Shown: positions 1 to 64,000 of the stretch, piece after piece
Layout of the letters: each line of letters opens with the position of its first letter
Position numbering within the stretch: position 1 is the stretch's first letter
DNA from: Nocardioides seonyuensis
Lineage (GTDB): Bacteria; Actinomycetota; Actinomycetes; Propionibacteriales; Nocardioidaceae
Assembly: GCF_004683965.1 (NCBI RefSeq)
Contig: NZ_CP038436.1
Span: 1,240,001 to 1,304,000 of the forward strand
Reading direction: 5' to 3'
Length of the DNA: 64,000 nucleotides
Position numbers and translations under genes: made by a program
The notes under the pieces: generated by a model
What the model was told of the DNA's origin: nothing
The model's database searches: none
The model's input: only the letters and a program-made list of their open reading frames with translations

Positions 1-30
1 GCCTTCCCGGCCTCCTGAGTCAACAACGGC

Positions 31-63
31 GGCGCCAGACATCCGACACAGGGTTCTGGCGCC
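31..63 (-). terminator. Intrinsic hairpin after the zinc-ribbon gene
   Basis: A perfect 9-bp inverted repeat (GGCGCCAGA at 31-39, TCTGGCGCC at 55-63) lies 11 bases beyond the stop of the minus-strand gene ending at 75. Only a weak T-rich stretch follows, as is common in high-G+C actinobacteria. It probably ends the two-gene operon. Confidence 0.55.
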
Positions 64-74
64 GTCGTCGTGTC

Positions 75-467
75 CTACACGTCGCAGTCACACACAGTTA
101 GCCAGCACCGGCCACACACCGCGACAGGGACTAGGGGTGTCGTGCCGCATCGTTCACAGGCAACCCACTCCTCTGGATACCAAGTCCAGGTCTCCTCCGT
201 GGCGAACCGCGTCCACCCCTGCGCGCTGTCGAAAGTCCAGCGCGCCGCGAAGGCGGTGTCCTCGTTTACCTCGCGGAGGGTCTCGCGTTCGCGGGGTGAC
301 TCGACGGCGTGACGAATTGCTGGACAGTCAAGTGCCGAATGGAACACCCTCGTCGAGTACTCGGCGCGGCCTGCTGGCGGGAGGATCCACCGTGACGACA
401 GGTTGTGGGCATACGGGGTCGAATGCACCGACAGGGGCCGCCAGTCCGTGTCGTCGACGTTCGTCAC
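75..467 (-). CDS. Small zinc-ribbon protein of unknown function
   Basis: This encodes 130 residues of no family I recognise. The C-terminus carries CX2C-X10-CX2C (Cys104, Cys107, Cys118, Cys121), the pattern of a zinc ribbon, followed by a short Cys/Asp-rich tail. The N-terminal 90 residues are polar and rich in Arg, Glu and Trp, with no membrane segment or signal peptide. The ATG overlaps the stop of the upstream nuclease-like gene in an ATGA, so the two are translationally coupled and probably act together. Coding potential is supported by the overlap, the ordered cysteines and the terminator just downstream. It could be a partner or regulator of the nuclease-like protein; that is inference. 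Confidence 0.55.
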   Translation of the reverse strand: MTNVDDTDWRPLSVHSTPYAHNLSSRWILPPAGRAEYSTRVFHSALDCPAIRHAVESPRERETLREVNEDTAFAARWTFDSAQGWTRFATEETWTWYPEEWVACERCGTTPLVPVAVCGRCWLTVCDCDV

Positions 468-1468
468 CGTGCTGCCTCCTGCAGCGCCTTGCTTGACTTC
501 TCCGCCGCCTCAATCGTCGGCTCGGTGAGGAGTTGGTCTAGCAGCACCCACGCGCGGCGGGCCATAACGATGTTGCCGCTCGGAATCTCGGGGACGCGCA
601 GTTTCGGGCCCAGGTCGTAGACAGCGTGCGGTCCGTACGATTCTCCCTTCTCTGGTCCTAGTGGGATGTCGGGCCATCGGTCTTGGAGAGCAGGAAGCAC
701 CGTGGCCGTCTCGACGCGGTTGACCTGTTGGAGTTTGCCGTCCCATCGGAAGCCCATCAGGATTGGCGGCCGTCGCGGCCAGTTCTTCCCGAAGGGATGG
801 AAGTAGACCTCCTCGTCGAGGACGTACTCACGGAACGTGAGGGACCCCAGCCGGGTCTTGGAGATCGAGACCACGTAGACCCACTGCGAGTCGTACTGCC
901 GCACGGCGGTCGCTCCCTTCAGGTAGTCAGTGAACTGTGTCAGCCACAACCGCTCGGTGTGACCTCTGGCCGACTTGTCACGCCGGATTGCGCGCAGTGA
1001 CTCGCGAACGGCGTCCCACGGGAGGTGCACGACGGGGGCCCCGCCCACTTCGGTCGGGAGTTCACGTGCCGCCCAGTCCAGCGACGAGTCAGACAGGGAC
1101 ACCAGGAGTGCTCTCTCGACACCGCTGAACCGCCCCACGTACTTCCCCAGTTGGGTCTCACCCGGCTGGAGCCAGCCCTTCTTGGCCTCCACAACGACCA
1201 GTGCCTGAGAACCGAGTTGCAGTTCGAGGTCGGTGCGACCTTCCGCGTCAGCGGACTCCAGGGACACGGACACGTCATCCGGGTTGCCGGGCATCCCCAG
1301 CCCCCGCCAAAGACTGGCGCGTAGGGCGGGCGACACCGTCAGGGTCCAGCCCAACGCGGCAGTCAGGTCGACCTCGCCGCGGCCTAGCAAGTCGAAGACC
1401 GAGCCGACCTCGGTCCCGTACTTCAACAGCGGCTGCTGCACCGCCCCCACCTGCCTATCGGTCTGCAC
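464..1468 (-). CDS. PD-(D/E)XK nuclease-superfamily protein (putative)
   Basis: This encodes 334 residues. Asp80, 13 residues, then Glu94-Ala-Lys96 at the end of a hydrophobic strand is the D-Xn-EXK core of restriction-endonuclease-like folds, and the following TQLGKY (about 105-110) matches the Q-L-x-x-Y helix often seen after that core. The N-terminus (1-60) is mixed helix; the C-terminal 200 residues are basic and aromatic and unassigned. The start is GTG at 1468; a TTGACC-N17-TACCTA promoter lies just upstream, leaving a leader of about 10 bases with no Shine-Dalgarno sequence. Three 60-base lines that I counted within this gene have 65-67% G+C, against 75-78% in two core-gene lines, which suggests acquisition. 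Cleavage activity and a defence role are inferred, not shown. Confidence 0.6.
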   Translation of the reverse strand: MQTDRQVGAVQQPLLKYGTEVGSVFDLLGRGEVDLTAALGWTLTVSPALRASLWRGLGMPGNPDDVSVSLESADAEGRTDLELQLGSQALVVVEAKKGWLQPGETQLGKYVGRFSGVERALLVSLSDSSLDWAARELPTEVGGAPVVHLPWDAVRESLRAIRRDKSARGHTERLWLTQFTDYLKGATAVRQYDSQWVYVVSISKTRLGSLTFREYVLDEEVYFHPFGKNWPRRPPILMGFRWDGKLQQVNRVETATVLPALQDRWPDIPLGPEKGESYGPHAVYDLGPKLRVPEIPSGNIVMARRAWVLLDQLLTEPTIEAAEKSSKALQEAAR

Positions 1469-1484
1469 TGCGTCGCCGCGAGTC

Positions 1485-1513
1485 TAGGTAGCCATTCGGC
1501 CTCGCTGGGTCAA
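1485..1513 (-). promoter_or_regulatory. Sigma70-type promoter for the nuclease/zinc-ribbon operon
   Basis: On the minus strand TTGACC (1508-1513) is separated by exactly 17 bases from TACCTA (1485-1490). Transcription would begin near 1478, about 10 bases before the GTG at 1468, so the message would have almost no leader. Confidence 0.5.
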
Positions 1514-1545
1514 ACAGCGGGACTCTCGGCCTGCACCGTCAGCAA

Positions 1546-1573
1546 CCAATCACCGGGATAACACCGGGATTGG
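1546..1573. other. Imperfect hairpin in the tRNA-Thr downstream gap
   Basis: CCAATC(A)CCGG at 1546-1556 pairs with CCGGGATTGG at 1564-1573, with one bulged A and a 7-base loop. It lies in the 260-base gap between the tRNA and the nuclease-like gene, which has no credible ORF. It may be a second terminator or part of an element boundary. Confidence 0.35.
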
Positions 1574-1697
1574 CGAGATCGGAGGGCCGCGGGGAGGCGA
1601 TCCGAAGGCCGCGGCAGGACGACGACGAGTTTCACGGCAGGGCGGCCCAGTTTGCGTAACCGCAGGTCAGGAGCCTGCAGGGAGGAAATTGAAGAGT

Positions 1698-1723
1698 CCC
1701 CCGGGGTCTCGGGTCCCCGGGGG
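1698..1723 (-). terminator. Terminator hairpin of tRNA-Thr
   Basis: A perfect 9-bp G/C stem (CCCCCGGGG, 8-base loop, CCCCGGGGG) lies 7 bases beyond the 3' end of the tRNA. On the minus strand it is followed by an A/T-richer stretch (1681-1697). Confidence 0.6.
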
Positions 1724-1730
1724 AGGCGGA

Positions 1731-1802
1731 GCCGCCTGTCGGAATCGAACCGACGACCTAGTCATTACGAGTGACTCGCTCTACCGACTGAGCTAAGGCG
1801 GC
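1731..1802 (-). tRNA. tRNA-Thr (anticodon CGT)
   Basis: The minus strand folds into a complete cloverleaf. The 7-bp acceptor stem is GCCGCCT/AGGCGGC, the D arm is GCTC/GAGC, the anticodon stem is AGTCA/TGACT around loop CTCGTAA, and the T arm is GTCGG/CCGAC with TTCGATT. The anticodon CGT reads the threonine codon ACG. The discriminator would be U at 1730 and CCA is not encoded. No copy of the tRNA 3' end was seen in the adjacent accessory region, so there is no proof of an attachment site. Confidence 0.95.
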
Positions 1803-1996
1803 GCGCTGCCCGGCTTGTCTTGTGGACTCGCCGGGCAACGGAGGGAGGATATCCGACGTGTCGGATACGCGCGTAATCCGGTGGCCGGTGATGGGTGATC
1901 CCCCTGACCTCCGGCGCCTGACGGTGGCGGCGCACGACATGCCGTACGACGAGGATGGCGGCAGACAGCATCGGTCCGGGTGATTTCGATGTCGTG

Positions 1997-2043
1997 TGCC
2001 GCCAGGGTCAGCGGGCCGATGTCAGGTGCCGCCAGGGTCAGCG
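1997..2043. repeat. 30-bp-period tandem duplication
   Basis: A 17-base unit (TGCCGCCAGGGTCAGCG) occurs at 1997-2013 and again at 2027-2043. The second copy overlaps the stop codon of the small gene ending at 2038. This looks like a local slippage or duplication scar. The rest of 1803-2037 shows no credible gene. Confidence 0.6.
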
Positions 2044-2247
2044 CGCAGCCCGAGCGGCGGCCTCGGCAGCGGCCTCCCGCCGCAGCTCGGCGAGCTGCTC
2101 GCGCAGGTCGGGATCCGACATCACCAGGACCACGAGCTGGCAGTCCTTGGGACCGGTGGCACCTGGGACGCAGAGCGAGCATGCGTCACCAGGACGCACC
2201 GGGCACTTCGGTACGGCGTGGTGGTGTCGAGGCTCGCGACCCGCCAC
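2038..2247 (-). CDS. Small cysteine-containing protein (DUF6767-like)
   Basis: This encodes 69 residues from a GTG at 2247. The middle has the ordered pattern PKCPVRPGD, CxLC, PGATGPKDC and LVVLVM, followed by a helical Ala/Glu/Arg tail. I recall this arrangement from a small actinobacterial family labelled DUF6767, but could not check it. The three or four cysteines suggest metal binding. It follows another small zinc-ribbon gene by 10 bases on the same strand, so the two probably share a transcript. Function is unknown. The start is uncertain, since an internal GTG would give a shorter form. Confidence 0.5.
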   Translation of the reverse strand: MAGREPRHHHAVPKCPVRPGDACSLCVPGATGPKDCQLVVLVMSDPDLREQLAELRREAAAEAAARAAR

Positions 2248-2257
2248 CTGCGTCAGC

Positions 2258-2449
2258 TCAGGCGGTGACGAGAACCGGGGAGACGGGAGCCGACGCGGTC
2301 GAGAGCAACGAGATCTCCGACGACTGCTCGGCGCCGCACCAGCAGGTGAAGGTCGCCTTGGCGCTGCCGTCGGCGCCGACCACCGAGGTCATCTGGCTGA
2401 AGAAGATCAGCTGGGTGCGGTCACAGGCACTGCAGTGGTGGGTGAACAT
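2258..2449 (-). CDS. Small zinc-ribbon protein
   Basis: This encodes 63 residues beginning MFTHHCSACDR. Cys7-X2-Cys10 and a later Cys-X-Cys pair (CWC, about 36-38) are consistent with a compact zinc ribbon; the C-terminus is a Ser/Ala/Val tail. The ATG at 2449 has a good ribosome-binding site (GAGGGAGG) in the 15 bases upstream, which supports real translation. It lies divergent from the LysR gene and directly upstream of the other small cysteine protein. Function unknown; DNA, RNA or protein binding is possible for such ribbons. Confidence 0.6.
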   Translation of the reverse strand: MFTHHCSACDRTQLIFFSQMTSVVGADGSAKATFTCWCGAEQSSEISLLSTASAPVSPVLVTA

Positions 2450-2479
2450 CGGGGCCTCCCTCGGGATCTGATTGACGAC

Positions 2480-2513
2480 ACCACCAGTATCTCGACGTCG
2501 AACTAATAGTGGT
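2480..2513. promoter_or_regulatory. Dyad in the LysR divergent promoter region
   Basis: ACCACCAGTA (2480-2489) and TAATAGTGGT (2504-2513) form an imperfect dyad matching at 8 of 10 positions, separated by 14 bases with a central CGACGTCG palindrome. It lies between the divergent zinc-ribbon gene and the LysR gene, where a LysR regulator would be expected to bind. Binding is inference. Confidence 0.35.
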
Positions 2514-2562
2514 AGCCGATCTTTCCTCTGACATCTCTAGGGATCGCCTATATCGTTGAGGA

Positions 2563-3480
2563 ATGTTCTCGCTGCACCAGCTCGCGTGCTTCATGGCGAC
2601 CTACGAGACCGGGTCCATCACCGGTGCCGCACAGCAGCTGGGCTACGCACAACCGAGCGTGAGCGAGCAGATCCGCTCGCTGGAGAAGTCGCTGGGCGTC
2701 GCGCTGTTCCGCCGCGCCGGGCGCGGCGTCGTACCCACCACCGTCGGCGAGACGTTCCGCCCGCATGCCGAGCAGGTCCTGGCCGCCGCCGAGGCGGCGC
2801 AGCAGGCCGTGACATCGGTGCGCCAGCTGGAGACCGGCACGATCCGCTTCGGCATGTTCGGTACGGCGCGGCTCTACGCCGGAGCCCAGCTGATCGCGGA
2901 CGTCCTCGAACGGCACCCGGGAGTCAGGGTCGAGCTCGTGGGCCAGAACTCCAGCGACGTGCAGGAGCACCTGCGGCGGGGATACATCGAGGCAGCCATG
3001 ATCGCGACCCCCCAAGCGCGCAGCGAGGGCATGGACGTCACGCCCGTCGCGCACGACGAGCTGGTCTACATCAGCACCAACCCTGACGCGCTGCGCACGC
3101 CAGTCACCGCGACCCAGCTCGGCCGCGCGCAGCTGGTCATGCCCGAGACGACCTGGCGCGCGGAGGACTCCACCCGCCGGCTGCTGCGGCGGATGCTCCA
3201 CGAGACCGGCGTCAACCCACAGACCCGCATCGAGGTCGAGGACGTCGAGACCGCGGTCGAGCTGGTGGGGATGGGCCTGGCCGACTCGGTGATCCCGCGG
3301 GGCGCCGCCCGCGAGCTGCTGCCGCGCCTCGCGCCGCAGGCCGGCATGGTGTCGCTGCGGCCCAGGCAGTACGACACCATCGCCATCGTGCACCGCGCCA
3401 ACGCCACCCTGTCGCCGGCCGCACGGCTGATGATCGACCTGGCCACCAGGCGGATTCAGGCGATTGCCGAGCCGGTCTGA
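2563..3480 (+). CDS. LysR-family transcriptional regulator
   Basis: This encodes 305 residues. Residues 1-60 form the LysR winged helix-turn-helix (FSLHQLACFMATYETGS, then SVSEQIRSLEKSLG and LFRR), followed by a linker helix and a periplasmic-binding-protein-like effector domain at about 88-295 (IRFGMFGTARL, then VEVEDVETAVELV). Length is standard for the family. The ATG at 2563 has GAGG close upstream. LysR proteins usually control the divergent gene or themselves; the divergent neighbour here is the small zinc-ribbon gene. The 3' end overlaps that of the convergent AraC-type gene by 25 bases. The effector cannot be predicted. Confidence 0.9.
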   Translation: MFSLHQLACFMATYETGSITGAAQQLGYAQPSVSEQIRSLEKSLGVALFRRAGRGVVPTTVGETFRPHAEQVLAAAEAAQQAVTSVRQLETGTIRFGMFGTARLYAGAQLIADVLERHPGVRVELVGQNSSDVQEHLRRGYIEAAMIATPQARSEGMDVTPVAHDELVYISTNPDALRTPVTATQLGRAQLVMPETTWRAEDSTRRLLRRMLHETGVNPQTRIEVEDVETAVELVGMGLADSVIPRGAARELLPRLAPQAGMVSLRPRQYDTIAIVHRANATLSPAARLMIDLATRRIQAIAEPV

Positions 3481-4427
3481 CGAGGCGCTGCCCGAAAGGA
3501 CGCCCGGTAGGTCGTGGGTGCCACGCCCAGGGCGCGGTGGAAGTGCCGGCGCAGGGTGGTGGCGGTTCCCATGCCGCAGCCGGCCGCGATCTGGTCGATG
3601 GAGGCATCGGTGCGCTCGAGCAGCTCCTGGGCACGGGCGATCCGTTGGTGGTGCAACCACTCGAGCGGCGCCACGTCGAGCTCGGCCTGCATCCGACGTG
3701 CGAGCTGACGGGTGCTGAGATGAGCGTGGCCCGCCAGGTCCGCCACCGTCAGTGGTCGGTCCAGTCGGCTCCGAGCCCAATCCAGCGTGGGCGCGAGACC
3801 GTCCGCCGCGCGCGGCTCCGGAGGAGGAGCGATGAACTGGGCCTGCCCGCCGTTGCGATGCGCAGGGACCACCAGCCGCCTGGCGATGCCGTTGGCCGCC
3901 GCGGCACCCAGGTCACGGCGCACGAGGTGGACGCACAGATCGAGTGCCGCTGTCTTGCCGGCGGAGGTCAGCACGTCGCCCTCGTCGACGTAGAGGACGT
4001 CCGGTCTGACCTCGACCTGGGGATAGCGCCGGGCGAGCTCGTCGGCGTGCATCCAGTGGGTCGTCGCGACCCGACCGTCGAGCAGACCGGCGGCCGCGAG
4101 CACGAACGCCCCCGTGCACAGGGCCGCGATGCGCGCTCCGCCCTCGTGCGCCGCACGCAACGCCTCCAGGAGGAGCGGGTCCGGGTTGTCGTCCAGGTCG
4201 TCGGAGGAGGGCACCACGACACTGTCGGCACGAGCGATCTCGGCGTAGTTCGCCGTCCTCACGTGCGGCAGCCACGGGTGGGCCAGCCCGTCCGCCGTGC
4301 ACGCCACGACGTCGTACCACTCACCGGTCGAGGAGAGCTCGGCGCGGTCCACGGCGAAGATCTCGGAGGCGATCGCCACCTCGTAGAGCATCGCCGCGCC
4401 GTGCATGACGAGGGCGACGCGGTGCAT
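3456..4427 (-). CDS. GlxA-type AraC regulator with DJ-1/PfpI domain
   Basis: This encodes 323 residues. The N-terminal DJ-1/PfpI amidase-like domain (about 4-165) has Cys104 in ALCTGAF at the nucleophile-elbow position. The C-terminal AraC/XylS double helix-turn-helix (about 215-312) includes LSTRQLARRM and the GMGTATTLRRHF signature. GlxA/FtrA-like proteins are soluble transcription activators; the DJ-1 domain is usually a sensor rather than an enzyme. It is divergently transcribed from the saccharopine-dehydrogenase-like gene across 71 bases holding a palindrome, so it probably controls that gene. Its tail overlaps the convergent LysR gene by 25 bases. Confidence 0.9.
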   Translation of the reverse strand: MHRVALVMHGAAMLYEVAIASEIFAVDRAELSSTGEWYDVVACTADGLAHPWLPHVRTANYAEIARADSVVVPSSDDLDDNPDPLLLEALRAAHEGGARIAALCTGAFVLAAAGLLDGRVATTHWMHADELARRYPQVEVRPDVLYVDEGDVLTSAGKTAALDLCVHLVRRDLGAAAANGIARRLVVPAHRNGGQAQFIAPPPEPRAADGLAPTLDWARSRLDRPLTVADLAGHAHLSTRQLARRMQAELDVAPLEWLHHQRIARAQELLERTDASIDQIAAGCGMGTATTLRRHFHRALGVAPTTYRASFRAAPRQTGSAIA

Positions 4428-4439
4428 GTCGCAAACTGT

Positions 4440-4453
4440 ACGACAGGTGTCGT
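4440..4453. promoter_or_regulatory. Palindrome in a divergent promoter (candidate AraC operator)
   Basis: ACGACA-GG-TGTCGT is a perfect 6-bp inverted repeat with a 2-base spacer. It lies centrally in the 71 bases between the AraC-type regulator and the divergent dehydrogenase-like gene, a typical place for a shared operator. Confidence 0.4.
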
Positions 4454-4498
4454 TTCAGACGCTCGTCCGACCGCGCCCGATCGCCCAGGATTCACGGC

Positions 4499-5539
4499 AT
4501 GACCACTTCTGACCACGTCCTCGTCTACGGCGCCAGCGGACACACGGGGCGATTCGTCGTCGACGAGCTGCTGCGCCGGGGCCTCGTTCCCGTGCTGGCG
4601 GGCCGCAGCGCTGAACGCCTCGGAGCAGGCCCCACCCGGCACGCAGGGCTCGAACGCCGGGTCTTCGGCATCGACGACGCGGACCTGGTCGGTGCGGCAC
4701 TGACGGGCGTCGGCGCCGTCATCAACTGTGCCGGACCGTTCATCGACACCGCCCTGCCCCTCGCCCGGGCTGCGGTCCGGTCCGGCGCCCACTACCTGGA
4801 CGTCACCGCCGAGCAGCCCGTGGTCCAGGCGCTCTACCGGGAGCTGGAAGACCCGGCCCGTGAGGCTGGTGTAGCCGTCGTGCCCGCCATGGCCTTCTAC
4901 GGCGGGCTCGCAGACCTGCTCGTCACCGCTGCGCTGGACGGGTCGGAAGAGGCGGACGAGGTCGACGTCGCGATCGGGCTGGACCGATGGTGGCCCACGG
5001 CCGGCACCCGGATCACCGGGGAACGCAACACCGCCACCCGCCTGGTCATCCGAGGTGGGGCACTGACCGCACTCGAGGAGCCGACCCCGACGAGCACGTG
5101 GTCCTACCCCGCTCCCCTGGGAACGCAGTCGGTGGTGCAGCTGCCGTTCTCCGAGGTGATCACCATCGCTCGCCACCTGCGCGTCGGCGAGCTCCGCTCG
5201 CACCTCAACACCGCACCGCTGCACGAGCTCCGCGACAGCTCCACACCCCCGCCGACGGCCACCGACGAGCGGGGTCGCTCCGACCAGCAGTTCGTCGTCG
5301 AGGTCGTCGTGCGAACCGGCACCGAGACGCGCCGACTCCACGCAGCTGGGCGCGACATCTACGCGGTGAGCGCGCCGATCGTGGCGGAGGGCGCGGCGCG
5401 GCTCCTGGCCGGCCGACACCGTGGCGCCGGAGCCGGCGCCCCGGGTGAGGTGTTCGACGCCGCGGACGTGCTGACCGCGTTGGAGCGGCATGCCGACCTC
5501 ACCGTCACCACGACGTCGCGCGCGGCCTCACGCAGCTGA
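4499..5539 (+). CDS. Saccharopine-dehydrogenase-like NAD(P)-binding protein
   Basis: This encodes 346 residues with an N-terminal Rossmann fold (VLVYGASGHTGRFVVDELL, about 7-25) and the VGAVINCAGPF and HYLDVTAEQP motifs of the saccharopine dehydrogenase/trans-acting enoyl reductase superfamily. It most likely catalyses an NAD(P)H-dependent redox step on an unknown substrate in the cytoplasm. No membrane segment is present. It is divergent from the GlxA-type regulator, its probable controller. True lysine-biosynthetic saccharopine dehydrogenase is unlikely because no lysine gene is nearby. Confidence 0.8.
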   Translation: MTTSDHVLVYGASGHTGRFVVDELLRRGLVPVLAGRSAERLGAGPTRHAGLERRVFGIDDADLVGAALTGVGAVINCAGPFIDTALPLARAAVRSGAHYLDVTAEQPVVQALYRELEDPAREAGVAVVPAMAFYGGLADLLVTAALDGSEEADEVDVAIGLDRWWPTAGTRITGERNTATRLVIRGGALTALEEPTPTSTWSYPAPLGTQSVVQLPFSEVITIARHLRVGELRSHLNTAPLHELRDSSTPPPTATDERGRSDQQFVVEVVVRTGTETRRLHAAGRDIYAVSAPIVAEGAARLLAGRHRGAGAGAPGEVFDAADVLTALERHADLTVTTTSRAASRS

Positions 5540-5550
5540 TCTGCCGCCCG

Positions 5551-7119
5551 TCAGCAGCTGGTGGGGTTGTCGGGGACTGTCCCTTCGATGAGGTAGTCCT
5601 CGACGAGGGAGTCGATGCACTCGTTGCCGGAGTTGTAGGCGGTGTGGCCGTCGCCGTCGCGACGGACGAGCACCGCCGACTCGAGCTGGTCGGCAAGCGC
5701 GACCGCCCACTTCATCGGCGTCGCCGGATCGCGGGTGGTGCCGAGGACGAGGATCGGGGCGGCGCCCTCGCCGCGGATCTCCAGCGGCTCCTCGGTGGAC
5801 TCGACCTGGATCCCGCTGCAGCCCATCAGGCCCCAGGCGAACACCCTGCCGAAGGTGGGCGAGGCCTTCTCGAAGGCGGCGAACTCGTCCGGCACCTCGG
5901 AGGCGGGGATCGCGCTCGGGTCGTCGAGGCAGTTGATCGCGTAGATCGCCTCCATGCTGTTGTTCTCGTAGCCGTCGGAGCCGCGCGATGCGTAGTAGTC
6001 GGAGAGCTGCATCAGCGCGGCGCCGTTGCCGTCGAACGCCGACGTCAGCGCGGTGCTGAGGAAGAACCACGAGTCGCGGCTGTAGAGCGGGGTGACGATG
6101 CCGTAGAACGCGTTGCCGACCCGAAGCTCGCGGTCCCCGGCCTTCAGCGGCTCCGCGTCGACCTGGTCGAGGAAGTCGCTGATGCGCTCGAGCCCCTCCT
6201 CGACCGAGTCGCCCAGGAAGCACCGGTCGGTCGAGTCGAGGCAGTGCTGGACGTAGGCACGCAGCGCCGTCTCGAAGCCCGCGGCCTGCTCGAGCGCCTT
6301 GGTGCGGAAGTCGAGCGACACGTCGACCGCCCCGTCGAGCACGAACCGACCGACCCGCTCAGGGAAGAGCTCGGCATAGGTGGCGCCGAGCTGGGTGCCG
6401 TACGACGCCCCGAGGTAGGTCAGCTGCTCCTCGCCCAGGGCAGCACGCAGCACGTCCATGTCGCGCGCGGTCTCGATCGTGGTCACATGGGCCAGCAGCT
6501 CGCCGGTGTTCTCGGCGCAGCCCTCGCCGAACTCCTCGACCGAGCGGATTACCTGCTGCTCCTCGGCGGCGGTGTCAGGCTCGGGATCGAGGGCGACGTA
6601 GTCGTCGAGCTCGGCGTCGCTGAAGCAGTCGACCGGACTGGAGCTGCCCGTGCCGCGGGGGTCGAAGCCGACGATGTCGAAGCGCTCGAGCAGCGGACGG
6701 CGGAAGACCAGCCCACCCGCGGCGGCGTAGGTCGTGCCCGGGGCGCCCGGACCGCCGGGGTTCACCACGAGGGAACCCACCGGCTTGCCGCCCGCGGGAA
6801 CCCGCAGCAGGGCCAGCTCGAACGTCTCGCCGGCAGGATCGCGGTAGTCGACGGGCACCTCGAGCCCGGCGCAGTCGTGACTGTCGTTGGACCTGCACGG
6901 CGCCCACTCGATCGACTGAGAGTAGAAGCGCTCCAGCTCGGGCTCGGGCGGCGCCGTCACCGAGGGCTCAGGTGAGGCCGAGGGGGTGCGGACGACGCGG
7001 TCGGCGCCGTCCTGACCGTCGTCGTCGGCTCCGAGGCTCTCGACCACGACCATGCCGACGGCCACCACCGTCACCAGGAGCAGTGCCAGGACGGCAACGG
7101 CCGCCACGACCTTCTTCAT
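5551..7119 (-). CDS. Secreted alpha/beta hydrolase, TAP/SlpD-like peptidase
   Basis: This encodes 522 residues. The N-terminus has a short basic stretch and a hydrophobic segment (MKKVVAAVAVLALLL) acting as a signal or anchor, then a Ser/Pro/Asp-rich linker. Residues 60-300 form an alpha/beta hydrolase with NPGGPGAPG (oxyanion loop), GFDPRGTGSS and GASYGTQLG, which carries the nucleophile Ser at about 239. A TAP-like C-terminal domain supplies Asp (TTRDPATPM) and His (GDGHTAYN). This is the tripeptidyl-aminopeptidase family, which trims peptides outside the cell. The ATG at 7119 is chosen because GAGGGGG lies 8 bases upstream; the longer frame to 7152 would overlap holB. Confidence 0.88.
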   Translation of the reverse strand: MKKVVAAVAVLALLLVTVVAVGMVVVESLGADDDGQDGADRVVRTPSASPEPSVTAPPEPELERFYSQSIEWAPCRSNDSHDCAGLEVPVDYRDPAGETFELALLRVPAGGKPVGSLVVNPGGPGAPGTTYAAAGGLVFRRPLLERFDIVGFDPRGTGSSSPVDCFSDAELDDYVALDPEPDTAAEEQQVIRSVEEFGEGCAENTGELLAHVTTIETARDMDVLRAALGEEQLTYLGASYGTQLGATYAELFPERVGRFVLDGAVDVSLDFRTKALEQAAGFETALRAYVQHCLDSTDRCFLGDSVEEGLERISDFLDQVDAEPLKAGDRELRVGNAFYGIVTPLYSRDSWFFLSTALTSAFDGNGAALMQLSDYYASRGSDGYENNSMEAIYAINCLDDPSAIPASEVPDEFAAFEKASPTFGRVFAWGLMGCSGIQVESTEEPLEIRGEGAAPILVLGTTRDPATPMKWAVALADQLESAVLVRRDGDGHTAYNSGNECIDSLVEDYLIEGTVPDNPTSC

Positions 7120-7132
7120 CGAGATGTCCCCC

Positions 7133-8317
7133 TCAGGACCGGGCCGAGGCACGCGCGCCGGCGGGACTGGGCAGCCGCAGCGCGACCGCCATCGACTCGA
7201 GCGCCAGCTGTGGCGGCACGTTGAACTCGAGCATCTGCTCGCGCGCGGTGAAGATCGCGTCGATCATGCGCAACAGCTGCTCCGGTGTCGCGGCGCGCGC
7301 GAGCGTCGCCACGTCACCGCGGATCTCCTCGTTGACGAGCTGCCCCGGCGCGCCGACGCCGAGCGCAATCGCGTCGCGGTAGACCGACACCAGGTCCATC
7401 AGCGCCCGGTCCACGACGTCGAGCACCCGCCGCTTGCCACGGGTCTTCTGGTTCTTGGCGAGGGCCGCCAGCGCGGGGGCGTACTCACGCGGGCGTCGCC
7501 CTCGCTGCTCCACGCCGAAGGCGACGTCGAGGTCGGCCTTCTCGCGGGCGTCGAGCTCGCCGGTGATCGCCTCGGCCTCCTCCTTGGCCACGTCGTGGAG
7601 GAACGTCGCCGCGGCCATGGCGGCACCCAGTGACTTCAGCCGGGCAGGGAGCTTGACGATCTCGCTGCGTCGGTTGCGGGTGTCCTCGTCGGTGGCCAGC
7701 GCCCGGGCGCGGCCGATGTGGCCCTGGCTGGCGCGCGCCGCGTGGGCCGCCAAGGGTGGCGGCACCTCCATCGTGCGGACCAGGAACTCGGCGACGTCGG
7801 CGGCCGTGGGAGTGGTGAGCGTGACCAGCCTGCACCGTGAGCGGATCGTGGGCAGCACGTCCTCCACCGTGGGGGCGCACAGCAGCCACACGGTGCGGGC
7901 GGTCGGCTCCTCGATCGCCTTGAGCAGGGCGTTGCAGGCTTGGTCGGTGAGTCGGTCGGAGTCCTCGACGAGGAGCACCTGCCACTTGACCCCGGCGGGC
8001 GCGAGGGCTGACTGACGCACGAGCGTGCGGATCTCGTCGACCCCGATCGAGAGCTTCTCGGTGCGTACGACGTTGACGTCCGCGTGGCTGCCCATCTTGA
8101 CCGTGTGGCACTGGTGGCAGGTCCCGCAGCCGGTGCCGGACTCGCACTGCAGCGCCGCGGCGAACGCGAGCGCCGCGTTGGAGCGCCCTGACCCCGGCGG
8201 ACCGGTGAAGAGCCAGGCGTGGGTCATGCCGCCGCCGCCGCTGGCCCGGCGCAGCGTCTCGATGACGGGACGCTGGCCGACGAGGTCGTCCCAGACGGTC
8301 AGCCCTGCGCCGCTCAA
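7133..8317 (-). CDS. holB: DNA polymerase III delta' subunit
   Basis: This encodes 394 residues, the clamp-loader delta' subunit. The AAA+ domain has a P-loop variant GPPGSGRS (39-46) with Arg in place of the catalytic Lys, as expected for the non-hydrolysing delta' subunit. A zinc site is formed by Cys58, Cys64, Cys67 and Cys70, and IRSRC supplies the SRC sensor motif. The C-terminal half is the helical collar domain. The start overlaps the stop of tmk in ATGA, the classical actinobacterial tmk-holB pair. It precedes the secreted hydrolase by 13 bases. Confidence 0.95.
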   Translation of the reverse strand: MSGAGLTVWDDLVGQRPVIETLRRASGGGGMTHAWLFTGPPGSGRSNAALAFAAALQCESGTGCGTCHQCHTVKMGSHADVNVVRTEKLSIGVDEIRTLVRQSALAPAGVKWQVLLVEDSDRLTDQACNALLKAIEEPTARTVWLLCAPTVEDVLPTIRSRCRLVTLTTPTAADVAEFLVRTMEVPPPLAAHAARASQGHIGRARALATDEDTRNRRSEIVKLPARLKSLGAAMAAATFLHDVAKEEAEAITGELDAREKADLDVAFGVEQRGRRPREYAPALAALAKNQKTRGKRRVLDVVDRALMDLVSVYRDAIALGVGAPGQLVNEEIRGDVATLARAATPEQLLRMIDAIFTAREQMLEFNVPPQLALESMAVALRLPSPAGARASARS

Positions 8318-8967
8318 CGCTGCTCCAGCAGGGGCGCGACGCGTGCCCTGATCGCGGCGGCAATGGCGTCGACAGGCTGCCGGGCGTCGAGGACGAGGTA
8401 GTGGTCGGGGTCGGCGCCGGCCAGCCTGAGGAATCCCTGCCGGACGCGCTGGTGGAACTCCAGCGACTGGCCCTCGATCCGGTCCCTCTCGGTGAACCGG
8501 CCGAGACCCGCCTGCGGCTCGAGGTCGAGCACGACGGTGACGTGGGGTCGGAGGTCGCCGGTCGCCCAGCGGTTGACCTGCTCGACCTCGCTCACCTCGA
8601 GCGTGCGCCCGGCGCCCTGGTAGGCGAGCGCGGAGTCGACGTAGCGGTCGGTGATGACGACCTCGCCCCGGGCGAGCGCCGGCAGCACGACGTGGTCGAC
8701 GTGCTCGGCCTTGTCGGCGGCGTAGATCAGGGCCTCGGTGCGGGCGGAGAGCTCACCCGTCGCGGGGTCCAGGACGATGCGGCGCAGCTCCTTGCCGACC
8801 CCGGTGTCACCGGGCTCGAAGGTCAGCAGCACCGTCAGGCCCTGCTGCTCGAGCCACTCGGCGAGCAGGCGCGACTGGGTCGACTTGCCGGCCCCCTCGC
8901 CGCCCTCGAAGCACACGAAGAGGCCCTGCTCTGCGAAGACTCCTCCGCCGGACCCTGGGGCGCTCAC
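8314..8967 (-). CDS. tmk: Thymidylate kinase
   Basis: This encodes about 217 residues. It phosphorylates dTMP to dTDP with ATP in the cytoplasm. Visible motifs are the P-loop GGEGAGKST, the DR(Y) motif in VITDRYVDSALAYQG, and DLEPQAGLGRF near the LID region. Two GTG starts exist, 8973 and 8967; 8967 is preferred because AGGG lies 7 bases upstream of it. The gene overlaps holB by 4 bases and is translationally coupled to it. In the paralogous block of Mycobacterium and Streptomyces the same pair sits near topA, as here. Confidence 0.95.
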   Translation of the reverse strand: MSAPGSGGGVFAEQGLFVCFEGGEGAGKSTQSRLLAEWLEQQGLTVLLTFEPGDTGVGKELRRIVLDPATGELSARTEALIYAADKAEHVDHVVLPALARGEVVITDRYVDSALAYQGAGRTLEVSEVEQVNRWATGDLRPHVTVVLDLEPQAGLGRFTERDRIEGQSLEFHQRVRQGFLRLAGADPDHYLVLDARQPVDAIAAAIRARVAPLLEQR

Positions 8968-9049
8968 GCGCACACCCTACGGGGGCGCCCCGACAGCACC
9001 ACGCACGTGCATGCCGAGGCACACCACCGCCTGCCCGGGGCCTCTGACG

Positions 9050-9928
9050 TCAGGGGTTGAGGCAGTCGGGGAAGTAGTCGCCGGGTCCGACTGCACCGGC
9101 AGGGATCCCGCCCCCTGGCGGCAGGATCTTCACCCACTCCACGCCGTCGAACTGTCGTAGCGAAGGCGTGATCGAGCCCGCGACGGTGACGGTGGAGCCC
9201 CCGCTGTCGCACCCGCCACGCAGCCTGACCCGGGCGACGCCCCCGGACACCGTGAGGCCCTCGTAGGACTTGGCCCCGGACCTGACCAGGCGCAGGCCCT
9301 GGCGCCGTTCGCGCCGCGTCGGACCGGCGAAGACCCGGTCCATCACCCCGGTCGCGGGAGTGGTGAGGGGAACCCGCCTGCGCCGGGGGACGAAGAACGG
9401 CTCGCGGTTGTCGACGAACCTGTCCTCGTCGAGGAAGTACACCTTGCGGTCGACCGTCGGGAAGGCAGCGCGTACGGCGACCACGACGCGGCTGCGCCCC
9501 GGCTGCTCGACCACGTCGTACGTCGTCTTCCTCGCCAGTCCGATGCCGTAGCTGGTCACGCCCTCGAACAGGCCGGAACGGACGACGTTCATCACGTTGG
9601 GAGAGGAGAACGCCCGCCGGACGGGGGCGGTGCCGACCGCGGACGTCTCCGTGGTGTGCATGCTGACCTGGAGGACCGCCTGACCCGCGATCCGGATGGG
9701 CAGCCCCGAACCGTCACCCCGCAACCGACGGACGTACCGGGCGTTCGACGTCGAGGGCACCCCGGAGTCGAACTGGAAGATCACGCGGTCCACGCCGGCA
9801 CGATGCACGGTGCGTACGTCGACCAGCTGGGGCAGGGATTCCGGCGCAGCCGCACCTCCCGGGGCAGCGGCAGGCGCCAACGCACCGGCCACGAGGAACG
9901 CCGCACACGCCAGGCGGAAGCTGTCCAC
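9050..9928 (-). CDS. Secreted AMIN-like domain protein
   Basis: This encodes 292 residues from a GTG at 9928. A signal peptide (about 1-28, SFRLACAAFLVAGALAPAAA) lacks a lipobox. The mature part has two beta-rich stretches: VDVRTVHRAGVDRVIFQFD and YDVVEQPGRSRVVVAVR, the pattern of actinobacterial AMIN-like proteins (a lineage related to cell-wall-binding AMIN domains), and a Gly-rich C-terminus ending in DYFPDCLNP. It is likely exported and may bind cell-wall material. It lies 50 bases downstream of the HspR-like regulator gene on the same strand and may be co-transcribed with it. Enzymatic activity is not predicted. Confidence 0.75.
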   Translation of the reverse strand: MDSFRLACAAFLVAGALAPAAAPGGAAAPESLPQLVDVRTVHRAGVDRVIFQFDSGVPSTSNARYVRRLRGDGSGLPIRIAGQAVLQVSMHTTETSAVGTAPVRRAFSSPNVMNVVRSGLFEGVTSYGIGLARKTTYDVVEQPGRSRVVVAVRAAFPTVDRKVYFLDEDRFVDNREPFFVPRRRRVPLTTPATGVMDRVFAGPTRRERRQGLRLVRSGAKSYEGLTVSGGVARVRLRGGCDSGGSTVTVAGSITPSLRQFDGVEWVKILPPGGGIPAGAVGPGDYFPDCLNP

Positions 9929-9978
9929 GCCCCCATGGTGCCACCGCGGAACCTCGCGCGCGACGACCTCCTCGAGGG

Positions 9979-10248
9979 CTATCGCCCCAGCTTGCGCCTG
10001 AGGTGGGCGACCTCCTCCTCCAGCGCCAGGACGTGCCGGATGCCGACGAGGTTGAGGCCCTCCTCGAGCAGGTCGCCGATGCGACGCAGGCGGTCGACGT
10101 CGTCGGGGCTGTAGAGCCGGGTGCCGCCGGCAGTGCGGTCGGGCTGGATGAGACCGCGGCGCTCGTAGACGCGAAGGTTCTGGATCTCCATGGACGCCAT
10201 CTCGGCCGCTACCGAGATGGCGAAGACCCCTCGGGCGTTGCTCGCCAT
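9979..10248 (-). CDS. MerR-family regulator, HspR-like
   Basis: This encodes 89 residues. A single MerR winged helix-turn-helix (FAISVAAEMASMEIQNLRVYERRGLI, in part) is followed by a short coiled dimerisation helix (ALEEEVAHLRRKLG). The length and the ISVAAEMA-LRVYERRGL pattern match HspR heat-shock repressors rather than metal-responsive MerR proteins; no metal-binding cysteines exist. The ATG at 10248 follows AAGGAGGG closely. The gene is divergent from hsp20, so it most likely represses that gene and itself. HspR usually sits in the dnaK operon; here it is paired with a lone hsp20. Confidence 0.85.
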   Translation of the reverse strand: MASNARGVFAISVAAEMASMEIQNLRVYERRGLIQPDRTAGGTRLYSPDDVDRLRRIGDLLEEGLNLVGIRHVLALEEEVAHLRRKLGR

Positions 10249-10279
10249 CGCCACCCTCCTTCCGCGACACCACCGGACT

Positions 10280-10308
10280 TGCGTGATCTTGAACTGTGGG
10301 CTATAAGA
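10280..10308 (+). promoter_or_regulatory. Promoter of hsp20
   Basis: TTGCGT (10280-10285), 17 bases, then TATAAG (10303-10308) form a good sigma70-type promoter. CTTG half-sites at 10279 and 10289 resemble halves of the HspR HAIR motif (CTTGAGT), but no full inverted HAIR is present. Confidence 0.55.
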
Positions 10309-10311
10309 AAA

Positions 10312-10326
10312 CTGTAACGAACAGTA
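10312..10326. promoter_or_regulatory. Inverted repeat at the hsp20 transcription start
   Basis: ACTGT-AACGA-ACAGT is a 5-bp inverted repeat overlapping the expected transcription start of hsp20, 3 bases after the -10 hexamer. It could be the operator used by the divergent MerR-type repressor. Confidence 0.4.
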
Positions 10327-10376
10327 CAGGTCGTGGACCGGCCGGTCCACCCGGACACAGACCCAGGAGGACAGTG

Positions 10377-10811
10377 ATGTTGATCCGAACCACCGATCCG
10401 TTCCGCGAGTTCGAACGCCTTGGCCAGCAGCTTCTCGGCACCACGAACCGTCCTGCGGTGATGCCGATGGACGCTTGGCGGCAGGGGGACGAGTTCGTCA
10501 TCGAGTTCGACCTGCCCGGGGTCTCCAAGGAGAGCGTCGACCTCGACGTCGAGCGCAACGTCCTGACGGTGCGCGCCGAGCGGGTGGCCCGCAACGGCGA
10601 CTGGGAACCGCTCGCCTCTGAGCGACCCAAGGGCGTGTTCAGCCGCCAGCTCGTCCTCGGCGACAACCTCGACCTGGATCGCATCGAGGCGACCTACGAG
10701 GAGGGCGTCCTGCGACTGGTCGTCCCCGTCGCCGAGCGCGCCAAGCCCCGCAAGATCGAGATCAGCAGCTCGGGCACCGACGGCGACCGCCCGGCCGAGA
10801 TCTCGGCCTGA
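10377..10811 (+). CDS. Small heat-shock protein, Hsp20/alpha-crystallin
   Basis: This encodes 144 residues. An N-terminal arm begins [15 protein letters not shown], then the alpha-crystallin domain (about 33-128) contains [16 protein letters not shown] and the conserved GVLRL motif (about 113-117), with an IEIS tail. It is an ATP-independent holdase that keeps unfolded proteins soluble. The ATG at 10377 follows AGGAGGACA. It is divergent from the HspR-like gene and carries its own promoter with a dyad at the start site, which fits heat-inducible repression. The upstream frame to 10296 would read through the promoter and is rejected. Confidence 0.93.
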
Positions 10812-10879
10812 GCGGCTCATCCGAGGGGCGCGGGAGCCACGCCCTTACGCAGCGAGCGCGGCTCCCGCGACACCCCGGT

Positions 10880-10913
10880 CCTGAACTTCCACTCGCAGGA
10901 GTGGAAGTTCAGG
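10880..10913. repeat. Palindrome 1 of composite element copy A
   Basis: A perfect 15-bp inverted repeat (arms 10880-10894 and 10899-10913) surrounds the loop GCAG. The core is TTCCACTC-N4-GAGTGGAA. It lies 68 bases after the hsp20 stop and can also act as a terminator. Confidence 0.75.
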
Positions 10914-10945
10914 CGCTGATCAGGCCGTCCACGCTCAGCCTCGGA

Positions 10946-10975
10946 TGAAGTTCCACTCGAGCGAGTGGCAGTTCA
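10946..10975. repeat. Palindrome 2 of composite element copy A
   Basis: Arms 10946-10959 and 10962-10975 pair with two mismatches and share the TTCCACTCG/CGAGTGG core of palindrome 1. Its centre is about 64 bases from that of palindrome 1; the bases between contain GGCCGTCCACGCTCA, also found in copy B. It ends 25 bases before the stop of the minus-strand gene at 11000. Confidence 0.7.
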
Positions 10976-10999
10976 GGGGGAGGTACGACTCCCTGCGCC

Positions 11000-11719
11000 T
11001 CAGGCCCGGGAGCCGCCGGCGATCACCAGCGCGAGCAGGAAGGCCCAGCCGCCGGTCAGGCGACGGCTCCCCTCGCGCGGACGCCCTGTTCCCAGCGGCC
11101 CGCCGAGCACGAGGAAGGCCGTGACCCCGCCCCACCCGCCCAGCAGCACCAGCCAGAGCCAGGCCGCACGAGTGGCGCGCCACGGCTCCGGACCACCGGC
11201 AGCGAGCATGACGGTGGACAGCCAGGCAGCCAGGCCGGTGACTGCCACCCACTGCGGCACCTCCCAGGACAGGAAGTGCCACACGCCTCCGCCCCGGTGG
11301 TCGACGTAGGTCAGTCGTACGTCCGGGTCGAGAGCGCGCAACCACTCCACCAGCGCCTCCGCGCGGTAGCTGGGCAGTTCCTCCGCCCACGTCTGCACCG
11401 AGCCGTCGCCCGCCCCCTGCACCACAGCCACCTCGGCGAAGCGGTCGACGAAGCGGCCCTCCCAGCGAAGCGTCGCCAACGAGTGTCCGGTCGACCCCGG
11501 TCCGGGCAGGCCGGTGACCTCAACCGCGGACACCGAGCCCTCCGCCAGTGCTGCCTCGAGGTCGTGGAAGGACGACTCCTTCTCACCGACGAGCCCAGCG
11601 GCGAGCAGCACCGCGAGCCAGAGCAGCAGGAGCAGCCGGCACGAGAGGCGCCAGCGGCGGTCGAGCCAGCCGTCGTGCTGCTGGGTGGGTCTTCCCACCT
11701 GCGGCGCGTCGATCGCCAT
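11000..11719 (-). CDS. Membrane protein of unknown function
   Basis: This encodes 239 residues. One hydrophobic segment lies at about 27-45, followed by an extracytoplasmic region of about 110 residues (with LPSYRAEALVEWLRALDP), then three hydrophobic segments at about 155-175, 185-205 and 222-236. I recognise no family. It lies 37 bases downstream of topA's stop region on the opposite flank and is transcribed from the same strand, though 37 bases separate its start from topA's stop. The composite palindromic element follows its stop. The start ATG at 11719 is plausible; no strong Shine-Dalgarno sequence is evident. Confidence 0.7.
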   Translation of the reverse strand: MAIDAPQVGRPTQQHDGWLDRRWRLSCRLLLLLWLAVLLAAGLVGEKESSFHDLEAALAEGSVSAVEVTGLPGPGSTGHSLATLRWEGRFVDRFAEVAVVQGAGDGSVQTWAEELPSYRAEALVEWLRALDPDVRLTYVDHRGGGVWHFLSWEVPQWVAVTGLAAWLSTVMLAAGGPEPWRATRAAWLWLVLLGGWGGVTAFLVLGGPLGTGRPREGSRRLTGGWAFLLALVIAGGSRA

Positions 11720-11756
11720 GTCAGCCCCCGCTCGTCCGTGGGTCGAGCCTAGGGCT

Positions 11757-14462
11757 TCAGGACTTCTTGGCGGCAGCCTTCTTGGCGGTCTTCTTCGCCG
11801 GCGACTTCTTCGCGGTCTTCTTGGCCGGCGACTTCTTGGCCGTCTTCTTCGCGCCCTTCTTGGCCGTCTTCTTGGCCGGGCCCTTCTGGCGCCGCTCCTC
11901 GAGGAGCTCGGCAGCGCGCTCGAGGGTGATCGACTCGACCGTGTCGTCCTTGCGGAGAGTGGCGTTGTACTCGCCGTCGGTGACGTACTCGCCGAAGCGA
12001 CCGGCCTTCACGACGACCGGCTGGCCGGAGACGGGGTCGTTGCCGAGCTCCTTGAGCGGCGGCGTGGCAGCGCCGCGCCCGCGGGCCTTGGGCTGGGCGT
12101 AGATCGCCTTGGCCTGGTCGAGGGTGATGTCGAAGATCTGGTCCTCCGACGTCAGCGACCGTGAGTCGCTGCCCTTCTTGAGGTAGGGCCCGTAGCGGCC
12201 GTTCTGGGCGGTGATCTCGGTGCCGTCCTCGTCGACGCCGACTACGCGCGGCAGGTCGAGGAGCTTGATCGCCTGCTCCAGCGTCACCGTGTCGAGGGTC
12301 ATCGACTTGAAGAGCGAGCCCGTCCGCGGCTTGGCGGACTTGGGTGCGTCCTCGGGAAGGACCTCGGTGACGTAGGGACCGAAACGGCCGTTCTTGGCGA
12401 CGATCTGCAGGCCGGTGTCGGGATGGGTGCCGACCACCTGCTCCTCGCCGGCGGGGTTGGCGAGCAGCTCGCGCGCCTTGGCGACGGTGAGCTCGTCGGG
12501 CGGCAGGTCGTCGGGGACGTTGGCGCGTACGGCGGCCGGGTTGCCCTCGTCGTCGGGCCCCTCCACGTAGGGGCCGTAGCGACCCACTCGCAGGTTGATG
12601 CCGTCCTCGGGGTTGCCGACCGGGAAGGTCGCCATCGCCTTGGCGTCGATGTCGCCGAGCTCGGTGACGAGGGTCTTGAGGCCGACCACGTCGCCGCCGC
12701 CGAAGTAGAACTCACCCAGCTCGGTCGCCCGGTCACGCCGGCCGCCGGCGATGTCGTCGAGGACGTCCTCCATGGTGGCGGTGAACTCGTAGGAGACCTG
12801 CCGGGGGAAGTGCTCCTCGAGGAGCCGGACGACCGAGAACGCCAGCCAGGCCGGCACCAGGGCCGTGCCCTTCTTGTAGACGTAGCCGCGGTTGAGGATC
12901 GTGCCGATGATCGAGGCGTAGGTCGACGGGCGCCCGATCTCGCGCTCCTCGAGCTCCTTGATCAGGGTCGCCTCGGTGTAGCGCGAGGGAGGCTTCGTCT
13001 CGTGGCCCTCGGGGGTGATGGAGGCGGCGGACACCGCGGCGCCCTCGGTGAGCGCGGGAAGTCGCGTCTCGGCGTCGTCGCGCCGCTTGGACGCGTCGTC
13101 GATGTCCTCGACGTAGGCCTTGAGGAAGCCGTGGAAGGTGATCGTGCGGCCGCTCGAGCTGAACACCACGTCACGCCCGTCGGAAGCAGCGCCGCCGAGC
13201 CGGATCGTCACGGTGTTGCCGACGGCGTCCTTCATCTGGGAGGCGACGGTGCGCATCCAGATCAGCTCGTAGAGGCGGAACTGCTCACCGCTCAGACCCG
13301 TCTGGGCAGGGGTGCGGAACGAGTCGCCCGCGGGCCGGATCGCCTCGTGCGCCTCCTGGGCGTTCTTGACCTTGGAGGCGTAGGTGCGCGGAGCGTCGGG
13401 GAGGTATTCGGCGCCGTAGAGCTCCTGCACCTGCGCCCGTGCCGCGCCGACCGCCGCGCCCGAGAGCGTCGTGGAGTCGGTGCGCATGTAGGTGATGAAT
13501 CCGTTCTCGTAGAGCCGCTGCGCCACCGACATCGTGACGCTCGCGCTCATGCCGAGCTTGCGGCTGGCCTCCTGCTGGAGGGTCGTGGTGCGGAACGGCG
13601 CGTAGGGAGAGCGGCGGTAGGGCTTGGACTCCACCGAGCGGACGTCGTACGACGTGTCGGTCAGGCCGGCCGCGAGTGCCTCGGCGTCGGCGCGGGTCAG
13701 GTGGAGTCGCTCGGCCTTGCCCTTGAGCTCGCCGGTGTTGTCGAAGTCGGCGCCGCGGGCCACGCGGACGTCGTCGACGCTGTGGAGCTTGGCGGGGAAC
13801 ATCCGCGGGTCGTGGCCGGTGCCGGCGTCGAAGGTGGCGTCGAGGTCCCAGTAGGAGGAGACCTTGAACTTGATGCGCTCGCGCTCGCGGTCGACCACGA
13901 GCCGGGTCGCCACCGACTGGACGCGGCCGGCGGACAGGCCGGACATGACCTTCTTCCACAGCACCGGCGAGACCTCGTAGCCGTAGAGGCGGTCGAGGAT
14001 GCGGCGCGCCTCCTGCGCCTCGACGAGGTCGTCGTTGATGTCGCGGGGGTTCTCGACGGCGGCGAGGATCGCGGGCTTGGTGATCTCGTGGAAGACCATC
14101 CGGTGGACCGGCAGGCCCTTCGGCGGGTTGAGCTCGTCGAGCAGGTGCCAGGCGATCGCCTCTCCCTCGCGGTCCTCATCGGTGGCGAGGTAGAGGGCGT
14201 CGGCCTCCTTGACCAGCTTCTTCAGCTTGGCGATGTGGCTCTTCTTGTCGCGCGGCACGACGTAGTAGGGCTCGAAGCCGTTGTCGACGTCGACGGCGAG
14301 GCGCCCCCACGGCTTGTCCTTGATCTTGGCCGGGGTGTCCGCCGCGTTGTTGGGCAGGTCACGGATGTGGCCGATCGAGGACTCGACCACGTAGTCCTTG
14401 CCGAGGTAGCCGCCGATGGTGCGTGCCTTGGCCGGCGACTCGACGATGACGAGCTTTGCCAC
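11757..14462 (-). CDS. topA: DNA topoisomerase I
   Basis: This encodes 901 residues. The type IA enzyme relaxes negative supercoils. TOPRIM begins at LVIVESPAKA (about 3-12) and includes the acidic DEDREGEAIAWH. The nucleophile Tyr325 lies in GFITYMRTDST. The C-terminal region has repeated Topo_C_assoc units (GRYGPYV, GRFGPYV, GRYGPYL, GRFGEYV) in place of zinc fingers and ends in a Lys/Ala-rich tail (KKTAKK repeats), typical of actinobacterial TopA and important for DNA binding and processivity. The GTG at 14462 is chosen because AGGAG lies just upstream and residues VAKLVIVES match the usual N-terminus; the open frame to 14558 is not conserved. Confidence 0.97.
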   Translation of the reverse strand: MAKLVIVESPAKARTIGGYLGKDYVVESSIGHIRDLPNNAADTPAKIKDKPWGRLAVDVDNGFEPYYVVPRDKKSHIAKLKKLVKEADALYLATDEDREGEAIAWHLLDELNPPKGLPVHRMVFHEITKPAILAAVENPRDINDDLVEAQEARRILDRLYGYEVSPVLWKKVMSGLSAGRVQSVATRLVVDRERERIKFKVSSYWDLDATFDAGTGHDPRMFPAKLHSVDDVRVARGADFDNTGELKGKAERLHLTRADAEALAAGLTDTSYDVRSVESKPYRRSPYAPFRTTTLQQEASRKLGMSASVTMSVAQRLYENGFITYMRTDSTTLSGAAVGAARAQVQELYGAEYLPDAPRTYASKVKNAQEAHEAIRPAGDSFRTPAQTGLSGEQFRLYELIWMRTVASQMKDAVGNTVTIRLGGAASDGRDVVFSSSGRTITFHGFLKAYVEDIDDASKRRDDAETRLPALTEGAAVSAASITPEGHETKPPSRYTEATLIKELEEREIGRPSTYASIIGTILNRGYVYKKGTALVPAWLAFSVVRLLEEHFPRQVSYEFTATMEDVLDDIAGGRRDRATELGEFYFGGGDVVGLKTLVTELGDIDAKAMATFPVGNPEDGINLRVGRYGPYVEGPDDEGNPAAVRANVPDDLPPDELTVAKARELLANPAGEEQVVGTHPDTGLQIVAKNGRFGPYVTEVLPEDAPKSAKPRTGSLFKSMTLDTVTLEQAIKLLDLPRVVGVDEDGTEITAQNGRYGPYLKKGSDSRSLTSEDQIFDITLDQAKAIYAQPKARGRGAATPPLKELGNDPVSGQPVVVKAGRFGEYVTDGEYNATLRKDDTVESITLERAAELLEERRQKGPAKKTAKKGAKKTAKKSPAKKTAKKSPAKKTAKKAAAKKS

Positions 14463-14622
14463 TTCCACTCCTGCTGCGACGGTTGAGGTGCCCCCTCCTG
14501 CTGCCTTGCTACAGGGCTGGGACGCGGCAACCGTAGCGCTCCCGGAGCAGTTCTCCACCGCAGCGGGTGCCCCAGAGGGCTAGACCGGCCCCCTGGGAGG
14601 TGCTCCGGGAACGTCGGTCGAC

Positions 14623-14964
14623 TCAGGCCTCCGGGGGCTTGAGGGGGTCGTGGCCCAGTGACATCAACAGGTGGCGTACGTCGTCGTCGAGCGCCGCCGG
14701 CTCCAGCTCCTCGCCCCGCAGCGTGCGGACCTGGTCGACGACCTCCTGCATCGTGGCGACGTCGTCGTCGGTGAGGTCGGTCCGGCGCTTGCCCAGGATG
14801 TCGTGGACGTGCTGGCCCAGCTCGAGCTCCGGCAGGTCCGCGCCGGGCTCGGTGTCCTCACCGGCGGCCTCGGTGCGCAGCCACTCCGAGAGCTCGCGCG
14901 AGGTCATGTTGACGACCGTGTGGAACTCCTGCCACAGGTCGTCGCTGACGATGGACTGGGCCAT
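14623..14964 (-). CDS. DUF3140 family protein
   Basis: This encodes 113 residues. The sequence VVNMTSRELSEWLRT and the later HDILGKRRTDLTDDD match my memory of DUF3140, a small soluble actinobacterial family of unknown role that is often associated with DNA-binding or stress proteins. The protein is acidic and helical with no membrane segment. The ATG at 14964 has GAAAGGA upstream. It lies between the methyltransferase and topA on the same strand, with 160 bases before topA's start, so separate transcription is possible. Confidence 0.75.
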   Translation of the reverse strand: MAQSIVSDDLWQEFHTVVNMTSRELSEWLRTEAAGEDTEPGADLPELELGQHVHDILGKRRTDLTDDDVATMQEVVDQVRTLRGEELEPAALDDDVRHLLMSLGHDPLKPPEA

Positions 14965-15022
14965 GTCGTGTCCTTTCTGTTCGCGTGGCTGCGGGGTACC
15001 CACTGCGACGTGGGCTGCACCC

Positions 15023-16498
15023 CTAGCCCTCGATGTCGAGGAATCCGTCTCCGACCAGCTCGCGCACGACCGGCAGGTAGGTCCCCCGCAGGTCGGCCTC
15101 GTCCCGCTCGAGGAGGCCTGCCAGCGCCCCCAGCAGCTGGCCGGTGGAGAGGTCGCCGTCGGACGCACCGACGAAGCCCGCCTCGACCGTGTCGGCCGTG
15201 CGCGCCCTGCGGAAGCCGCGCTGCTGCCTCAGCACGATCACCTCGGGATCCGCCTCACCGGGCGCGCCGAGGGTCTCCTGCCGGACGTCGGGGCGTACGA
15301 CGGGGTGGGCGGCCAGCAGCGCGTCGTCGGAGGTGCGGGCCAGGGTCGTGACCGCCTCGCCCCAGTCGTGGATCGCCGGACCGATCGGCTGCTCGACGTC
15401 GTAGGGCCACTCCAGGAGGTCGTGTCGCCCGGACCCGCCCAGCCGGACGTTGATCCAGCCGAACCCCACGCCCTCGATGCCGGTCTCCTCGAGCCAGGAG
15501 AGCCAGGTGTCGTAGCGCTCGGCGTAGTCGGGCCCGCCGTGGTGGCCCGAGTCCTTGAGCCACAGCTCGACGTAGGACGCCGGGTCCAGGGTCTCGCGCT
15601 GCACCACGAGCGCGTCGCAGTCGGCGCGCAGCCACGAGCCGAGCCGCTCGTCCCAGGGCCGGCCCTCGACGATCGCCCAGTTGGCGAGCACCTGCAGCCA
15701 GCCGCCGTCGGTCAGGTGGTCGGGGCCGGTGCGCACGATGTGCTCGACGACGCGATCACCGGGCAGGCCGGAGTCGCGGTAGACCAGCCGCTCCCCGGTG
15801 GCCGGCGAGATCACGAAGGGCGGGTTGGTGGCGATCAGGTCGAACCGCTCACCGGCCACGGGATCGAAGAACGACCCGTCGCGGACGTCGACGTCGACCT
15901 CGTTGAGGGCGGCGTTGAGCCGCGTCATCCACAGCGCGCGCGGGTTGACGTCGGTGGCCACGACCGAGGCCGCGTGACCGGCCAGGTGGAGCGCCTGGAC
16001 ACCGCAGCCGGTCCCGAGGTCGAGCGCACGGCCGACCGGCTCCCGCATCGTGAGCTGGGCCAGGCTCGTCGAGGCGCTGGAGATGCCGAGGACGTGTTCG
16101 GCACCCACGCGCACGGGTGCTCCGTCGAGCCCCGGCGTCAGGTCGGAGACGACCCACAGGTCGGTGTCGTCGGCCTCGTAGGGTCGGCAGTCCAGTCGAG
16201 CCGCGACCTCGCCGACGCTCTGCTCCAGCACGCCGGCGTTGCACAGCCGGTCCACCAGCCCGGGGAGGGCTCCCTCCGCGGCCTCGTGCGTCACGGGGGC
16301 CTGGAGCAGGAAGAGCCGGACCAGGGTGTCGAGCGGCGAGCCGGAGGTCGTACGACGCAGCCCGGGGAGGGTCTCGTTGCGCCCGAGCGCCCGGTGGGCG
16401 TCCTCCCCCAACGCCGCGGCCACCGTCTCGTAGGTGAAGTCGGCAGCGACCAGGGCGGCCCTCAGGCGCGCGGCCCAGTCGGCATGAGCGGGGTCCAT
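15023..16498 (-). CDS. SAM-dependent methyltransferase with extra N- and C-domains
   Basis: This encodes 491 residues. The central Rossmann methyltransferase has ALDLGTGCGVQALHLAG (motif I, about 160-175) and ATNPPFVISP (motif IV, NPPF), which marks the small-methyltransferase group acting on nucleic-acid bases or glutamine amides. The first 130 residues form a helical domain and the last 170 a mixed domain; I recall these as DUF7059 and DUF7782 in actinobacteria. The substrate is unknown; rRNA or protein-release-factor modification are possible. The ATG at 16498 (MDPAHADWAARL) is preferred to the upstream frame start at 16579. Confidence 0.85.
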   Translation of the reverse strand: MDPAHADWAARLRAALVAADFTYETVAAALGEDAHRALGRNETLPGLRRTTSGSPLDTLVRLFLLQAPVTHEAAEGALPGLVDRLCNAGVLEQSVGEVAARLDCRPYEADDTDLWVVSDLTPGLDGAPVRVGAEHVLGISSASTSLAQLTMREPVGRALDLGTGCGVQALHLAGHAASVVATDVNPRALWMTRLNAALNEVDVDVRDGSFFDPVAGERFDLIATNPPFVISPATGERLVYRDSGLPGDRVVEHIVRTGPDHLTDGGWLQVLANWAIVEGRPWDERLGSWLRADCDALVVQRETLDPASYVELWLKDSGHHGGPDYAERYDTWLSWLEETGIEGVGFGWINVRLGGSGRHDLLEWPYDVEQPIGPAIHDWGEAVTTLARTSDDALLAAHPVVRPDVRQETLGAPGEADPEVIVLRQQRGFRRARTADTVEAGFVGASDGDLSTGQLLGALAGLLERDEADLRGTYLPVVRELVGDGFLDIEG

Positions 16499-16601
16499 GG
16501 ACCCAGCCTTCCACGATGCGGGGATGCCGAGGGCTGCCGCACTGGTCCGGATGCCCGCCACCCGGAGGGCCGGTGCCACACCGACCCTCCGGGGATGACG
16601 A

Positions 16602-19600
16602 TCAGACGACCTTGAGCGTGAGCACCTTCGACGTCGAGCCCTTGACGGAAGCGGATCCCGCGAAGACGGCCTTGAGCTTGTGCGTGCCCTTCTTCAGCTT
16701 CTTGAGCTTCACCTTGAGCACGCCCTTGCTGCTGGGCGCGAGCTTGACCTTGGCCACGGCCTTCTTGCCGTCGTAGATCGTCACGCTGCCCGTGGCGAGC
16801 ATCGAGGCGCTCACCTTGACCACCACGACGACCTTGCCCGCACGCTGCTTCTTCTTGCCCGTGACCTTCGTGGTGGAGCTGACGGCAACCGGAGCAGGAG
16901 CAGGCGCCGGGGGGACGGGCGACGTGGGAACAGGTGCCGGAGGCTGCGTCGTCGTCGGCGGGGTCGTCGGCGGCGTGGTCGGCGGCGTGGTCGGCGGCGT
17001 GGTCGTCGGCGGGGTCGTCGGCGGCAGCCCTGCCACTGTCATGCCGTCGGAGGTGCCGCTCAGCTGCTCGAACGTCACGGGCGCGCCACGGCCCTCCTCC
17101 TGGACGTAGTCGCCACGCTTGGCCACCTGGCGCACGCTGATGACCTTCCCGGCGTCGGCGGCCGTCAACCGGTACGACGTGCCGGTCGCGCCGCTGATCG
17201 GCTCACCATTGCGCAGCCACGTCGTGGTGGCGGCGAACGGAGCGAAGACCTCGCCCTCCACGGACAGCTCAGACCCGACCTCTGCGGTCCCGGACAGCTT
17301 CGGCCTGGCGGCGTTGTCGGCGCAGTCCAGCGTCAGCAGCAGGTCCACTCGCGGCGGGTTCACCTGCATGGCCGGCGACACCGCCGAGCTGCAGCCGTCC
17401 TTCTCGGCGCGCACCTTGTACCAGCCGGCGGTCACGTCCCAGCGGAAGCCGCCCGACTCGTCGGTGATCGACGGGTTGGTGCGGTTGTCCGCGGACATGA
17501 TCGTGGAGCCGTTCGGCACGGCCTCGAAGGGACTGTCCGACGTGGTCGCCCGCAGCAGGGTCACGGTGACGTCGTCGAGCGGACGGCCGTACTGGTCGGT
17601 GACCACGCCCGAGGGGTCGATGTAGACGAGGACCTCGGTGGGCGGCTGACCGCACTGCGGGGCGATGTTGGTGAGGATGGTCGCCTCGCCGGTGCGGTTG
17701 GCGAAGGCAGGAATCTCGGCGACGTAGACGACCCGCTCGTCGGAGAGGGTCTCCTTGACCGTCATCGTCCCGGCCATGTCACCGAAGCCGCTCGCGAACC
17801 TGACCCGCCAGCGGGGGTCGGCCGTGGCACAGCCCGTGACCTCGAGGGTCTGGGTGGTCCGCGGGGTCAGGGTGATGCGGTCGTCATGGGTGCCGATGGA
17901 ACCGGGCATCTCCACGTTGGGTGGCGGCGTGGGTGCCGCAGTGAGCACGACGGTCGCCGTGGCCGAGCCCGAGGCCGGAGTGACGACCTGGACGGTGGCG
18001 TCCTGGAGGTCATCGGTCGCCGAGAGCACCGTGACGTCGTACCTCGTGCTCGGCAGCGCCCAGCCCGTGAAGGTGCCGTCTGCGGCCGTACGTCCGCCCG
18101 GCAGGCAGGTGTAGGTCGCCTGCTCGCACGCGAACCACACGAGTCCGGGGAGCGGAGTCCCGTCGGCGCGCTTGGCGACTCCGTCCAGCGCCACCCGCGT
18201 GACGCTGCCGTCGAGCACCGGGCCGACCGTGGCCACGGACGAGACGCGGCGGTAGAGGTCGTCGGTCGCGAAGACCCTGACGCTGACGAACGCGCCGGCG
18301 TCCTCCGGCTTGAGGGTCAGCCGGTCCGGAGCGTCGGGGTCGGACTGGCGTACGACACCAGCGACGCGCCACACGTAGCTGAAGACCGGGTCGGCGTCGG
18401 CCGGGGTGACGGCGCCGGGGACTGCGGTGAGGGTGTGCCCGACCTGCGGCGTGCCGCTGATCGTCGGCGGCGTGGCCTGGGCCAGGTCGGTCGTGGCGGC
18501 CACCAGCACGGCAGCGGAGCGTGCCTCGACCGGCTCGTGACCCGCACGGGTGGCCGTGACGCGAGCCGTGATCTTGTTGCCGCCGTCTGCCGGGATCACC
18601 GTGTAGGTGTCGCCGGTGCCGACGAGGCGACGACCGTTGCGCCACCACTGGGTGGTGAACACCAGGTCGTCGACGGTGCCGCCCGGCACGTCCCACTGAC
18701 CCGGGTCGACCGTGAGGGTCTGCCCGACCTCGGGCGTCTCCGGGGAGATGGCAGGGGCAACCGTGTTGGTCCCGGCCGAAGGCCCGATGAGCGTGGAGAA
18801 GTAGCGCGGGTAGCGCGCGGTCTCGTGGCCCGGCTTGGTGGCGGTGACCTCGACCATCCCTCGGGTGCAGTCGGGCGGCAGCGTCACCGTCGGGGTGCCG
18901 CCCAGCGTCCCTAGACCGTTCCAGCACAGCCAGTTGTACGTGTGGGTCAGCCCGGTCGCGAGCTCGCCGTCGAGTGCCCAGGTGCCTTCGTCCACGGTGA
19001 CCGTCCCGCCGGGCCACAGGTCACCGCTGATCGCGGGGTGACGCTGGACCCTGGGCGCGGCCTTGAGCGGTCGGAAGCCGGTGAAGTGGAACGTGTACTG
19101 CCCCAGCTTCTCGGAGTTGAGCTTGTGGTGGATCAGACCGGTCTCGGTGTTGTCGTCGCTGTAGGCGCCCGACACTCCGGCTCCGGTGAAGACGTGGAGT
19201 CCCTCAGGAGTCCCGGAGCCGTCGTTCCACCCGGCCCGGGCCGTGAGCCCGGTCGCCACCTTGTCGTAGTTGTAGGTGACGTCGATCCCTCCGTCGCTGG
19301 TGGGCTCGAGCCACACCTGGACGAAGGAGTTGCCGGAACCGTGGGAGAACCGCCACATGACGCAGGAGCGTCCGTCCGCGGCCTTCCCGCCCGTCGGCAT
19401 CCAGAAGTTGCCCATGTTGCCTTCGTGGAGCGGCGCCAGCATGGGGGGGCCGCCGAGCTGCAGGGGCTGGCCGCCGTAGACGTCCTGGGATCGGCCGATG
19501 ACCCCCGAGCCTGCAGCGAGCTGCTGGCCGCCGACCGTGATCAGGTTGCCGTTGGGGAGGCTCCCCAGGCAGGCGGAGTCCCTCTCGCCGGCGACCGCGC

Positions 19601-21983
19601 CGACACTTCCCCAGTCGCGCGTGGCGACGAGGTCGCGGACGAGGTCGGTGGCGTCCGTCGTGAGTGCCTGCTGCGAATACGTCAGCCAAGAGCCGGACAC
19701 CGACAGCGTTCCCACGCTGTTGGCGCTGGTCCGTAGCGCATAGCCGCCTGCGGCATCGGTCGTGGAGACGGTGCCGAACGGCGTGCCCTGGATCGAGAAG
19801 CCGACGTTGGCCCCGGCCACGGGTGCACCACCTGCTTCGGTGACCTTGCCGCTGATGAGCACGCCGCGCTGGAGGGTGACGTCCGCGGTCGTGACCTTCT
19901 GGTCCTGGGCGAGGTTGATGACGTTGCCGCTCGCCGGGGAGGTCGGCGCAGCTCCACCGAGCCACGTCGCGGCGTGCTTGGGCGGCACCTGTCCCGAGGG
20001 CCCGGAGATCACGGAGGGAGTCACCAGCACCGCGTAGGCGCCGGGCTGGACGCCGGTGAACCGGTACGTCAGCGGACCACCTGAGTACGACCGGGAGCCA
20101 GGTGTGTAGGAGTAGGAGTTGAGGTACGACCCGCCCGGATAGTCGGTCCATCGGGCGAGGGTGACGTTGACATGCTCGTCGAGCACCTGCCCGGCAGCGG
20201 GTCGGATGGTCCCGGAGATGACCCCACCAGGGCTGTCGGGAAGGGGCTGGAGGACGAGGTCCGGCACCTTCGTCGGGCCGCCCTCGACCGGAAGGGTGAT
20301 GCGGTCCGCCGCGGACATGTCGGTGACGTTGCCCAGCCAGGTCTGGAACCCACCCAGGGACGATTGCGCCGAGACCGTGTAGACGGCGCCCGGGGCAAGC
20401 CGACCGACGCGGTAGGTCCCGCCGGGAGCGAGCGTGGTGCCGCTCACGCCCTGCCAGTTCTCGAGCGCCGCGTCCCACCGCCACACGGTCACGCTGCCCT
20501 GTGCCGGCACACCGTCGGGGTGGACGACCTTGCCGGACACGGACGCGCTGGTCGGAACGGGGAGCACGACGTCGTCGACGACAGTCGTCGCACTGCCGCT
20601 GGCGACCGAGAAGTCGGCCGCCTCCGCGCGGGTGCTGGATCCACCGAGGAAACGGGTCACCATGTCCTGGCTCGCACTCAGGGTGTAGGCGTGCCCCCAG
20701 GGCAGATCGGCGCGGTAGACGCCGTCGTCGTCGGTGATGACGCGGTCCCGGCGGCTCCACCAGGAGCTTCCGTCCTCGGTGACGCGCTGGAACACGCTGA
20801 CATGTGCGTCGGCGACCGGCCGTCCCGCCTCGTCGAGCACTCGACCCGTCGCGCGGGATGACGTACGGACCAGTGTGGTCGTGCCGACGTCGTGGATGAC
20901 TCCGGTGGTCGCGGTGACCCGTCGAGCGCTCGCGAGCTCGGTGCCTCCGCCGAGGTAGGCGGTGGCGAAGCGACCTTCGGAGTAGAACTTCAGCGTCAGC
21001 TCGGTCCCGGGCAGCACCGGCCCGAGCTGGAACCTGCCGGCCTGGCTGTCGGTGCTGCCGGGCCACCAGTAGGACTCGCGCTCCACCAAGGTGCCGTCGG
21101 CGAGATGCTCCACCGTCGTGACAGTCACTCGCGACACGGGCGCCGTACCGTCGCTGACGAGACCGGTGATCATCGCGCCGCGGCGCATGCGGATGTCGGC
21201 GACGGCCAGCGAGTCCTGGCCGGTCGGCACGACGACCGAGGCAGCCTCGGCCTGGTCAGTGACATCGCCGAGCCAGGTCGCCATGAGAGGCGCCTGCCCC
21301 TCGATGGTGGCGTAGCTGTTCGCCATGACGGTGAGCTGCCGGTCACGCACGGCGTTGTCGAAGCGGTAGCGGCCGCTGGCGTCGGTCTGGGCGTGGTCGA
21401 TCTGGCGCCACGTCCCCTCGCCCGTGCGGCGGTAGAGCTGCACGAAGCTGTAGCCCATGGGTGCACCGGCGTCACTGAGCAGGCGCCCGGTCACCTCGAC
21501 CTCGGCGGCGTCGACCATGGTGAAGTCGTCCAGCTGCTCGGTCGCGCCATCGGCCACCGACACCGGCGTACCGGCCCCACCGCCGTGGTAGCGGGTGGAG
21601 AACACACGGTAGGCGTCCTCGGGGCTGGAGAACCGCACGAGGTAGCTGCCGGCCGGGACCTTGAGCGAGTAGTGGCCGTGCCTGTGGGCTCCACCGGCGT
21701 AGGTGAGCGCGGACGCCAGCGGCTCGGCGAGCGGGTCGGAGGCGGGGACCGCCTCGACCTGGACGTTGTCGATCAGGTGGCCCTGGGGTCCGCGCACGAG
21801 CCCGCTGATCGTGGCGTTCGCCTCGGCCGCCGGATCGATCCCCTGGACCATCGGGTCGAGGGTGACCGGCTCGTCCAACGCCCTCGCGCTCGACGGTGCT
21901 GCAGCCAGCACCACCGCCATGCCGGAGAGCAGGAGCAACAGGGCCAGAGAACGCATGAAGGCGCGGCGCAGCAAGGACAACAC
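16602..21983 (-). CDS. Giant secreted protein with carboxypeptidase-regulatory-like and Ig-like repeats
   Basis: This encodes 1,793 residues. A signal peptide (about 1-36) precedes at least seven carboxypeptidase-regulatory/CNA-B-like beta domains up to about residue 780, each opening with a G(K/R)V-type strand such as SGKVVHPDG, TGRVLDEAG or SGKVTEAGG. A unique segment (about 800-1000) holds SFHFTG-like and W-rich stretches. From about 1040 come repeats with VGQTLTV, VGHTLTA and related openings, common in actinobacterial surface proteins, then further regulatory-like domains. A Pro/Thr linker (about 1650-1690) leads to an Ig-like domain with a basic VKVKLKKLKKGTHKLK strand. No LPXTG motif or membrane anchor ends the protein, so it is probably released or wall-associated non-covalently. 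The start is GTG at 21983; ATG at 21956 is an alternative. Confidence 0.88.
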   Translation of the reverse strand: MLSLLRRAFMRSLALLLLLSGMAVVLAAAPSSARALDEPVTLDPMVQGIDPAAEANATISGLVRGPQGHLIDNVQVEAVPASDPLAEPLASALTYAGGAHRHGHYSLKVPAGSYLVRFSSPEDAYRVFSTRYHGGGAGTPVSVADGATEQLDDFTMVDAAEVEVTGRLLSDAGAPMGYSFVQLYRRTGEGTWRQIDHAQTDASGRYRFDNAVRDRQLTVMANSYATIEGQAPLMATWLGDVTDQAEAASVVVPTGQDSLAVADIRMRRGAMITGLVSDGTAPVSRVTVTTVEHLADGTLVERESYWWPGSTDSQAGRFQLGPVLPGTELTLKFYSEGRFATAYLGGGTELASARRVTATTGVIHDVGTTTLVRTSSRATGRVLDEAGRPVADAHVSVFQRVTEDGSSWWSRRDRVITDDDGVYRADLPWGHAYTLSASQDMVTRFLGGSSTRAEAADFSVASGSATTVVDDVVLPVPTSASVSGKVVHPDGVPAQGSVTVWRWDAALENWQGVSGTTLAPGGTYRVGRLAPGAVYTVSAQSSLGGFQTWLGNVTDMSAADRITLPVEGGPTKVPDLVLQPLPDSPGGVISGTIRPAAGQVLDEHVNVTLARWTDYPGGSYLNSYSYTPGSRSYSGGPLTYRFTGVQPGAYAVLVTPSVISGPSGQVPPKHAATWLGGAAPTSPASGNVINLAQDQKVTTADVTLQRGVLISGKVTEAGGAPVAGANVGFSIQGTPFGTVSTTDAAGGYALRTSANSVGTLSVSGSWLTYSQQALTTDATDLVRDLVATRDWGSVGAVAGERDSACLGSLPNGNLITVGGQQLAAGSGVIGRSQDVYGGQPLQLGGPPMLAPLHEGNMGNFWMPTGGKAADGRSCVMWRFSHGSGNSFVQVWLEPTSDGGIDVTYNYDKVATGLTARAGWNDGSGTPEGLHVFTGAGVSGAYSDDNTETGLIHHKLNSEKLGQYTFHFTGFRPLKAAPRVQRHPAISGDLWPGGTVTVDEGTWALDGELATGLTHTYNWLCWNGLGTLGGTPTVTLPPDCTRGMVEVTATKPGHETARYPRYFSTLIGPSAGTNTVAPAISPETPEVGQTLTVDPGQWDVPGGTVDDLVFTTQWWRNGRRLVGTGDTYTVIPADGGNKITARVTATRAGHEPVEARSAAVLVAATTDLAQATPPTISGTPQVGHTLTAVPGAVTPADADPVFSYVWRVAGVVRQSDPDAPDRLTLKPEDAGAFVSVRVFATDDLYRRVSSVATVGPVLDGSVTRVALDGVAKRADGTPLPGLVWFACEQATYTCLPGGRTAADGTFTGWALPSTRYDVTVLSATDDLQDATVQVVTPASGSATATVVLTAAPTPPPNVEMPGSIGTHDDRITLTPRTTQTLEVTGCATADPRWRVRFASGFGDMAGTMTVKETLSDERVVYVAEIPAFANRTGEATILTNIAPQCGQPPTEVLVYIDPSGVVTDQYGRPLDDVTVTLLRATTSDSPFEAVPNGSTIMSADNRTNPSITDESGGFRWDVTAGWYKVRAEKDGCSSAVSPAMQVNPPRVDLLLTLDCADNAARPKLSGTAEVGSELSVEGEVFAPFAATTTWLRNGEPISGATGTSYRLTAADAGKVISVRQVAKRGDYVQEEGRGAPVTFEQLSGTSDGMTVAGLPPTTPPTTTPPTTPPTTPPTTPPTTTQPPAPVPTSPVPPAPAPAPVAVSSTTKVTGKKKQRAGKVVVVVKVSASMLATGSVTIYDGKKAVAKVKLAPSSKGVLKVKLKKLKKGTHKLKAVFAGSASVKGSTSKVLTLKVV
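16956..17030. repeat. Short tandem repeats encoding a Pro/Thr linker
   Basis: Near-identical GTCGGCGGC-type units encode repeated TTPPTT residues of the giant protein. Such low-complexity DNA is prone to slippage, so linker length may vary between strains. Confidence 0.7.
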
Positions 21984-22145
21984 GAACCCCGTCAGTCGGT
22001 GCCTGCCCCCACTGGGCCGGCCACGCCGCGAAACCTAGCGGCGCCAGGGCATGCGCCGTGGCGGCTTGGCAGTGTCGCCCGTTCTACAGGTGAAGAACCA
22101 CCCCAACGGGCCATCCCGCCTAGTCCGGTCGGGTGCGCCGCCCGA

Positions 22146-22175
22146 TGGATTTCCACTCCCTCGAGTGGGAGTTCA
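22146..22175. repeat. Palindrome 1 of composite element copy B
   Basis: Arms 22146-22158 and 22163-22175 around the loop CCTC pair with three transitions, all tolerated as G-U in RNA. The core TTCCACTC/GAGTGGGA corresponds to palindrome 1 of copy A. Confidence 0.65.
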
Positions 22176-22202
22176 CTGGCCACCACGCTCACAGACGCCG
22201 AA

Positions 22203-22244
22203 CCGGGCTGGACTTCCACTCGTGTGAGTGGAAATCCAGCCCGG
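22203..22244. repeat. Palindrome 2 of composite element copy B
   Basis: Nineteen-base arms (22203-22221 and 22226-22244) pair with one mismatch around the loop GTGT. The core is TTCCACTC/GAGTGGAA. It ends 15 bases past the hppA stop and probably acts as its terminator. The intervening bases contain GGCCACCACGCTCA, matching copy A. Confidence 0.75.
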
Positions 22245-22258
22245 AGGTGGGTACGGCG

Positions 22259-24583
22259 TCAGGCCGGGTGCGTCCTCTGCATCGACGACGAGCCGGTGTT
22301 GTCCCCGTCGTCGGCGATGACCGTCTCGCGTCGCTTCGAGATCATCACGGCGCCCACGATGATCGCCGTCGCGACCAGCGCGATGACGATGCGCAGGACG
22401 TCGTTCTGGTCCTCACCGACGCTGAGGGAGACCACCGCGCTGGCGATGAGCAGCGAGACGAGGTTCATCACCTTGATCAGCGGGTTGATGGCCGGGCCGG
22501 CGGTGTCCTTGAAGGGGTCGCCGACGGTGTCACCGATGATGGTCGCCTCGTGGGCGGCCGAGCCCTTGCCGCCGTGGTGCCCGTCCTCGACGAGCTTCTT
22601 GGCGTTGTCCCAGGCACCGCCCGAGTTGGCCAGGAAGACCGCCATCAGGGTGCCGGCGCCGATCGCCCCGGCGAGGAACCCTGCCAGCGCAGTCGCGCCG
22701 AGCCCGAAGCCGACGGCGATCGGTGCGAACACGGCCAGGATGCCGGGCGTCACCAGCTCGCGCAGCGAGTCCTTGGTGACGATGTCGACCACCTTGCCGT
22801 ACTCGGGACGACCGGTGCCCTCCATGATCCCGGGGATCTCGCGGAACTGGCGGCGGACCTCCATCACCACGGCGCCGGCAGCCCGGGCGACGGCGTTGAT
22901 CGCCAGGCCGGAGAAGAGGAACACCGCGGCGGCACCTAGCAGCACACCGACGATGACCGCCGGGTTGAAGACGCTGAAGTCGAGGAGGTAGGCCTCGTCG
23001 AGACCGACGTTGGCCTCCTCCAGCGACTCGAACACCGAGGTGGCGTAGGAGCCGAACAGCGCGGTCGCAGCGAGCACGGCGGTCGCGATCGCGATGCCCT
23101 TGGTGATCGCCTTGGTGGTGTTGCCGACGGCGTCGAGCTCGGTGAGGATCTGCGCGCCCTCGGGGCTGACGTCGCCCGACATCTCGGCGATGCCCTGGGC
23201 GTTGTCGGAGACGGGCCCGAAGGTGTCCATCGCGACGATCACTCCGACGGTGGTCAGCAGACCGCAACCAGCCAGTGCCACCGCGAACAGCGACACCGTC
23301 AGGGCGGCGCCACCCAGGAGGTAGGCACCGAAGACGGCCGCACCGATGACCAGCGTCGTGTAGACCGCGGACTCGAACCCGACCGACAGTCCGGACAGGA
23401 TGACCGTGGCCGCACCGGTGATCGAGGTCTTGCCGACGTCCTTGACGGGGCGGTGCTCGGTGCCGGTGTAGTAGCCGGTGAGCGCCAGGATGCCCGCCGA
23501 CATCACGATGCCGATGACGACGGCCGCCGACGCGATGAACCGCGGGTCACCCTCTGCCCCGGCCAGGTCCTCGGCGATGTTGGTGAACTCGGAGAAGCTG
23601 CTCGGCAGGTAGACGTAGGCCAGGACGACGCTCGCCACGGCAGCGATGGCCGAGGAGAGGTAGAACGCCTTGTTGATGGTCGTGAGGCCGTTCTCGGTCG
23701 CCTTGGGCTTGGTGAGGTAGACCCCGGCCACGGCCGTGAGGGCGCCGATCGCCGGGATCAGCAGCGGGAAGACCAGGCCCTTGTCGCCGAAGGCCTGCGA
23801 GCCGAGGATCAGCGCGGCGACCAGGGTGACGGCGTAGGACTCGAAGAGGTCGGCCGCCATGCCGGCGCAGTCGCCCACGTTGTCGCCCACGTTGTCGGCG
23901 ATGGTCGCGGCGTTGCGGGGGTCGTCCTCGGGGATGTTCTGCTCGACCTTGCCGACGAGGTCGGCACCGACGTCCGCGGCCTTGGTGAAGATGCCGCCGC
24001 CGACTCGCATGAACATCGCCAGCAGCGCGGCACCGAAGCCGAAGCCCTCGAGCACGTGGGCCGCCTCGTCCTGGAAGAACAGCACGACGAGGCTCGCGCC
24101 CAGCAGGCCGAGGCCGACGGTCAGCATGCCGACCATGGCTCCGGTGCGCAGCCCGATCGTCATCGCCGGCTCCCGGCCGGTTGTCTCTGCGGCGGCTGCG
24201 ACGCGCAGGTTGGCTCGCACGGCGAGGTTCATGCCGAGATAGCCCACTGCGGCGGAGAAGCCCGCCCCGACGAGGAAGAACACCGAGCGGAAGATCCGCA
24301 CGGTCATGTCGTCGGCCGGCAGCACGAGCAGCGCGAAGAACGCGACCGCCGCGAAGATGCCGAGCGTGCGGAACTGGCGTGTCAGGTAGGCGTTGGCGCC
24401 CTCCTGCACCGCTTGGGCGATGGTCCTCATGTTGTCGGTGCCCTCGCCAGCAGCCATCACCTGGGACCGGAACATCGCAGCCATGCCGAGCGCGGCGAGC
24501 GCGATCACGGCGACGACGATGACCAGGACCAGGTTGGTGCCTGCGAGCTCGGGCTCCACGACTGCGGGCAGGATCCCCGTCAT
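22259..24583 (-). CDS. hppA: Membrane-bound proton-translocating pyrophosphatase
   Basis: This encodes 774 residues with about 16 hydrophobic helices. It hydrolyses pyrophosphate to pump protons out of the cytoplasm. DVGADLVGKVE followed by the acidic DDPRNAATIADNVGDNVGD forms the pyrophosphate/Mg site, and a second NVGD-like acidic motif occurs in GDTVGDPFKDTAGP. GNTTKAITKG has Lys at the position that determines potassium dependence, so it should be of the K+-independent class. It is followed by the composite palindromic element and preceded by 125 bases before the STAS gene. In Streptomyces the same neighbour is SCO3547. Confidence 0.96.
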   Translation of the reverse strand: MTGILPAVVEPELAGTNLVLVIVVAVIALAALGMAAMFRSQVMAAGEGTDNMRTIAQAVQEGANAYLTRQFRTLGIFAAVAFFALLVLPADDMTVRIFRSVFFLVGAGFSAAVGYLGMNLAVRANLRVAAAAETTGREPAMTIGLRTGAMVGMLTVGLGLLGASLVVLFFQDEAAHVLEGFGFGAALLAMFMRVGGGIFTKAADVGADLVGKVEQNIPEDDPRNAATIADNVGDNVGDCAGMAADLFESYAVTLVAALILGSQAFGDKGLVFPLLIPAIGALTAVAGVYLTKPKATENGLTTINKAFYLSSAIAAVASVVLAYVYLPSSFSEFTNIAEDLAGAEGDPRFIASAAVVIGIVMSAGILALTGYYTGTEHRPVKDVGKTSITGAATVILSGLSVGFESAVYTTLVIGAAVFGAYLLGGAALTVSLFAVALAGCGLLTTVGVIVAMDTFGPVSDNAQGIAEMSGDVSPEGAQILTELDAVGNTTKAITKGIAIATAVLAATALFGSYATSVFESLEEANVGLDEAYLLDFSVFNPAVIVGVLLGAAAVFLFSGLAINAVARAAGAVVMEVRRQFREIPGIMEGTGRPEYGKVVDIVTKDSLRELVTPGILAVFAPIAVGFGLGATALAGFLAGAIGAGTLMAVFLANSGGAWDNAKKLVEDGHHGGKGSAAHEATIIGDTVGDPFKDTAGPAINPLIKVMNLVSLLIASAVVSLSVGEDQNDVLRIVIALVATAIIVGAVMISKRRETVIADDGDNTGSSSMQRTHPA

Positions 24584-24708
24584 GTACGGCCTCCAAGGTT
24601 GAGTCAGCGAGCAGTGCGCCGGAGTCTACGCAGACGTGACGCGGGCCACACGGACCCTGTGACGTAGGTCACACGGCGTGGCGCTGCTCGCTCGCGAGCC
24701 GGAGGAGA

Positions 24709-25044
24709 TCAGCCGGCAGGCGCGGAGTCGACCGAGTCCCGGATGACGAAGACCTTCGCCAGGCCGGTGATGCGGAAGATCTTCAGGAGGCGCTCCTGGG
24801 TGCAGATCAGCTCGAGGGAGCCGTCGTGCGCGCGGACCTTCTTGAGACCCCCGACGAGCACGCCGAGGCCGGTGGAGTCGAGGAACTCGACACCCTCGAG
24901 GTCGATCACGATGTCGTAGGAGCCCTTGCTGACGAGCTCGGTGATGCAGTCGCGGAGGTTGGGCGCGGTGTAGACGTCGATCTCGCCGCCGACCGCCACG
25001 ACGGCGCGGCCGTCCACCTCACGAGTGGCAAGCGTCAGATCCAC
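24709..25044 (-). CDS. Anti-sigma factor antagonist (STAS), BldG/RsbV-like
   Basis: This encodes 111 residues. A single STAS domain has the phosphorylatable Ser57 in [12 protein letters not shown]. The protein binds a cognate anti-sigma kinase when unphosphorylated and frees a sigma factor. By position (next to hppA and the divergent helicase) it corresponds to BldG of Streptomyces. The start is GTG at 25044 with GGAGCAGAC upstream; the open frame to 25242 is not conserved. In Streptomyces the partner anti-sigma gene follows directly; here only a 125-base gap lies before hppA, so the partner is elsewhere. Confidence 0.9.
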
Positions 25045-25214
25045 GTCTGCTCCAGGTCCCCGAATGTGATTGCTGCATGTGTGTGTACCGCCCGAGCGGC
25101 TAATGATCGCAGATGTATCAAACCACGAGTGGCCGGGCTTCGCAGGCGTCCGCACAGGTATGGACCGTCGCGGTACCCGCGACGGTGTCGGGGCCGTTTG
25201 CGACACTTCGCCGA

Positions 25215-27548
25215 GTGACCGACTCCCACGCACGCTCGCCACGCCCGGTGGCGACGCTGGTGGACCGCCTCACCGCGGTTCCCGGGCGGGAGGGGCGGCT
25301 TCAGCACCTCGAGGTGCTGCCGCCACGCACGGCCACGACCGCCGACTGGCCCGCATGGGTGCCGGACGACGTGCGAGACGCCTACCGGCGAGCGGGCGTC
25401 GTACAACCCTGGCGGCACCAGGTCGTCGCGGCCGAGGCAGCCCATGCCGGTCAGCACGTTGTCATCTCCACCGGCACGGCGTCCGGCAAGTCCCTCACCT
25501 ACCAGCTGCCGGCGATCTCGGCGATCCGGTCCTCGCGCGGACGTCGGGGCGAGCGCGGCGCCGGCGTGCTCTACCTGTCGCCGACCAAGGCCCTGGCCCA
25601 CGACCAGCTGGCGGGGCTGCGCTCGCTCGGCCTCGACGTGCGGTTCGCCGCCCACGACGGCGACAGCTCGCGCGAGGAGCGCGACTGGACCCGCGACTTC
25701 GGCGAGTACGTCCTCACCAACCCCGACATGCTCCACCACTCGCTCCTGCCCGGCCACGCCCGTTGGGCCTCCTTCCTCGGGTCGCTGCGCTACGTCGTGG
25801 TCGACGAGTGCCACCACTACCGCGGCGTGTTCGGCGCCCACGTGTCGCACGTGCTGCGGCGCCTTCGCCGCCTCTGCGCGATGTACGACGCCCACCCGAC
25901 CTTCGTGCTCGCCTCCGCCACCGTGGCCGAGCCCGCGACCACCGCCTCCCGGCTGACCGGGCTCGACGTGCTGCCGCTCTCCGGCGACGACTCCCCACGC
26001 GGTCAGGTCTCGCTGATGCTGTGGGAGCCCCCTTTCACCTCCCACTCCGGCGAGAACGGCGCGCCCGTGCGCCGCGCCGCCTCCTCAGAGGTCGCCGACC
26101 TGCTGGCCGACCTCGTCGCGGAGGACGTGCGGACCCTGGCGTTCATCCGGTCCCGGCGCGGTGCGGAGCAGGTGGCGCTCACCGCACGCGAGCACCTCGG
26201 CGAGGTCGACGCGTCCCTGCCCGACAAGGTCGCGGCCTACCGTGGCGGCTACCTCCCCGAGGAACGCCGCGCCCTCGAGGCAGCCCTGAGGCGCGGCGAC
26301 CTGCTCGGGCTGGCGGCCACCAACGCCCTCGAGCTCGGCATCGACATCAGCGGCCTGGACGCCGTCGTCATCGCCGGCTTCCCCGGCACTCGTGCAGCGT
26401 TCTGGCAGCAGGTGGGCCGGGCCGGGCGCGGCGCTCAGGACGCCCTCGGGATCCTCGTGGCCCGCGACGACCCGCTCGACACCTACCTCGTGACGCATCC
26501 CGAGTCGCTGATCGGTGCCCCGGTCGAGGCGGCCGTGTTCGATCCCGCCAACCGTCACGTCCTCGGTCCCCACCTGTGCGCGGCTGCCCAGGAGTCCCCA
26601 CTCGTCGAGGCCGACCTGCCGCTCTTCGGGCCCAACGCCGGTGAGGTCCTCCACGAGCTCACCGAGCTCGGCCTGCTGCGCCGTCGTCCGCGCGGCTGGT
26701 TCTGGACCGACCGTAGGCGGGCGAGCGAGCTCGCCGACATCCGGTCCGCAGGGTCGACGGTGCAGATCATCGAGTCGGGGACAGGTCGCGTCATCGGGAC
26801 GGTCGAGTCCGGCGCTGCCCACAACACCGCCCATCCCGGCGCGGTCTACGTCCACCGCGGCGAGACCTGGCTGGTCGAGTCGCTCGACCTCGAGCACGGC
26901 GTCGCCGTGATCCAGCGCGCCGACCCGCCCTACTCGACGACGGCTCGCGAGGTCACCGACATCACCATCACCGCCACCCGTGAGCGCCGGTCCTGGGGTG
27001 GGTGCGAGCTCGCGCTCGGTGAGGTGGACGTCTCCCACCAGGTCGTGTCGTTCCTCAAGCGCCGTCAACCCGGGGGCGAGGTGATCGGCGAGGAGCCGCT
27101 CGACCTCCCCGAGCGGGCGCTCCACACCTCGGCCGTGTGGTGGACGGTTCCCGACGACCTGCTCGCGGAGGCGGGCCTGGCGCAGCTCGACCTGCCCGGT
27201 GCGGCCCACGCGGCCGAGCACTGCTCGATCGGCCTGCTTCCGCTCTTCGCCACCTGCGACCGATGGGACATCGGCGGCGTCTCGACGGCGAGGCACGCCG
27301 ACACCGGCGTCCTCACCGTCTTCGTCTACGACGGCCACCCGGGTGGGGCGGGGTTCGCCGAGCGCGGCTTCCACGCTGCCCGCGAGTGGCTCGCGGCGAC
27401 CCGCGAGGCGATCGCGAGCTGCGAGTGCCCGAGCGGCTGCCCCTCATGCATCCAGTCGCCCAAGTGCGGTAACCAGAACAACCCCCTCGACAAGGAGGGC
27501 GCCATCCGGCTGCTCGACGTGCTGCTGGCGGGAGCGCCTCGCTCCTGA
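25215..27548 (+). CDS. DEAD/DECH-box helicase with DUF1998-type zinc cluster
   Basis: This encodes about 777 residues. It is a superfamily 2 helicase of the helicase/secretion-neighbourhood type (TIGR03817; mycobacterial Rv3649, Streptomyces SCO3550). Motif I is STGTASGKS, motif II is VVDECHH (a DECH box), motif III is ASATV, motif VI is QQVGRAGRG. The C-terminal DUF1998-like region has the four-cysteine cluster [10 protein letters not shown]...CG. Its substrate is unproven; RNA or DNA unwinding is possible. It is divergent from the STAS gene. The start is uncertain: GTG at 25215 or ATG at 25113; neither has a clear Shine-Dalgarno sequence. Confidence 0.93.
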
Positions 27549-27602
27549 GGCTGGGACAGCCTGGTTCGACTCCCGGGATGGGAAGCATTGTCCTGCGCGC
27601 CC

Positions 27603-27640
27603 CGACCCCCTTGGAGAAACTGCGGCCGCGCGGGGGGTCG
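27603..27640 (+). terminator. Weak candidate terminator after the helicase
   Basis: CGACCCCC (27603-27610) and GGGGGTCG (27633-27640) form an 8-bp stem with a 22-base loop, 55 bases after the helicase stop. The loop is long and no T-tract follows. Confidence 0.3.
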
Positions 27641-27695
27641 ACGTACGACGTCCGACGAGGTTGCCGCGCCGCCGCCGCGGTGCCACGGTGGAGCG

Positions 27696-28103
27696 ATGAG
27701 CGTGCAGAGCATCTGTCCGAAGCTGGTGGTCGAGGGTGCCGACAGCGCCCTCGCGTTCTACTGCGAGGTGCTCGGCGGGCGTGTCGGCTCGCGGTTCGAG
27801 CACCAGGGCAGGGTCGTCTTCGCCGACGTCCGGGTCGGTGACGGTGCGGTGGTCCAGGTCAAGGACGCCGACCAGACCGACACACCCGGCAGGGGCGTGA
27901 TCGTGGACGTGCTCTGCGACGACCCGGACGAGGTGATGGCCCGGGCCCTGGCCTCGGGAGCCGAGGAGGTCTTCCCCGTCGCAGACCAGCCCTACGGTGC
28001 CCGTCAGGGTCGCTTCCGCGACCCGTTCGGCCACCAGTGGATCGTCGGGACCGCGATCACGATGAGCCACGAGGACGTCCAGGCGGCCCTCGGCGGCGGA
28101 TGA
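27696..28103 (+). CDS. VOC-family protein
   Basis: This encodes 135 residues, one vicinal-oxygen-chelate (glyoxalase/bleomycin-resistance) fold. Two beta-alpha-beta-beta-beta halves are visible: ICPKLVVEGADSALAFYCEVLG and the C-terminal GARQGRFRDPFGHQWIVGT. Such proteins are dioxygenases, isomerases or metal-chelate-binding proteins; the PhnB-like subgroup fits best. The ATG at 27696 is preferred to the open frame from 27588. The gene is unrelated to the flanking helicase/Tad genes and may be a local insertion in the conserved block. Confidence 0.85.
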   Translation: MSVQSICPKLVVEGADSALAFYCEVLGGRVGSRFEHQGRVVFADVRVGDGAVVQVKDADQTDTPGRGVIVDVLCDDPDEVMARALASGAEEVFPVADQPYGARQGRFRDPFGHQWIVGTAITMSHEDVQAALGGG

Positions 28104-28169
28104 CCCCCGGCCACCGCTGGCCACCTCCGTCGTCGCGCCAGGTCACCTGCGAGGGCTAGATTGCCCGAC

Positions 28170-28463
28170 ATGGTGATCATCGGGCTCGTCCTCATCCTCG
28201 TGGGTTCCGTCGTCATCTTGGCGACCGTGTCGTCGAACGACCCCGGCAACGGCGGGGAGATCCTCGGTTTCGGTGTGACGACGCTGGAGGCGTTCCTCGT
28301 CGGTGTCGTGGCCGGTGCCCTGATCCTGTGGGGGTTCTCGATCCTCAAGTGGGGCACGAAGCGGAGCTTGGCCCACCGCCGCGAGCGCAAGGAGCTCAAC
28401 GAGCTCAACGAGAAGCTCGAGCGGGTCGAGGCCGACCGCAAGCGCGAGGACGACGGCGCCTGA
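28170..28463 (+). CDS. Small membrane protein with two TM helices and coiled tail
   Basis: This encodes 97 residues. Two hydrophobic helices (MVIIGLVLILVGSVVILAT and FLVGVVAGALILWGF) are joined by a Gly/Asn-rich turn and followed by a highly charged helix (RRERKELNELNEKLERVEADRKR) likely to be a coiled coil on the cytoplasmic side. The ATG at 28170 is used; a TTG at 28161 is less likely. No family assignment. It lies convergent to the Tad operon, 12 bases from its end. Confidence 0.75.
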   Translation: MVIIGLVLILVGSVVILATVSSNDPGNGGEILGFGVTTLEAFLVGVVAGALILWGFSILKWGTKRSLAHRRERKELNELNEKLERVEADRKREDDGA

Positions 28464-28475
28464 TCCCGTCTGTGC

Positions 28476-28841
28476 TCAGGCCGGACCCGCCCTGGCCCCA
28501 GCCACGACGTCGACCTCGCGCCCGAGCCACTGGGCGCCGGGCACTCGCACGGCCACCCGCACCTGTCGGCCGGCGACCACGCACTCGGTGAGGTCGGTCC
28601 CGTTGGCTCCCGCAACCTCCGCGGCGGCGTCGCACGCGGAGAACCCGTCGCCCAGCGCCGTCGCCCCCGCCAGTGCCGCGAGGTCGGCGCCAGACTGGGC
28701 GACGCGCTGGCTCCGCACCAGCCCCACGCTCGCGGCCAGACCGACCACCACGAAGCACAGCAGGCCCACCATGGCCAGGACCAGGACCGTCGCAGCACCC
28801 GCCTCGCCCCCTGACGTGCGGTCGCTGAGGCCCGGGGTCAC
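28476..28841 (-). CDS. TadE-like protein of the helicase/secretion neighbourhood
   Basis: This encodes 121 residues. A short basic/Gly-rich N-terminus with GAATVL leads to one hydrophobic helix (VLVLAMVGLLCFVVVGLAASV), then SGADLAALAGA, typical of TadE/TadG-like minor pilins (TIGR03816, Rv3654c-like). Two cysteines (ACD and ECV) in the outer domain may form a disulfide. It overlaps the upstream TadE gene in ATGA. It is probably a minor pilin or pseudopilin of the Tad apparatus, inserted in the membrane. Confidence 0.82.
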   Translation of the reverse strand: MTPGLSDRTSGGEAGAATVLVLAMVGLLCFVVVGLAASVGLVRSQRVAQSGADLAALAGATALGDGFSACDAAAEVAGANGTDLTECVVAGRQVRVAVRVPGAQWLGREVDVVAGARAGPA

Positions 28842-29212
28842 TCCTCCACCAGCGCCACCGCATCGGCACTGACCCTGACTTCGGGAAGGTGGGAGAACAG
28901 CCCACCGGGGCCCTTCACCTTCGCCGACGCCGTGACCACGACTCGACCGCCCTCGAGGCTCACCTCGACGTCCGTACCCTCAGGGGCGACTCGCTGCGCG
29001 ACGACGACCGCAGCGACCTGGTCGTCGCCGCGCGCGATCGCTCGCGCCGCCTCGCGGGACGCGTCGATCACCTGCACCTGCGCGGCACCGGCCGCCAGGA
29101 GCCAGACCATGCCGAGCGCGACTGCCAACAGCAGTGGCAGGCCAAGGGCGAGCTCGGCGGTGACGGCGCCGCGCTCACCTGCACCGCGGCCGGCAGCCGG
29201 CGCGGCACGCAT
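28838..29212 (-). CDS. TadE-family minor pilin
   Basis: This encodes 124 residues. The N-terminal ERGAVTAELALGLPLLLAVALGM is the TadE signature: a Gly-Ala-Val/Glu cleavage region followed by a single helix. The outer domain is short (IDASREAARAIARGDD, then a beta-rich tail ending in ALVEE). It is similar in position to Rv3655c. The start and the stop of the upstream pilin share one base (TGATG), and the end overlaps the next gene in ATGA. It is part of the fimbrial/secretion apparatus in the membrane. Confidence 0.87.
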   Translation of the reverse strand: MRAAPAAGRGAGERGAVTAELALGLPLLLAVALGMVWLLAAGAAQVQVIDASREAARAIARGDDQVAAVVVAQRVAPEGTDVEVSLEGGRVVVTASAKVKGPGGLFSHLPEVRVSADAVALVEE

Positions 29213-29391
29213 CAGCTGATGCCGAGCAACGACAGCACGTGGTCGAACAGGGTGTTGAGCAGCTGGTCGCCGAAACCGCCGGTCAGCAGCTTGTAGAGCA
29301 GTCCGGCGAAGCCGGCACCTGCGGCGGTGCCGACGGCGTACTCGGCCGTGGTGATGCCCTGCTCAGGGCGTGTGGGGGTGAGGTGGCGCAT
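29212..29391 (-). CDS. Flp-type pilin (DUF4244 family)
   Basis: This encodes 59 residues, the major-pilin-like component. The N-terminus MRHLTPTRPEQG is a short leader; the likely prepilin peptidase cleavage is after Gly12, leaving ITTAEYAVGTAAGAGFAGLLYKLL with Glu5-Tyr6, the Flp signature. The ATG at 29391 has a good AGGAG at 8 bases upstream. The DUF4244/Rv3656c family is a short Flp relative. No prepilin peptidase gene lies in this window. Confidence 0.88.
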   Translation of the reverse strand: MRHLTPTRPEQGITTAEYAVGTAAGAGFAGLLYKLLTGGFGDQLLNTLFDHVLSLLGIS

Positions 29392-29538
29392 GTCGTCTCC
29401 TGTCACGTACGACGCCCTGGTGGCGTCGACGCGACGACTCTCACGGGAAGCCTGGGTGAGCGCGAGCGGCAGCCGCTGGGGCTGTGGACCACGCTCTAGA
29501 GCGCCCACCTGTGGACGGTTGTGGACCCGCCCCGCCGC

Positions 29539-30233
29539 TCACGTCGTGATCGAGGCGAGCAGAGCGGCCACGCTCGGCACGATGCCCAGGAGCATGAACG
29601 CGGGCAGCAGGCACAGGCCGAGTGGCACGGCAGCGACCACCCCGACCCGACGGGCGCGGTCCTCGGCGGTGGCGGCCGCCTCGCGCTCCAGCTCGTCGGC
29701 GAGGCGCTCGACGGTCTCCGCGACCGAGGCACCGGTGCGCTGGGAGCGGACCAGGGCCTGACCGAGCGGGCCGAGCACCTCGTCATCGACGACCAGTCGC
29801 CAAGCGTCCGCGGCCCCGAGGTGGGCGTGCGCCTCGACGGGCGCCAGGCGTCGCGCGGCCGCACCCGGCAGCCCGCACGGACCGTGCGCAGCCCGGTGAG
29901 CGGGTCGGCGCCGGAGCGGAGGGTCGCAGCGAGCAGGTCGACGAGGTGGGGCAGCTCCCTCACGGCGGCCTCGCGTTCGCGCCGCGCACCAGCGGGCTCC
30001 GCCCTGGCCAGGATGGTCCAGGCGACGACGGTGCTGCCGACGGCGCCGATGATCCCCACCACCCCTCCGGCCACGACCCACGCTCCGGCGCCGGCCGCGA
30101 GGGCCACGACGGGGCGCAGCCGGGACGCGCCTGCCCTCGGGACGACGGGCCGCACGGGCAAGGGTGGCCGCCCGGGAGCCGGAACGGCCAGCCAGGTCGC
30201 AAGGCATGCGCACATGACGGCCGCCGCGGTCAC
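29539..30233 (-). pseudogene. TadC-like type II secretion F protein with apparent frameshift
   Basis: The N-terminal part reads from a GTG at 30233 (overlapping the TadB stop in GTGA) in one frame: VTAAAVMCACLATW, then helices and AAVRELPHLVDLLAATLRSG. Near 29872-29874 the homologous sequence continues in another frame (LPGAAARRLAPVEAHAHLG) to a stop at 29539, giving VRSQRTGASVAETVERLADELE and two C-terminal helices ending LGIVPSVAALLASITT. Inserting one base in the GGG run (CCC on the plus strand) restores a full-length protein of about 230 residues. Either the gene is frameshifted, or a sequencing error occurred in the homopolymer. TadC is an inner-membrane platform protein. Confidence 0.8.
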
Positions 30234-30937
30234 CACGGGACCGCCCGCTCGGCGATCAGCTCGATCCAGCCCAGCCCGAGGGCTGTGAGGAGGCCGCCGG
30301 CGACCAGGCAGCCGATCCCCACCGGGGTGGTGAGCAGGAACGCCCACGGATCGCCACCGGCGCCCGAGCCCATCGCGAGAACGGCCACCGGCAGCACTGC
30401 GACCAGGCGGGCCGTCGCTCGGGCAGAGGCGAGCTCGGACTCCACGACCCGGCGCGTGCGACGCCGTGCACGGATGCCGCGCGCCACGCGCTCGAGCGCG
30501 CGCGCGAGTCCGTGGCCGGAGTGGTGGGCGACCTGCCAGGCGGCGGCGACGACCCGCAGGTCGCCCGCTCCCGGCACGGTTGCCGCCACCCGTCGCAGCG
30601 CCGTGGGCACGTCGCCCCCGAGGACGAAGGCCTCGGAGACCGGCGCCAAGGGAGGCCACCGGCCACTGGCCAGGACGAGCGCCGCACCGGGGGGTCGACC
30701 GGCCGTCAGCTCGGCTGCCAACAGGTCGCAGACGTCGAGCACGGCACGTGCGGCCTCCGCGGAGGTACGACGACCGCGCAGCAGAGACCGCGCCCGCTGG
30801 AGCGACGACGGCTCCGGACCTGTCGGCAGGCGCATCGGCGACCGACCCGGCCCGGCAGGACGCAGCCTGGATGGACGCGGCCCCCACCACAGGGCCGCGG
30901 CGCTCGCGGCCAGGGCGGCGACCACCAGGTCGCTCAC
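30230..30937 (-). CDS. TadB-like type II secretion F protein
   Basis: This encodes 235 residues. Helices at the N-terminus (LVVAALAASAAALWW) and two at the C-terminus (ATARLVAVLPVAVLAMG and VGIGCLVAGGLLTALGLGW) flank a soluble GspF-type domain with AARAVLDVCDLLAAELTAG and VAHHSGHGLARALERVARG. It is the second platform protein of the Tad system, analogous to Rv3658c. It overlaps TadA in ATGA and TadC in GTGA, so TadA, TadB and TadC are translationally coupled. Confidence 0.88.
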   Translation of the reverse strand: MSDLVVAALAASAAALWWGPRPSRLRPAGPGRSPMRLPTGPEPSSLQRARSLLRGRRTSAEAARAVLDVCDLLAAELTAGRPPGAALVLASGRWPPLAPVSEAFVLGGDVPTALRRVAATVPGAGDLRVVAAAWQVAHHSGHGLARALERVARGIRARRRTRRVVESELASARATARLVAVLPVAVLAMGSGAGGDPWAFLLTTPVGIGCLVAGGLLTALGLGWIELIAERAVPW

Positions 30938-32088
30938 GCTCGCTCGGCGATGGCGGTGGCGAGCAGGTCGGCGCCGGGCCCCTCGCCGAGGGACTGCCCG
31001 ATGGTCACCGCGGTCACCATCGAGACCAGCCCGTCGGCGGACCGCACGGGCACCGCCAGCTCGCGAACCCGGCGTCGGCCGTCCCGGTCTCGGCCCAGGT
31101 GGACGACGACGTCGAGCGCCGCGCCGAGCTGGCTGTGCGCGGCCTCGCGCGGGAGACCGGCGGCGAGGGCAAGCGCCTCGACCCGGGCCGGCACGTCGGC
31201 CGCGGAGTTGGCGTGGAGCGTGCCGCAGCCTCCCGCATGCCCCGTGTTGAGGGCCGCCAGCAGCTCGACGACCTCGCCCCCGCGCACCTCTCCCACGACG
31301 AGTCGGTCAGGACGCATCCGCAGCGCTTGGCGCACGAGGGTGCGCAGGGTGATCTCTCCGGCGCCCTCGACATTGGCCGGGCGGGCTTCGAGCCCGACGA
31401 CGTGGGGGTGGTCGGGGCGCAGCTCGCTGGAGTCCTCGACCAGGACGAGCCGCTCCCGTGGGTCGGTCGTCGACAGCAGTGCGGACAGGAGCGTGGTCTT
31501 GCCGGTTCCGGTGCCGCCGGTGACGAGGAATGCGAGCCGGGCCGCGACCACCTTGGCCAGGAGCCTGGCGCCGTCGGGGGGCAGGGCGCCGGAGTCGACC
31601 AGGTCGTCGAGGGTGAACCCGCGGTCGCGCACGAGTCGCAGCGAGATGACCGTGCCGGGGCGGGAGGTCGGAGCGAGCACCGCGTGGAAGCGGGTCCCGT
31701 CGGGCAGCCGGACGTCGCAGTGGGGCGTGGCGTCGTCGATCCGGCGCCCGCCGGTGGCGGCCAGTCGTTGCGCGAGCCGCCGCACTGCATCGTCGTCGGG
31801 GAATCGCACCTCGGTGAGCTCCAGCCCTGTCGGCCTCTCCACCCAGACCTGGTCGGGCCCGTTGACGAGGACGTCGGTGACGTCGGGCATCCTGAGCAGC
31901 GGCTCGAGGGGACCGGCGCCCAGCACGTCGCGGCGGAGCGCGTCGTGGACCGCCAGCACGGTGGCGTCGCCCACCGGCCTCCCGGCTGCTCGCAGGGCTT
32001 CGGCCACCCGGTGCGGGGTGAGCTCTCCTGATCCGACCGCCAGTCGCGACCGCACCTCGTCCAGCACGTGTGCCGCCACCTGGGTCAC
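30934..32088 (-). CDS. tadA: TadA-type secretion ATPase
   Basis: This encodes 384 residues, a cytoplasmic VirB11/GspE-type hexameric ATPase (helicase/secretion ATPase, TIGR03819, Rv3659c-like). It has the N-terminal domain with GPLEPLLRMPDVTDVLVNG, then Walker A GGTGTGKTT, an Asp box, Walker B RLVVGEVRG, and His box GHAGGCGTLHAN. It powers assembly or retraction of the pilus. The start is GTG at 32088, overlapping the CpaE-like gene in GTGA. Confidence 0.93.
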   Translation of the reverse strand: MTQVAAHVLDEVRSRLAVGSGELTPHRVAEALRAAGRPVGDATVLAVHDALRRDVLGAGPLEPLLRMPDVTDVLVNGPDQVWVERPTGLELTEVRFPDDDAVRRLAQRLAATGGRRIDDATPHCDVRLPDGTRFHAVLAPTSRPGTVISLRLVRDRGFTLDDLVDSGALPPDGARLLAKVVAARLAFLVTGGTGTGKTTLLSALLSTTDPRERLVLVEDSSELRPDHPHVVGLEARPANVEGAGEITLRTLVRQALRMRPDRLVVGEVRGGEVVELLAALNTGHAGGCGTLHANSAADVPARVEALALAAGLPREAAHSQLGAALDVVVHLGRDRDGRRRVRELAVPVRSADGLVSMVTAVTIGQSLGEGPGADLLATAIAERA

Positions 32089-33149
32089 GCCGCGGCACCC
32101 GTTCGAGCGGTCCCTCGGCGAGGAGCACGCGGTGTGGTCCAGGGCAGGAGGATGCGGACCGCGCGCGCGAGCGGACCGCGCCGGGACGTCAGCGGACCGA
32201 GCCCGAGGTCGACGGACTGCGCGATGCCACGTTGGTGACCGAGCTCGTGGACGACCTCGAGCCCGGTCGCCGCGGCGGCGTCGTGGTGGCTCACGTCCCC
32301 CGGCCGCAGGACCAGGCCGGCGGGTGCGTCGAGGCCTCCGAGAGCAGCGACCAGCCGCGCGGTGGACGCCACGCCGGCGAGCGTCGCCGGGGCCACGACG
32401 AGCACGGCGTCGCACCGGCCCACCAGCTCGATGGTGGTGGCCCCGCCATGGCGGGCCAGGTCGACCACGACGAGGTCGTGGCCACGCCGGGCCGCCGACA
32501 AGGTCTCTCGCAGCGTCGTCGGGTCCAGCGAACCCCTCGCGCCGGACCAGGTGAGCACGCCGGGTCCGTCGCCGCGCGGCACCGACTCGCGCAGGGCCCG
32601 CGCCCCCAGCCGACCGCTCGTCGCGTGCAGCTCGTCCCACCGGACGCCGGGACACTCCTCCAACCCCAGCAGCCGGTCCAGGCCCGGGCCCAGGGGATCG
32701 GTGTCCACGAGCAGCGTCGGACTGCGCTCGCCGCCCGCCTGGGCGAGGGCGCAGGCCAGGGTCGTGGCACCCACGCCGCCGGCCCCGCCGACGACGCCGA
32801 CGAGGCGGCCGTCGGCGGCCGGCTCGCCCACGTCGGTGAGCAGCTCGACCAGGTGGTCTCCCGCCGCGGCCACGTCGAGCACCGACTCGGCCCCGAGCCA
32901 CACGGCAGCGCGGAACACCGCGTCCGGAGGCGAGATGCCCACGACGTGCACGTCACCGCGACGACCCGGCCCCACGGCCGCCAGGTCGTCGGCGACGTCG
33001 TCGCCGACCAGCACCACCTGGGCCGACGACCACTCCGCGAGGGCATCGACCGGGTCGTCGAGCACGCGCGGCTCGATGCCGGCCGCAGCGGCCAGTCGGC
33101 TGACCTCGGCGTGAAGGGCGGGGCATCGGGTCAGGAGCAGTGCGGTCAT
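32085..33149 (-). CDS. cpaE: CpaE/MinD-like ATPase of the secretion neighbourhood
   Basis: This encodes 354 residues. An N-terminal receiver-like domain (1-115, lacking a canonical phosphorylated Asp pocket) precedes a MinD-type ATPase domain with the deviant Walker A GGAGGVGATTLA. Family TIGR03815 (CpaE homologue, Rv3660c). CpaE localises pilus biogenesis proteins to the pole. The ATG at 33149 is chosen; the frame continues upstream to 33182 without conservation. It is divergent from the HAD gene, with 133 bases between; I saw no 6C-type RNA there. Confidence 0.9.
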   Translation of the reverse strand: MTALLLTRCPALHAEVSRLAAAAGIEPRVLDDPVDALAEWSSAQVVLVGDDVADDLAAVGPGRRGDVHVVGISPPDAVFRAAVWLGAESVLDVAAAGDHLVELLTDVGEPAADGRLVGVVGGAGGVGATTLACALAQAGGERSPTLLVDTDPLGPGLDRLLGLEECPGVRWDELHATSGRLGARALRESVPRGDGPGVLTWSGARGSLDPTTLRETLSAARRGHDLVVVDLARHGGATTIELVGRCDAVLVVAPATLAGVASTARLVAALGGLDAPAGLVLRPGDVSHHDAAAATGLEVVHELGHQRGIAQSVDLGLGPLTSRRGPLARAVRILLPWTTPRAPRRGTARTGAAA

Positions 33150-33282
33150 GCCGCCGAGGCTCCCGCAGAGTGACGACAACACCGAGGGGCGTCGTACGAC
33201 GCTGTGGAGAACTTGCGGTCGACGCGCGCTGTGGACGACAAAAGGCCCGAAAATCCGGGGGTTCGCGACCTACGATGGTGAC

Positions 33283-34080
33283 ATGTCCCGCCCCACCGCG
33301 GCGTTCTTCGATCTCGACAAGACGATCATCGCCAAGTCGAGCACGCTCGCCTTCTCCAAGCCGTTCCAGGCGGGAGGCCTGATCACGCGCGCCGCGATGC
33401 TCCGGGCGGCCTACGCGCAGTTCGTCTTCGCGGTCGGCGGCGCGGACCACGACCAGATGGAACGGATGCGGCAGTTCATGTCGCAGATGTGTGCCGGCTG
33501 GGACGTCGCGACCGTCCGCGAGATCGTCACCGACACCTTGCTCAACGTCGTCGAGCCGCTGGTCTACGCAGAGGCGGTCAACCTCATCGAGGAGCACCGT
33601 CTCGCCGGCCGCGAGATCGTGATCGTGAGTGCGAGCGGTGCCGAGGTCGTCGGCCCCATCGGGGAGATGCTTGGCGCGGACCACGTCATCGCGACGCGCA
33701 TGGAGATCGTCGACGGCCACTACACCGGCCAGATCGACTACTACGCCTATGCGGAGGAGAAGGCCCGCGCCATCGAGCAGCTCGCTCGAGAGCGCGGCTA
33801 CGACCTCGCCGACTGCTTCGCCTACAGCGACTCCATCACCGACGTCCACATGCTCGAGGTGGTCGGTCATCCCTTCGCGGTCAACCCAGACAAGGAGCTG
33901 CGCCGCATCGCCGCCGAGCGGGGTTGGTCGGTGCTGGGGTTCGTGCGGCCGGTCGCCCTGCGCACGAGGTTCCAGCTGCCCCCGGCCCGTCCAACCCTCG
34001 CTGCCCTGGCGGTCGGCGGCGCCGTCGCCGCGGGCGGTGTCCTGTGGGCGAACAGGCGCCGCAACCAGGCCGGGGTCTGA
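33283..34080 (+). CDS. HAD-IB family phosphatase (SerB-like), membrane-tethered
   Basis: This encodes 265 residues. HAD motif I FFDLDKT (8-14), motif II IVSASG, and the motif III region YSDSITDVHML are present; the cap is of the HAD-IB type with SerB-like AEEKARAIEQLA. It is a phosphomonoesterase of unknown substrate; in mycobacteria the equivalent is Rv3661. The C-terminus has a hydrophobic helix (LAALAVGGAVAAGGVLWAN) and basic tail, probably a tail anchor. The ATG at 33283 is used; upstream frame lacks conservation. It is divergent from cpaE and precedes the Ms1-type RNA. Confidence 0.92.
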   Translation: MSRPTAAFFDLDKTIIAKSSTLAFSKPFQAGGLITRAAMLRAAYAQFVFAVGGADHDQMERMRQFMSQMCAGWDVATVREIVTDTLLNVVEPLVYAEAVNLIEEHRLAGREIVIVSASGAEVVGPIGEMLGADHVIATRMEIVDGHYTGQIDYYAYAEEKARAIEQLARERGYDLADCFAYSDSITDVHMLEVVGHPFAVNPDKELRRIAAERGWSVLGFVRPVALRTRFQLPPARPTLAALAVGGAVAAGGVLWANRRRNQAGV

Positions 34081-34114
34081 CCGGACACCCAGCCAGCAGG
34101 GGGAAAGTCAACCC

Positions 34115-34143
34115 TTGAAGGTGCTGCGGGGCCGGGCTAGAAC
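34115..34143 (+). promoter_or_regulatory. Strong promoter of the Ms1-type RNA
   Basis: TTGAAG (34115-34120), 17 bases, then TAGAAC (34138-34143) form a strong sigma70-like promoter reading away from the HAD gene. Transcription would begin near 34150. Confidence 0.6.
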
Positions 34144-34149
34144 TGGTGT

Positions 34150-34325
34150 CAGAACTCCACAGTGCAGCACGTGAGCCGGGTACCCACGCGGCGATCCACC
34201 CATCCGATGGGGCGCTTGTCGTCGGGATCTGCCCGAGGCAGCAATTGAGAAGAGCACGCTTGGTAGCCCGCACGTCTCACGTGTTCGCGACGGCACCCGA
34301 TCCACGCGAGCGGGTGCCGTTCGCA
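34150..34325 (+). ncRNA. Structured RNA, candidate Ms1/MTS2823/scr3559 homologue
   Basis: No ORF is credible here. The interval has a strong promoter, a terminator-like hairpin and internal structure. An 8-bp closing stem pairs CACGTGAG (34168-34175) with CTCACGTG (34276-34283); inside lie hairpins CCCAT/ATGGG (34199-34211) and TCGGG/CCCGA (34222-34236); a 10-bp hairpin ends it (34290-34320). Known from other actinobacteria: MTS2823 lies between Rv3661 and Rv3662c and scr3559 at the equivalent Streptomyces locus; Ms1 binds core RNA polymerase in stationary phase. The gene order is the same here (HAD gene, RNA, Rv3662c-like gene on the opposite strand). Homology is inferred from position and promoter; the sequence was not compared. 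Confidence 0.6.
34290..34320. terminator. Bidirectional hairpin terminator
   Basis: ACGGCACCCG (34290-34299) and CGGGTGCCGT (34311-34320) form a perfect 10-bp stem with an 11-base loop. On the plus strand TCGCATGTC follows. It probably ends the structured RNA, and serves also the minus-strand gene whose stop is at 34328. Confidence 0.65.
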
Positions 34326-34327
34326 TG

Positions 34328-35047
34328 TCACGTGCGCAGCGGCGAGGCGTCCGCCCCGGCTGCGAAGGCCTCGGCCGCATAGAGCGCCCAGGCGTGCACG
34401 CCGCTCGGCCCGCCGTCGCGGTAGGCACGCAGGTTGGACTCGTACTCCTTCCGCAGGGCCAGGTGACCCGCCTCGGGAACCACGAGCGACTTGGCGTCGA
34501 CCCCCCGCGAGACCAGCACCAGCCGCTCCAGGGCGCGCGCGACGATGCCGTTGTGGGAGGCGAAGGGTGCCGCCGTCGCGACGTCGGCGTGCGCGACCGC
34601 CGCGACGAGCAGCGCCGGCGCCGACGTGTCGCTCAGCAACAGCTCGGACACCCCGCGCAGACGGTCCGCCGAAGCGGCGTCGCGTGGCCGCCCGAGCTCG
34701 TCAGGCGCGAGGGAGGACGAACCGACGACGGCGTGCAGCCGGGCGATCGCCTGCAGCGGGGCGGTCTTGAGCAGCGGCGCGAGGCCCAGCATCGAGGACG
34801 ACAGTCGCACCGCGTCGTTCGCGACCTGGTCGCCGGCACCGGCGCGGACCTCTTCCAGCGAGGAGGCCGATCCCTCGAGCACCGCTGAGGCGTGGGCGCC
34901 CAGCAGGAGCGACTCGGCGGTCGTCTCGGGTGTCGTACGACGAAGGCCGCGGTCGCGCAGCAGCACGTCGATGCCGTCACGGGTGGCGGCGTAGGCAGAC
35001 GGCACACCCTCGAGTTCGGCGAGCCAGGCCAGCGGGTCGGTGGTCAC
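34328..35047 (-). CDS. Degenerate Fic-like conserved protein (Rv3662c-like)
   Basis: This encodes 239 residues. The N-terminus resembles Fic proteins, with a SLLLGAHASAVLEG segment that recalls the (S/T)xxxE(G/N) inhibitory-helix or Fic_N region. The position of the catalytic HxFx(D/E)GNGRxxR motif reads APFASHNGIVARAL, lacking the catalytic His, the acidic residue and the GNGR loop, though the Asn and final Arg remain. It is therefore predicted to be an inactive Fic fold or a binding protein, though the homologue is often labelled oxidoreductase. GTG at 35047 is the start, divergent from the methyltransferase. The mycobacterial counterpart is Rv3662c by position. Confidence 0.7.
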   Translation of the reverse strand: MTTDPLAWLAELEGVPSAYAATRDGIDVLLRDRGLRRTTPETTAESLLLGAHASAVLEGSASSLEEVRAGAGDQVANDAVRLSSSMLGLAPLLKTAPLQAIARLHAVVGSSSLAPDELGRPRDAASADRLRGVSELLLSDTSAPALLVAAVAHADVATAAPFASHNGIVARALERLVLVSRGVDAKSLVVPEAGHLALRKEYESNLRAYRDGGPSGVHAWALYAAEAFAAGADASPLRT

Positions 35048-35075
35048 GGGAACAGACGCTAGTAGCCTCGGGGCG

Positions 35076-35945
35076 ATGAGCGACGAGCAGCCCACGACCG
35101 ACCCGAGCGCCCCGACGCAGGCGCAGGCCGAGGAGGCGCTGTCCTTCGGCTCGGTCGCGGACGCCTACGACCGCGGGCGCCCCGGGTATCCCGCCGAGGC
35201 TGTGTCGTGGCTGGTCGACGGCGAGGCGCTGACCGTGCTCGAGCTCGGCGCAGGCACCGGCAAGCTCACCGCCGAGCTCGTGGAGCAGGGGCACGCGGTC
35301 TACGCCACAGAGCCCGACGAGCGGATGCACGAGCTCCTCGTCGAGCGTGTCCCGGGCTGCAGCGCCAAGGTCGCCGGCGCCGAGGAGATCCCCGCCAACG
35401 ACCGCTCCGTCGACGTCGTGGTCGCCGCCCAGGCGTTCCACTGGTTCGACCACGAGCGCGCGCTCGCCGAGATGGCGCGCGTGCTCAAGCCCGGCGGCCA
35501 CGTGGCCTTGGCCTGGAACGTCTTCGACCGACGCATCCCGTGGGTGCGCAGGCTCGCCGACCTGATCGGCGAGCACGGTGACAGCTCGGCCTCGCACTCC
35601 GTGCTGGAGGAGAGCGACCTGTTCGACGAGGTCGAGCGCAAGGACTTCGCCCACTGGCAGGACGTCGACCGCGAGTCGCTGGTCGACATCGTCGCGTCGC
35701 GCTCCTACGTCGCGGTGCTCCCCGGCCATGAGCGTGAGGCCGTGCTTGACGCAGTGCGTGCGCTCTACGACGAGTACGGCCGCGGCCACGACGGCATGCA
35801 GCTGCCCTACCGGACGGAGTGCTTCCGGGCGAAGGTGGTCGACCCAGACGAGCCTGCACCCCGTGGCGAGGACGAGGCATCAGACGAGCAGAAGATCGTG
35901 AGCGACGGGACCGACACCCACATGTTGCTCATCGACTTCCGCTGA
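35076..35945 (+). CDS. Class I SAM-dependent methyltransferase
   Basis: This encodes 289 residues. The Methyltransf_11 domain has motif I VLELGAGTGKLTAEL (about 51-65), an acidic loop (ATEPDERM), and VVAAQAFHWFD in the substrate region (the AQAFHWF signature of the UbiE/COQ5-like and trans-aconitate-like group). The C-terminal tail is acidic. The substrate is unknown. The ATG at 35076 is chosen because the upstream frame overlaps the divergent promoter. It is divergent from the Fic-like gene and followed 21 bases later by a glycosyltransferase. Confidence 0.88.
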   Translation: MSDEQPTTDPSAPTQAQAEEALSFGSVADAYDRGRPGYPAEAVSWLVDGEALTVLELGAGTGKLTAELVEQGHAVYATEPDERMHELLVERVPGCSAKVAGAEEIPANDRSVDVVVAAQAFHWFDHERALAEMARVLKPGGHVALAWNVFDRRIPWVRRLADLIGEHGDSSASHSVLEESDLFDEVERKDFAHWQDVDRESLVDIVASRSYVAVLPGHEREAVLDAVRALYDEYGRGHDGMQLPYRTECFRAKVVDPDEPAPRGEDEASDEQKIVSDGTDTHMLLIDFR

Positions 35946-35966
35946 CGACGCTCGGTTCGGAGGAGC

Positions 35967-36992
35967 ATGGGTACGACAAACCACGGCGGGGACTCCTTCG
36001 TGGTCGGCTGCGCCCTGGTCCTCGACAGTGCCGAGAACCTCGAGCGCTTCATCACCCTCAATCTCCGCAAGGGCCTCGACCACCTGATCGTCTTCCTCGA
36101 CGACCCGGACAACCCTCTTCCGACCTGTTCCTCGGACCCAGGCCTGGTGACGGTCGTGCGACTCGACGCCGAATGGTGGGGCGATCAGCGACCCGAACGG
36201 CTGAACCGGCGTCAGCGAGTGGTCGCGAACCTGGCCCGCGTGGCGTTGACCCGGCTCGGATGGGCGGACTGGCTGGTCTTCCTCGACGGTGACGAGGTGG
36301 CCCTGCTGGATCGCGACGTCGTGGAGTCGATTCCCGCGGAGCATCGTGCGTTCAGGCTGTTCCCCCTCGAGGCCGTCAGCGACTCCCGCGCCGGCGACGG
36401 CCTGTTCAAGAAGCGGCTTCCCACACGCAGGCTGCGGCAGCTCGAGCAGGCGGGGCTCATCGGCGAGGCGACCAACGCGTCGTACTTCCACGGGCACGCC
36501 ACCGGCAAGATCGCCGTCCGGCCCGCCATGGACGTGCGGTTCCACGTGCACACGGCCACGGACGAGGAGGGCGAGAAGCTGCCACGGTTCGAGCATCCGC
36601 GACTGCGCCACCTCCACTTCGAGTCCCCCTCGCCGGAGGAGTTCGTCCGGAAGTGGACGGCCCTGGCCGAGTCCGGCTCCGACATCGCGCTGTTGACCTG
36701 GAGACGTCAGATCCTCGACGGCTTCCGTCGGATGCCCGGTCTCGCGCCCGAGGAGAGGGAGCGACTGGCGCTCGAGCTGTACGACGAGCACGTCCGCGAG
36801 GACGCAGAGCCCCTGGAGCGGCTCGGGGTGCTGACCCGGGTCGACCTCGACCTGCGCACCCACGAGCCCGCTCGGCTCGACGCGACGCGGGTGGCTGCCC
36901 TGGCAGAGGAGCTGACACTCCTCGCCGGGATCCCCAAGAGGCTCCTCTTCCCGGGTGTGTCCACGGCCCAGCTGCTCGCTGCACTCGACTGA
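35967..36992 (+). CDS. Glycosyltransferase family 2-like (GT92-like)
   Basis: This encodes 341 residues. The N-terminus SFVVGCALVLDSAENLERFITL and the DHLIVFLDDPDN strand are the start of a GT-A fold; WLVFLDGDEVALL supplies the DGDE metal-binding (DXD) motif and FKKRLP, HGHATGKIAVRP the acceptor region. No membrane segment. It resembles Glyco_tranf_2_4 proteins that build surface polysaccharide. The donor and acceptor are unknown. It probably shares a transcript with the methyltransferase upstream. Confidence 0.8.
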   Translation: MGTTNHGGDSFVVGCALVLDSAENLERFITLNLRKGLDHLIVFLDDPDNPLPTCSSDPGLVTVVRLDAEWWGDQRPERLNRRQRVVANLARVALTRLGWADWLVFLDGDEVALLDRDVVESIPAEHRAFRLFPLEAVSDSRAGDGLFKKRLPTRRLRQLEQAGLIGEATNASYFHGHATGKIAVRPAMDVRFHVHTATDEEGEKLPRFEHPRLRHLHFESPSPEEFVRKWTALAESGSDIALLTWRRQILDGFRRMPGLAPEERERLALELYDEHVREDAEPLERLGVLTRVDLDLRTHEPARLDATRVAALAEELTLLAGIPKRLLFPGVSTAQLLAALD

Positions 36993-37004
36993 CGCCGAAC
37001 GGGC

Positions 37005-37424
37005 TCAACGCCCCAGCACGCCCCCGTGGGTCGGCGGCGGCCGGTCGTCGAAGCGCTGCATGGCGGCGTCGAGCTCGGCTCCCGCGGCCTTCATCGCCAC
37101 GTTGACGAGCCGGTGCCCGCCGGGTGTCTCCTCGGGGGCGACCCAGAACTCCTCCCAGCTGGTCAGCCCGTCGGCGACCCGCCGGTTGAGCGAGCGGAAC
37201 TCCAGCGGCGCGTCGTCGGCTCCGGTGATCGACTCGAGGAGCACGGCGATCGACGGGTCGAGACCCTCCTCGCGCTCCCGCTCACGGTCCTCCTCGATCA
37301 GGTGGTCGAGCTCGTCGAGGAAGGCGAGCATGCGGAGCTCGGAGTCGTCAGCAGTCATCGTGCGGAGCAGCTTGCTGGTCTCGAGCTGCGGCGAGGGGTC
37401 GGAAGCGTCGAAGGTGTCCATCAC
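37005..37424 (-). CDS. Hypothetical acidic protein, last gene of the WXG100-like operon
   Basis: This encodes 139 residues with no recognised domain. It is acidic, with a helix MLAFLDELDHLIEEDREREREEG, then LNRRVADGLTSWEEFW and a C-terminal ELDAAMQRFDDRPPP. It has no signal peptide or membrane segment. The start overlaps the 403-residue gene in ATGA. Position at the end of a WXG100-type operon suggests a chaperone, immunity or accessory factor; this is inference. A GTG/ATG choice at the start (MMDTF) is open. Confidence 0.6.
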   Translation of the reverse strand: MMDTFDASDPSPQLETSKLLRTMTADDSELRMLAFLDELDHLIEEDREREREEGLDPSIAVLLESITGADDAPLEFRSLNRRVADGLTSWEEFWVAPEETPGGHRLVNVAMKAAGAELDAAMQRFDDRPPPTHGGVLGR

Positions 37425-38632
37425 TCGGCTCCTCGCGGCTTGCCCTCGGCGGGCGGAGCCCAGTAGGGCGGCGGCAACGAGTTGCGCCAGCGCTCGTATG
37501 CGTCGTAGTAGCGCTTGCTCGAGACCCCGGGCTCCGGTGGCTCCATCCGGTTCTTGGTGTAGTCGGGCTGGCCGGTGATGGGGTCGCGAGGGACGTTGAG
37601 CGCCGGGTCACCCGGGATGTAGGGCAGGTGTCCCATTCCCGGCGGTGGTGTCACGCAGGCCTCTGCCCACGAGGGGTGGACGTAGCCGCTGTCGCCGATG
37701 AGCTCCTCCCCGGCGTCGTCGACGCCCTTCTCGGCCTCCTTGCCCTCCTCGGTCTCGGAGAAGTCGGGGGCGGCCGAGTCGAGGACGTCCTTGATGCTGC
37801 TGAGGTCGGGCACCTCGATGCTGTCCAGCGGGACGCTGAGGTCGACCTTGGGGAGCTGCTTGACCATCTCGGTGACCTGCTTGAAGGCCTCGAGCCGGTC
37901 GGCCTGCGTCTGCGCCCAGGTCTCGATCTCGTCCTTCATCTCGAAGCACTTGTCGATGGCCGTGATGCACCACTTGACGTCGTCGACGACGTCGGTGATC
38001 ACGGAGAGGCCGTGCTGGGCGAGGTCCTTGATCAGCAGCGCAGCCGATGCCCAGCCGCCGAGGAACCGCTTGCCCACCACCTTGGCGAGCTTGAGCAGCT
38101 TCTTGCCCATCTGGATGAGGGCCTTCTCGACGCGGATCGCGATCTTCTCCGAGACCTTCGCGATGGAGTCGAAGACCGCAGAGCCGGCGCTGACGGCACC
38201 GCCGACCGCCTTCATCACCACGTTGTAGACGTTGAGCTGTCCCGCGAACGCCAGGTTGGCCTTGCCCTCGAAGGCGAGGACCGACGTGACCGAGAGCCTG
38301 GAGAAGTTGTCGCCCCAGTCGCTCATGCCCTTCTTGAGGATCTTGCAGGCGGCGCCGTTCTGCTGGATCCGGTAGTAGTCGCCGGAGAGCGGGAAGACGA
38401 CGTAGTGGTCGAGGCTCAGCTCCGTCAGCCTCGGGAGCCGTTCGCTGCGACCGGCCTGCTCGAGCCAGCCGTTGACCTTGTCGATCCCTTCGTTGCACTT
38501 GTCGCGCACGGTGTCGAAGCCGTCGCGGATCTCCCCGTAGGTCTTGTCGTGGCCCTTGACCTGCTGCTTGCCGTCCGGCGGCGCGGTCAGGACGGAGGCC
38601 ACGTCGTTGAGGTCTCCCAGCTTGAAGGCCAT
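37421..38632 (-). CDS. Large helical putative type VII-secreted protein
   Basis: This encodes 403 residues. It is mostly helical (about 1-300), with conserved-looking Trp/Tyr patches (GWLEQAGRSERL, DHYVVFPLSGDYYRIQ) and an amphipathic to hydrophobic stretch at about 130-215. From about 275 it is acidic, then Pro-rich: CVTPPPGMGHLPYIPGDPALN and PEPGVSSKRYYDAYERWR. This layout of a helical body and Pro-rich tail resembles LXG/EspB-like effectors of ESX systems. There is no classical signal peptide. It overlaps the WXG100-like gene by one base and the hypothetical gene by four. Function is unknown. Confidence 0.65.
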   Translation of the reverse strand: MAFKLGDLNDVASVLTAPPDGKQQVKGHDKTYGEIRDGFDTVRDKCNEGIDKVNGWLEQAGRSERLPRLTELSLDHYVVFPLSGDYYRIQQNGAACKILKKGMSDWGDNFSRLSVTSVLAFEGKANLAFAGQLNVYNVVMKAVGGAVSAGSAVFDSIAKVSEKIAIRVEKALIQMGKKLLKLAKVVGKRFLGGWASAALLIKDLAQHGLSVITDVVDDVKWCITAIDKCFEMKDEIETWAQTQADRLEAFKQVTEMVKQLPKVDLSVPLDSIEVPDLSSIKDVLDSAAPDFSETEEGKEAEKGVDDAGEELIGDSGYVHPSWAEACVTPPPGMGHLPYIPGDPALNVPRDPITGQPDYTKNRMEPPEPGVSSKRYYDAYERWRNSLPPPYWAPPAEGKPRGAE

Positions 38633-38985
38633 CAGCTGTCGCCTGCCAGGTCGATGAAGGCCTTCAGGTAGGCCTGCCCCTGGATGCCGTCCGCCTCCTG
38701 GATCTCCTCGGCAGTGAGGGCCAGCGACGCGATCAGGTCCTCCCAGCTCTCGTCGAACGTCGAGCGGAGGTCGCCGAAGACCTCACCGCACGTGTCCATC
38801 ATGTCCGCGAGCGGCTGGAGGACGCAGAGCCGGTAGGCGAAGCCCGACCGGTTGAAGACCTCCTCCTTGGCGTACTTCTCGATGTCGGCGGCCTGACCGG
38901 CCACGGTCTCGAGGTCCTCGAAGTACTTCTTCAGGTTGCCCCACCTGACGACCACCTCACCGGCGGCCTCTGTTGCCTGTCCCAT
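38632..38985 (-). CDS. WXG100-like small helical protein
   Basis: This encodes 117 residues, all predicted helical. A Trp-Gly pair (RWGNL, about 14-18) lies in the first half, followed by a long amphipathic helix and ending with AYLKAFIDL. The size and helix-turn-helix layout match the WXG100/EsxA-like superfamily, but the W-x-G is not exact and no C-terminal YxxxD/E motif is evident. It sits between a lipoprotein gene and a larger helical protein; ESX substrates are normally in such pairs. No EccC or other ESX core gene lies in the window, so secretion would depend on a distant apparatus. Confidence 0.55.
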   Translation of the reverse strand: MGQATEAAGEVVVRWGNLKKYFEDLETVAGQAADIEKYAKEEVFNRSGFAYRLCVLQPLADMMDTCGEVFGDLRSTFDESWEDLIASLALTAEEIQEADGIQGQAYLKAFIDLAGDS

Positions 38986-39001
38986 GCCTGTTCCCTCCCC
39001 C

Positions 39002-39631
39002 TCAGCCCGCGTAGACCGCGAGAATCTGTCGGGCCATCGCGCCGAGGTCCTCGACGGTCGACGCCTCGTCGGGGATCACCTCGCTCACGAGGACCTGGAT
39101 CACTCGACCGTCGACCACGGCCCCGGCGTGACCGGTCTCCGGCACCGGTTGGGTGGCCACGACGGCGGGACGTCCGTTCGGAAGCTCCACCTCGGCCACG
39201 TCGAAGACGCCGGCGGGGCGGTCCCACCCGGCGGCGTACTGCTCGAAGGACTTCTTCGTCGGCTCCGAGCCCCAGGTGATGTTGAGCTCGAGGCCGGGCA
39301 GCTCCGTGGAGCAGGTGTTGACTCCCTCGCGTCGACCCCAGACCCCGGTGACCTCGTAGCCCGTCAGGGCGCTCAGCTGCTCGGGAGTGATGACGCCGCA
39401 CCACTCCTTCGCGTTCTCCGGCGACAGCCCGGCCCCTGCTCCTGCGACGGGCCCCTCGCCGGTCGTCTCGCCCTCGTTGGGCGTCTCGCTCTTGCTCGGC
39501 GTCTCGCTCGGCGTCTCGCTCGAGGACGCGCTCGACTTGTCGGACCCTTCAGTCGGCTCCGGCTCGTCCGTGCATCCCGCCGACATCGCCCCCACGAGCA
39601 GGAGCGAGCACGGAAGTAGGAGTCGTCGCAT
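39002..39631 (-). CDS. DUF3558-like lipoprotein
   Basis: This encodes 209 residues. The signal peptide ends with a lipobox LVGAMSAGC, making Cys20 the lipidated residue. A Ser/Thr/Glu/Pro-rich linker (SSSETPSETPSKSETP) leads to a beta-rich domain with a Cys pair (EWCGVITPEQLSALTGYEV and GVNTCSTEL), matching DUF3558 proteins of actinobacterial cell envelopes. It is the first gene of the operon with the WXG100-like proteins. The ATG at 39631 has GGGGGAG upstream; GTG at 39640 is an alternative. Confidence 0.8.
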   Translation of the reverse strand: MRRLLLPCSLLLVGAMSAGCTDEPEPTEGSDKSSASSSETPSETPSKSETPNEGETTGEGPVAGAGAGLSPENAKEWCGVITPEQLSALTGYEVTGVWGRREGVNTCSTELPGLELNITWGSEPTKKSFEQYAAGWDRPAGVFDVAEVELPNGRPAVVATQPVPETGHAGAVVDGRVIQVLVSEVIPDEASTVEDLGAMARQILAVYAG

Positions 39632-39787
39632 GGACCTCACACTCCCCCGATGACCCGACCGGCAAACCTCACGCGGTGGCTAGTCTCGTCAGTCGGCGGG
39701 CCGAACGATCTCCAGGCAGCGACAACTTGTCGGCCGGTCGGTGAGTCACACCCCAGAACGATTCCATCCACGGAAGGAAGCGAACTG

Positions 39788-41332
39788 ATGCGTACGACGA
39801 CCCAGACCGCCGCCGGCCTGCTGGGCCTGGCGCTGCTCAGTCCCATGACGACCGCGAGCGCTGCTGCCGAGACCTGTCGAGGCGAGGCCGCGACCATCGT
39901 GGGCACCGGCCCCACGATCACGGGCACCGAGGGACGCGACGTCGTGGTGACCAACGGAGCCACGGACATCGACACCCTCGGCGGGGACGACCTCGTCTGC
40001 GTCGTGCCGAGCTCGGGCGACGAATGGGTCCCCACCAGGGTGGACGTCGACGCTGGCCCCGGCGACGACGTCGTGGACACGTCCGCGGGCAGGCCTACCC
40101 CCGGAGTGTTCACGGTCGTCCTCGGTGTCGGCGCGGACACCTACGTCGGCGGCGGTGGCCAGGACGAGGTCACCACGGGCAACCGCACCGACCTGGTCGA
40201 CGACGACACCGACACCGTCAGGACCGGCGACTTCTACGACCGCGTGATCACCGGCGCCCAGAACGGCGCCAGCCACGACGTGGTGGACACGGGCTCCGAC
40301 AGCGACGTGATCCAGCTGACCTCCACCTCGTTCGGCGCCGACGCAGTGCTCGCGGCCGGGGAGGGTGACGACGTCCTGCAGGTGGAGATCGCGTCGGGCG
40401 ACGTCTCGTTCGACATGGCCCCCGGCGTCATGCGCACCACCGCCGGCAATGCCACCTTCTCCTCGGTGGACGAGGTCGCGCTGAACACGCACTCGAACGG
40501 CACGGTGACCTACGCCGGCACCCGGTCGGACGACGTGCTGGGCATCCATCCCCGCGGCGCGACGCCCACCCTCGACGTCGCGACCAAGGGCGGAGCCGAC
40601 GAGATCGTGATCGAGCCCGCTGACATCTCCGCAGCGAGCCGGATCGAGGCCGGGTCGGGGCGGGACGAGCTCGTCGCAGCCAGTCACACCGGGCGGCTCG
40701 CACTCCACCTGAAGAAGGACCAGTTGGAGATCGACGACACGAGCGTCGTCGCCGACAGCATGGAGCACGCGCTGCTCATGGCGCCCCAGGTCAAGCTGGT
40801 CGGGGACAGGGCCGACAACCTCCTCGGCTACGTGGGATGCGAGGCCACGATGCGAGGTGGAGCCGGCCGTGACGAGCTGTACGGCACGAGCGACAACGAC
40901 TTCCACCGCTACCGCTTCGACTGCCTGGAGACCGCCACCATGAACGGCGGTTCGGGTGCCGACCGGCTCTTCGGCGGACCCGGTGCGGATCGGCTGAGTG
41001 GTGGCAGCGGCCGCGACTCCTTGAGGGGGCGCAACTCGAGCGACGTCCTGCGCGGCGGCAAGGGCCACGACACCCTCTACGGCCACGCCGACGATGACGA
41101 CCTGCGCGGCGGCAAGGGCCCCGACCGTCTGTGGGGCCACGGCGGGGAGGACGACCTGCGCGGCGGCATGGACGACGACCGGCTGTGGGGCGGCGGCGAG
41201 GACGACGACCTACGCGGCAACATGGGCAACGACCGGCTGCTCGCGGGCAAGGGGCACGACCGGGCCGACGGCGGGCCGGGACGCCGCGACCGATGCCGTG
41301 CTGCCGAGCGCGTCCGACGCTGCGAGCGCTGA
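39788..41332 (+). CDS. RTX-like repeat calcium-binding secreted protein
   Basis: This encodes 514 residues. A signal peptide (about 1-27, LLGLALLSPMTTASAAA) and a beta-solenoid-like body rich in TG(D/G)/DD repeats are followed from about residue 380 by at least ten degenerate RTX nonapeptides, such as GGSGADRLFGG, GGSGRDSLRG, GGKGHDTLYG and GGKGPDRLWG, rich in Asp. The repeats bind calcium and fold outside the cell. The C-terminus is Arg/Cys-rich. No protease or lipase catalytic motif is visible. A type I secretion operon is absent, so the Sec signal is the likely route. The ATG at 39788 has GGAAGGAA upstream. Confidence 0.87.
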   Translation: MRTTTQTAAGLLGLALLSPMTTASAAAETCRGEAATIVGTGPTITGTEGRDVVVTNGATDIDTLGGDDLVCVVPSSGDEWVPTRVDVDAGPGDDVVDTSAGRPTPGVFTVVLGVGADTYVGGGGQDEVTTGNRTDLVDDDTDTVRTGDFYDRVITGAQNGASHDVVDTGSDSDVIQLTSTSFGADAVLAAGEGDDVLQVEIASGDVSFDMAPGVMRTTAGNATFSSVDEVALNTHSNGTVTYAGTRSDDVLGIHPRGATPTLDVATKGGADEIVIEPADISAASRIEAGSGRDELVAASHTGRLALHLKKDQLEIDDTSVVADSMEHALLMAPQVKLVGDRADNLLGYVGCEATMRGGAGRDELYGTSDNDFHRYRFDCLETATMNGGSGADRLFGGPGADRLSGGSGRDSLRGRNSSDVLRGGKGHDTLYGHADDDDLRGGKGPDRLWGHGGEDDLRGGMDDDRLWGGGEDDDLRGNMGNDRLLAGKGHDRADGGPGRRDRCRAAERVRRCER

Positions 41333-41339
41333 CGCCACT

Positions 41340-41395
41340 GTTACCGAACAGTCCGGGGCATCTCCTCGATCGAACACCCCCGGACTGTTCGGTAA
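41340..41395 (+). terminator. Perfect 19-bp hairpin terminator
   Basis: Arms 41340-41358 and 41377-41395 are perfect inverted repeats (GTTACCGAACAGTCCGGGG and its complement) around an 18-base loop. It follows the RTX stop by 8 bases. The stem is unusually long. Confidence 0.75.
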
Positions 41396-41431
41396 CCCGG
41401 CAGGCCAGCGGGCGCGACTAGGGTCACCAGC

Positions 41432-42556
41432 ATGTGGCGCTGGCGTCGTACGCACCTCGGCGGCGAGGCCGACCGGGCGACGTTCCGCACGCTCCACAAC
41501 GCCTCGCTCGCGAGCCCGCCGCTGCGGGAGGGACTGACGAGCGGCAGCGCCGAGCGCAGCGTCCGGCACCTCCGGGCGCTGCTCGGCACTCCCGCGGCCG
41601 GGCTCGCCGACACGAGCGGGCTGCTGGCCTGGGACGGTCTCGGCGGCCACCACCGCAGCCAGCTCCCGGCGACGGTCCGGGAGGTCGCCGAGACCGGTCG
41701 CACGCTGATCGTCGACGAGCGGACCCTGGTCTGTGACGACCTCGGTTGCGAGGTGCGTCAGGCGATCGTGAGCCCGCTCGTCGTCGAGGAGACGCTCGTC
41801 GGTGCACTCGTGGTGGGGACGACGCACACCACGGGCGGCCTGGTGCGCGCCGCCGACGAGGTGGCCTCCTGGGTGAGCGGACAGCTGGAGCTCGCCGAGC
41901 TCGATGCCTCACGCACCCGGCTCATGGAGGCGGAGGTGCGGGCGCTGCGGGCCCAGATCAGCCCCCACTTCATCTACAACTCCCTCGGTGCGATCGCCAG
42001 CTTCGTGCGGACTGATCCCGACCGTGCTCGCGAGCTGCTGCTGGAGTTCGCGGACTTCACCCGCTACTCCTTCCGGCGCCATGGCGACTACACGACGTTG
42101 GCGGAGGAGCTGCGGTCCGTCGAGCGCTACCTGCTCCTCGAGCAGGCCCGCTTCGGTGACCGGTTGCAGGTGACCCTGCAGATCGCGCCCGAGGTGCTGC
42201 CCGTCGCCGTGCCGTTCCTGTGCATCCAGCCGCTCGTCGAGAACGCCGTGCGCCACGGTCTCGAGGCCAGCCCCGACAAGCCCGACGGCACCGGCCACCT
42301 CTCCATCATGGCGCGCGACATGGGCGCCGACTGCGTCATCGAGGTCGAGGACGACGGCTCCGGCGAGGACCCCGAGCGCGTACGACGAGCGCTCGCCGGC
42401 GACGCGTCCATGGACTCCGTCGGCCTCGGCAACGTGGACGCGAGGCTTCGCAACGCCTACGGCGACGACTACGGTCTCGTCGTGGAGACCGCACCGGGAG
42501 CCGGCACGAAGGTGATCGTCCGCGTGCCCAAGTTCGCCCCGGGGGTGCAGGTGTGA
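41432..42556 (+). CDS. LytS-type sensor histidine kinase with GAF domain
   Basis: This encodes 374 residues. A GAF-like domain (about 48-155, with GLLAWDGLG and VSPLVVEETLVGALVVGT) precedes the His_kinase domain with the HisKA_LytS signature QISPHFIYNSL, His179 being the phosphoacceptor. The HATPase includes ENAVRHGLE, VEDDGSG and GLGNVDARL. There is no membrane segment, so the sensor is cytoplasmic. It overlaps its LytTR response regulator in GTGA. Two Cys in the GAF domain (VCDDLGCEV) could sense redox state or bind a metal. Confidence 0.9.
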   Translation: MWRWRRTHLGGEADRATFRTLHNASLASPPLREGLTSGSAERSVRHLRALLGTPAAGLADTSGLLAWDGLGGHHRSQLPATVREVAETGRTLIVDERTLVCDDLGCEVRQAIVSPLVVEETLVGALVVGTTHTTGGLVRAADEVASWVSGQLELAELDASRTRLMEAEVRALRAQISPHFIYNSLGAIASFVRTDPDRARELLLEFADFTRYSFRRHGDYTTLAEELRSVERYLLLEQARFGDRLQVTLQIAPEVLPVAVPFLCIQPLVENAVRHGLEASPDKPDGTGHLSIMARDMGADCVIEVEDDGSGEDPERVRRALAGDASMDSVGLGNVDARLRNAYGDDYGLVVETAPGAGTKVIVRVPKFAPGVQV

Positions 42557-43266
42557 CCGGCCTCAAGGTCCTCGTCATCGACGACGAGCGACCGGCCCTC
42601 GACGAGCTCACCTTCCTGCTCCGACGTGAACCACGCGTCGGCGAGATCCTCGCCTGCGACTCCGCGACCGAGGCCCTGCGCGTCCTGCAGGACACCGAGG
42701 TGGACGCGGTGTTCCTCGACATCCAGATGCCGGGCCTCACCGGGCTGGACCTGGCCCAGGTGCTGTCGCGGTTCAAGGCTCCGCCACCGGTGGTGTTCGT
42801 GACCGCCCACGAGGAGCACGCTGTCGCGGCGTTCGAGCTGCGTGCCGTCGACTACGTCCTCAAACCGGTGCGCGAGGAGCGGCTCGCCGAGGCCGTACGC
42901 CGCGTGGTCGAGGCCGGCGGTCCGGCGCCGTCGGGCGACGTGCAGATCCCGGTCGAGCGCGGCGGGGTGACCCGGTTCGTCAACCGCTCTGCCATCACCC
43001 ACGTGGAGGCGCAGGGCGACTACGCCCGGCTGCACACCGCCGAGGGGTCCCACCTCGTCCGGACGCCGCTCTCGTCGCTGGCCGAGCAGTGGGCGCCCGC
43101 TGGTTTCGTCCGGATCCATCGCTCGATGCTGGTCGCGCTCCCCCACGTCGAGGAGGTGCGGACCGTCGACGGGCGGGTCAGCGTCGTGGTCGGCGGGCAG
43201 GAGCTGGCGGTCAGCCGCCGCCACGCGCGGGCGGTCCGCTCGGTGCTGATCCAGAAGGACTCGTGA
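42553..43266 (+). CDS. LytTR-family response regulator
   Basis: This encodes 237 residues. The receiver domain (about 4-115) has the acidic pair DDE at 10-12, Asp56 in VFLDIQMPG, and Lys at KPVR. The LytTR DNA-binding domain is at about 140-235 (FVNRSAITHVEAQGDYARL, then GFVRIHRSMLVAL). It is encoded with the LytS kinase and a symporter, as in BtsSR/YpdAB systems, where the regulator activates a pyruvate or related transporter. Its start is GTG, overlapping the kinase stop. Confidence 0.92.
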   Translation: MTGLKVLVIDDERPALDELTFLLRREPRVGEILACDSATEALRVLQDTEVDAVFLDIQMPGLTGLDLAQVLSRFKAPPPVVFVTAHEEHAVAAFELRAVDYVLKPVREERLAEAVRRVVEAGGPAPSGDVQIPVERGGVTRFVNRSAITHVEAQGDYARLHTAEGSHLVRTPLSSLAEQWAPAGFVRIHRSMLVALPHVEEVRTVDGRVSVVVGGQELAVSRRHARAVRSVLIQKDS

Positions 43267-43670
43267 GCGACTCCGGGCCGCCCCCGCGCGTGCGGGTGAC
43301 CGGTCCCCCGCGGCGCCGGGCACTCGCCTCACGACACGCGGGTGCGCGTGAGATCGACTCCGAGACCGCCCTGGGCGAGGTCTTCATGCGGTCGCTGCTG
43401 CGCGAGCAGCTGAGACTCGCTGCCGCGGCGCTCGTCGCGCTGGCCCTCACCCTCGGCGTGCTGCCGTTGGTGTTCCACCTGGCGCCCGACCTCGCTGACG
43501 TCCGGGTGCTCGGGGTGCCGGTGTCGTGGGTGGTGCTGGGTGTGCTCGCCTATCCGTGGATGGTGTTCCTGGGGTGGGTCTACGTGCGTCGGGCGGAGGC
43601 CAACGAGAGCGACTTCGCCGCGCTGCTCGACGCCGCCGGGGACGCCGGCGAGGGTCGGGAGCGTCCGTGA
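43263..43670 (+). CDS. DUF485-like small membrane subunit
   Basis: This encodes 135 residues. A cytoplasmic N-terminal segment of about 50 residues precedes two hydrophobic helices (LAAAALVALALTLGVLPLVF and VSWVVLGVLAYPWMVFLGWVYV) and ends in a charged tail with ESDFAALLDAAG. It resembles DUF485-type partners of acetate or solute symporters (such as YjcH with ActP). GTG starts overlap the LytTR stop in GTGA, and its own stop overlaps the symporter start in GTGA. Confidence 0.75.
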   Translation: MSDSGPPPRVRVTGPPRRRALASRHAGAREIDSETALGEVFMRSLLREQLRLAAAALVALALTLGVLPLVFHLAPDLADVRVLGVPVSWVVLGVLAYPWMVFLGWVYVRRAEANESDFAALLDAAGDAGEGRERP

Positions 43671-45193
43671 GCCAGGACGCACTGCCGGGCCTCATCGCCG
43701 TCGTCCTGGTCTCGGTCGCCACCATCACGATCGGCACGTGGGGGCTGCGGATCTCTCGCACGACGAGTGACTTCTTCGTCGCCTCGCGCACCGTGCGACC
43801 GCGTCTGAACGCCAGCGCGATCGGCGGCGAGTACCTCTCCGCCGCCTCCTTCCTCGGCGCCGCCGGGCTGCTGCTCACCTTCGGCGCCGAGATGCTGTGG
43901 TACCCCGTCGGCTGGACCGCCGGCTACCTCGTGCTGCTGGTGCTCGTCGCGGCGCCGCTGCGCCGCTCTGGCGCCTACACGTTGCCGGACTTCGCCGAGG
44001 CACGGCTGGGCTCCCGTGGCGTGCGCTCGCTGTGCTCGGTGCTGGTCGTCGGCATCGGCTGGCTCTACCTGCTGCCCCAGTTCCAGGGCGCGGGAGTGAC
44101 GCTGCGCTCGACGCTCGACGCTCCCACGTGGGTCGGGTCGCTCGTGGTCGCGGTCGTGGTGCTCGCCTCGGTGAGCCCCGGCGGGATGCGCTCGATCACC
44201 TTCGTGCAGGCGTTCCAGTTCTGGCTCAAGCTCACCGCGCTGCTCGTGCCGATCTGCGTGCTGCTCGTCGTCTGGCAGGGCGACGGCGCGGCCGATCCCA
44301 CCGCCGCCGCTCCCCCCGGGTGGTCGTTGCCGCTGGGCGGGTCGGGCTACGGCGAGTCCGACGGCCAGGGGCTGTACGGCACCTACTCGCTGATCGTGGC
44401 GACCTTCCTCGGCACCATGGGCCTGCCGCACGTGGTGGTGCGGTTCTACACCAACCCCGACGGCCGGGCCGCTCGTCGTACGACGCTCGCGGTGCTGGTG
44501 CTGCTGGGCGCCTTCTACGTGCTGCCGCCGCTCTACGCCGGGCTCGGCAGGATCTATGCCGCACACCTCGCACCCGACCGCGCCGACGTCCTGGTGCTGG
44601 AGCTGCCGCGGCTGATGGTCCCCGGGCCGCTGGGCGAGGTGCTGACGGGGCTGGTGACGGCCGGCGCGTTCGCGGCGTTCCTGTCCACGGCCTCGGGCCT
44701 GACCATCGCCGTAGCGGGCGTGCTGTCCCAGGACGTGACGGGCCGTCGGTGGGGCGAGCACCGGCTCGGCGGGGTGGCTGCCTTCCGTGTCGCGGCGGCC
44801 GTCGCTGTCGTCGTACCCCTCCTGCTGTCGCTGGCCGCCAACGACGTCTCGCTGGCGCGGACCGTGGGATTCGCCTTTGCCGTGACCGCGTCGACGTTCG
44901 CGCCCCTGCTCATGCTCGGCATCTGGTGGCGGCGACTGACCCCTGCCGGCGCGGTGGCCGGGCTGCTCGTGGGTGGGATCGGCTCAGGAGCGGCCGTCGG
45001 GTGGACGCTGGCAACCGACCGCACCACCGGCTGGGCGGACACCCTCCTCGGGCAGCCCGCCGCCTGGAGCGTCCCTGCCGCGCTCGCCACGATGGTCGTC
45101 GTCAGCCTGCTGACCCGCGGCTCCGTGCCGGCGCACGCCGGGCGGTTCATGGTGCGGCTGCACACGCCGGAGGCGGTCGAGCTCAAGCGCTGA
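43667..45193 (+). CDS. Solute:sodium symporter (ActP/pyruvate-like)
   Basis: This encodes 508 residues with 13 or so hydrophobic helices. SSF-family features are the sodium-site region GGEYLSAASFLGAAGLLL, LGTMGLPHVVVRFYTNPD and FAAFLSTASGLTIAVAGVLSQD. The family imports acetate, pyruvate and related carboxylates with Na+ or H+. The DUF485-like partner and LytS/LytTR control support a small organic acid as the substrate, though it cannot be fixed from the sequence. It is translationally coupled to the upstream gene in GTGA. Confidence 0.88.
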   Translation: MSQDALPGLIAVVLVSVATITIGTWGLRISRTTSDFFVASRTVRPRLNASAIGGEYLSAASFLGAAGLLLTFGAEMLWYPVGWTAGYLVLLVLVAAPLRRSGAYTLPDFAEARLGSRGVRSLCSVLVVGIGWLYLLPQFQGAGVTLRSTLDAPTWVGSLVVAVVVLASVSPGGMRSITFVQAFQFWLKLTALLVPICVLLVVWQGDGAADPTAAAPPGWSLPLGGSGYGESDGQGLYGTYSLIVATFLGTMGLPHVVVRFYTNPDGRAARRTTLAVLVLLGAFYVLPPLYAGLGRIYAAHLAPDRADVLVLELPRLMVPGPLGEVLTGLVTAGAFAAFLSTASGLTIAVAGVLSQDVTGRRWGEHRLGGVAAFRVAAAVAVVVPLLLSLAANDVSLARTVGFAFAVTASTFAPLLMLGIWWRRLTPAGAVAGLLVGGIGSGAAVGWTLATDRTTGWADTLLGQPAAWSVPAALATMVVVSLLTRGSVPAHAGRFMVRLHTPEAVELKR

Positions 45194-45232
45194 CGCGGCG
45201 TCGGACGGCGGCGGCTCCGGGCCCCGCCCGGC

Positions 45233-45724
45233 TTACCAGCCGCGGGATCCGGGTACCCCTTTGAAGGGGCCAGTCACCCTGCTGGTGATCCAGCCGCCGT
45301 AGAAGTCGCCAGGCTGGGCGACGACCGTCTCGTCATCGACCGTGCACAGGTCCATCCGACCGGGATAGAAGGCGACGTGGTCGACGAGCGCCTCGTAACC
45401 TGCACTGGGCTGCGGGTAGTGCCAAGCCGCCCGCGGAACCACCCGACCGCTCGAGCAGGCCACGTCGAAGTACGAGGCAGATCCCTTGAACTCGCACCAG
45501 GTCGTCCCGGAGACCGGTGTGAGCAGGCCGGGCGTGATGGCCTCGGCAGGGACGTAGTAGACCGGAGGGTGGCTCGTCTCCAGCACCCGGAGCGATCGCC
45601 GGGTGTCCGCGACGAGCTGGCCGTCCACCTCGATGACCACGCGCTCGGGCGACGGGACCACGATCGGCGGCCGGGGGTAGTCCCATACCGACTCGGCTCT
45701 CACCCCGTCGACATCGTCGCTCAC
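45233..45724 (-). CDS. DUF427 protein
   Basis: This encodes 163 residues. The DUF427 core includes VVIEVDGQLVADTRRSLRVLETSHPPVYYVP and CEFKGSASYFDV; the terminal part has VDHVAFYPGRMDLCTVDDE, with VAFYP typical of the family. It is soluble and beta-rich; it is often called a nucleotidyltransferase-like or a pH-stress protein, but its biochemical role is unknown. The GTG at 45724 is the start; the longer frame to 46033 overlaps the divergent gene. It is convergent with the symporter. Confidence 0.88.
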   Translation of the reverse strand: MSDDVDGVRAESVWDYPRPPIVVPSPERVVIEVDGQLVADTRRSLRVLETSHPPVYYVPAEAITPGLLTPVSGTTWCEFKGSASYFDVACSSGRVVPRAAWHYPQPSAGYEALVDHVAFYPGRMDLCTVDDETVVAQPGDFYGGWITSRVTGPFKGVPGSRGW

Positions 45725-45767
45725 AGGTCCATGATCGCCCAGTGCCGCAAACGCATACCCTCGATCC

Positions 45768-46298
45768 GTGCCCGACCATGCCCTCGAGCTCACCTTCGAG
45801 CCCTCCTCCATGAGCGCAGTGGAGGCCCAGTGGGAGGCGCTCAAGGCTGCCGGCCTCCCGTCGCAGGCCGACCACCGGTCGATGACCAATGCGCCGCACC
45901 TCACGTTGGTGGCGGCCGTCGCCATCGAGAACGCGGCCGTGCAGATGGCAAGCGAGACGGTCGGACCACTGCTTCCCGCACGCGTCGTCCTGCGGGGTGT
46001 GGTCCTGTTCGGCCAGGGACCTCGGGTGACCATCGCCCACCTGGTCGAGCCCGACCACGCGCTGGCGGCCGCCGCAGCCCGGGTCCGAGCGCTCGTCCCG
46101 GGGCTGCGTCACCCGGTCTGGACTCCCCACGTCACCGTGGCGCGGCGAGTCCGGAGGTCGATGGTCCCGGCGGTGCTCGAGGTCCTGCATGCCACCGACG
46201 ACCCACGGGAGCTGGTCTGCCACCGCCTCCGACGGTGGGATCCGGAGCACGACATCATCGAGGACGTCGCGGTCGCCGGCCGGTCGTCTGTCCCCTGA
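45768..46298 (+). CDS. 2'-5' RNA ligase/2H phosphoesterase family protein
   Basis: This encodes 176 residues. Two H-x-T/S-type motifs, His44-Leu-Thr-Leu and His121-Val-Thr-Val, form the active site of 2H phosphoesterases, which cleave 2',3'-cyclic or 2'-5' phosphodiesters. The domain is about 170 residues, as expected. It is divergent from the DUF427 gene (43 bases). The substrate may be RNA ends or cyclic nucleotides. Confidence 0.85.
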   Translation: MPDHALELTFEPSSMSAVEAQWEALKAAGLPSQADHRSMTNAPHLTLVAAVAIENAAVQMASETVGPLLPARVVLRGVVLFGQGPRVTIAHLVEPDHALAAAAARVRALVPGLRHPVWTPHVTVARRVRRSMVPAVLEVLHATDDPRELVCHRLRRWDPEHDIIEDVAVAGRSSVP

Positions 46299-46411
46299 GA
46301 GGCACGCTCACAGTGCCGAATGCTCCGTGGCGAGGGCGCACTCCGCGTCGCTGACGTCCGCGGTGACAGGCATGCGCGAGCGGCCGGCCTGGACTGGCAT
46401 ACCGTGGCGGC

Positions 46412-47605
46412 ATGAAGGCCTTGATCCTCGAGAACATCCACCAGAGCGCCGTGGACGTGCTGAAGTCCCGCGGCTACGAGGTGGAGGTGCGCGCCGGGGC
46501 GATGAGCGAGTCCGAGCTGGTCGAGGGGCTCGGCGACGTCAACCTCCTGGGCATCCGCTCCAACACGACGGTGACCGAGCGGGTCCTGGAGGCGGCACCC
46601 GTCCTGCAGGCGGTGGGCTGCTTCTGCATCGGCACCAACCAGGTCGACCTGTCCGCCGCCGCGAACCGTGGCGTCGGTGTCTTCAACGCTCCCTACTCCA
46701 ACACGCGCAGCGTCGTCGAGCTGGTGATCGGCGAGATCATCGCCCTCGCGCGGCGGCTCACCGAGAAGACCCAGCGAATGCACGACGGCGTCTGGGACAA
46801 GTCGGCCAAGGGCAGCCACGAGGTGCGCGGCCGGACCCTGGGGATCGTGGGGTACGGCAACATCGGCACGCAGCTGTCCAACGTCGCCGAGGCGATGGGG
46901 ATGCGCGTCGTGTTCTACGACAAGGCAGATCGTCCGGCGCACGGCAACGCCCGCCGCGCCGCCTCTCTCACGGAGCTCCTCGAGACCGCCGACGTGGTCA
47001 GCCTCCACGTCGACGGGAGGCCCGGCAACGCCGGCTTCTTCGGGGCCGAGGAGTTCGCGGCCATGAAGCCGCGTGCCCTCTTCATCAACGCCTCGCGCGG
47101 CATGGTGGTCGACTACGACTCGCTGCGCAGCCACATCGTCTCCGGGCACATCGCCGGCGCGGCCGTCGACGTCTTCCCGGTGGAGCCGAAGGCCCAGGGC
47201 GATGCCTTCGAGTCCACCCTCCGTGGTCTCGACAACGTCATCCTGACGCCTCACGTCGGCGGCTCGACCCAGGAGGCACAGGAGGAGATCGGTCGGTTCG
47301 TGGCCGAGAAGCTCGTCGGCTTCGTGCTCGAGGGCAGCACCGCCCTGTCGGCCAACCTGCCACAGGTGCTCCCGCCCACCCTGGAGGCCGGGCACCGCCT
47401 GGGCTTCCTCCACCACAACGTCCCCGGCGAGCTGGCGAGGCTCAACGCGGTGTTCGCCGACGCCGGCGACAACGTCATCGGCCAGCACCTCTCGACGAGG
47501 GACCACCTCGGTTACGCCATCACCGACGCCTCCGAGCCTCTCTCCCCTGAGGCCATCGCAGAGCTGGAGGCCTCCGAGCACTGCGTGTGGGTGCGGACCT
47601 GGTAG
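46412..47605 (+). CDS. serA: D-3-phosphoglycerate dehydrogenase
   Basis: This encodes 397 residues. It oxidises 3-phosphoglycerate in the first step of serine synthesis. The NAD domain has VGYGNIGTQLSNVAEAMGM, the catalytic Arg is in NASRGMVVD, Glu in VFPVEPK and His in TPHVGGST. A C-terminal ACT domain (about 325-397) is present; the protein lacks the long intervening domain of the M. tuberculosis enzyme. Its last 150 bases are repeated at 49830. Serine may inhibit it through the ACT domain. Confidence 0.95.
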   Translation: MKALILENIHQSAVDVLKSRGYEVEVRAGAMSESELVEGLGDVNLLGIRSNTTVTERVLEAAPVLQAVGCFCIGTNQVDLSAAANRGVGVFNAPYSNTRSVVELVIGEIIALARRLTEKTQRMHDGVWDKSAKGSHEVRGRTLGIVGYGNIGTQLSNVAEAMGMRVVFYDKADRPAHGNARRAASLTELLETADVVSLHVDGRPGNAGFFGAEEFAAMKPRALFINASRGMVVDYDSLRSHIVSGHIAGAAVDVFPVEPKAQGDAFESTLRGLDNVILTPHVGGSTQEAQEEIGRFVAEKLVGFVLEGSTALSANLPQVLPPTLEAGHRLGFLHHNVPGELARLNAVFADAGDNVIGQHLSTRDHLGYAITDASEPLSPEAIAELEASEHCVWVRTW

Positions 47606-47616
47606 GACCAGGTCCG

Positions 47617-48930
47617 TCAGGCGAGCGAGTCGCTCGCGCGGCCGGGATCGGCCCCGGACACGGCAGACCTGTCCTCGTCGTGGGTCCCGTGCCAGTCCAG
47701 GCAGAGGATGGTGGCGTCGTCGCTGAGCTGATGGCCCGTGGCCTCGAGCGCGCTGTCGGCCAGTGCCCGGACGACCTCGCGTGGGTGCAGCTCCCGGGTC
47801 GTGCCGATGGTGTGGAGCAGATCGACCGCTCCGACGGCGCGTTCCAGCATGCCGTCGGTGACCAGGACCATCCGGTCACCGGGACGTAGCCCGATCACGG
47901 TGCCGCGATAGTGGGAGTCGGGAAAGAGCCCGAGGGGGAGGTCCACCGGCAGCTCGAGCGCCGTCACGTCGCCGCCCCGGGCGAGGTAGGGCGCGACGTG
48001 CCCGGCATTGACGACCTCGGCGGCGCCGGTTCGCAGATCGACGCGGACGAGCAGCCCGGTGACGAAGTCATCGATGTCTTGGGTCCTTGCCTGTCCGGAC
48101 AGCGCCACGTTCGTCTCCGTGGCCTGCTCCAGCAGCGTCATTCCGCTGCGCCGGGCACCGCGCAGGCTGCCCAGGCACACCGACGCCGTGAGTGCGGCGC
48201 CCACGCCGTGGCCCATCGCGTCGGTCAGCGACATGTGCAGCACGTCGCGATCCACGCTGTAGTCGAAGGTGTCCCCTCCGATGCTCGCTGCTGGTTCCAA
48301 CCAGCCGGCAAGGGTGAATGCGGACGCCTCGCAGGTCCGAGGGCCAGGGAGCAGCCTTTGCTGAATCTCGGCAGACAGGCTGAACGACCGGCTGCGCTGG
48401 CCCCACTCGTAGAGATCGGTGTGTCGTTCATTGGCGATCACGACGAACGCGAGGAGATGTGCGACCTGCCCGACCTGGGCGACCATCTCGGAGCCCGGGT
48501 CCTCGGCGACGTGCACCTCGAGCAGCCCGATGGACTCTCCACGCTCGGTCACCGGCGCCAGCATGCGCCACCACCCGTGTGCGCCGTCCTGCGCTCGTGC
48601 TGGGTCCGGCTCCAGCACCTGGACCGTCTGCGTGCGCACCGCCTGCTCGGAGGGACCACCTCCGAAGGGCAGGACGGTCGCGGACTCCTCGAGGTCGCGT
48701 CGCTCTCCGGGACCCCACGGTGTGCCGGAGTCATCGCGCGACTCGACCAGGGGCACGTGTGCGAGGCGCACCAAAGCACGTCCTGACAGGTCCGCGACAT
48801 GGAACGACACTGCCGCCGCGTCGAAGGCGGCGCCGAGCTCTCGGGCAACGGCCTCCACGGCCTCCACGGGTGACTGGGACTCTGCAGCCGCGAGCAGCCG
48901 TCCGAAATCCACACCACGGACGGACACCAT
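47617..48930 (-). CDS. PP2C/SpoIIE phosphatase with GAF domain
   Basis: This encodes 437 residues. A GAF-like domain at about 15-190 contains WWRMLAPVTERGESIGLLEV. The SpoIIE domain follows (about 210-415), with IGGDTFDYSVD (metal site Asp), SLTDAMGHGVGAALTASV, VNAGHVAPYLAR, MVLVTDGMLERAVG and DDATILCLDW. It dephosphorylates an anti-sigma antagonist such as a STAS protein to release sigma factor. It lies convergent to serA, 11 bases past the serA stop, and is on the same strand as the DUF72 gene upstream of it. Confidence 0.92.
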   Translation of the reverse strand: MVSVRGVDFGRLLAAAESQSPVEAVEAVARELGAAFDAAAVSFHVADLSGRALVRLAHVPLVESRDDSGTPWGPGERRDLEESATVLPFGGGPSEQAVRTQTVQVLEPDPARAQDGAHGWWRMLAPVTERGESIGLLEVHVAEDPGSEMVAQVGQVAHLLAFVVIANERHTDLYEWGQRSRSFSLSAEIQQRLLPGPRTCEASAFTLAGWLEPAASIGGDTFDYSVDRDVLHMSLTDAMGHGVGAALTASVCLGSLRGARRSGMTLLEQATETNVALSGQARTQDIDDFVTGLLVRVDLRTGAAEVVNAGHVAPYLARGGDVTALELPVDLPLGLFPDSHYRGTVIGLRPGDRMVLVTDGMLERAVGAVDLLHTIGTTRELHPREVVRALADSALEATGHQLSDDATILCLDWHGTHDEDRSAVSGADPGRASDSLA

Positions 48931-48960
48931 CGGCGAGGCATAGACGCGGGCCGTCGAGGC

Positions 48961-49674
48961 TCAGGGCGGGAGCAGGGCGCGGAACCGTTCAGCGTCGCCA
49001 GTGCGAGGCAGGTTGTTGAACATGACGTACGGCGACGGGCGGCCGTCGACCAGGTCCCGCAGCCGCCGCAGCTCGTCATCGGTGTGGACGTGCCGCGAGC
49101 CCGTGGTGCCGTGCAGCCGGTAGTAGGTCCGCTCGGGCGTGACCGTCTCGGTCTGCATGGGGTCGACCACGTGGACGAGGTCCAGCTCGGCGCAGAGCTC
49201 GGTGAGCAGCTGCGTGGGCCAGTCACCGCGCGGCTCCCACAACAGTCTCCCGGCCGGCCGCTCCACCTGCGACACGAAGCTTCGTAGCCGCTCGACGTTG
49301 TCGGCAGTCGGGCGGAAGCTCCTCGGGCACTGGAGCAGGACGGCGGTGGCCCGCAGGACCCGAGCACACTCGAGGGTTCGCTGCCAGCCTGCGAGGACGG
49401 GAGGCGTTGTACGGAAACCCCCGACCTGTCCACGGGCACTCTCAAGGAGCGGCAGCTTCATGCGCCGGTAGGTGGGGCTGTTGGACTCGTGGGTGACGAC
49501 CTGCCAGGCCTTGATCGTGAACTCGAAGCCGGCCGGCACCTGCGCCCGCCAGCGCGCAAGCAAGGCATCAGCCGGTGGTTCGTAGAACGTGTGCTGCACC
49601 TCGACGACCGGGAAGCGACGCACGTACGACGCCTGCGACACCGTCCAGCCACAGAGCCCGATGCGCACAGCCAT
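48961..49674 (-). CDS. DUF72 (YecE-like) protein
   Basis: This encodes 237 residues of a TIM-barrel fold. MAVRIGLCGWTVSQASYVRRFPVVE and VQHTFYEPP, FTIKAWQVVTHE, LLQCPRSFRPT and YYRLHGTTGS are the DUF72 motifs. Function is unknown; it is soluble. The ATG at 49674 begins at the conserved N-terminus. It lies 30 bases upstream of the SpoIIE gene on the same strand, and both sit between the two copies of the serA tail. Confidence 0.88.
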   Translation of the reverse strand: MAVRIGLCGWTVSQASYVRRFPVVEVQHTFYEPPADALLARWRAQVPAGFEFTIKAWQVVTHESNSPTYRRMKLPLLESARGQVGGFRTTPPVLAGWQRTLECARVLRATAVLLQCPRSFRPTADNVERLRSFVSQVERPAGRLLWEPRGDWPTQLLTELCAELDLVHVVDPMQTETVTPERTYYRLHGTTGSRHVHTDDELRRLRDLVDGRPSPYVMFNNLPRTGDAERFRALLPP

Positions 49675-49825
49675 GGAACCGAGTCTCCCTCATGGGCCTG
49701 CCGCGGAGAGTGTGAAGTGCGCTGGAGCGAGGCGACTTCGGCACCCATCCTCGTCATGGGCCTCGGGCATCGCTTCGGCACCAGGAGCACTTCCGCACAG
49801 TGCCAAGAAGCCGAGGTGCGGGTCT

Positions 49826-49988
49826 TGACACCGTGTTCGCCGACGCCGGCGACAACGTCATCGGCCAGCACCTCTCGACCCGCGACCACCTCGGCTACGC
49901 GATCACAGACGCCTCTGATCCGCTCTCCGCCGAGGCCATCGCCGACCTGCAGGCCTCCGAGCAATGCGTGTGGGTGCGAACCTGGTAG
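49826..49988 (+). pseudogene. Duplicated 3' end of serA
   Basis: The last 52 or so codons of serA recur here: VFADAGDNVIGQHLSTRDHLGYAITDAS... to VWVRTW, with only a handful of residue changes (E/D, P/A, E/Q, H/Q), and most base differences at third codon positions. There is no upstream serA portion. The 5' junction is near 49826, after a divergent segment. It is a truncated paralogue or recombination remnant. Confidence 0.85.
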
Positions 49989-49999
49989 GTCGGCGCTAC

Positions 50000-50028
50000 T
50001 TGACGACGCACAGTACTGCACATAACTT
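50000..50028 (+). promoter_or_regulatory. Promoter of padR, probably leaderless
   Basis: TTGACG (50000-50005), 17 bases, then TAACTT (50023-50028). The GTG at 50035 lies 6 bases after the -10 element, so the transcript should begin at or next to the start codon. The palindrome CAGTACTG (50011-50018) lies in the spacer. Confidence 0.6.
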
Positions 50029-50034
50029 GGTAGT

Positions 50035-50364
50035 GTGTCGGCCATCGATCCCCAGATGCTCAAGGGGCTGATCACGCTCCTGCTGCTCTGGCTGGTGGAC
50101 GAACGCGAGGACTACGGCTACGCCCTGGTCGTGCGTCTGCACGAATCCGGCCTCACCGACATCGCCGAGGGCACGGTCTACCCCGCGCTGGCGCGCTGCG
50201 AGCGGGCCGGCTGGGTGGAGCCGCACTACGTCCCCTCCGAGCGGGGGCCGGCTCGCAAGTACTACCGCCTCACCAAGGCCGGCAGTGACGAGCTGACCCG
50301 TTCGCTCAGCTCGTGGAACCACCTGTCCGGGCTGGTCTCGAGCATCACCTCGAAGGGAACCTGA
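50035..50364 (+). CDS. PadR-family transcriptional regulator
   Basis: This encodes 109 residues. The PadR winged helix-turn-helix has MLKGLITLLLLWLVDEREDYGYAL and the AEGTVYPALARCERAGWVEPHYV helix plus the PARKYYRLTKAG wing. The dimer helix at the end is short. PadR repressors respond to phenolics or antibiotics and usually control the next gene. Here it is 1 base before a HAAS-like membrane protein gene, forming a typical PadR/HAAS pair. Confidence 0.92.
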   Translation: MSAIDPQMLKGLITLLLLWLVDEREDYGYALVVRLHESGLTDIAEGTVYPALARCERAGWVEPHYVPSERGPARKYYRLTKAGSDELTRSLSSWNHLSGLVSSITSKGT

Positions 50365-50365
50365 G

Positions 50366-50998
50366 ATGTCGTTCGACCTGACTCCCCTGTTCGGCTTCAG
50401 CTTCCTCGGCATCCTCACCTTCACCATGGCCGGCGGGCTCCTCGCCCTGCACCTGAAGAACCGGGTGCCCGGCCTGGGCGTTCTCGACGGCCTGCGGGCC
50501 GTCGCCTACCTGACCCAGTACGACGCCGCGCTCGAGTACCACGGCCTGCGCAGCCGTGAGCGCCGGGCGCGGGTCGACGAGCTCCGGGCCAACCTCGCGG
50601 AGTCCGCCGCCGACGGTGGGGTGGCCGCCGCCATCCACCGGCTCGGTCCGCCGCGGGTGCTCGCCTCCGAGGTCGCCGGCGCCCGGATGGTCCCGTCGTG
50701 GTCGCGCGGCACGCTCTGGCTGGCGATCGCCGTGGGTGTCGCGGCGCTCGTGCTGGCCACCAGCACCAGCGCCTTCCTCGCCGGTGTGGACTCGGTCGCA
50801 TCCGGGGGCGACGCCACCTGGTCCACCTTGTTCGTGACGATGACAGCCTCGACCGCACCGAGCGGCTCCTCGACCTTCGCTGTCGAGCTGCAGCTCGTGG
50901 CACTCGTGCTGCTGCTGGTCCCGTTCCTGCTGGGCGCCCGGGTGTGGCGACTCCGGGCCGGCAACCGCTCTGACCGGGTCTCGAACCGCAGCCACTGA
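50366..50998 (+). CDS. HAAS-like membrane protein paired with PadR
   Basis: This encodes 210 residues. The first helix (FSFLGILTFTMAGGLLAL) is followed by a cytoplasmic domain with VDELRANLAESAADGGVAAAIHRLGPPRVLASEV, the HAAS/DUF1700 signature, then two or three hydrophobic helices (LWLAIAVGVAALVLAT and LVALVLLLVPFLLGA). HAAS proteins are regulated by PadR partners and are thought to be membrane signalling or transport regulators. Confidence 0.82.
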   Translation: MSFDLTPLFGFSFLGILTFTMAGGLLALHLKNRVPGLGVLDGLRAVAYLTQYDAALEYHGLRSRERRARVDELRANLAESAADGGVAAAIHRLGPPRVLASEVAGARMVPSWSRGTLWLAIAVGVAALVLATSTSAFLAGVDSVASGGDATWSTLFVTMTASTAPSGSSTFAVELQLVALVLLLVPFLLGARVWRLRAGNRSDRVSNRSH

Positions 50999-51027
50999 CC
51001 CTCAGTCTGGAGAACGAGCCCTCAACC

Positions 51028-51501
51028 GTGATCACCACCTTCCTCGTCACGCATCCTTGGATCACGACCGTCGCCTTCGCGACCGCGGTCGTCGTCGGAC
51101 CTCTGCTCGGCTACATGTTGGCGGTGCGCCCACGGGTGGCCATGTGGCTGGGAGGAGCCAGCCTGCTCCCGGTGGCTGCTCTGACGTTCATCCCTGCTTC
51201 CCGCGATCTCCGCATGGGTTGTGCAGTGGAGTGGGACTTCCCGACCTTCGGCGCAGTCGAGCTGATGGCGAACGTGGTGCTGTTCGTCCCCCCGGTCCTC
51301 CTGCTCGGCGTTGCCATCCGGCGGCCTTGGGTCGTCTGGCTCGTGGCCAGCGTGGTCTCCTGCCTCATCGAGGCGACCCAAGCGCTCGTTCCCGCACTCG
51401 GCCGCTCGTGCTCGACCAACGACTGGCTCGCAAACACCCTCGGGGCGGCGCTCGGTGCGGCGCTCGCGGCCCTGGCGATTCGATGGGATCGTTGGCGATG
51501 A
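51028..51501 (+). CDS. VanZ-like family membrane protein
   Basis: This encodes 157 residues with four or so hydrophobic helices. The VanZ signature is the PAS...CAVEWDFP region, ELMANVVLFVPPVLLLGVAI, SVVSCLIEATQALVPALGRSCSTNDWLANTLGAALGA. Its role is unknown outside teicoplanin resistance clusters; no other van gene is near. It starts at GTG 51028, 29 bases after the HAAS gene, so it may be in the same operon. Confidence 0.88.
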   Translation: MITTFLVTHPWITTVAFATAVVVGPLLGYMLAVRPRVAMWLGGASLLPVAALTFIPASRDLRMGCAVEWDFPTFGAVELMANVVLFVPPVLLLGVAIRRPWVVWLVASVVSCLIEATQALVPALGRSCSTNDWLANTLGAALGAALAALAIRWDRWR

Positions 51502-51531
51502 CCGCATGAGCACGACGGCATACTGCGGCTC

Positions 51532-51771
51532 GTGAATGCAGATCGCGACACGGTGGCAGGTCCAGAGACAACCCCTCGGCGCTCACCTTCGCCGACGATG
51601 TTCTGGTTCCCGGGAACCTTGATGCTGGGGTTCGGACTCTGGGGCGTCGCCGAGGGCGACATCGGCTGGGCATGGGCGGTGTGGTCTGCAGGTCTGGCCC
51701 TGCTCATCGTGGGCGCCGTCGCCCAAGGAGTGGCATGGGGCATGGACATCCACAAGGAACGCCATCCCTGA
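51532..51771 (+). CDS. Small membrane protein with two TM helices
   Basis: This encodes 79 residues. After an N-terminal polar stretch, two hydrophobic helices (MFWFPGTLMLGFGLWGVAEG and WAVWSAGLALLIVGAVAQGVAW) are joined by a short acidic turn; the tail is HKERHP. It starts at GTG 51532. It is 30 bases downstream of VanZ. Unknown function. Confidence 0.55.
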   Translation: MNADRDTVAGPETTPRRSPSPTMFWFPGTLMLGFGLWGVAEGDIGWAWAVWSAGLALLIVGAVAQGVAWGMDIHKERHP

Positions 51772-51813
51772 CATCGACCCTGCCCTGCCAGTGGGCTCCG
51801 GTTGACTCTTCTC

Positions 51814-52050
51814 ATGTCGATCTCCCAGCTCCACTCCCCGGCCCGGGTGACGGGGTTGCTGGAGTCAGCGCGAGAGTCGGTCGCCGAGGCAGGTGCGGTG
51901 CCCGTGGGCACGGTCGACATGGCGGAGCTGGCCGACGCGATCAGTCTCGCGGCAGCGTTGGCACTACCGCTTCCACAGGAGGCGGTGAGGGTGACGAGCA
52001 CCGAGAGCGTCTGGTCGCGGACTGCGACCGAGCAGAGTCGCGCGCGTCTA
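51814..52050 (+). pseudogene. Possible truncated gene remnant (HNH/DUF222-like N-terminus)
   Basis: A coding-like N-terminal stretch MSISQLHSPARVTGLLESARESV and GTVDMAELADAISLAAAL reads from ATG 51814 and recalls the N-terminus of DUF222/HNH proteins that are plentiful in Nocardioides. It runs into the LysE gene on the opposite strand, so the rest is missing. It could equally be a chance open frame. Nothing else is evident in 51772-52047. Confidence 0.3.
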
Positions 52051-52677
52051 CTCGCTCGCCGCGAGGGTGACGCCGAGCGCGATCATCATGCCGCCGCCGG
52101 CTGCACTCAGGTGGTCGAGCCGGCGCGGCTCCCGCGCGAACCAGCTCCGTGCCTTGCCGGCACCGAGCGCCCACAGGCTGTCCGAGCACACCGCCAGCAC
52201 CCCGAACACCACCCCCAGCAGGAGCAGCTGCGGTGCGGCGGGCCCCGAGGCGCTGGTGAACTGCGGCAGGAACGCCGCGAAGAACACGATGGTCTTGGGG
52301 TTGGTGACGCCGACGACGAAGCCGGTGCGCACGGCGTGACCGTGCGTCGCAGGGACCAGTCCCGGGTTTTCGAGCGCCACCCGCGCGTCGCCTCGGTGCC
52401 GGATCGCCGCGATGCCCAGCCAGACGACGTACGCCGCGCCGACCAGCTTCAGAGCGGTGAACGCCGCCGCGCTCGCAGCCACGACCGCGCCCAGCCCGAT
52501 CGCCACCAGCACCACCTGGACGACCAGGCCCAGCGCGTTCCCGACGACAGAGAGCAGCGCCTCGCGCCGGCCCACCGTGAGGGCACGGCCGATCGTGAAC
52601 AGCAGGCTGGGGCCCGGCACCTGGATGAACAGGATCGAGGCGATCAGGAAGGCCAGCCACTGGCTCGACGACGGCAC
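52048..52677 (-). CDS. LysE/RhtB-family amino acid exporter
   Basis: This encodes 209 residues with six hydrophobic helices. The LysE signature ILFIQVPGPSLLFTIGRALTVGRREALLSVVGNALG is at the N-terminus, with VVGVTNPKTIVFFAAFLPQF downstream. It exports an amino acid or derivative. The ATG at 52677 has a short spacer upstream. It is followed, on the same strand, by no gene (remnant region). Confidence 0.92.
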   Translation of the reverse strand: MPSSSQWLAFLIASILFIQVPGPSLLFTIGRALTVGRREALLSVVGNALGLVVQVVLVAIGLGAVVAASAAAFTALKLVGAAYVVWLGIAAIRHRGDARVALENPGLVPATHGHAVRTGFVVGVTNPKTIVFFAAFLPQFTSASGPAAPQLLLLGVVFGVLAVCSDSLWALGAGKARSWFAREPRRLDHLSAAGGGMMIALGVTLAASE

Positions 52678-52708
52678 GTCCGCATTGTCGCCGCTAGCAG
52701 CGCGCCTG

Positions 52709-54244
52709 TCAGTTCGGGACCACCGGCAGGTGCATCTGGACCTGGCGCATCGTCATGGCACCGACCACGCGACTGCCGAAGCCGACCGACATGTCCGAGA
52801 TCGGCGAGACGGTGAGGAACAACGTCTGCCCAGCCGGGACGTCGACGGCCACCGAGGGCAGCTCCACCCCGGTGCGTGGCTTGTTGAGCGCGATGCCGTT
52901 CTCCCGGATCGGCAGCATGTTGTTCTGCACGATCTTCGCGTCGAGTGGGCTCGTCCCCACCGACAGGGCCAGGAAGGCGCGGTTGTCCACGCCGACGGTC
53001 GTGACCAAGGCGTCGAGGGTGGGCGTCCCCGCGATGGTGATCGGGCCTTGCGCGATCGGGTAGGCGATCGGCACCCCCACGCCGACGGTGCTGACGACGT
53101 CGCCCAGTGCCACGTCGGTGTTGGCGGAGACGGCCGGGACGTTCACGCACCGACCGCCTGCGGTCGTCAGGTGGAACTCACCGAACCCCGTGAGCCCGGT
53201 CTCCTCTCCCTGCAGGTTCTGCTGCAGGAAGCGCAGCCCCAGGTCCTTGAACGTCGGGCTGCCGAGCGTCGGCGAGCAGGCGTCCTCCGGCGTGGTCGCA
53301 TTCAGCTCGCCGTTGGTGCCGATCGGCATCACCGACGGCAGCGTGTGGCCGCCGTTGTAGCCCACGAAGATGCTCTGCGCCCGCGCGTCGTCGGTCAGCG
53401 CACGCTCGAAGTTCTTCAGCCCCTGGTCGAGGGGGAAGAGGTTGTCGGTCGCGCCCTGGCCGAAGAGCACCGGGATGTCGAGCCTGCGGCCCTGCCGTAC
53501 GTGCCACTCGGGTCCGTTCCTGTCGAGGAAGTCGAAGAGGTACGGCGGCACGTTGCCCGTCGCGGCCGCCTCCACGAAGCCCTGGACCACCACGGGTGGC
53601 AGCGCGTTCGACGCCTGGGCGGCGGCGGTGAGCGCCGTCGCCCACTCGGTGCGCGGCACCCCCTGCGGGAAGAGGCTCTCGGTCAGGCTGAACCACGTGA
53701 TCTCCGGGACGAGCGCGTCGAAGCGCGTCTCCCCCTTGTCGCGCAGCTCGCTGAACGCGCCGACGAACTGGTAGCCGCCGCCGTACGACCCGCCGATCGC
53801 CCCGAGCACCGGGTCCTTGCGCCGCTCCTTCTCGACCCAGTCCTGCGCTGCCACCAGGTCGACGATCCGCTGGACGTCCTTGCCCTCGACGTCGGGGTTC
53901 TCGATGTAGGCCTGGCCACCGCTCTCGCCGAAGCCGCGCTGGTCGAAGCTCAGCACCCCGAACCCGGCGTCGGTCAGGTACTGGAACGAGGCCGGGTCGC
54001 TGGTGCGGCTGCCGCCCCACCCGTGGCTGTGCAGCACCATCGGAACCGGGTGCTGCTTGGTCGCCCCGGCGGGGCGGAAGAGCGTGAAGCAGATGTCGAC
54101 CGGGGTCGTCGTACCCGGGTCCGGGATGCTCTGCACGCACCCGTCGGTCGTGGTGGCGGTCGCTGCGGTCGCGGGCATCGCGAGCAGCGGAGCGGTCGTG
54201 GCTGCGGCGACGCCGAGCACGGCGGTGGTCAGGAGTCGGAACAT
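52709..54244 (-). CDS. Secreted alpha/beta hydrolase, CocE/S15-like peptidase
   Basis: This encodes 511 residues. A signal peptide (1-28, LLTTAVLGVAAATTAPLLAMPATAA) precedes the hydrolase domain: VLHSHGWGGSR, FGVLSFDQRGFGESGG, and the nucleophile Ser in IGGSYGGGYQFVGA. The C-terminus is a jelly-roll domain typical of Xaa-Pro dipeptidyl-peptidases and CocE-like esterases (FLTVSPISDMSVGFG). Cys residues in the N-terminal region may form disulfides. The ATG at 54244 (MFRLL) is used; the upstream frame to 54289 lacks features of a signal. Confidence 0.88.
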   Translation of the reverse strand: MFRLLTTAVLGVAAATTAPLLAMPATAATATTTDGCVQSIPDPGTTTPVDICFTLFRPAGATKQHPVPMVLHSHGWGGSRTSDPASFQYLTDAGFGVLSFDQRGFGESGGQAYIENPDVEGKDVQRIVDLVAAQDWVEKERRKDPVLGAIGGSYGGGYQFVGAFSELRDKGETRFDALVPEITWFSLTESLFPQGVPRTEWATALTAAAQASNALPPVVVQGFVEAAATGNVPPYLFDFLDRNGPEWHVRQGRRLDIPVLFGQGATDNLFPLDQGLKNFERALTDDARAQSIFVGYNGGHTLPSVMPIGTNGELNATTPEDACSPTLGSPTFKDLGLRFLQQNLQGEETGLTGFGEFHLTTAGGRCVNVPAVSANTDVALGDVVSTVGVGVPIAYPIAQGPITIAGTPTLDALVTTVGVDNRAFLALSVGTSPLDAKIVQNNMLPIRENGIALNKPRTGVELPSVAVDVPAGQTLFLTVSPISDMSVGFGSRVVGAMTMRQVQMHLPVVPN

Positions 54245-54334
54245 GCGGGCGGCCTCTCGGGTGACTGGGGTCACCTGTTCAACGAGCAACCGATCCCGCG
54301 GCTACGCACGCGAAGGAGCGCTGGCGAGACGCGC

Positions 54335-55285
54335 CTACACCGTCAGCTCGGAGACGCTTCGCGTGATGCGCTCGCCCTTCTTCTCCAGGAACACGATCTC
54401 GCCGAACTCCAGCGTCAACCAGCCGTCGTGGTTCTCGGTCAACGGCTCGGAGGCGAAGATCGCCGCCGTGGCCTCGTCCTCGGTGCACTCCTCGAAGTCG
54501 TAGCTCGTCTCGTCGTGCTCGAAGTTGCGACCGAGCAGCATGTACATCGGCTCCAGGAGCATGGAGAGGGCGAAGTCGTCGGTGTGCGGGCCGGACTTCC
54601 GCAGCTCGCGCCAGTCCCCGGCCGGATCGGTCTCACCCTCGTGCCCGAGACCCCAGTTCACGCCGATGATCCGGTCGGGCGAGACCAGGGCCATCTTCAG
54701 CTTGGTCAGTGCTGACAGCTGGAGGTTCTGCATGGCCTTGGCGATGAGACGCAGCATCTCCTCGATCGCGGCCTGGACAGCCTCGTCGCTGTCGCTCTCC
54801 AGCAGGGACAGGAGGAGGACGTAGAGGAACTCAGTGTCGGTCGTGCCTCGCATCTGCTTCAGGTACTGGTCCTTGCAGTGCTGGAGCAGCTCCCGCTGCA
54901 GGAGCTGCCAGGCCGGCAGGTTGCCGTTCTGCGCCACGATCCAGCTCGTCCCCTCGAAGGAGAAGGGATGGCAGTTCTCATCGGCCAGGACGACCGTCGA
55001 GTCGTAGGTGGCTGCTCGTACGTGGGCCAGGATCGTGCTGCCCTTGAGGCTGGGGATGATGTGCCGGGCGTTGTCGTCGTAGAACGCAGCCACCGGCCGG
55101 CGGTAGATCAAGGGATCCTCCGGCTTGAGCAGGCTCTCGCTCCACACTCCGAATCCCCAGCCTGCGAGCTGGAGCTCGGGATAGAGCTCCGGGTCGAGCG
55201 ACTGGTTGACGAGACTGTTCGGGGGCTTCAGCAGCAAGCCCTCCACAGGTGTCTCCGGACCGATGTAGGCGAGCACTCGGCACAT
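54335..55285 (-). CDS. Class II glutamine amidotransferase, YafJ/EgtC-like
   Basis: This encodes 316 residues. Cys2 (MCRVLAYIG) is the N-terminal nucleophile of class II (Ntn) amidotransferases; AHVRAAT and the QNGNLPAW and TDTEFLYVLLL segments form the glutamine site. The last 90 residues include SEPLTENHDGWLTLEFGEIVF, typical of this family. The substrate is unknown. It starts at ATG 55285. EgtC cleaves gamma-glutamyl groups in ergothioneine synthesis, but no egt gene is near. Confidence 0.87.
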   Translation of the reverse strand: MCRVLAYIGPETPVEGLLLKPPNSLVNQSLDPELYPELQLAGWGFGVWSESLLKPEDPLIYRRPVAAFYDDNARHIIPSLKGSTILAHVRAATYDSTVVLADENCHPFSFEGTSWIVAQNGNLPAWQLLQRELLQHCKDQYLKQMRGTTDTEFLYVLLLSLLESDSDEAVQAAIEEMLRLIAKAMQNLQLSALTKLKMALVSPDRIIGVNWGLGHEGETDPAGDWRELRKSGPHTDDFALSMLLEPMYMLLGRNFEHDETSYDFEECTEDEATAAIFASEPLTENHDGWLTLEFGEIVFLEKKGERITRSVSELTV

Positions 55286-55402
55286 ACGTTTCCCTCACTG
55301 ACGCTGTCGACCTGCCGCCCGACCATCGCGAGCGACGCCAGACTAGGCCCCCGCTGTCCACGCGCCCGGGGAGAGCGGTGCCGATCGAAGTACGGTGGCC
55401 CC

Positions 55403-55963
55403 GTGCCCGTGGAAGTCGTCCCCTACTCCGCCGACTGGCCAGGACAGTTCGACCGGGTCGCGGCGGACCTCCGGGCCGCAGTGGCGCACGTGCCGTCCGC
55501 AGCGGTGGAGCACGTCGGGTCGACGTCGGTCCCTGGCCTGGCCGCCAAGCCGGTCCTCGACATCGACGTGATCGTCGAGCCCGAGGACGCACCGGCAGCC
55601 ACGGCGGCGCTCGAGTCGATCGGCTACGTCCACCGGGGCGACCTGGGGGTGACCGGCCGGGAGGCCTTCACGGCGCCCGACGACCAGCCCCGCCGCCACG
55701 TCTACGTCTGCCTGCGCGACACCCTCAACGTCCGCAACCACCTCGCCGTGCGCGACGTGCTCCGCGCCCGGCCGGACCTGCGGGACGAGTACGCCGCAGT
55801 CAAGCTGTCCCTGGCCGCCGACCCCGGCATGGACATCGACACCTACATCGCGCGCAAGTCAGCCGTGCTCCAGGAGGTCCTGGCCGCCAGCGACCTCACC
55901 GAGGAGGAGCGGCTCCAGATCCTGCGGCTCAACGATCCGGACGGTGGAGCTCCGGGCCGCTAG
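55403..55963 (+). CDS. GrpB/UPF0157 family protein
   Basis: This encodes 186 residues. The GrpB fold, related to nucleotidyltransferases, has VVPYSADWPGQFDRVAADL, EHVGSTSVPGLAAKPVLDIDVIV and HVYVC, LRDTLNVRNHLAVRDVLRA and KLSLA. The C-terminus has the basic IARKSAV helix. Function is unknown; it lies divergent from the amidotransferase gene. GTG at 55403 follows ACGGTGGCC, a weak Shine-Dalgarno sequence. Confidence 0.9.
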   Translation: MPVEVVPYSADWPGQFDRVAADLRAAVAHVPSAAVEHVGSTSVPGLAAKPVLDIDVIVEPEDAPAATAALESIGYVHRGDLGVTGREAFTAPDDQPRRHVYVCLRDTLNVRNHLAVRDVLRARPDLRDEYAAVKLSLAADPGMDIDTYIARKSAVLQEVLAASDLTEEERLQILRLNDPDGGAPGR

Positions 55964-55996
55964 GTCCGGCCCCATGCTCCAGTGTCGCCCGACCCG

Positions 55997-57106
55997 TCAC
56001 CCGACGGCCAGGCGATAGCCACGCTTCACGACCGTCTGCACGGCGCTGGTCCCGAGCTCTGCGCGGACGCGGGCGACCGCCATCTCGACCGCGTGCTCCG
56101 ACCTGGCCTGGCCGGACGGGAGAGCGGCCAGCAACGAGCGCCGGGAGACCACACGTCCCGGCTCCGCCAACAGGGCGGCGAGCACCGCGGCCGGTGCTGG
56201 GGACAGCGTCACGGCGACTCCGTCGAGCAGGACGTCCTCACCGTGGACGAGGAGGAGGCGGCCGTCGGCCAGCTCGACTCCCAGCCCGTCACGGCGCGAC
56301 GGCAGCTCCGCCTCGAGCAGGTGGACCATCGCGGCCAGGCGGGAGCGGTCGGGAAACACCGTCGGCACGCCCCACATCTCGAAGGCGGCCGCTGTGACCG
56401 GCCCGACGCACGCCGCCACCACGTCGGACTGGAAGGCAGCGACCACGTCGTCGCGACGCCCGGTCGACGTGGCCGCGTCCATGAGGGCGGCGACGGCCGG
56501 CGCCGACGTGAAGGTCACCGCGTCCAGGGTGCGGTCGGCGATCCGGTCGACCAGGCCGAAGACCGGCTCGGGGTCCTCGGCGCTCTCCACCCGGTAGACC
56601 GGCACCGTCACCACGTCGGCTCCCCGGCGTCGCAGGGCGTGGGCGGCCATCGAGAGCGACTGCCCGTGCTCCTGCACCACGATCCGCAGGCCCGCCAGGT
56701 CACGGCCCCGGAGGTGGGCGAGCACGTCCTCGAAGGCTTCGGACTGGGGCGACCACAGCTCGCGGAGCCCGTTGCGGCGCAGGACGCCGACGCTCTTGGG
56801 GCCGCGCGCCAGGATCTGCGCCTGGCCGAGCGCGGCGACCAGGTCGTCGTACAGCCCCCAGCGCCTCGCGGCCTCGAGCCAGGTCTTCATGCCGATGCCG
56901 GTCGTCGCGAGGAACAGGTCGACAGGCTGGGCGAGCACGTCCTTGGTCGTCCGCTCGAGCTCGGCGTCGTCGACGGTGTTGGGCTCGCGTGACAGCGCCG
57001 CCGCCCACTCGACGTCGGCGCCGCGGCGCACGAACATCTCGATCTGCTCCTCGGCCTTGCGGGCCGCGGTCACGCCGATGCGGAAGCCGGCGAGCGTGCC
57101 GCTCAT
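55997..57106 (-). CDS. hemD: Uroporphyrinogen-III synthase fused to a winged-helix domain
   Basis: This encodes 369 residues. Residues 1-265 form the uroporphyrinogen-III synthase (HemD) fold, with FRIGVTAARKAEEQIEMFVRRGADV, ATTGIGMKTWLEAA, DAVTFTSAPAVAALM and ACVGPVTAAAFEMWG. Residues 275-369 form an OmpR-type winged helix-turn-helix (LLLVHGEDVLLDGVAVTLSPAPAAVLAAL and RSLLAALPSGQ). The enzyme closes the tetrapyrrole needed for siroheme, the cofactor of NirB. It overlaps nirD in ATGA. The DNA-binding domain suggests a regulatory role as well. Confidence 0.92.
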   Translation of the reverse strand: MSGTLAGFRIGVTAARKAEEQIEMFVRRGADVEWAAALSREPNTVDDAELERTTKDVLAQPVDLFLATTGIGMKTWLEAARRWGLYDDLVAALGQAQILARGPKSVGVLRRNGLRELWSPQSEAFEDVLAHLRGRDLAGLRIVVQEHGQSLSMAAHALRRRGADVVTVPVYRVESAEDPEPVFGLVDRIADRTLDAVTFTSAPAVAALMDAATSTGRRDDVVAAFQSDVVAACVGPVTAAAFEMWGVPTVFPDRSRLAAMVHLLEAELPSRRDGLGVELADGRLLLVHGEDVLLDGVAVTLSPAPAAVLAALLAEPGRVVSRRSLLAALPSGQARSEHAVEMAVARVRAELGTSAVQTVVKRGYRLAVG

Positions 57107-57492
57107 CCGCCTCGCTCCCGCTCCGTGCGGCGTTCCGGTCCGATCCACACCTCCGAGTCCACCACGGCGACCTCGAAGACGGGAACTCGCAAGGACGTGT
57201 CGTCCAGGCAGGCACCGGTGCGGAGGTCGAAGGCGTGCTTGTACATCGGCGAGGCGACCACGGGGACGTCGTTGCGGCTGCCCACGATGCCGCGCGCCAG
57301 CACGGACGCCCGGCTGGACGGGTCGTAGTTGGCGAGCGCGTGGACCTCGCCGTCGTGGGTCCGGAAGATCGCGACCGCGCGGCCGTGGACGAGCGCCACG
57401 ACTCCCGTCTCGCGGTCGATGGCGTCCACGGGGCAGACCTTGAGGTACGACGCCAGCTCGCCGCCCGCCCCAGCGCTCGACCCGGCGCTCAC
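57103..57492 (-). CDS. nirD: Nitrite reductase small subunit
   Basis: This encodes 129 residues of a Rieske-like fold. YLKVCPVDAIDRETGVVALVHGRAVAIFRT and DVPVVASPMYKHAFDLRTGACLDD are the NirD motifs. The Rieske cluster ligands (CxH...CxxH) are absent, as expected for NirD. It overlaps hemD and follows nirB in ATGA coupling, and acts with NirB in the cytoplasm. Confidence 0.93.
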   Translation of the reverse strand: MSAGSSAGAGGELASYLKVCPVDAIDRETGVVALVHGRAVAIFRTHDGEVHALANYDPSSRASVLARGIVGSRNDVPVVASPMYKHAFDLRTGACLDDTSLRVPVFEVAVVDSEVWIGPERRTERERGG

Positions 57493-60089
57493 GCCGGCGC
57501 TCCCACCGGGATCCGTGTGCCCAGCTCCACCGGCCCGCTCGGCTCAACCGGCTGGATCTGGCCGCGCTCGGTGGTGAACGCGATGTGAGGGTCGGGTGTG
57601 CCCGGCGCGTTCACGAAGGAGACGAATCGCGAGAGCTTGTCCTCGTCCTCGAGGGTGGCGCGCCACTCGTCGACGTAGCCGCCGACGTGGCGAGCCATGT
57701 CGGCCTCCAGCTCGGCACCGAGACCGAGCGAGTCGTCCACGACGACCTCACGCACCCGGTCGAGGCCTCCCTCGAGCCGGTCGATCCAGGTGGCGGTGCG
57801 CTGGAGCCGGTCGGCGGTGCGGATGTAGTACATGAGGAAGCGGTCGAGGTACGACACCAGCGTCTCGGTGTCGAGGTCGCCGGCCAGCAGCCGGGCGTGG
57901 GCAGGGGTGGCGCCCCCGTTGCCGCCGACGTAGAGGTTCCATCCCTTCTCGGTGGCGATGACGCCGAAGTCCTTGCCGCGCGCCTCCGCGCACTCGCGAG
58001 CACAGCCACTGACGCCGCCCTTGAGCTTGTGGGGACTGCGCAGGCCGCGGTAGCGCAGCTCCAGCGCGATCGCCAGTCCGACGCTGTCCTGCACGCCGTA
58101 GCGGCACCAGGTCGACCCCACGCACGACTTCACCGTGCGCAGCGACTTGCCGTAGGCGTGCCCCGACTCGAAGCCGGCGTCGACCAGGCGTCGCCAGATC
58201 GCCGGCAGCTCCTCCATGCGCGCACCGAACAGGTCGATGCGCTGGCCGCCGGTGATCTTGGTGTAGAGCCCGAAGTCGCGGGCCACCTCGCCGATGACGA
58301 TCAGGCCGTCCGGGGTGATCTCCCCGCCGGGGATGCGCGGGACGACCGAGTAGGTGCCGTTCCGCTGGATGTTGGCGAGGAAGGCGTCGTTGGTGTCCTG
58401 GAGCTTGGCGGTCTCCGGCTCGAGGATGTGGGTGCTCGTCTGGCTCGCCAGGATGCTCGCGACCACCGGCTTGCACACGTCGCAGCCGCGGCCCGTGCCG
58501 TGCGCCTCGACGATGTCGTCGAAGCGTCGGTAGCCGTGGACCGCGACGACGTCGAAGAGCTCCTGGCGGGTGAGGCGGAAGTGCTCGCACAAGCCCTTGT
58601 CGACGACCTTGCCGGCCGCCACGAAGTGCTCCTCGATGATGTTCTTCACCGTCGAGAAGCAGGAGCCACAGGTCGCGCCGGCCTTCGTGCACGCCTTCAC
58701 GCACGCGGCGTCCTCGCAGGTGCCACTCTCCCCGACAGCCGTCAGGATCTCGCCCTTGGTGACGTCGTTGCACGAGCAGACCTGCGCCTCGTCGGGCATC
58801 GTCATCGGGACGCCGGTGGCGGCCGGCAGGATCAGCTGCTCGGGGTTCGGGGGCAGCGCCAGCCCGCTGGACACCATCGGGCGGAGGATGCCGTACGACG
58901 ACGCGTCGCCGACGAGGATCCCGCCGCGCAGCACGAAGGAGTCGTCCGCCTCGGCGGACGGGGCCACCACGAGCTTCTTGTAGACGCCGGCCACCGCGTC
59001 GGAGTAGGTGAGCTCGAGCGCACCCTCCGTGGTCGCGAACGCGTCACCGAAGCTCGCCACGTCGACGCCGAGGAGCTTGAGCTTGGTCGACATGTCGGCG
59101 CCGGTGAAGGTTCCGGGACCCTCGACCAGCGCGTCGACCACGACCTCCGCCATGGCGTACCCGGGGGCGACCAGGCCGTACATCGTGCCGCCCGGGGCCG
59201 CGCACTCGCCGATGGCGAAGACCCTGGGGTCGCTCGTGCGGCACTGCTCGTCGACGAGGATCCCGCCCCGCTCCGCGACCGGGAGGTCGCACTCGCGGGC
59301 CAGCGCGTCACGCGGGCGGATCCCGGCGGAGAACACGACCACCTGCGCGTCGATCTCCTCTCCGCTGACCCGAACCGCCTCGACCCGGTCGTTCCCGACG
59401 ATCTCCTCGGTCACCACGCCGGCGTGGACGGTCACGCCGAGCTTCTCGATGTGACGGACCAGCGTCGCCCCGCCGTCGCCGTCGAGCTGGACGGGCATCA
59501 GCCTCGGTGCCATCTCGACGACGTGCGTCTCCAGCCCCAGCTGCACGAGGGCGTTGGCGGCCTCGAGCCCCAGCAGCCCGCCGCCGATCACGACGCCGCT
59601 GGTCGCGCCGTCGCTGGCAGCACGAATCGCCTCGAGGTCCTCGATGGTGCGGTAGACGAAGCAGCCGGCCTTGCCGCGACCCTCGACCGGTGGCACGAAC
59701 GGTGCGGCGCCGGTGGCCAGCACCAGGACGTCGTACTGGATCAGCTCGACGGCGCCCGGGCTGCTGAGCGGATCGCCCTGCGCCGCGACGGCCGGGGTGA
59801 CCGTCGTGACCGTGCGCGTGGAACGGTCGATCTCGGTCACGGCCGTGTCGAGGAGCAGGCGCACGCGCGGGTCGTCGTACCGACCCTGGGGCAGCAGCGA
59901 CAGCTCGTCGGCGCTCTCCGCGGCGAAGAAGCTGGTGAGGGCGACGCGATCGTAGGCCGGGCGGGGTTCCTCACCGAGGACGACGATGTCGTGGGTCTCG
60001 GTGACACCGCGCTCGACGGCGGCCTCGACGAAGCGGTGGCCGACCATGCCGTGGCCGACGACGACGATCCTGGGGCGCATGTGGGTCAT
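57489..60089 (-). CDS. nirB: Nitrite reductase large subunit (NADPH-type, siroheme)
   Basis: This encodes 866 residues. It reduces nitrite to ammonium with NAD(P)H. FAD domain RIVVVGHGMVGHRF (about 7-20) and VLVLATGAAPFVP, NAD domain GVVIGGGLLGLEAANAL, BFD-type [2Fe-2S] cysteines (CSCND, then CTKAGATCGSC), a second Cys cluster (GRGCDVCKP), and the siroheme/[4Fe-4S] ligands CVGSTWCRYG and GGVSGCARECAEARG are all visible. The family length is usual. The start could be ATG 60089 or 60080. A run of GTTTC-like repeats upstream suggests nitrogen regulation. Confidence 0.96.
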   Translation of the reverse strand: MTHMRPRIVVVGHGMVGHRFVEAAVERGVTETHDIVVLGEEPRPAYDRVALTSFFAAESADELSLLPQGRYDDPRVRLLLDTAVTEIDRSTRTVTTVTPAVAAQGDPLSSPGAVELIQYDVLVLATGAAPFVPPVEGRGKAGCFVYRTIEDLEAIRAASDGATSGVVIGGGLLGLEAANALVQLGLETHVVEMAPRLMPVQLDGDGGATLVRHIEKLGVTVHAGVVTEEIVGNDRVEAVRVSGEEIDAQVVVFSAGIRPRDALARECDLPVAERGGILVDEQCRTSDPRVFAIGECAAPGGTMYGLVAPGYAMAEVVVDALVEGPGTFTGADMSTKLKLLGVDVASFGDAFATTEGALELTYSDAVAGVYKKLVVAPSAEADDSFVLRGGILVGDASSYGILRPMVSSGLALPPNPEQLILPAATGVPMTMPDEAQVCSCNDVTKGEILTAVGESGTCEDAACVKACTKAGATCGSCFSTVKNIIEEHFVAAGKVVDKGLCEHFRLTRQELFDVVAVHGYRRFDDIVEAHGTGRGCDVCKPVVASILASQTSTHILEPETAKLQDTNDAFLANIQRNGTYSVVPRIPGGEITPDGLIVIGEVARDFGLYTKITGGQRIDLFGARMEELPAIWRRLVDAGFESGHAYGKSLRTVKSCVGSTWCRYGVQDSVGLAIALELRYRGLRSPHKLKGGVSGCARECAEARGKDFGVIATEKGWNLYVGGNGGATPAHARLLAGDLDTETLVSYLDRFLMYYIRTADRLQRTATWIDRLEGGLDRVREVVVDDSLGLGAELEADMARHVGGYVDEWRATLEDEDKLSRFVSFVNAPGTPDPHIAFTTERGQIQPVEPSGPVELGTRIPVGAPA

Positions 60090-60111
60090 GCGGTGACGCT
60101 AGGCAGCCCAT

Positions 60112-60148
60112 GTTTTCTCGGTGTTCCGTCATGTTTCGGGGAGGAAAA
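60112..60148. promoter_or_regulatory. Candidate GlnR-type operator upstream of nirB
   Basis: Half-sites GTTTT (60112), GTTCC (60123), GTTTC (60133) and GAAAA (60144) recur at 10-11-base steps. GTTTC-N6-GAAAA resembles the GlnR box (GTnAC-N6-GAAAC). It lies 23-59 bases upstream of the nirB start. GlnR activates nirB in actinobacteria. Match is imperfect. Confidence 0.4.
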
Positions 60149-60206
60149 CCCTTCCGCACGGTCGTCGGTGGGCATGCGCGTGGGCGCGCACGGGTACCGC
60201 TGTTCC

Positions 60207-60404
60207 ATGACCCCACAGAACGAGTCAGGTCCCGACAGTCAGGTCTCGGAGGTCGGCAGCCTCGACGAGGAGAAGGCGGACACCCCGCTCGCGGACGGCG
60301 ACTCCACCGCGGGCTACCCCGCGAGCGAGAGCGGCGACGCCCAGGAGCCGGAGCCGGAGGCCGGCCCGAACGCCAACCCGCACCGGGACGAGGACACCCA
60401 CTGA
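60207..60404 (+). CDS. Small acidic disordered protein
   Basis: This encodes 65 residues, rich in Glu, Asp, Ser and Pro, with no hydrophobic core: MTPQNESGPDSQVSEVGSLD and a PEPEAGPNANPHRDEDTH tail. It is predicted to be disordered. Similar short acidic proteins are common in Nocardioides-type genomes, but I cannot assign a family. It is divergent from nirB (117 bases). Codon use looks genuine for this genome. Confidence 0.6.
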   Translation: MTPQNESGPDSQVSEVGSLDEEKADTPLADGDSTAGYPASESGDAQEPEPEAGPNANPHRDEDTH

Positions 60405-60439
60405 CCGCTAGCCTCTCCTCCCCGGGGGAGGAGAGGCTG

Positions 60440-60892
60440 ATGGTGGACGACCTCGTCATGCGCAGTGCTGGGCACGGTGATGTCCGCGCACTGCTGGAGT
60501 TCTGGGCAGCCGCCGGCGAGAACGGCTCACGCCCCGCGGACCGACCCGAGGCCGTGGGCCGCCTCATCGACCGAGACCCCGAGGCGATCCTCCTTGCCAC
60601 TGCGGCGGACAGGATCGTTGCCACGATCATCTGCGGGTGGGACGGGTGGCGGGCCAACCTCTACCGCCTCGCTGTCGCCCCTGACCTACGTGGCCGAGGC
60701 CTGGGCCGCCGCATGCTGGAACAGGCCGAGGACCGGCTGCGTGGCCTGGGAGCAGAGCGCTTCTGCGCGATGGTGCTCGACGACAACGACCTCGGCACGG
60801 CCCTGTGGCGCGCGGCCGGCTACACCCGGCAGGAGGACTGGAGTCGCTGGGTGAAGGCGGCGGGGCAGAGCGCGGAGGGCGCTAGGCGCTGA
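60440..60892 (+). CDS. GNAT-family N-acetyltransferase
   Basis: This encodes 150 residues. The GNAT fold includes VMRSAGHGDVRALLEFWAAAG, LYRLAVAPDLRGRGLGRRML (the acetyl-CoA-binding R/QxxGxG/A loop), and the C-terminal VLDDNDLGTALWRAAGYTRQEDW. It acetylates a small molecule or protein amine of unknown kind. The ATG at 60440 follows GGGGGAGGAG. Its 3' end overlaps the convergent AraC gene by 11 bases. Confidence 0.9.
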   Translation: MVDDLVMRSAGHGDVRALLEFWAAAGENGSRPADRPEAVGRLIDRDPEAILLATAADRIVATIICGWDGWRANLYRLAVAPDLRGRGLGRRMLEQAEDRLRGLGAERFCAMVLDDNDLGTALWRAAGYTRQEDWSRWVKAAGQSAEGARR

Positions 60893-61877
60893 CGCTGCCG
60901 AGGCGGTACTGCTGCGGACTCGTGCCGTGCACCCTCTTGAACGCGGCGCTCAGCGAGAATGGCGTGCCGTACCCGACCTGACGAGCGATGGCGGCGACCG
61001 TCGCGTCGCTGGAGACCAGCAGGTCGGCGGCCAGGGCGAGACGCCAAGCCGAGAGGTAGGCCATCGGCGGCTCCCCGAGGAGAGCCGTGAACCGACGGGC
61101 GAGGACTGCCCTCGACACCCCGACGCGCGAGGCCAGCTCCTCCACCGTCCAGGGATGCGCGACGTCCTCGTGGAGCAGCGCCAGTGCCGGACCCACGGCA
61201 CGGTCGTGCTGCGCACGGAACCACCCGGGACCCTCGTCCTGACGCGCTGCGAACCACGTCCGAAGGGACGAGATCAACAGCACGTCGAGCAGGCGGTCGA
61301 GCAGCGCCCGCTGGCCCGGGGCCTCGATCTGCATCTCCGCCTCGAGCACGCCGAGAAGCGGGGACGCCGCCTCCTCCTGACTGAGGAGGACGACCTCGGG
61401 GAGCGCCGTGATGAGGGGACGGCTGGCCTCACTCTTGCCCTCGTAGGTGCCGACCAGGAGCACGCAGTCACCGGCCGGGTCCTCCCCCCAGGTCCTGACA
61501 CCGAGCGACCACTCGTCCCAGAGGGGTCGCCCGTCGGCCGCACTGGTGCATCGACCACCCGGGTAGACCACGACGCTCGGCGGCGTCTCCGGGGCATCGG
61601 CGACCGTGTAGTGGCCGGGTCCGCGGACGATGGCCACCTGCCCGGTCTCCATGTGCCGCGGGGGCTGGTCGTCGAGCGTGAGCCAGGCCTCCCCCCGCAG
61701 GACAGCGAGGACCGTCAGCGGGGCCTCGTCCTCGATCCGCAGGGACCAGGGCGGGTCCAGCAGGGCGCGCAGCAGGAAGGCGCCTCGCGCCCGCGGGCCG
61801 TCGAGCAGCGCCTCCAGCACGTCCACACGAAGCAGGCTAGTCGTCCCGGCCGGCTCGGAGCCCCGCGCGACGGTCAC
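60882..61877 (-). CDS. AraC-family regulator with cupin-like sensor
   Basis: This encodes 331 residues. The N-terminal cupin_6-like region (about 15-190) includes LTLDDQPPRHMETGQVAIVRGPGHYTVAD. The AraC double helix-turn-helix is C-terminal (about 230-325): VEELASRVGVSRAVLARRF, GYGTPFSLSAAFKRVHGTSPQQYR. It most likely controls the linked NAD(P)-binding gene, which it overlaps by 4 bases, and the DUF1772 gene upstream. It is cytoplasmic. Confidence 0.9.
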   Translation of the reverse strand: MTVARGSEPAGTTSLLRVDVLEALLDGPRARGAFLLRALLDPPWSLRIEDEAPLTVLAVLRGEAWLTLDDQPPRHMETGQVAIVRGPGHYTVADAPETPPSVVVYPGGRCTSAADGRPLWDEWSLGVRTWGEDPAGDCVLLVGTYEGKSEASRPLITALPEVVLLSQEEAASPLLGVLEAEMQIEAPGQRALLDRLLDVLLISSLRTWFAARQDEGPGWFRAQHDRAVGPALALLHEDVAHPWTVEELASRVGVSRAVLARRFTALLGEPPMAYLSAWRLALAADLLVSSDATVAAIARQVGYGTPFSLSAAFKRVHGTSPQQYRLGSVSA

Positions 61878-62494
61878 GACGAGACCGACACCGCCCGATG
61901 CAGGTAGGTGGCGTCATCCACCTGCGCGAGCAGGAAGGCTGCGACGTCGTCCCGGCCGATCTTCAGCCGCAGTCCGTCCTCGCCGGGACCGAAGCCGTGT
62001 CGTACCGGTCCCGGGCTCTGGTCGGCGAAGGCGGAGGGACGCACGATGGTCCACGCGAGGTCGCTCGCCTCTACCACGCGCTCCTGCCGCACGTGGTCGC
62101 CGTACGCCGGCCGCAGCAGTGCCCCGAACATGACGTACTTCCACCACAGGTCGAGGTTGGCCCGGCTCGACCCGACGCCGATGGTGGACTGGCACACGAG
62201 CCGCCCTCCACCGGACTGCTCCATGGCTCGTACGACGGCGCGGGTGCCCGCCTCGCGCACCACGCCCTTGCGCCCCGCGCCGAGCGCGACCACGACCGCA
62301 TCGGCGTCCTTGACGACCGGCAGGCACGCGGCGGGATCCGTCACGTCGCCCTCGGCGACCTGGAGCCTGTCGTGCCGGACGGGGACCCGCGAGGCGTCGC
62401 GGGTGAAGGCGATGACGTCGTGACCGGCGGCCAGGGCCTGCTCGACCAGCAGGCGGCCGATCGTGCCGGTGGCTCCGAAGATGGTGATGTTCAT
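61874..62494 (-). CDS. NAD(P)H-binding, SDR-atypical family protein
   Basis: This encodes 206 residues of the NmrA/YwnB-like NAD(P)-binding type. The Rossmann motif is MNITIFGATGTIGRLLVEQAL (GATGTIG), and VVVALGAGRKG follows. The C-terminal part has TIVRPSAFADQ, the YxxxK being absent. It probably acts as an oxidoreductase or a redox sensor. It overlaps the downstream AraC gene; the upstream DUF1772 gene is 24 bases away on the same strand. Confidence 0.85.
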   Translation of the reverse strand: MNITIFGATGTIGRLLVEQALAAGHDVIAFTRDASRVPVRHDRLQVAEGDVTDPAACLPVVKDADAVVVALGAGRKGVVREAGTRAVVRAMEQSGGGRLVCQSTIGVGSSRANLDLWWKYVMFGALLRPAYGDHVRQERVVEASDLAWTIVRPSAFADQSPGPVRHGFGPGEDGLRLKIGRDDVAAFLLAQVDDATYLHRAVSVSS

Positions 62495-62518
62495 CGAGAT
62501 CTCCTGTGTGTCGGTGTG

Positions 62519-63019
62519 TCAGCCGGCCGATCGACCGGTGAGGAAGAGGGCCCAGCAGAGGGCCGCGAGCGAACCGGTCGACGTCGCGGTGCGCACGATG
62601 TTCCAGAGCACCCAGCGCTCCTCGAAGCGGCCCCGCAGCCCAGCGGCGTCAGCCATCTCCGGGGCCGCCTCCTGGACCGCCGTGTTCAACGGGACGTTGA
62701 CCACCCCGGTGATCACGAAGGTCGCCACGACGAGCGCCATCGCTGCGGCCAACCAGGCCAGGACCGGACCGCGCCCGGGCAGGTGCAGGAGCAACGAGGC
62801 GAGGATCAGCACCGGACTGCCGAGGAAGGTCAGGCCCATCCAGCGGTTCGAGATCGCTGCGTCGATCCGCTGGAACCCCGTGAGGAACGCGCGGTCGTCC
62901 AGCGTCCCGAGCCCTGGCATCACCGAGTGCGCGAAGCAGAAGAGCAACCCGGCGGCCATGGCGGTCGTGATCGTCGCGCCCATCAGGGTCACGACGCCGA
63001 GAGTGGTGGTCGTCGTCAT
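62519..63019 (-). CDS. DUF1772 (anthrone-oxygenase-like) membrane protein
   Basis: This encodes 166 residues with four hydrophobic helices: the N-terminal TTTTTLGVVTLMGATITTAMAAGLLFCFA, then GLTFLGSPVLILASLLLHLP, VLAWLAAAMALVVATFVITGVVNVPLN and the C-terminal helix. VVNVPLN and the FxxrW region mark DUF1772. It is possibly an oxygenase-like enzyme of a quinone pathway, though most members are uncharacterised. ATG 63019 is chosen; GTG 63025 is an alternative. It is in one group with the NAD(P)-binding and AraC genes. Confidence 0.85.
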   Translation of the reverse strand: MTTTTTLGVVTLMGATITTAMAAGLLFCFAHSVMPGLGTLDDRAFLTGFQRIDAAISNRWMGLTFLGSPVLILASLLLHLPGRGPVLAWLAAAMALVVATFVITGVVNVPLNTAVQEAAPEMADAAGLRGRFEERWVLWNIVRTATSTGSLAALCWALFLTGRSAG

Positions 63020-63139
63020 GTCCACATTCGACCGTCGGACCGGTCTCCCCGGCCATGGCCCTGGCGCTCGTGCGCATGCGTCAGACGCTCAGTGCCCGGT
63101 GACGCCCACAGACCCGCAGACCGCGCATAGGGTGCGGCC

Positions 63140-64000
63140 ATGACGACCGCCCGCACCGTCCCCGTGACCACGGAGATGGACGGCGACGAGCTCGACGCCG
63201 AGGACGCGTGGCACGTCGCCCGCCGCCATGGCCTCCGGACGGTCCTGGTCGGCTCGTTCGTGCGCTTCCGCTATGGCGACGGCTTCACCAACAGCCGCGC
63301 CCTCGCGCTCCAGGCATGCCTGGCGGTGGTGCCGTTCCTGCTCGCCGTCATGGGGTTGGCCGCCGACATCGACGACGACCGCCCGGCGCGTGTCGTGGCG
63401 GCGACGGTCAACGCCGTCTCCCCGGCCAGCGGGGACGACGACGCGATCGTCGAGGCGCTGGCGGGAGGATCGGAGGGCGTCGGCGAGGTCGCGCTCTTCC
63501 TCGGCCTCTTCTTCGCAGCCCTGTCGATGACGACCGCGATGGCGCAGATCGAGCGCGGCAGCAACCGGATCTACGGCATCCGCCGCGACCGGCCCGCGTT
63601 GTTCAAGTACGGCCGGGCCGCGGTCCTCACCGCCGTCTTCGCCGTGCCGGTCGGGCTGGGCTTCCTGGTGCTGGTCGCCGGCGGGGCGTTCGGCGACGCG
63701 ATGGTCACCGAGTACGGGTGGTCGGACCGCACGCACGCGCTCTGGCAGTGGGGCCGCTGGCCGCTGGGACTGCTCACCCTCGTCGTCACCATCGCCGTGC
63801 TCTTCAACCACGCCCCCCGCCGTCACCAGCCGGCGTTGTCCTGGCTCGCCCTCGGGTCGGGCGTGGCCGTGGTGCTGAGCATGACCGCGGCGGCCGGGCT
63901 GGCGGCGTACGTCAATGCCAGCGGCTCGTTCAGCAGCACCTACGGGCCGCTCGCCGGCGTCTTCGCGCTGCTGCTGTGGAGCCTGCTCTCGTCGATCTCG
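63140..64000 (+). CDS. YihY/BrkB-family membrane protein (3' truncated by window)
   Basis: Reading from ATG 63140, 287 codons run open to the window end: MTTARTVPVTTEMDGDELD at the start, followed by several hydrophobic helices (ALALQACLAVVPFLLAVMGL, ALFLGLFFAALSM, AVLTAVFAVPVGLGFLVLVAGG and others). SNRIYGI and FNHAPRR match the YihY/virulence factor BrkB family, a membrane protein of unknown transport role. The stop is outside the window. It is divergent from the DUF1772 gene with 120 bases between. Confidence 0.85.
   Translation, partial: MTTARTVPVTTEMDGDELDAEDAWHVARRHGLRTVLVGSFVRFRYGDGFTNSRALALQACLAVVPFLLAVMGLAADIDDDRPARVVAATVNAVSPASGDDDAIVEALAGGSEGVGEVALFLGLFFAALSMTTAMAQIERGSNRIYGIRRDRPALFKYGRAAVLTAVFAVPVGLGFLVLVAGGAFGDAMVTEYGWSDRTHALWQWGRWPLGLLTLVVTIAVLFNHAPRRHQPALSWLALGSGVAVVLSMTAAAGLAAYVNASGSFSSTYGPLAGVFALLLWSLLSSIS

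Follow-up and report, generated by a model that had tools for sequence, protein, structure and literature searches.

Results

A putative RNA gene between two convergent genes

The window, by which we mean the whole 64,000-nt stretch of Nocardioides seonyuensis DNA that was analysed, harbors a conserved putative RNA gene with its promoter at 34115-34327, within a 247-nt gap separating a HAD-family phosphatase gene on the plus strand from an Rv3662c-like gene on the minus strand (Table 1). This location, between the HAD-hydrolase (Rv3661-like) and Rv3662c-like genes and on the same strand as the former, is that of the Ms1 class of small RNAs. An earlier note on this DNA, from which the name of the Rv3662c-like gene is taken, had described that gene as divergently placed; in fact, the coordinates and strands of the two genes show them to converge. 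The Rv3662c-like gene, whose start codon is uncertain, matched no Pfam family at E 0.001. Further upstream, on the minus strand between 30466 and 33182, lie frames resembling by eye a CpaF-type ATPase of Flp/Tad pili and a CpaE/Ssd-like protein.

Table 1 Features of the predicted RNA gene and of its two neighbours. Positions are those of the window; R1 and R2 are covariance models described in the text.
Feature	Position	Strand	Basis
HAD-family phosphatase gene, Rv3661 position	33283..34080	+	PF12710, E 2.5e-34
-35 element TTGAAG	34115..34120	+	TTG in 30/30 same-genus loci, no gap to -10
-10 element TAGAAC (wider form GTA[C/G]AAAGG)	34138..34143	+	TA.A in 30/30 same-genus loci
Ms1-type RNA, predicted transcript of about 178 nt	34150..34327	+	R1/R2 matches at 34149-34327; start rule
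Closing stem, 5′ arm	34167..34173 (34168-34175 in the 8-bp reading)	+	Two-sided changes in 7/7 consensus pairs
Conserved core, 5′ half (GTACCCACGCGGC)	34180..34192	+	ACCCACGCG conserved in 95% or more of 60 chosen loci at each column
Internal hairpin 1	34199..34212	+	96.5% of cells paired; two-sided changes in 2/3 pairs
Internal (apical) arm, hairpin 34223-34235	34214..34242	+	Two-sided changes in 9/9 pairs
Conserved core, 3′ half (GCACGCTTGGTAGCC)	34254..34268	+	Strong conservation in 60 chosen loci; pairs with 5′ half
Closing stem, 3′ arm	34278..34284 (34276-34283 in the 8-bp reading)	+	Two-sided changes in 7/7 consensus pairs
Terminal hairpin, probable terminator without U tract	34287..34324	+	Two-sided changes in 12/13 pairs
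Rv3662c-like gene, convergent, start codon uncertain	34328..35095	-	Homologue downstream, opposite sense, in 166/198 loci

Conservation and predicted fold of the RNA

The DNA of the gap matched 37 of 58 relative genomes, namely 35 of the 37 from the same genus (the genome under study included) and 2 of the 21 others. Thirty same-genus loci, delivered out of the 37 matching genomes, were the only source of a first covariance model, R1. A broader set of 60 loci was then picked from 100, comprising 13 of the 30 genus loci and 47 of the loci numbered L046-L100; left out were L052 and L056-L060, whose family was already represented, L064, and the weak L072.

Folding of 34150-34325 yielded a free energy of -80.6 kcal/mol (z = -3.04), which none of 200 shuffled sequences equaled, and the 8-bp closing stem, the two internal hairpins and the 10-bp terminal hairpin (34290-34299 with 34311-34320) listed in the earlier note were all found at the locus. 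RNAalifold predicted a consensus of 41 pairs on a MAFFT alignment of the 30 same-genus loci. In this alignment, which was made without regard to structure, 97.4% of cells were paired compared to 32-43% in slid comparisons, and 17 of the 41 pairs displayed two-sided changes. When the 60 chosen loci were fitted to R1, 94.2% of cells were paired compared to 30-46% upon sliding, two-sided changes affected 32 of the 41 pairs, and none of 500 shuffles reached any of five measures. Because the 60-locus alignment leans to the R1 model, the MAFFT alignment serves as an independent check on it. The strongest conservation among the 60 loci was seen in the core rather than in the terminal hairpin; since the pairs of the core hardly vary, most of the covariation resides in the other helices.

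Promoter and predicted transcript start

The proposed promoter, TTGAAG-N17-TAGAAC, is present at 34115-34143, and its spacer is free of gaps in the 30 same-genus loci while most spacer positions vary. Strict scans for a consensus sigma-70 promoter and for a U-tract terminator returned no match at the locus, owing to a -10 element devoid of its final T and to a terminal hairpin devoid of a T run; the case for this putative promoter is built on conservation, not on a match to the consensus. Beyond the genus, of 215 distinct loci (a set from which only identical stretches had been dropped), 130 carried a single copy of the motif TA[CG]AAANG ahead of the core and none carried it on the reverse complement; simple shuffling produced it in 53 of 4300 stretches. 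The strict motif was absent from the other 85 loci, that of the window included, the TAGAAC of which is a variant lying outside the strict form and was placed through the genus alignment.

A rule setting the transcript start 7 nt past the end of the -10 element fell exactly on the first base of the Rfam Ms1 family (RF02566) in all five loci recognized by that model. The rule was further tried on 34 of the 42 named Streptomyces loci among the matches listed, 30 of which had a single -10 match and gave predicted lengths of 223-230 nt with a median of 226 nt; Ms1 of S. coelicolor was mapped by RACE to 3,934,693-3,934,920, that is 228 nt (PMC9130861). Applied to the window, the rule predicts a start at 34150 and an RNA of about 178 nt, in good agreement with the approximately 175 bases first estimated. 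Nothing on an "Ms1 promoter" was found among the literature matches listed.

Two further elements were noted in the promoter regions. Immediately ahead of the -35 element, the block AAAGTCAACCC (34104-34114) shows good conservation across the genus, at 17-26 of 30 loci per column, and is perhaps an upstream promoter element or the site of a regulator. A TGTGA-N6-TCAC palindrome resembling a CRP site sits within the promoter spacer, always 112-115 bases ahead of the core, in 10 of 14 loci with an apical arm of at least 100 (L061-L065, L067, L235, L237, L242 and L244); upstream of the core it was found in 14 of 214 loci overall, and the promoter of the window is devoid of it.

Relationship to the Rfam Ms1 family

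RF02566 was run on 12 loci found by R1, seven of which came from the RF02566-positive family. It called Ms1 in five of the 12, with 229-289 bits and at the same place and on the same strand as R1, whose whole-genome E-values for these five loci ranged from 7.5e-6 to 4.3e-4. Two loci from other genera of that family (L061 and L065) were matched by R1 and not by RF02566. Comparison of the curated Rfam structure with R1 revealed the same pairing register for the strands ACCCACGCG and GCACGCUUGGUA and agreement of the helices around the core. As RF02566 was applied to loci that R1 had found, these results speak to the identity of the R1 matches and not to the completeness of R1.

At the locus itself RF02566 gave no match, and searches of its surroundings down to E 10 yielded only chance Rfam matches; the sole match at gathering level over the whole window was a tRNA. 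On the whole genome, the best RF02566 score was 9.9 bits, elsewhere than at the locus and far from the gathering cut-off of 162 bits, in a comparison where the 14 control genomes hold no positive. RF02566 was also run on 12 of at least 118 loci found with the sequence pattern described below, where three named Streptomyces loci (L128, L137 and L147), of the type whose S. coelicolor member has been demonstrated to bind core polymerase (PMC9130861), fell below its cut-off as well. The model is thus too narrow to refute membership, and its cut-off does not define the wider class. The lack of a covariance-model match, named in the earlier note as refuting its reading, does occur with the Rfam model; the genus-built R1 model matched loci that the Rfam model calls Ms1.

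The same scans showed 6C RNA (RF01066), encoded upstream on the other strand, in eight of the 12 R1-found loci and four of the 12 pattern loci (L061-L067, L070, L108, L128, L132 and L140), on the far side of the HAD gene wherever that gene was detected (it was not in L108); no 6C RNA was detected in the window.

Distribution of the RNA gene

Searched against 296 genomes of the class, R1 matched 113 at E ≤ 0.001, at a single place in each, and left 183 without a match; a few of the 113, including the genome of the window, had also given training loci. A second model, R2, built from 48 of the 60 loci, three of them from the mycobacterial-type (RF02566-positive) family, matched 160 of the 296, at one place each among the genomes listed, and left 136 unmatched. 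Among the genomes of this set that R2 matched in genus g13, which is RF02566-positive, no fewer than 12 had been missed by R1. Across the phylum, R2 matched 33 of 396 genomes, all 33 within the class; 12 genomes of the class were missed, and the other 351, apparently of other classes judging by the order of listing, were without a match.

In a named genome collection, at least 118 places carried the two-part pattern ACCCACGCG-N55..85-ACGCNTGGTANC, with a match to the HAD gene in 95 and to the Rv3662c-like gene in 103 of 118. Eighty of these loci were among the matches listed: 42 in Streptomyces, one in Paraburkholderia, and the rest in genera including Nocardioides, Pimelobacter, Kribbella, Aeromicrobium, Marmoricola, Nonomuraea, Streptosporangium, Actinomadura and Lentzea; the close named copies among them belonged to Nocardioides (e.g. 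L120, L125 and L174). R1 matched 78 of the 80, the exceptions being the Paraburkholderia and Saccharothrix loci. The former (L113), with neither flanking gene, was taken as a chance match and set aside. The latter (L132) carries the core pattern adjoining a HAD gene yet has no R1 match, a sign that some Pseudonocardiales forms diverge.

Gene order and inversion of the RNA gene

Gene order was compared in 198 loci located with a single regular expression, a few genomes being counted twice (L075 and L133 seem to come from the same contig). In 137 of them the HAD gene lay upstream on the RNA strand and the Rv3662c-like gene downstream, in their usual sense, which is the order seen in the window and, as the earlier note had recognized, in the Ms1 and scr3559 loci. 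One neighbour only was present in its usual sense in others (Rv3662c-like in 29, HAD in 16), and seven had neither. Odd arrangements consisted of an Rv3662c-like gene alone upstream in the same sense (3/198) or alone and turned (1/198). In the remaining five loci (L011, L107, L151, L178 and L182), the RNA was inverted relative to both flanking genes, which were still convergent. A promoter in the RNA's own sense was found in L011, L107, L151 and L178; the strict pattern was not found in L182. Thus, the RNA probably behaves as a unit of its own rather than as a trailing part of the HAD mRNA.

Two proposed architectures

By the distance separating the -10 element from the core, 33 loci formed a short group (35-46 nt) and 93 a long group (84-91 nt); four lay in between and 85 were devoid of the strict motif. 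The long group includes the Streptomyces and RF02566 loci; the short one comprises Nocardioides, Pimelobacter, Marmoricola, Aeromicrobium and Streptosporangiaceae, and the distance in the window is 38 nt. In six loci from the RF02566-positive family the two halves of the core are 140-141 apart, compared to 65 in the window. Added up, these differences of about 50 and about 76 nt make up the 126-nt excess of the RF02566 model (304 nt) over the predicted RNA.

Mycobacterial Ms1 (RF02566; MTS2823 in M. tuberculosis) resembles the RNA of the window in locus, direction, promoter form, predicted start position, closing stem, sequence and pairing of the core helix, and terminal hairpin. It differs in its length of 304 nt compared to about 178 nt, the window scoring below the Rfam cut-off, in a -10-to-core distance of 87-88 nt compared to 38 nt, and in an apical arm whose extra length falls in the part corresponding to 34214..34242. 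The 5′ hairpin domain, up to about position 65 of RF02566, is absent from the window, where the -10 element ends 23 nt before the closing stem. Streptomyces Ms1 (scr3559/Str13), as represented by the named loci listed, among which S. coelicolor itself does not figure, shares the locus, core motifs, promoter -10 element and terminal hairpin, and differs in its length of about 226-228 nt and its 84-91 nt from promoter to core.

Discussion

The agreement of R1 with RF02566 in five loci, the register of the helices, the gene order, the promoter and the predicted start all support an Ms1-type identity. From its sequence, the locus is very probably a stand-alone small-RNA gene encoding a compact Ms1 homologue, with binding to core RNA polymerase expected by homology.

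The alternative deserving most attention, if still an improbable one, is a 6S-type RNA binding the sigma-containing holoenzyme rather than the core polymerase. 6S RNA (RF00013) resembles Ms1 in forming a long interrupted hairpin that imitates an open promoter (PMC4191392, PMC9130861); the predicted RNA has such an open-promoter-like helix, and at about 178 nt is close to 6S in length. Moreover, scr3559 was reported to show a minor association with HrdB in stationary phase, of about 45-fold compared to about 1250-fold on RNA polymerase (PMC11077062). The two classes nonetheless differ in that 6S RNA binds the holoenzyme and Ms1 the core polymerase. RF00013 matched nowhere in the genome at E ≤ 10 (cut-off 46.4 bits), where control searches matched 8 of 14 genomes, four of them above the cut-off, and the homology that was found points to Ms1. 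CoRP RNA of Corynebacterium is, like Ms1, an abundant polymerase-associated actinobacterial RNA; it is set apart by its description, with about 500 nt and close homologues reported only in Corynebacterium (PMC11077062).

That the element is merely a 3′ UTR or a bidirectional terminator shared by two convergent genes, as its position and its strong final hairpin might suggest, is harder still to reconcile with the data, for it has a conserved promoter of its own, is inverted in five of 198 loci, four of them with an own-sense promoter, and is most conserved in its core. The absence of BLAST similarity between the Ms1 RNAs of M. smegmatis and S. coelicolor (PMC9130861) means that position alone could mislead, and an unrelated small RNA acting by base-pairing with mRNAs might occupy the same place; R1, however, searched genomes without regard to position, and five of the 12 matches scanned were RF02566 Ms1, leaving this explanation very little room. 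Least credible of all, and already contradicted, is conservation due to a small coding sequence. Open reading frames of 78, 60 and 106 amino acids, among others, do overlap the RNA, so that the statement that the gap holds no ORF was literally wrong; none of these frames is conserved. No frame across the RNA was open in more than 11 of the 30 same-genus loci, and 118 of 142 indel runs were not multiples of three.

The preferred reading, a compact Ms1 homologue, suggests how the RNA may act. In M. smegmatis, Ms1 binds core polymerase devoid of the primary sigma factor, and does so much more weakly without its internal bubble (PMC4191392); scr3559 likewise binds core polymerase in S. coelicolor (PMC9130861). 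The geometry of the conserved promoter places the predicted start near 34150, and the sequence predicts a closing stem, a core helix that is interrupted and made of two highly conserved strands, an apex of two hairpins and, at the end, a strong hairpin. By homology, the interrupted core may imitate a melted promoter and bind the polymerase core lacking the primary sigma factor, mostly in stationary phase, so that polymerase would be held in reserve for outgrowth. Given that the 5′ domain and the long apical arm are absent, the shared core and terminal hairpin are the likely binding unit.

Ms1 candidates were listed in 2022 in 824 species of 146 genera, including Nocardioides, Marmoricola and Pimelobacter (PMC9130861). 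Ms1 in Nocardioides is therefore already published at the level of candidates, to which the window would add a member, and this paper was the only relevant source found in searches on Nocardioides Ms1, small RNAs, start sites and RNA-seq. According to the same source, Rfam finds Ms1 only in close mycobacterial relatives, and the distant forms were linked mainly by gene neighbourhood and chains of BLAST matches. For the bridge in sequence and structure, the promoter rule and the two architectures, we found no counterpart in the cited papers, and we do not claim them to be unpublished.

A model derived from the Nocardioides clade bridges distant Ms1 RNAs through their sequence, their covarying structure and the promoter they share, and this bridge lets the start and the length of Ms1 be predicted. 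We tentatively propose, at somewhat less than even chances for the combined reading, that Ms1 exists in two natural architectures, that the RNA of the window is a near-minimal Ms1 to which the 5′ domain and long apical arm are add-ons, and that the gene can flip in place between its convergent neighbours. The compact form offers a small set of candidate parts gripping the core polymerase and, if the near-minimal reading is true, the core and terminal hairpin alone should capture it.
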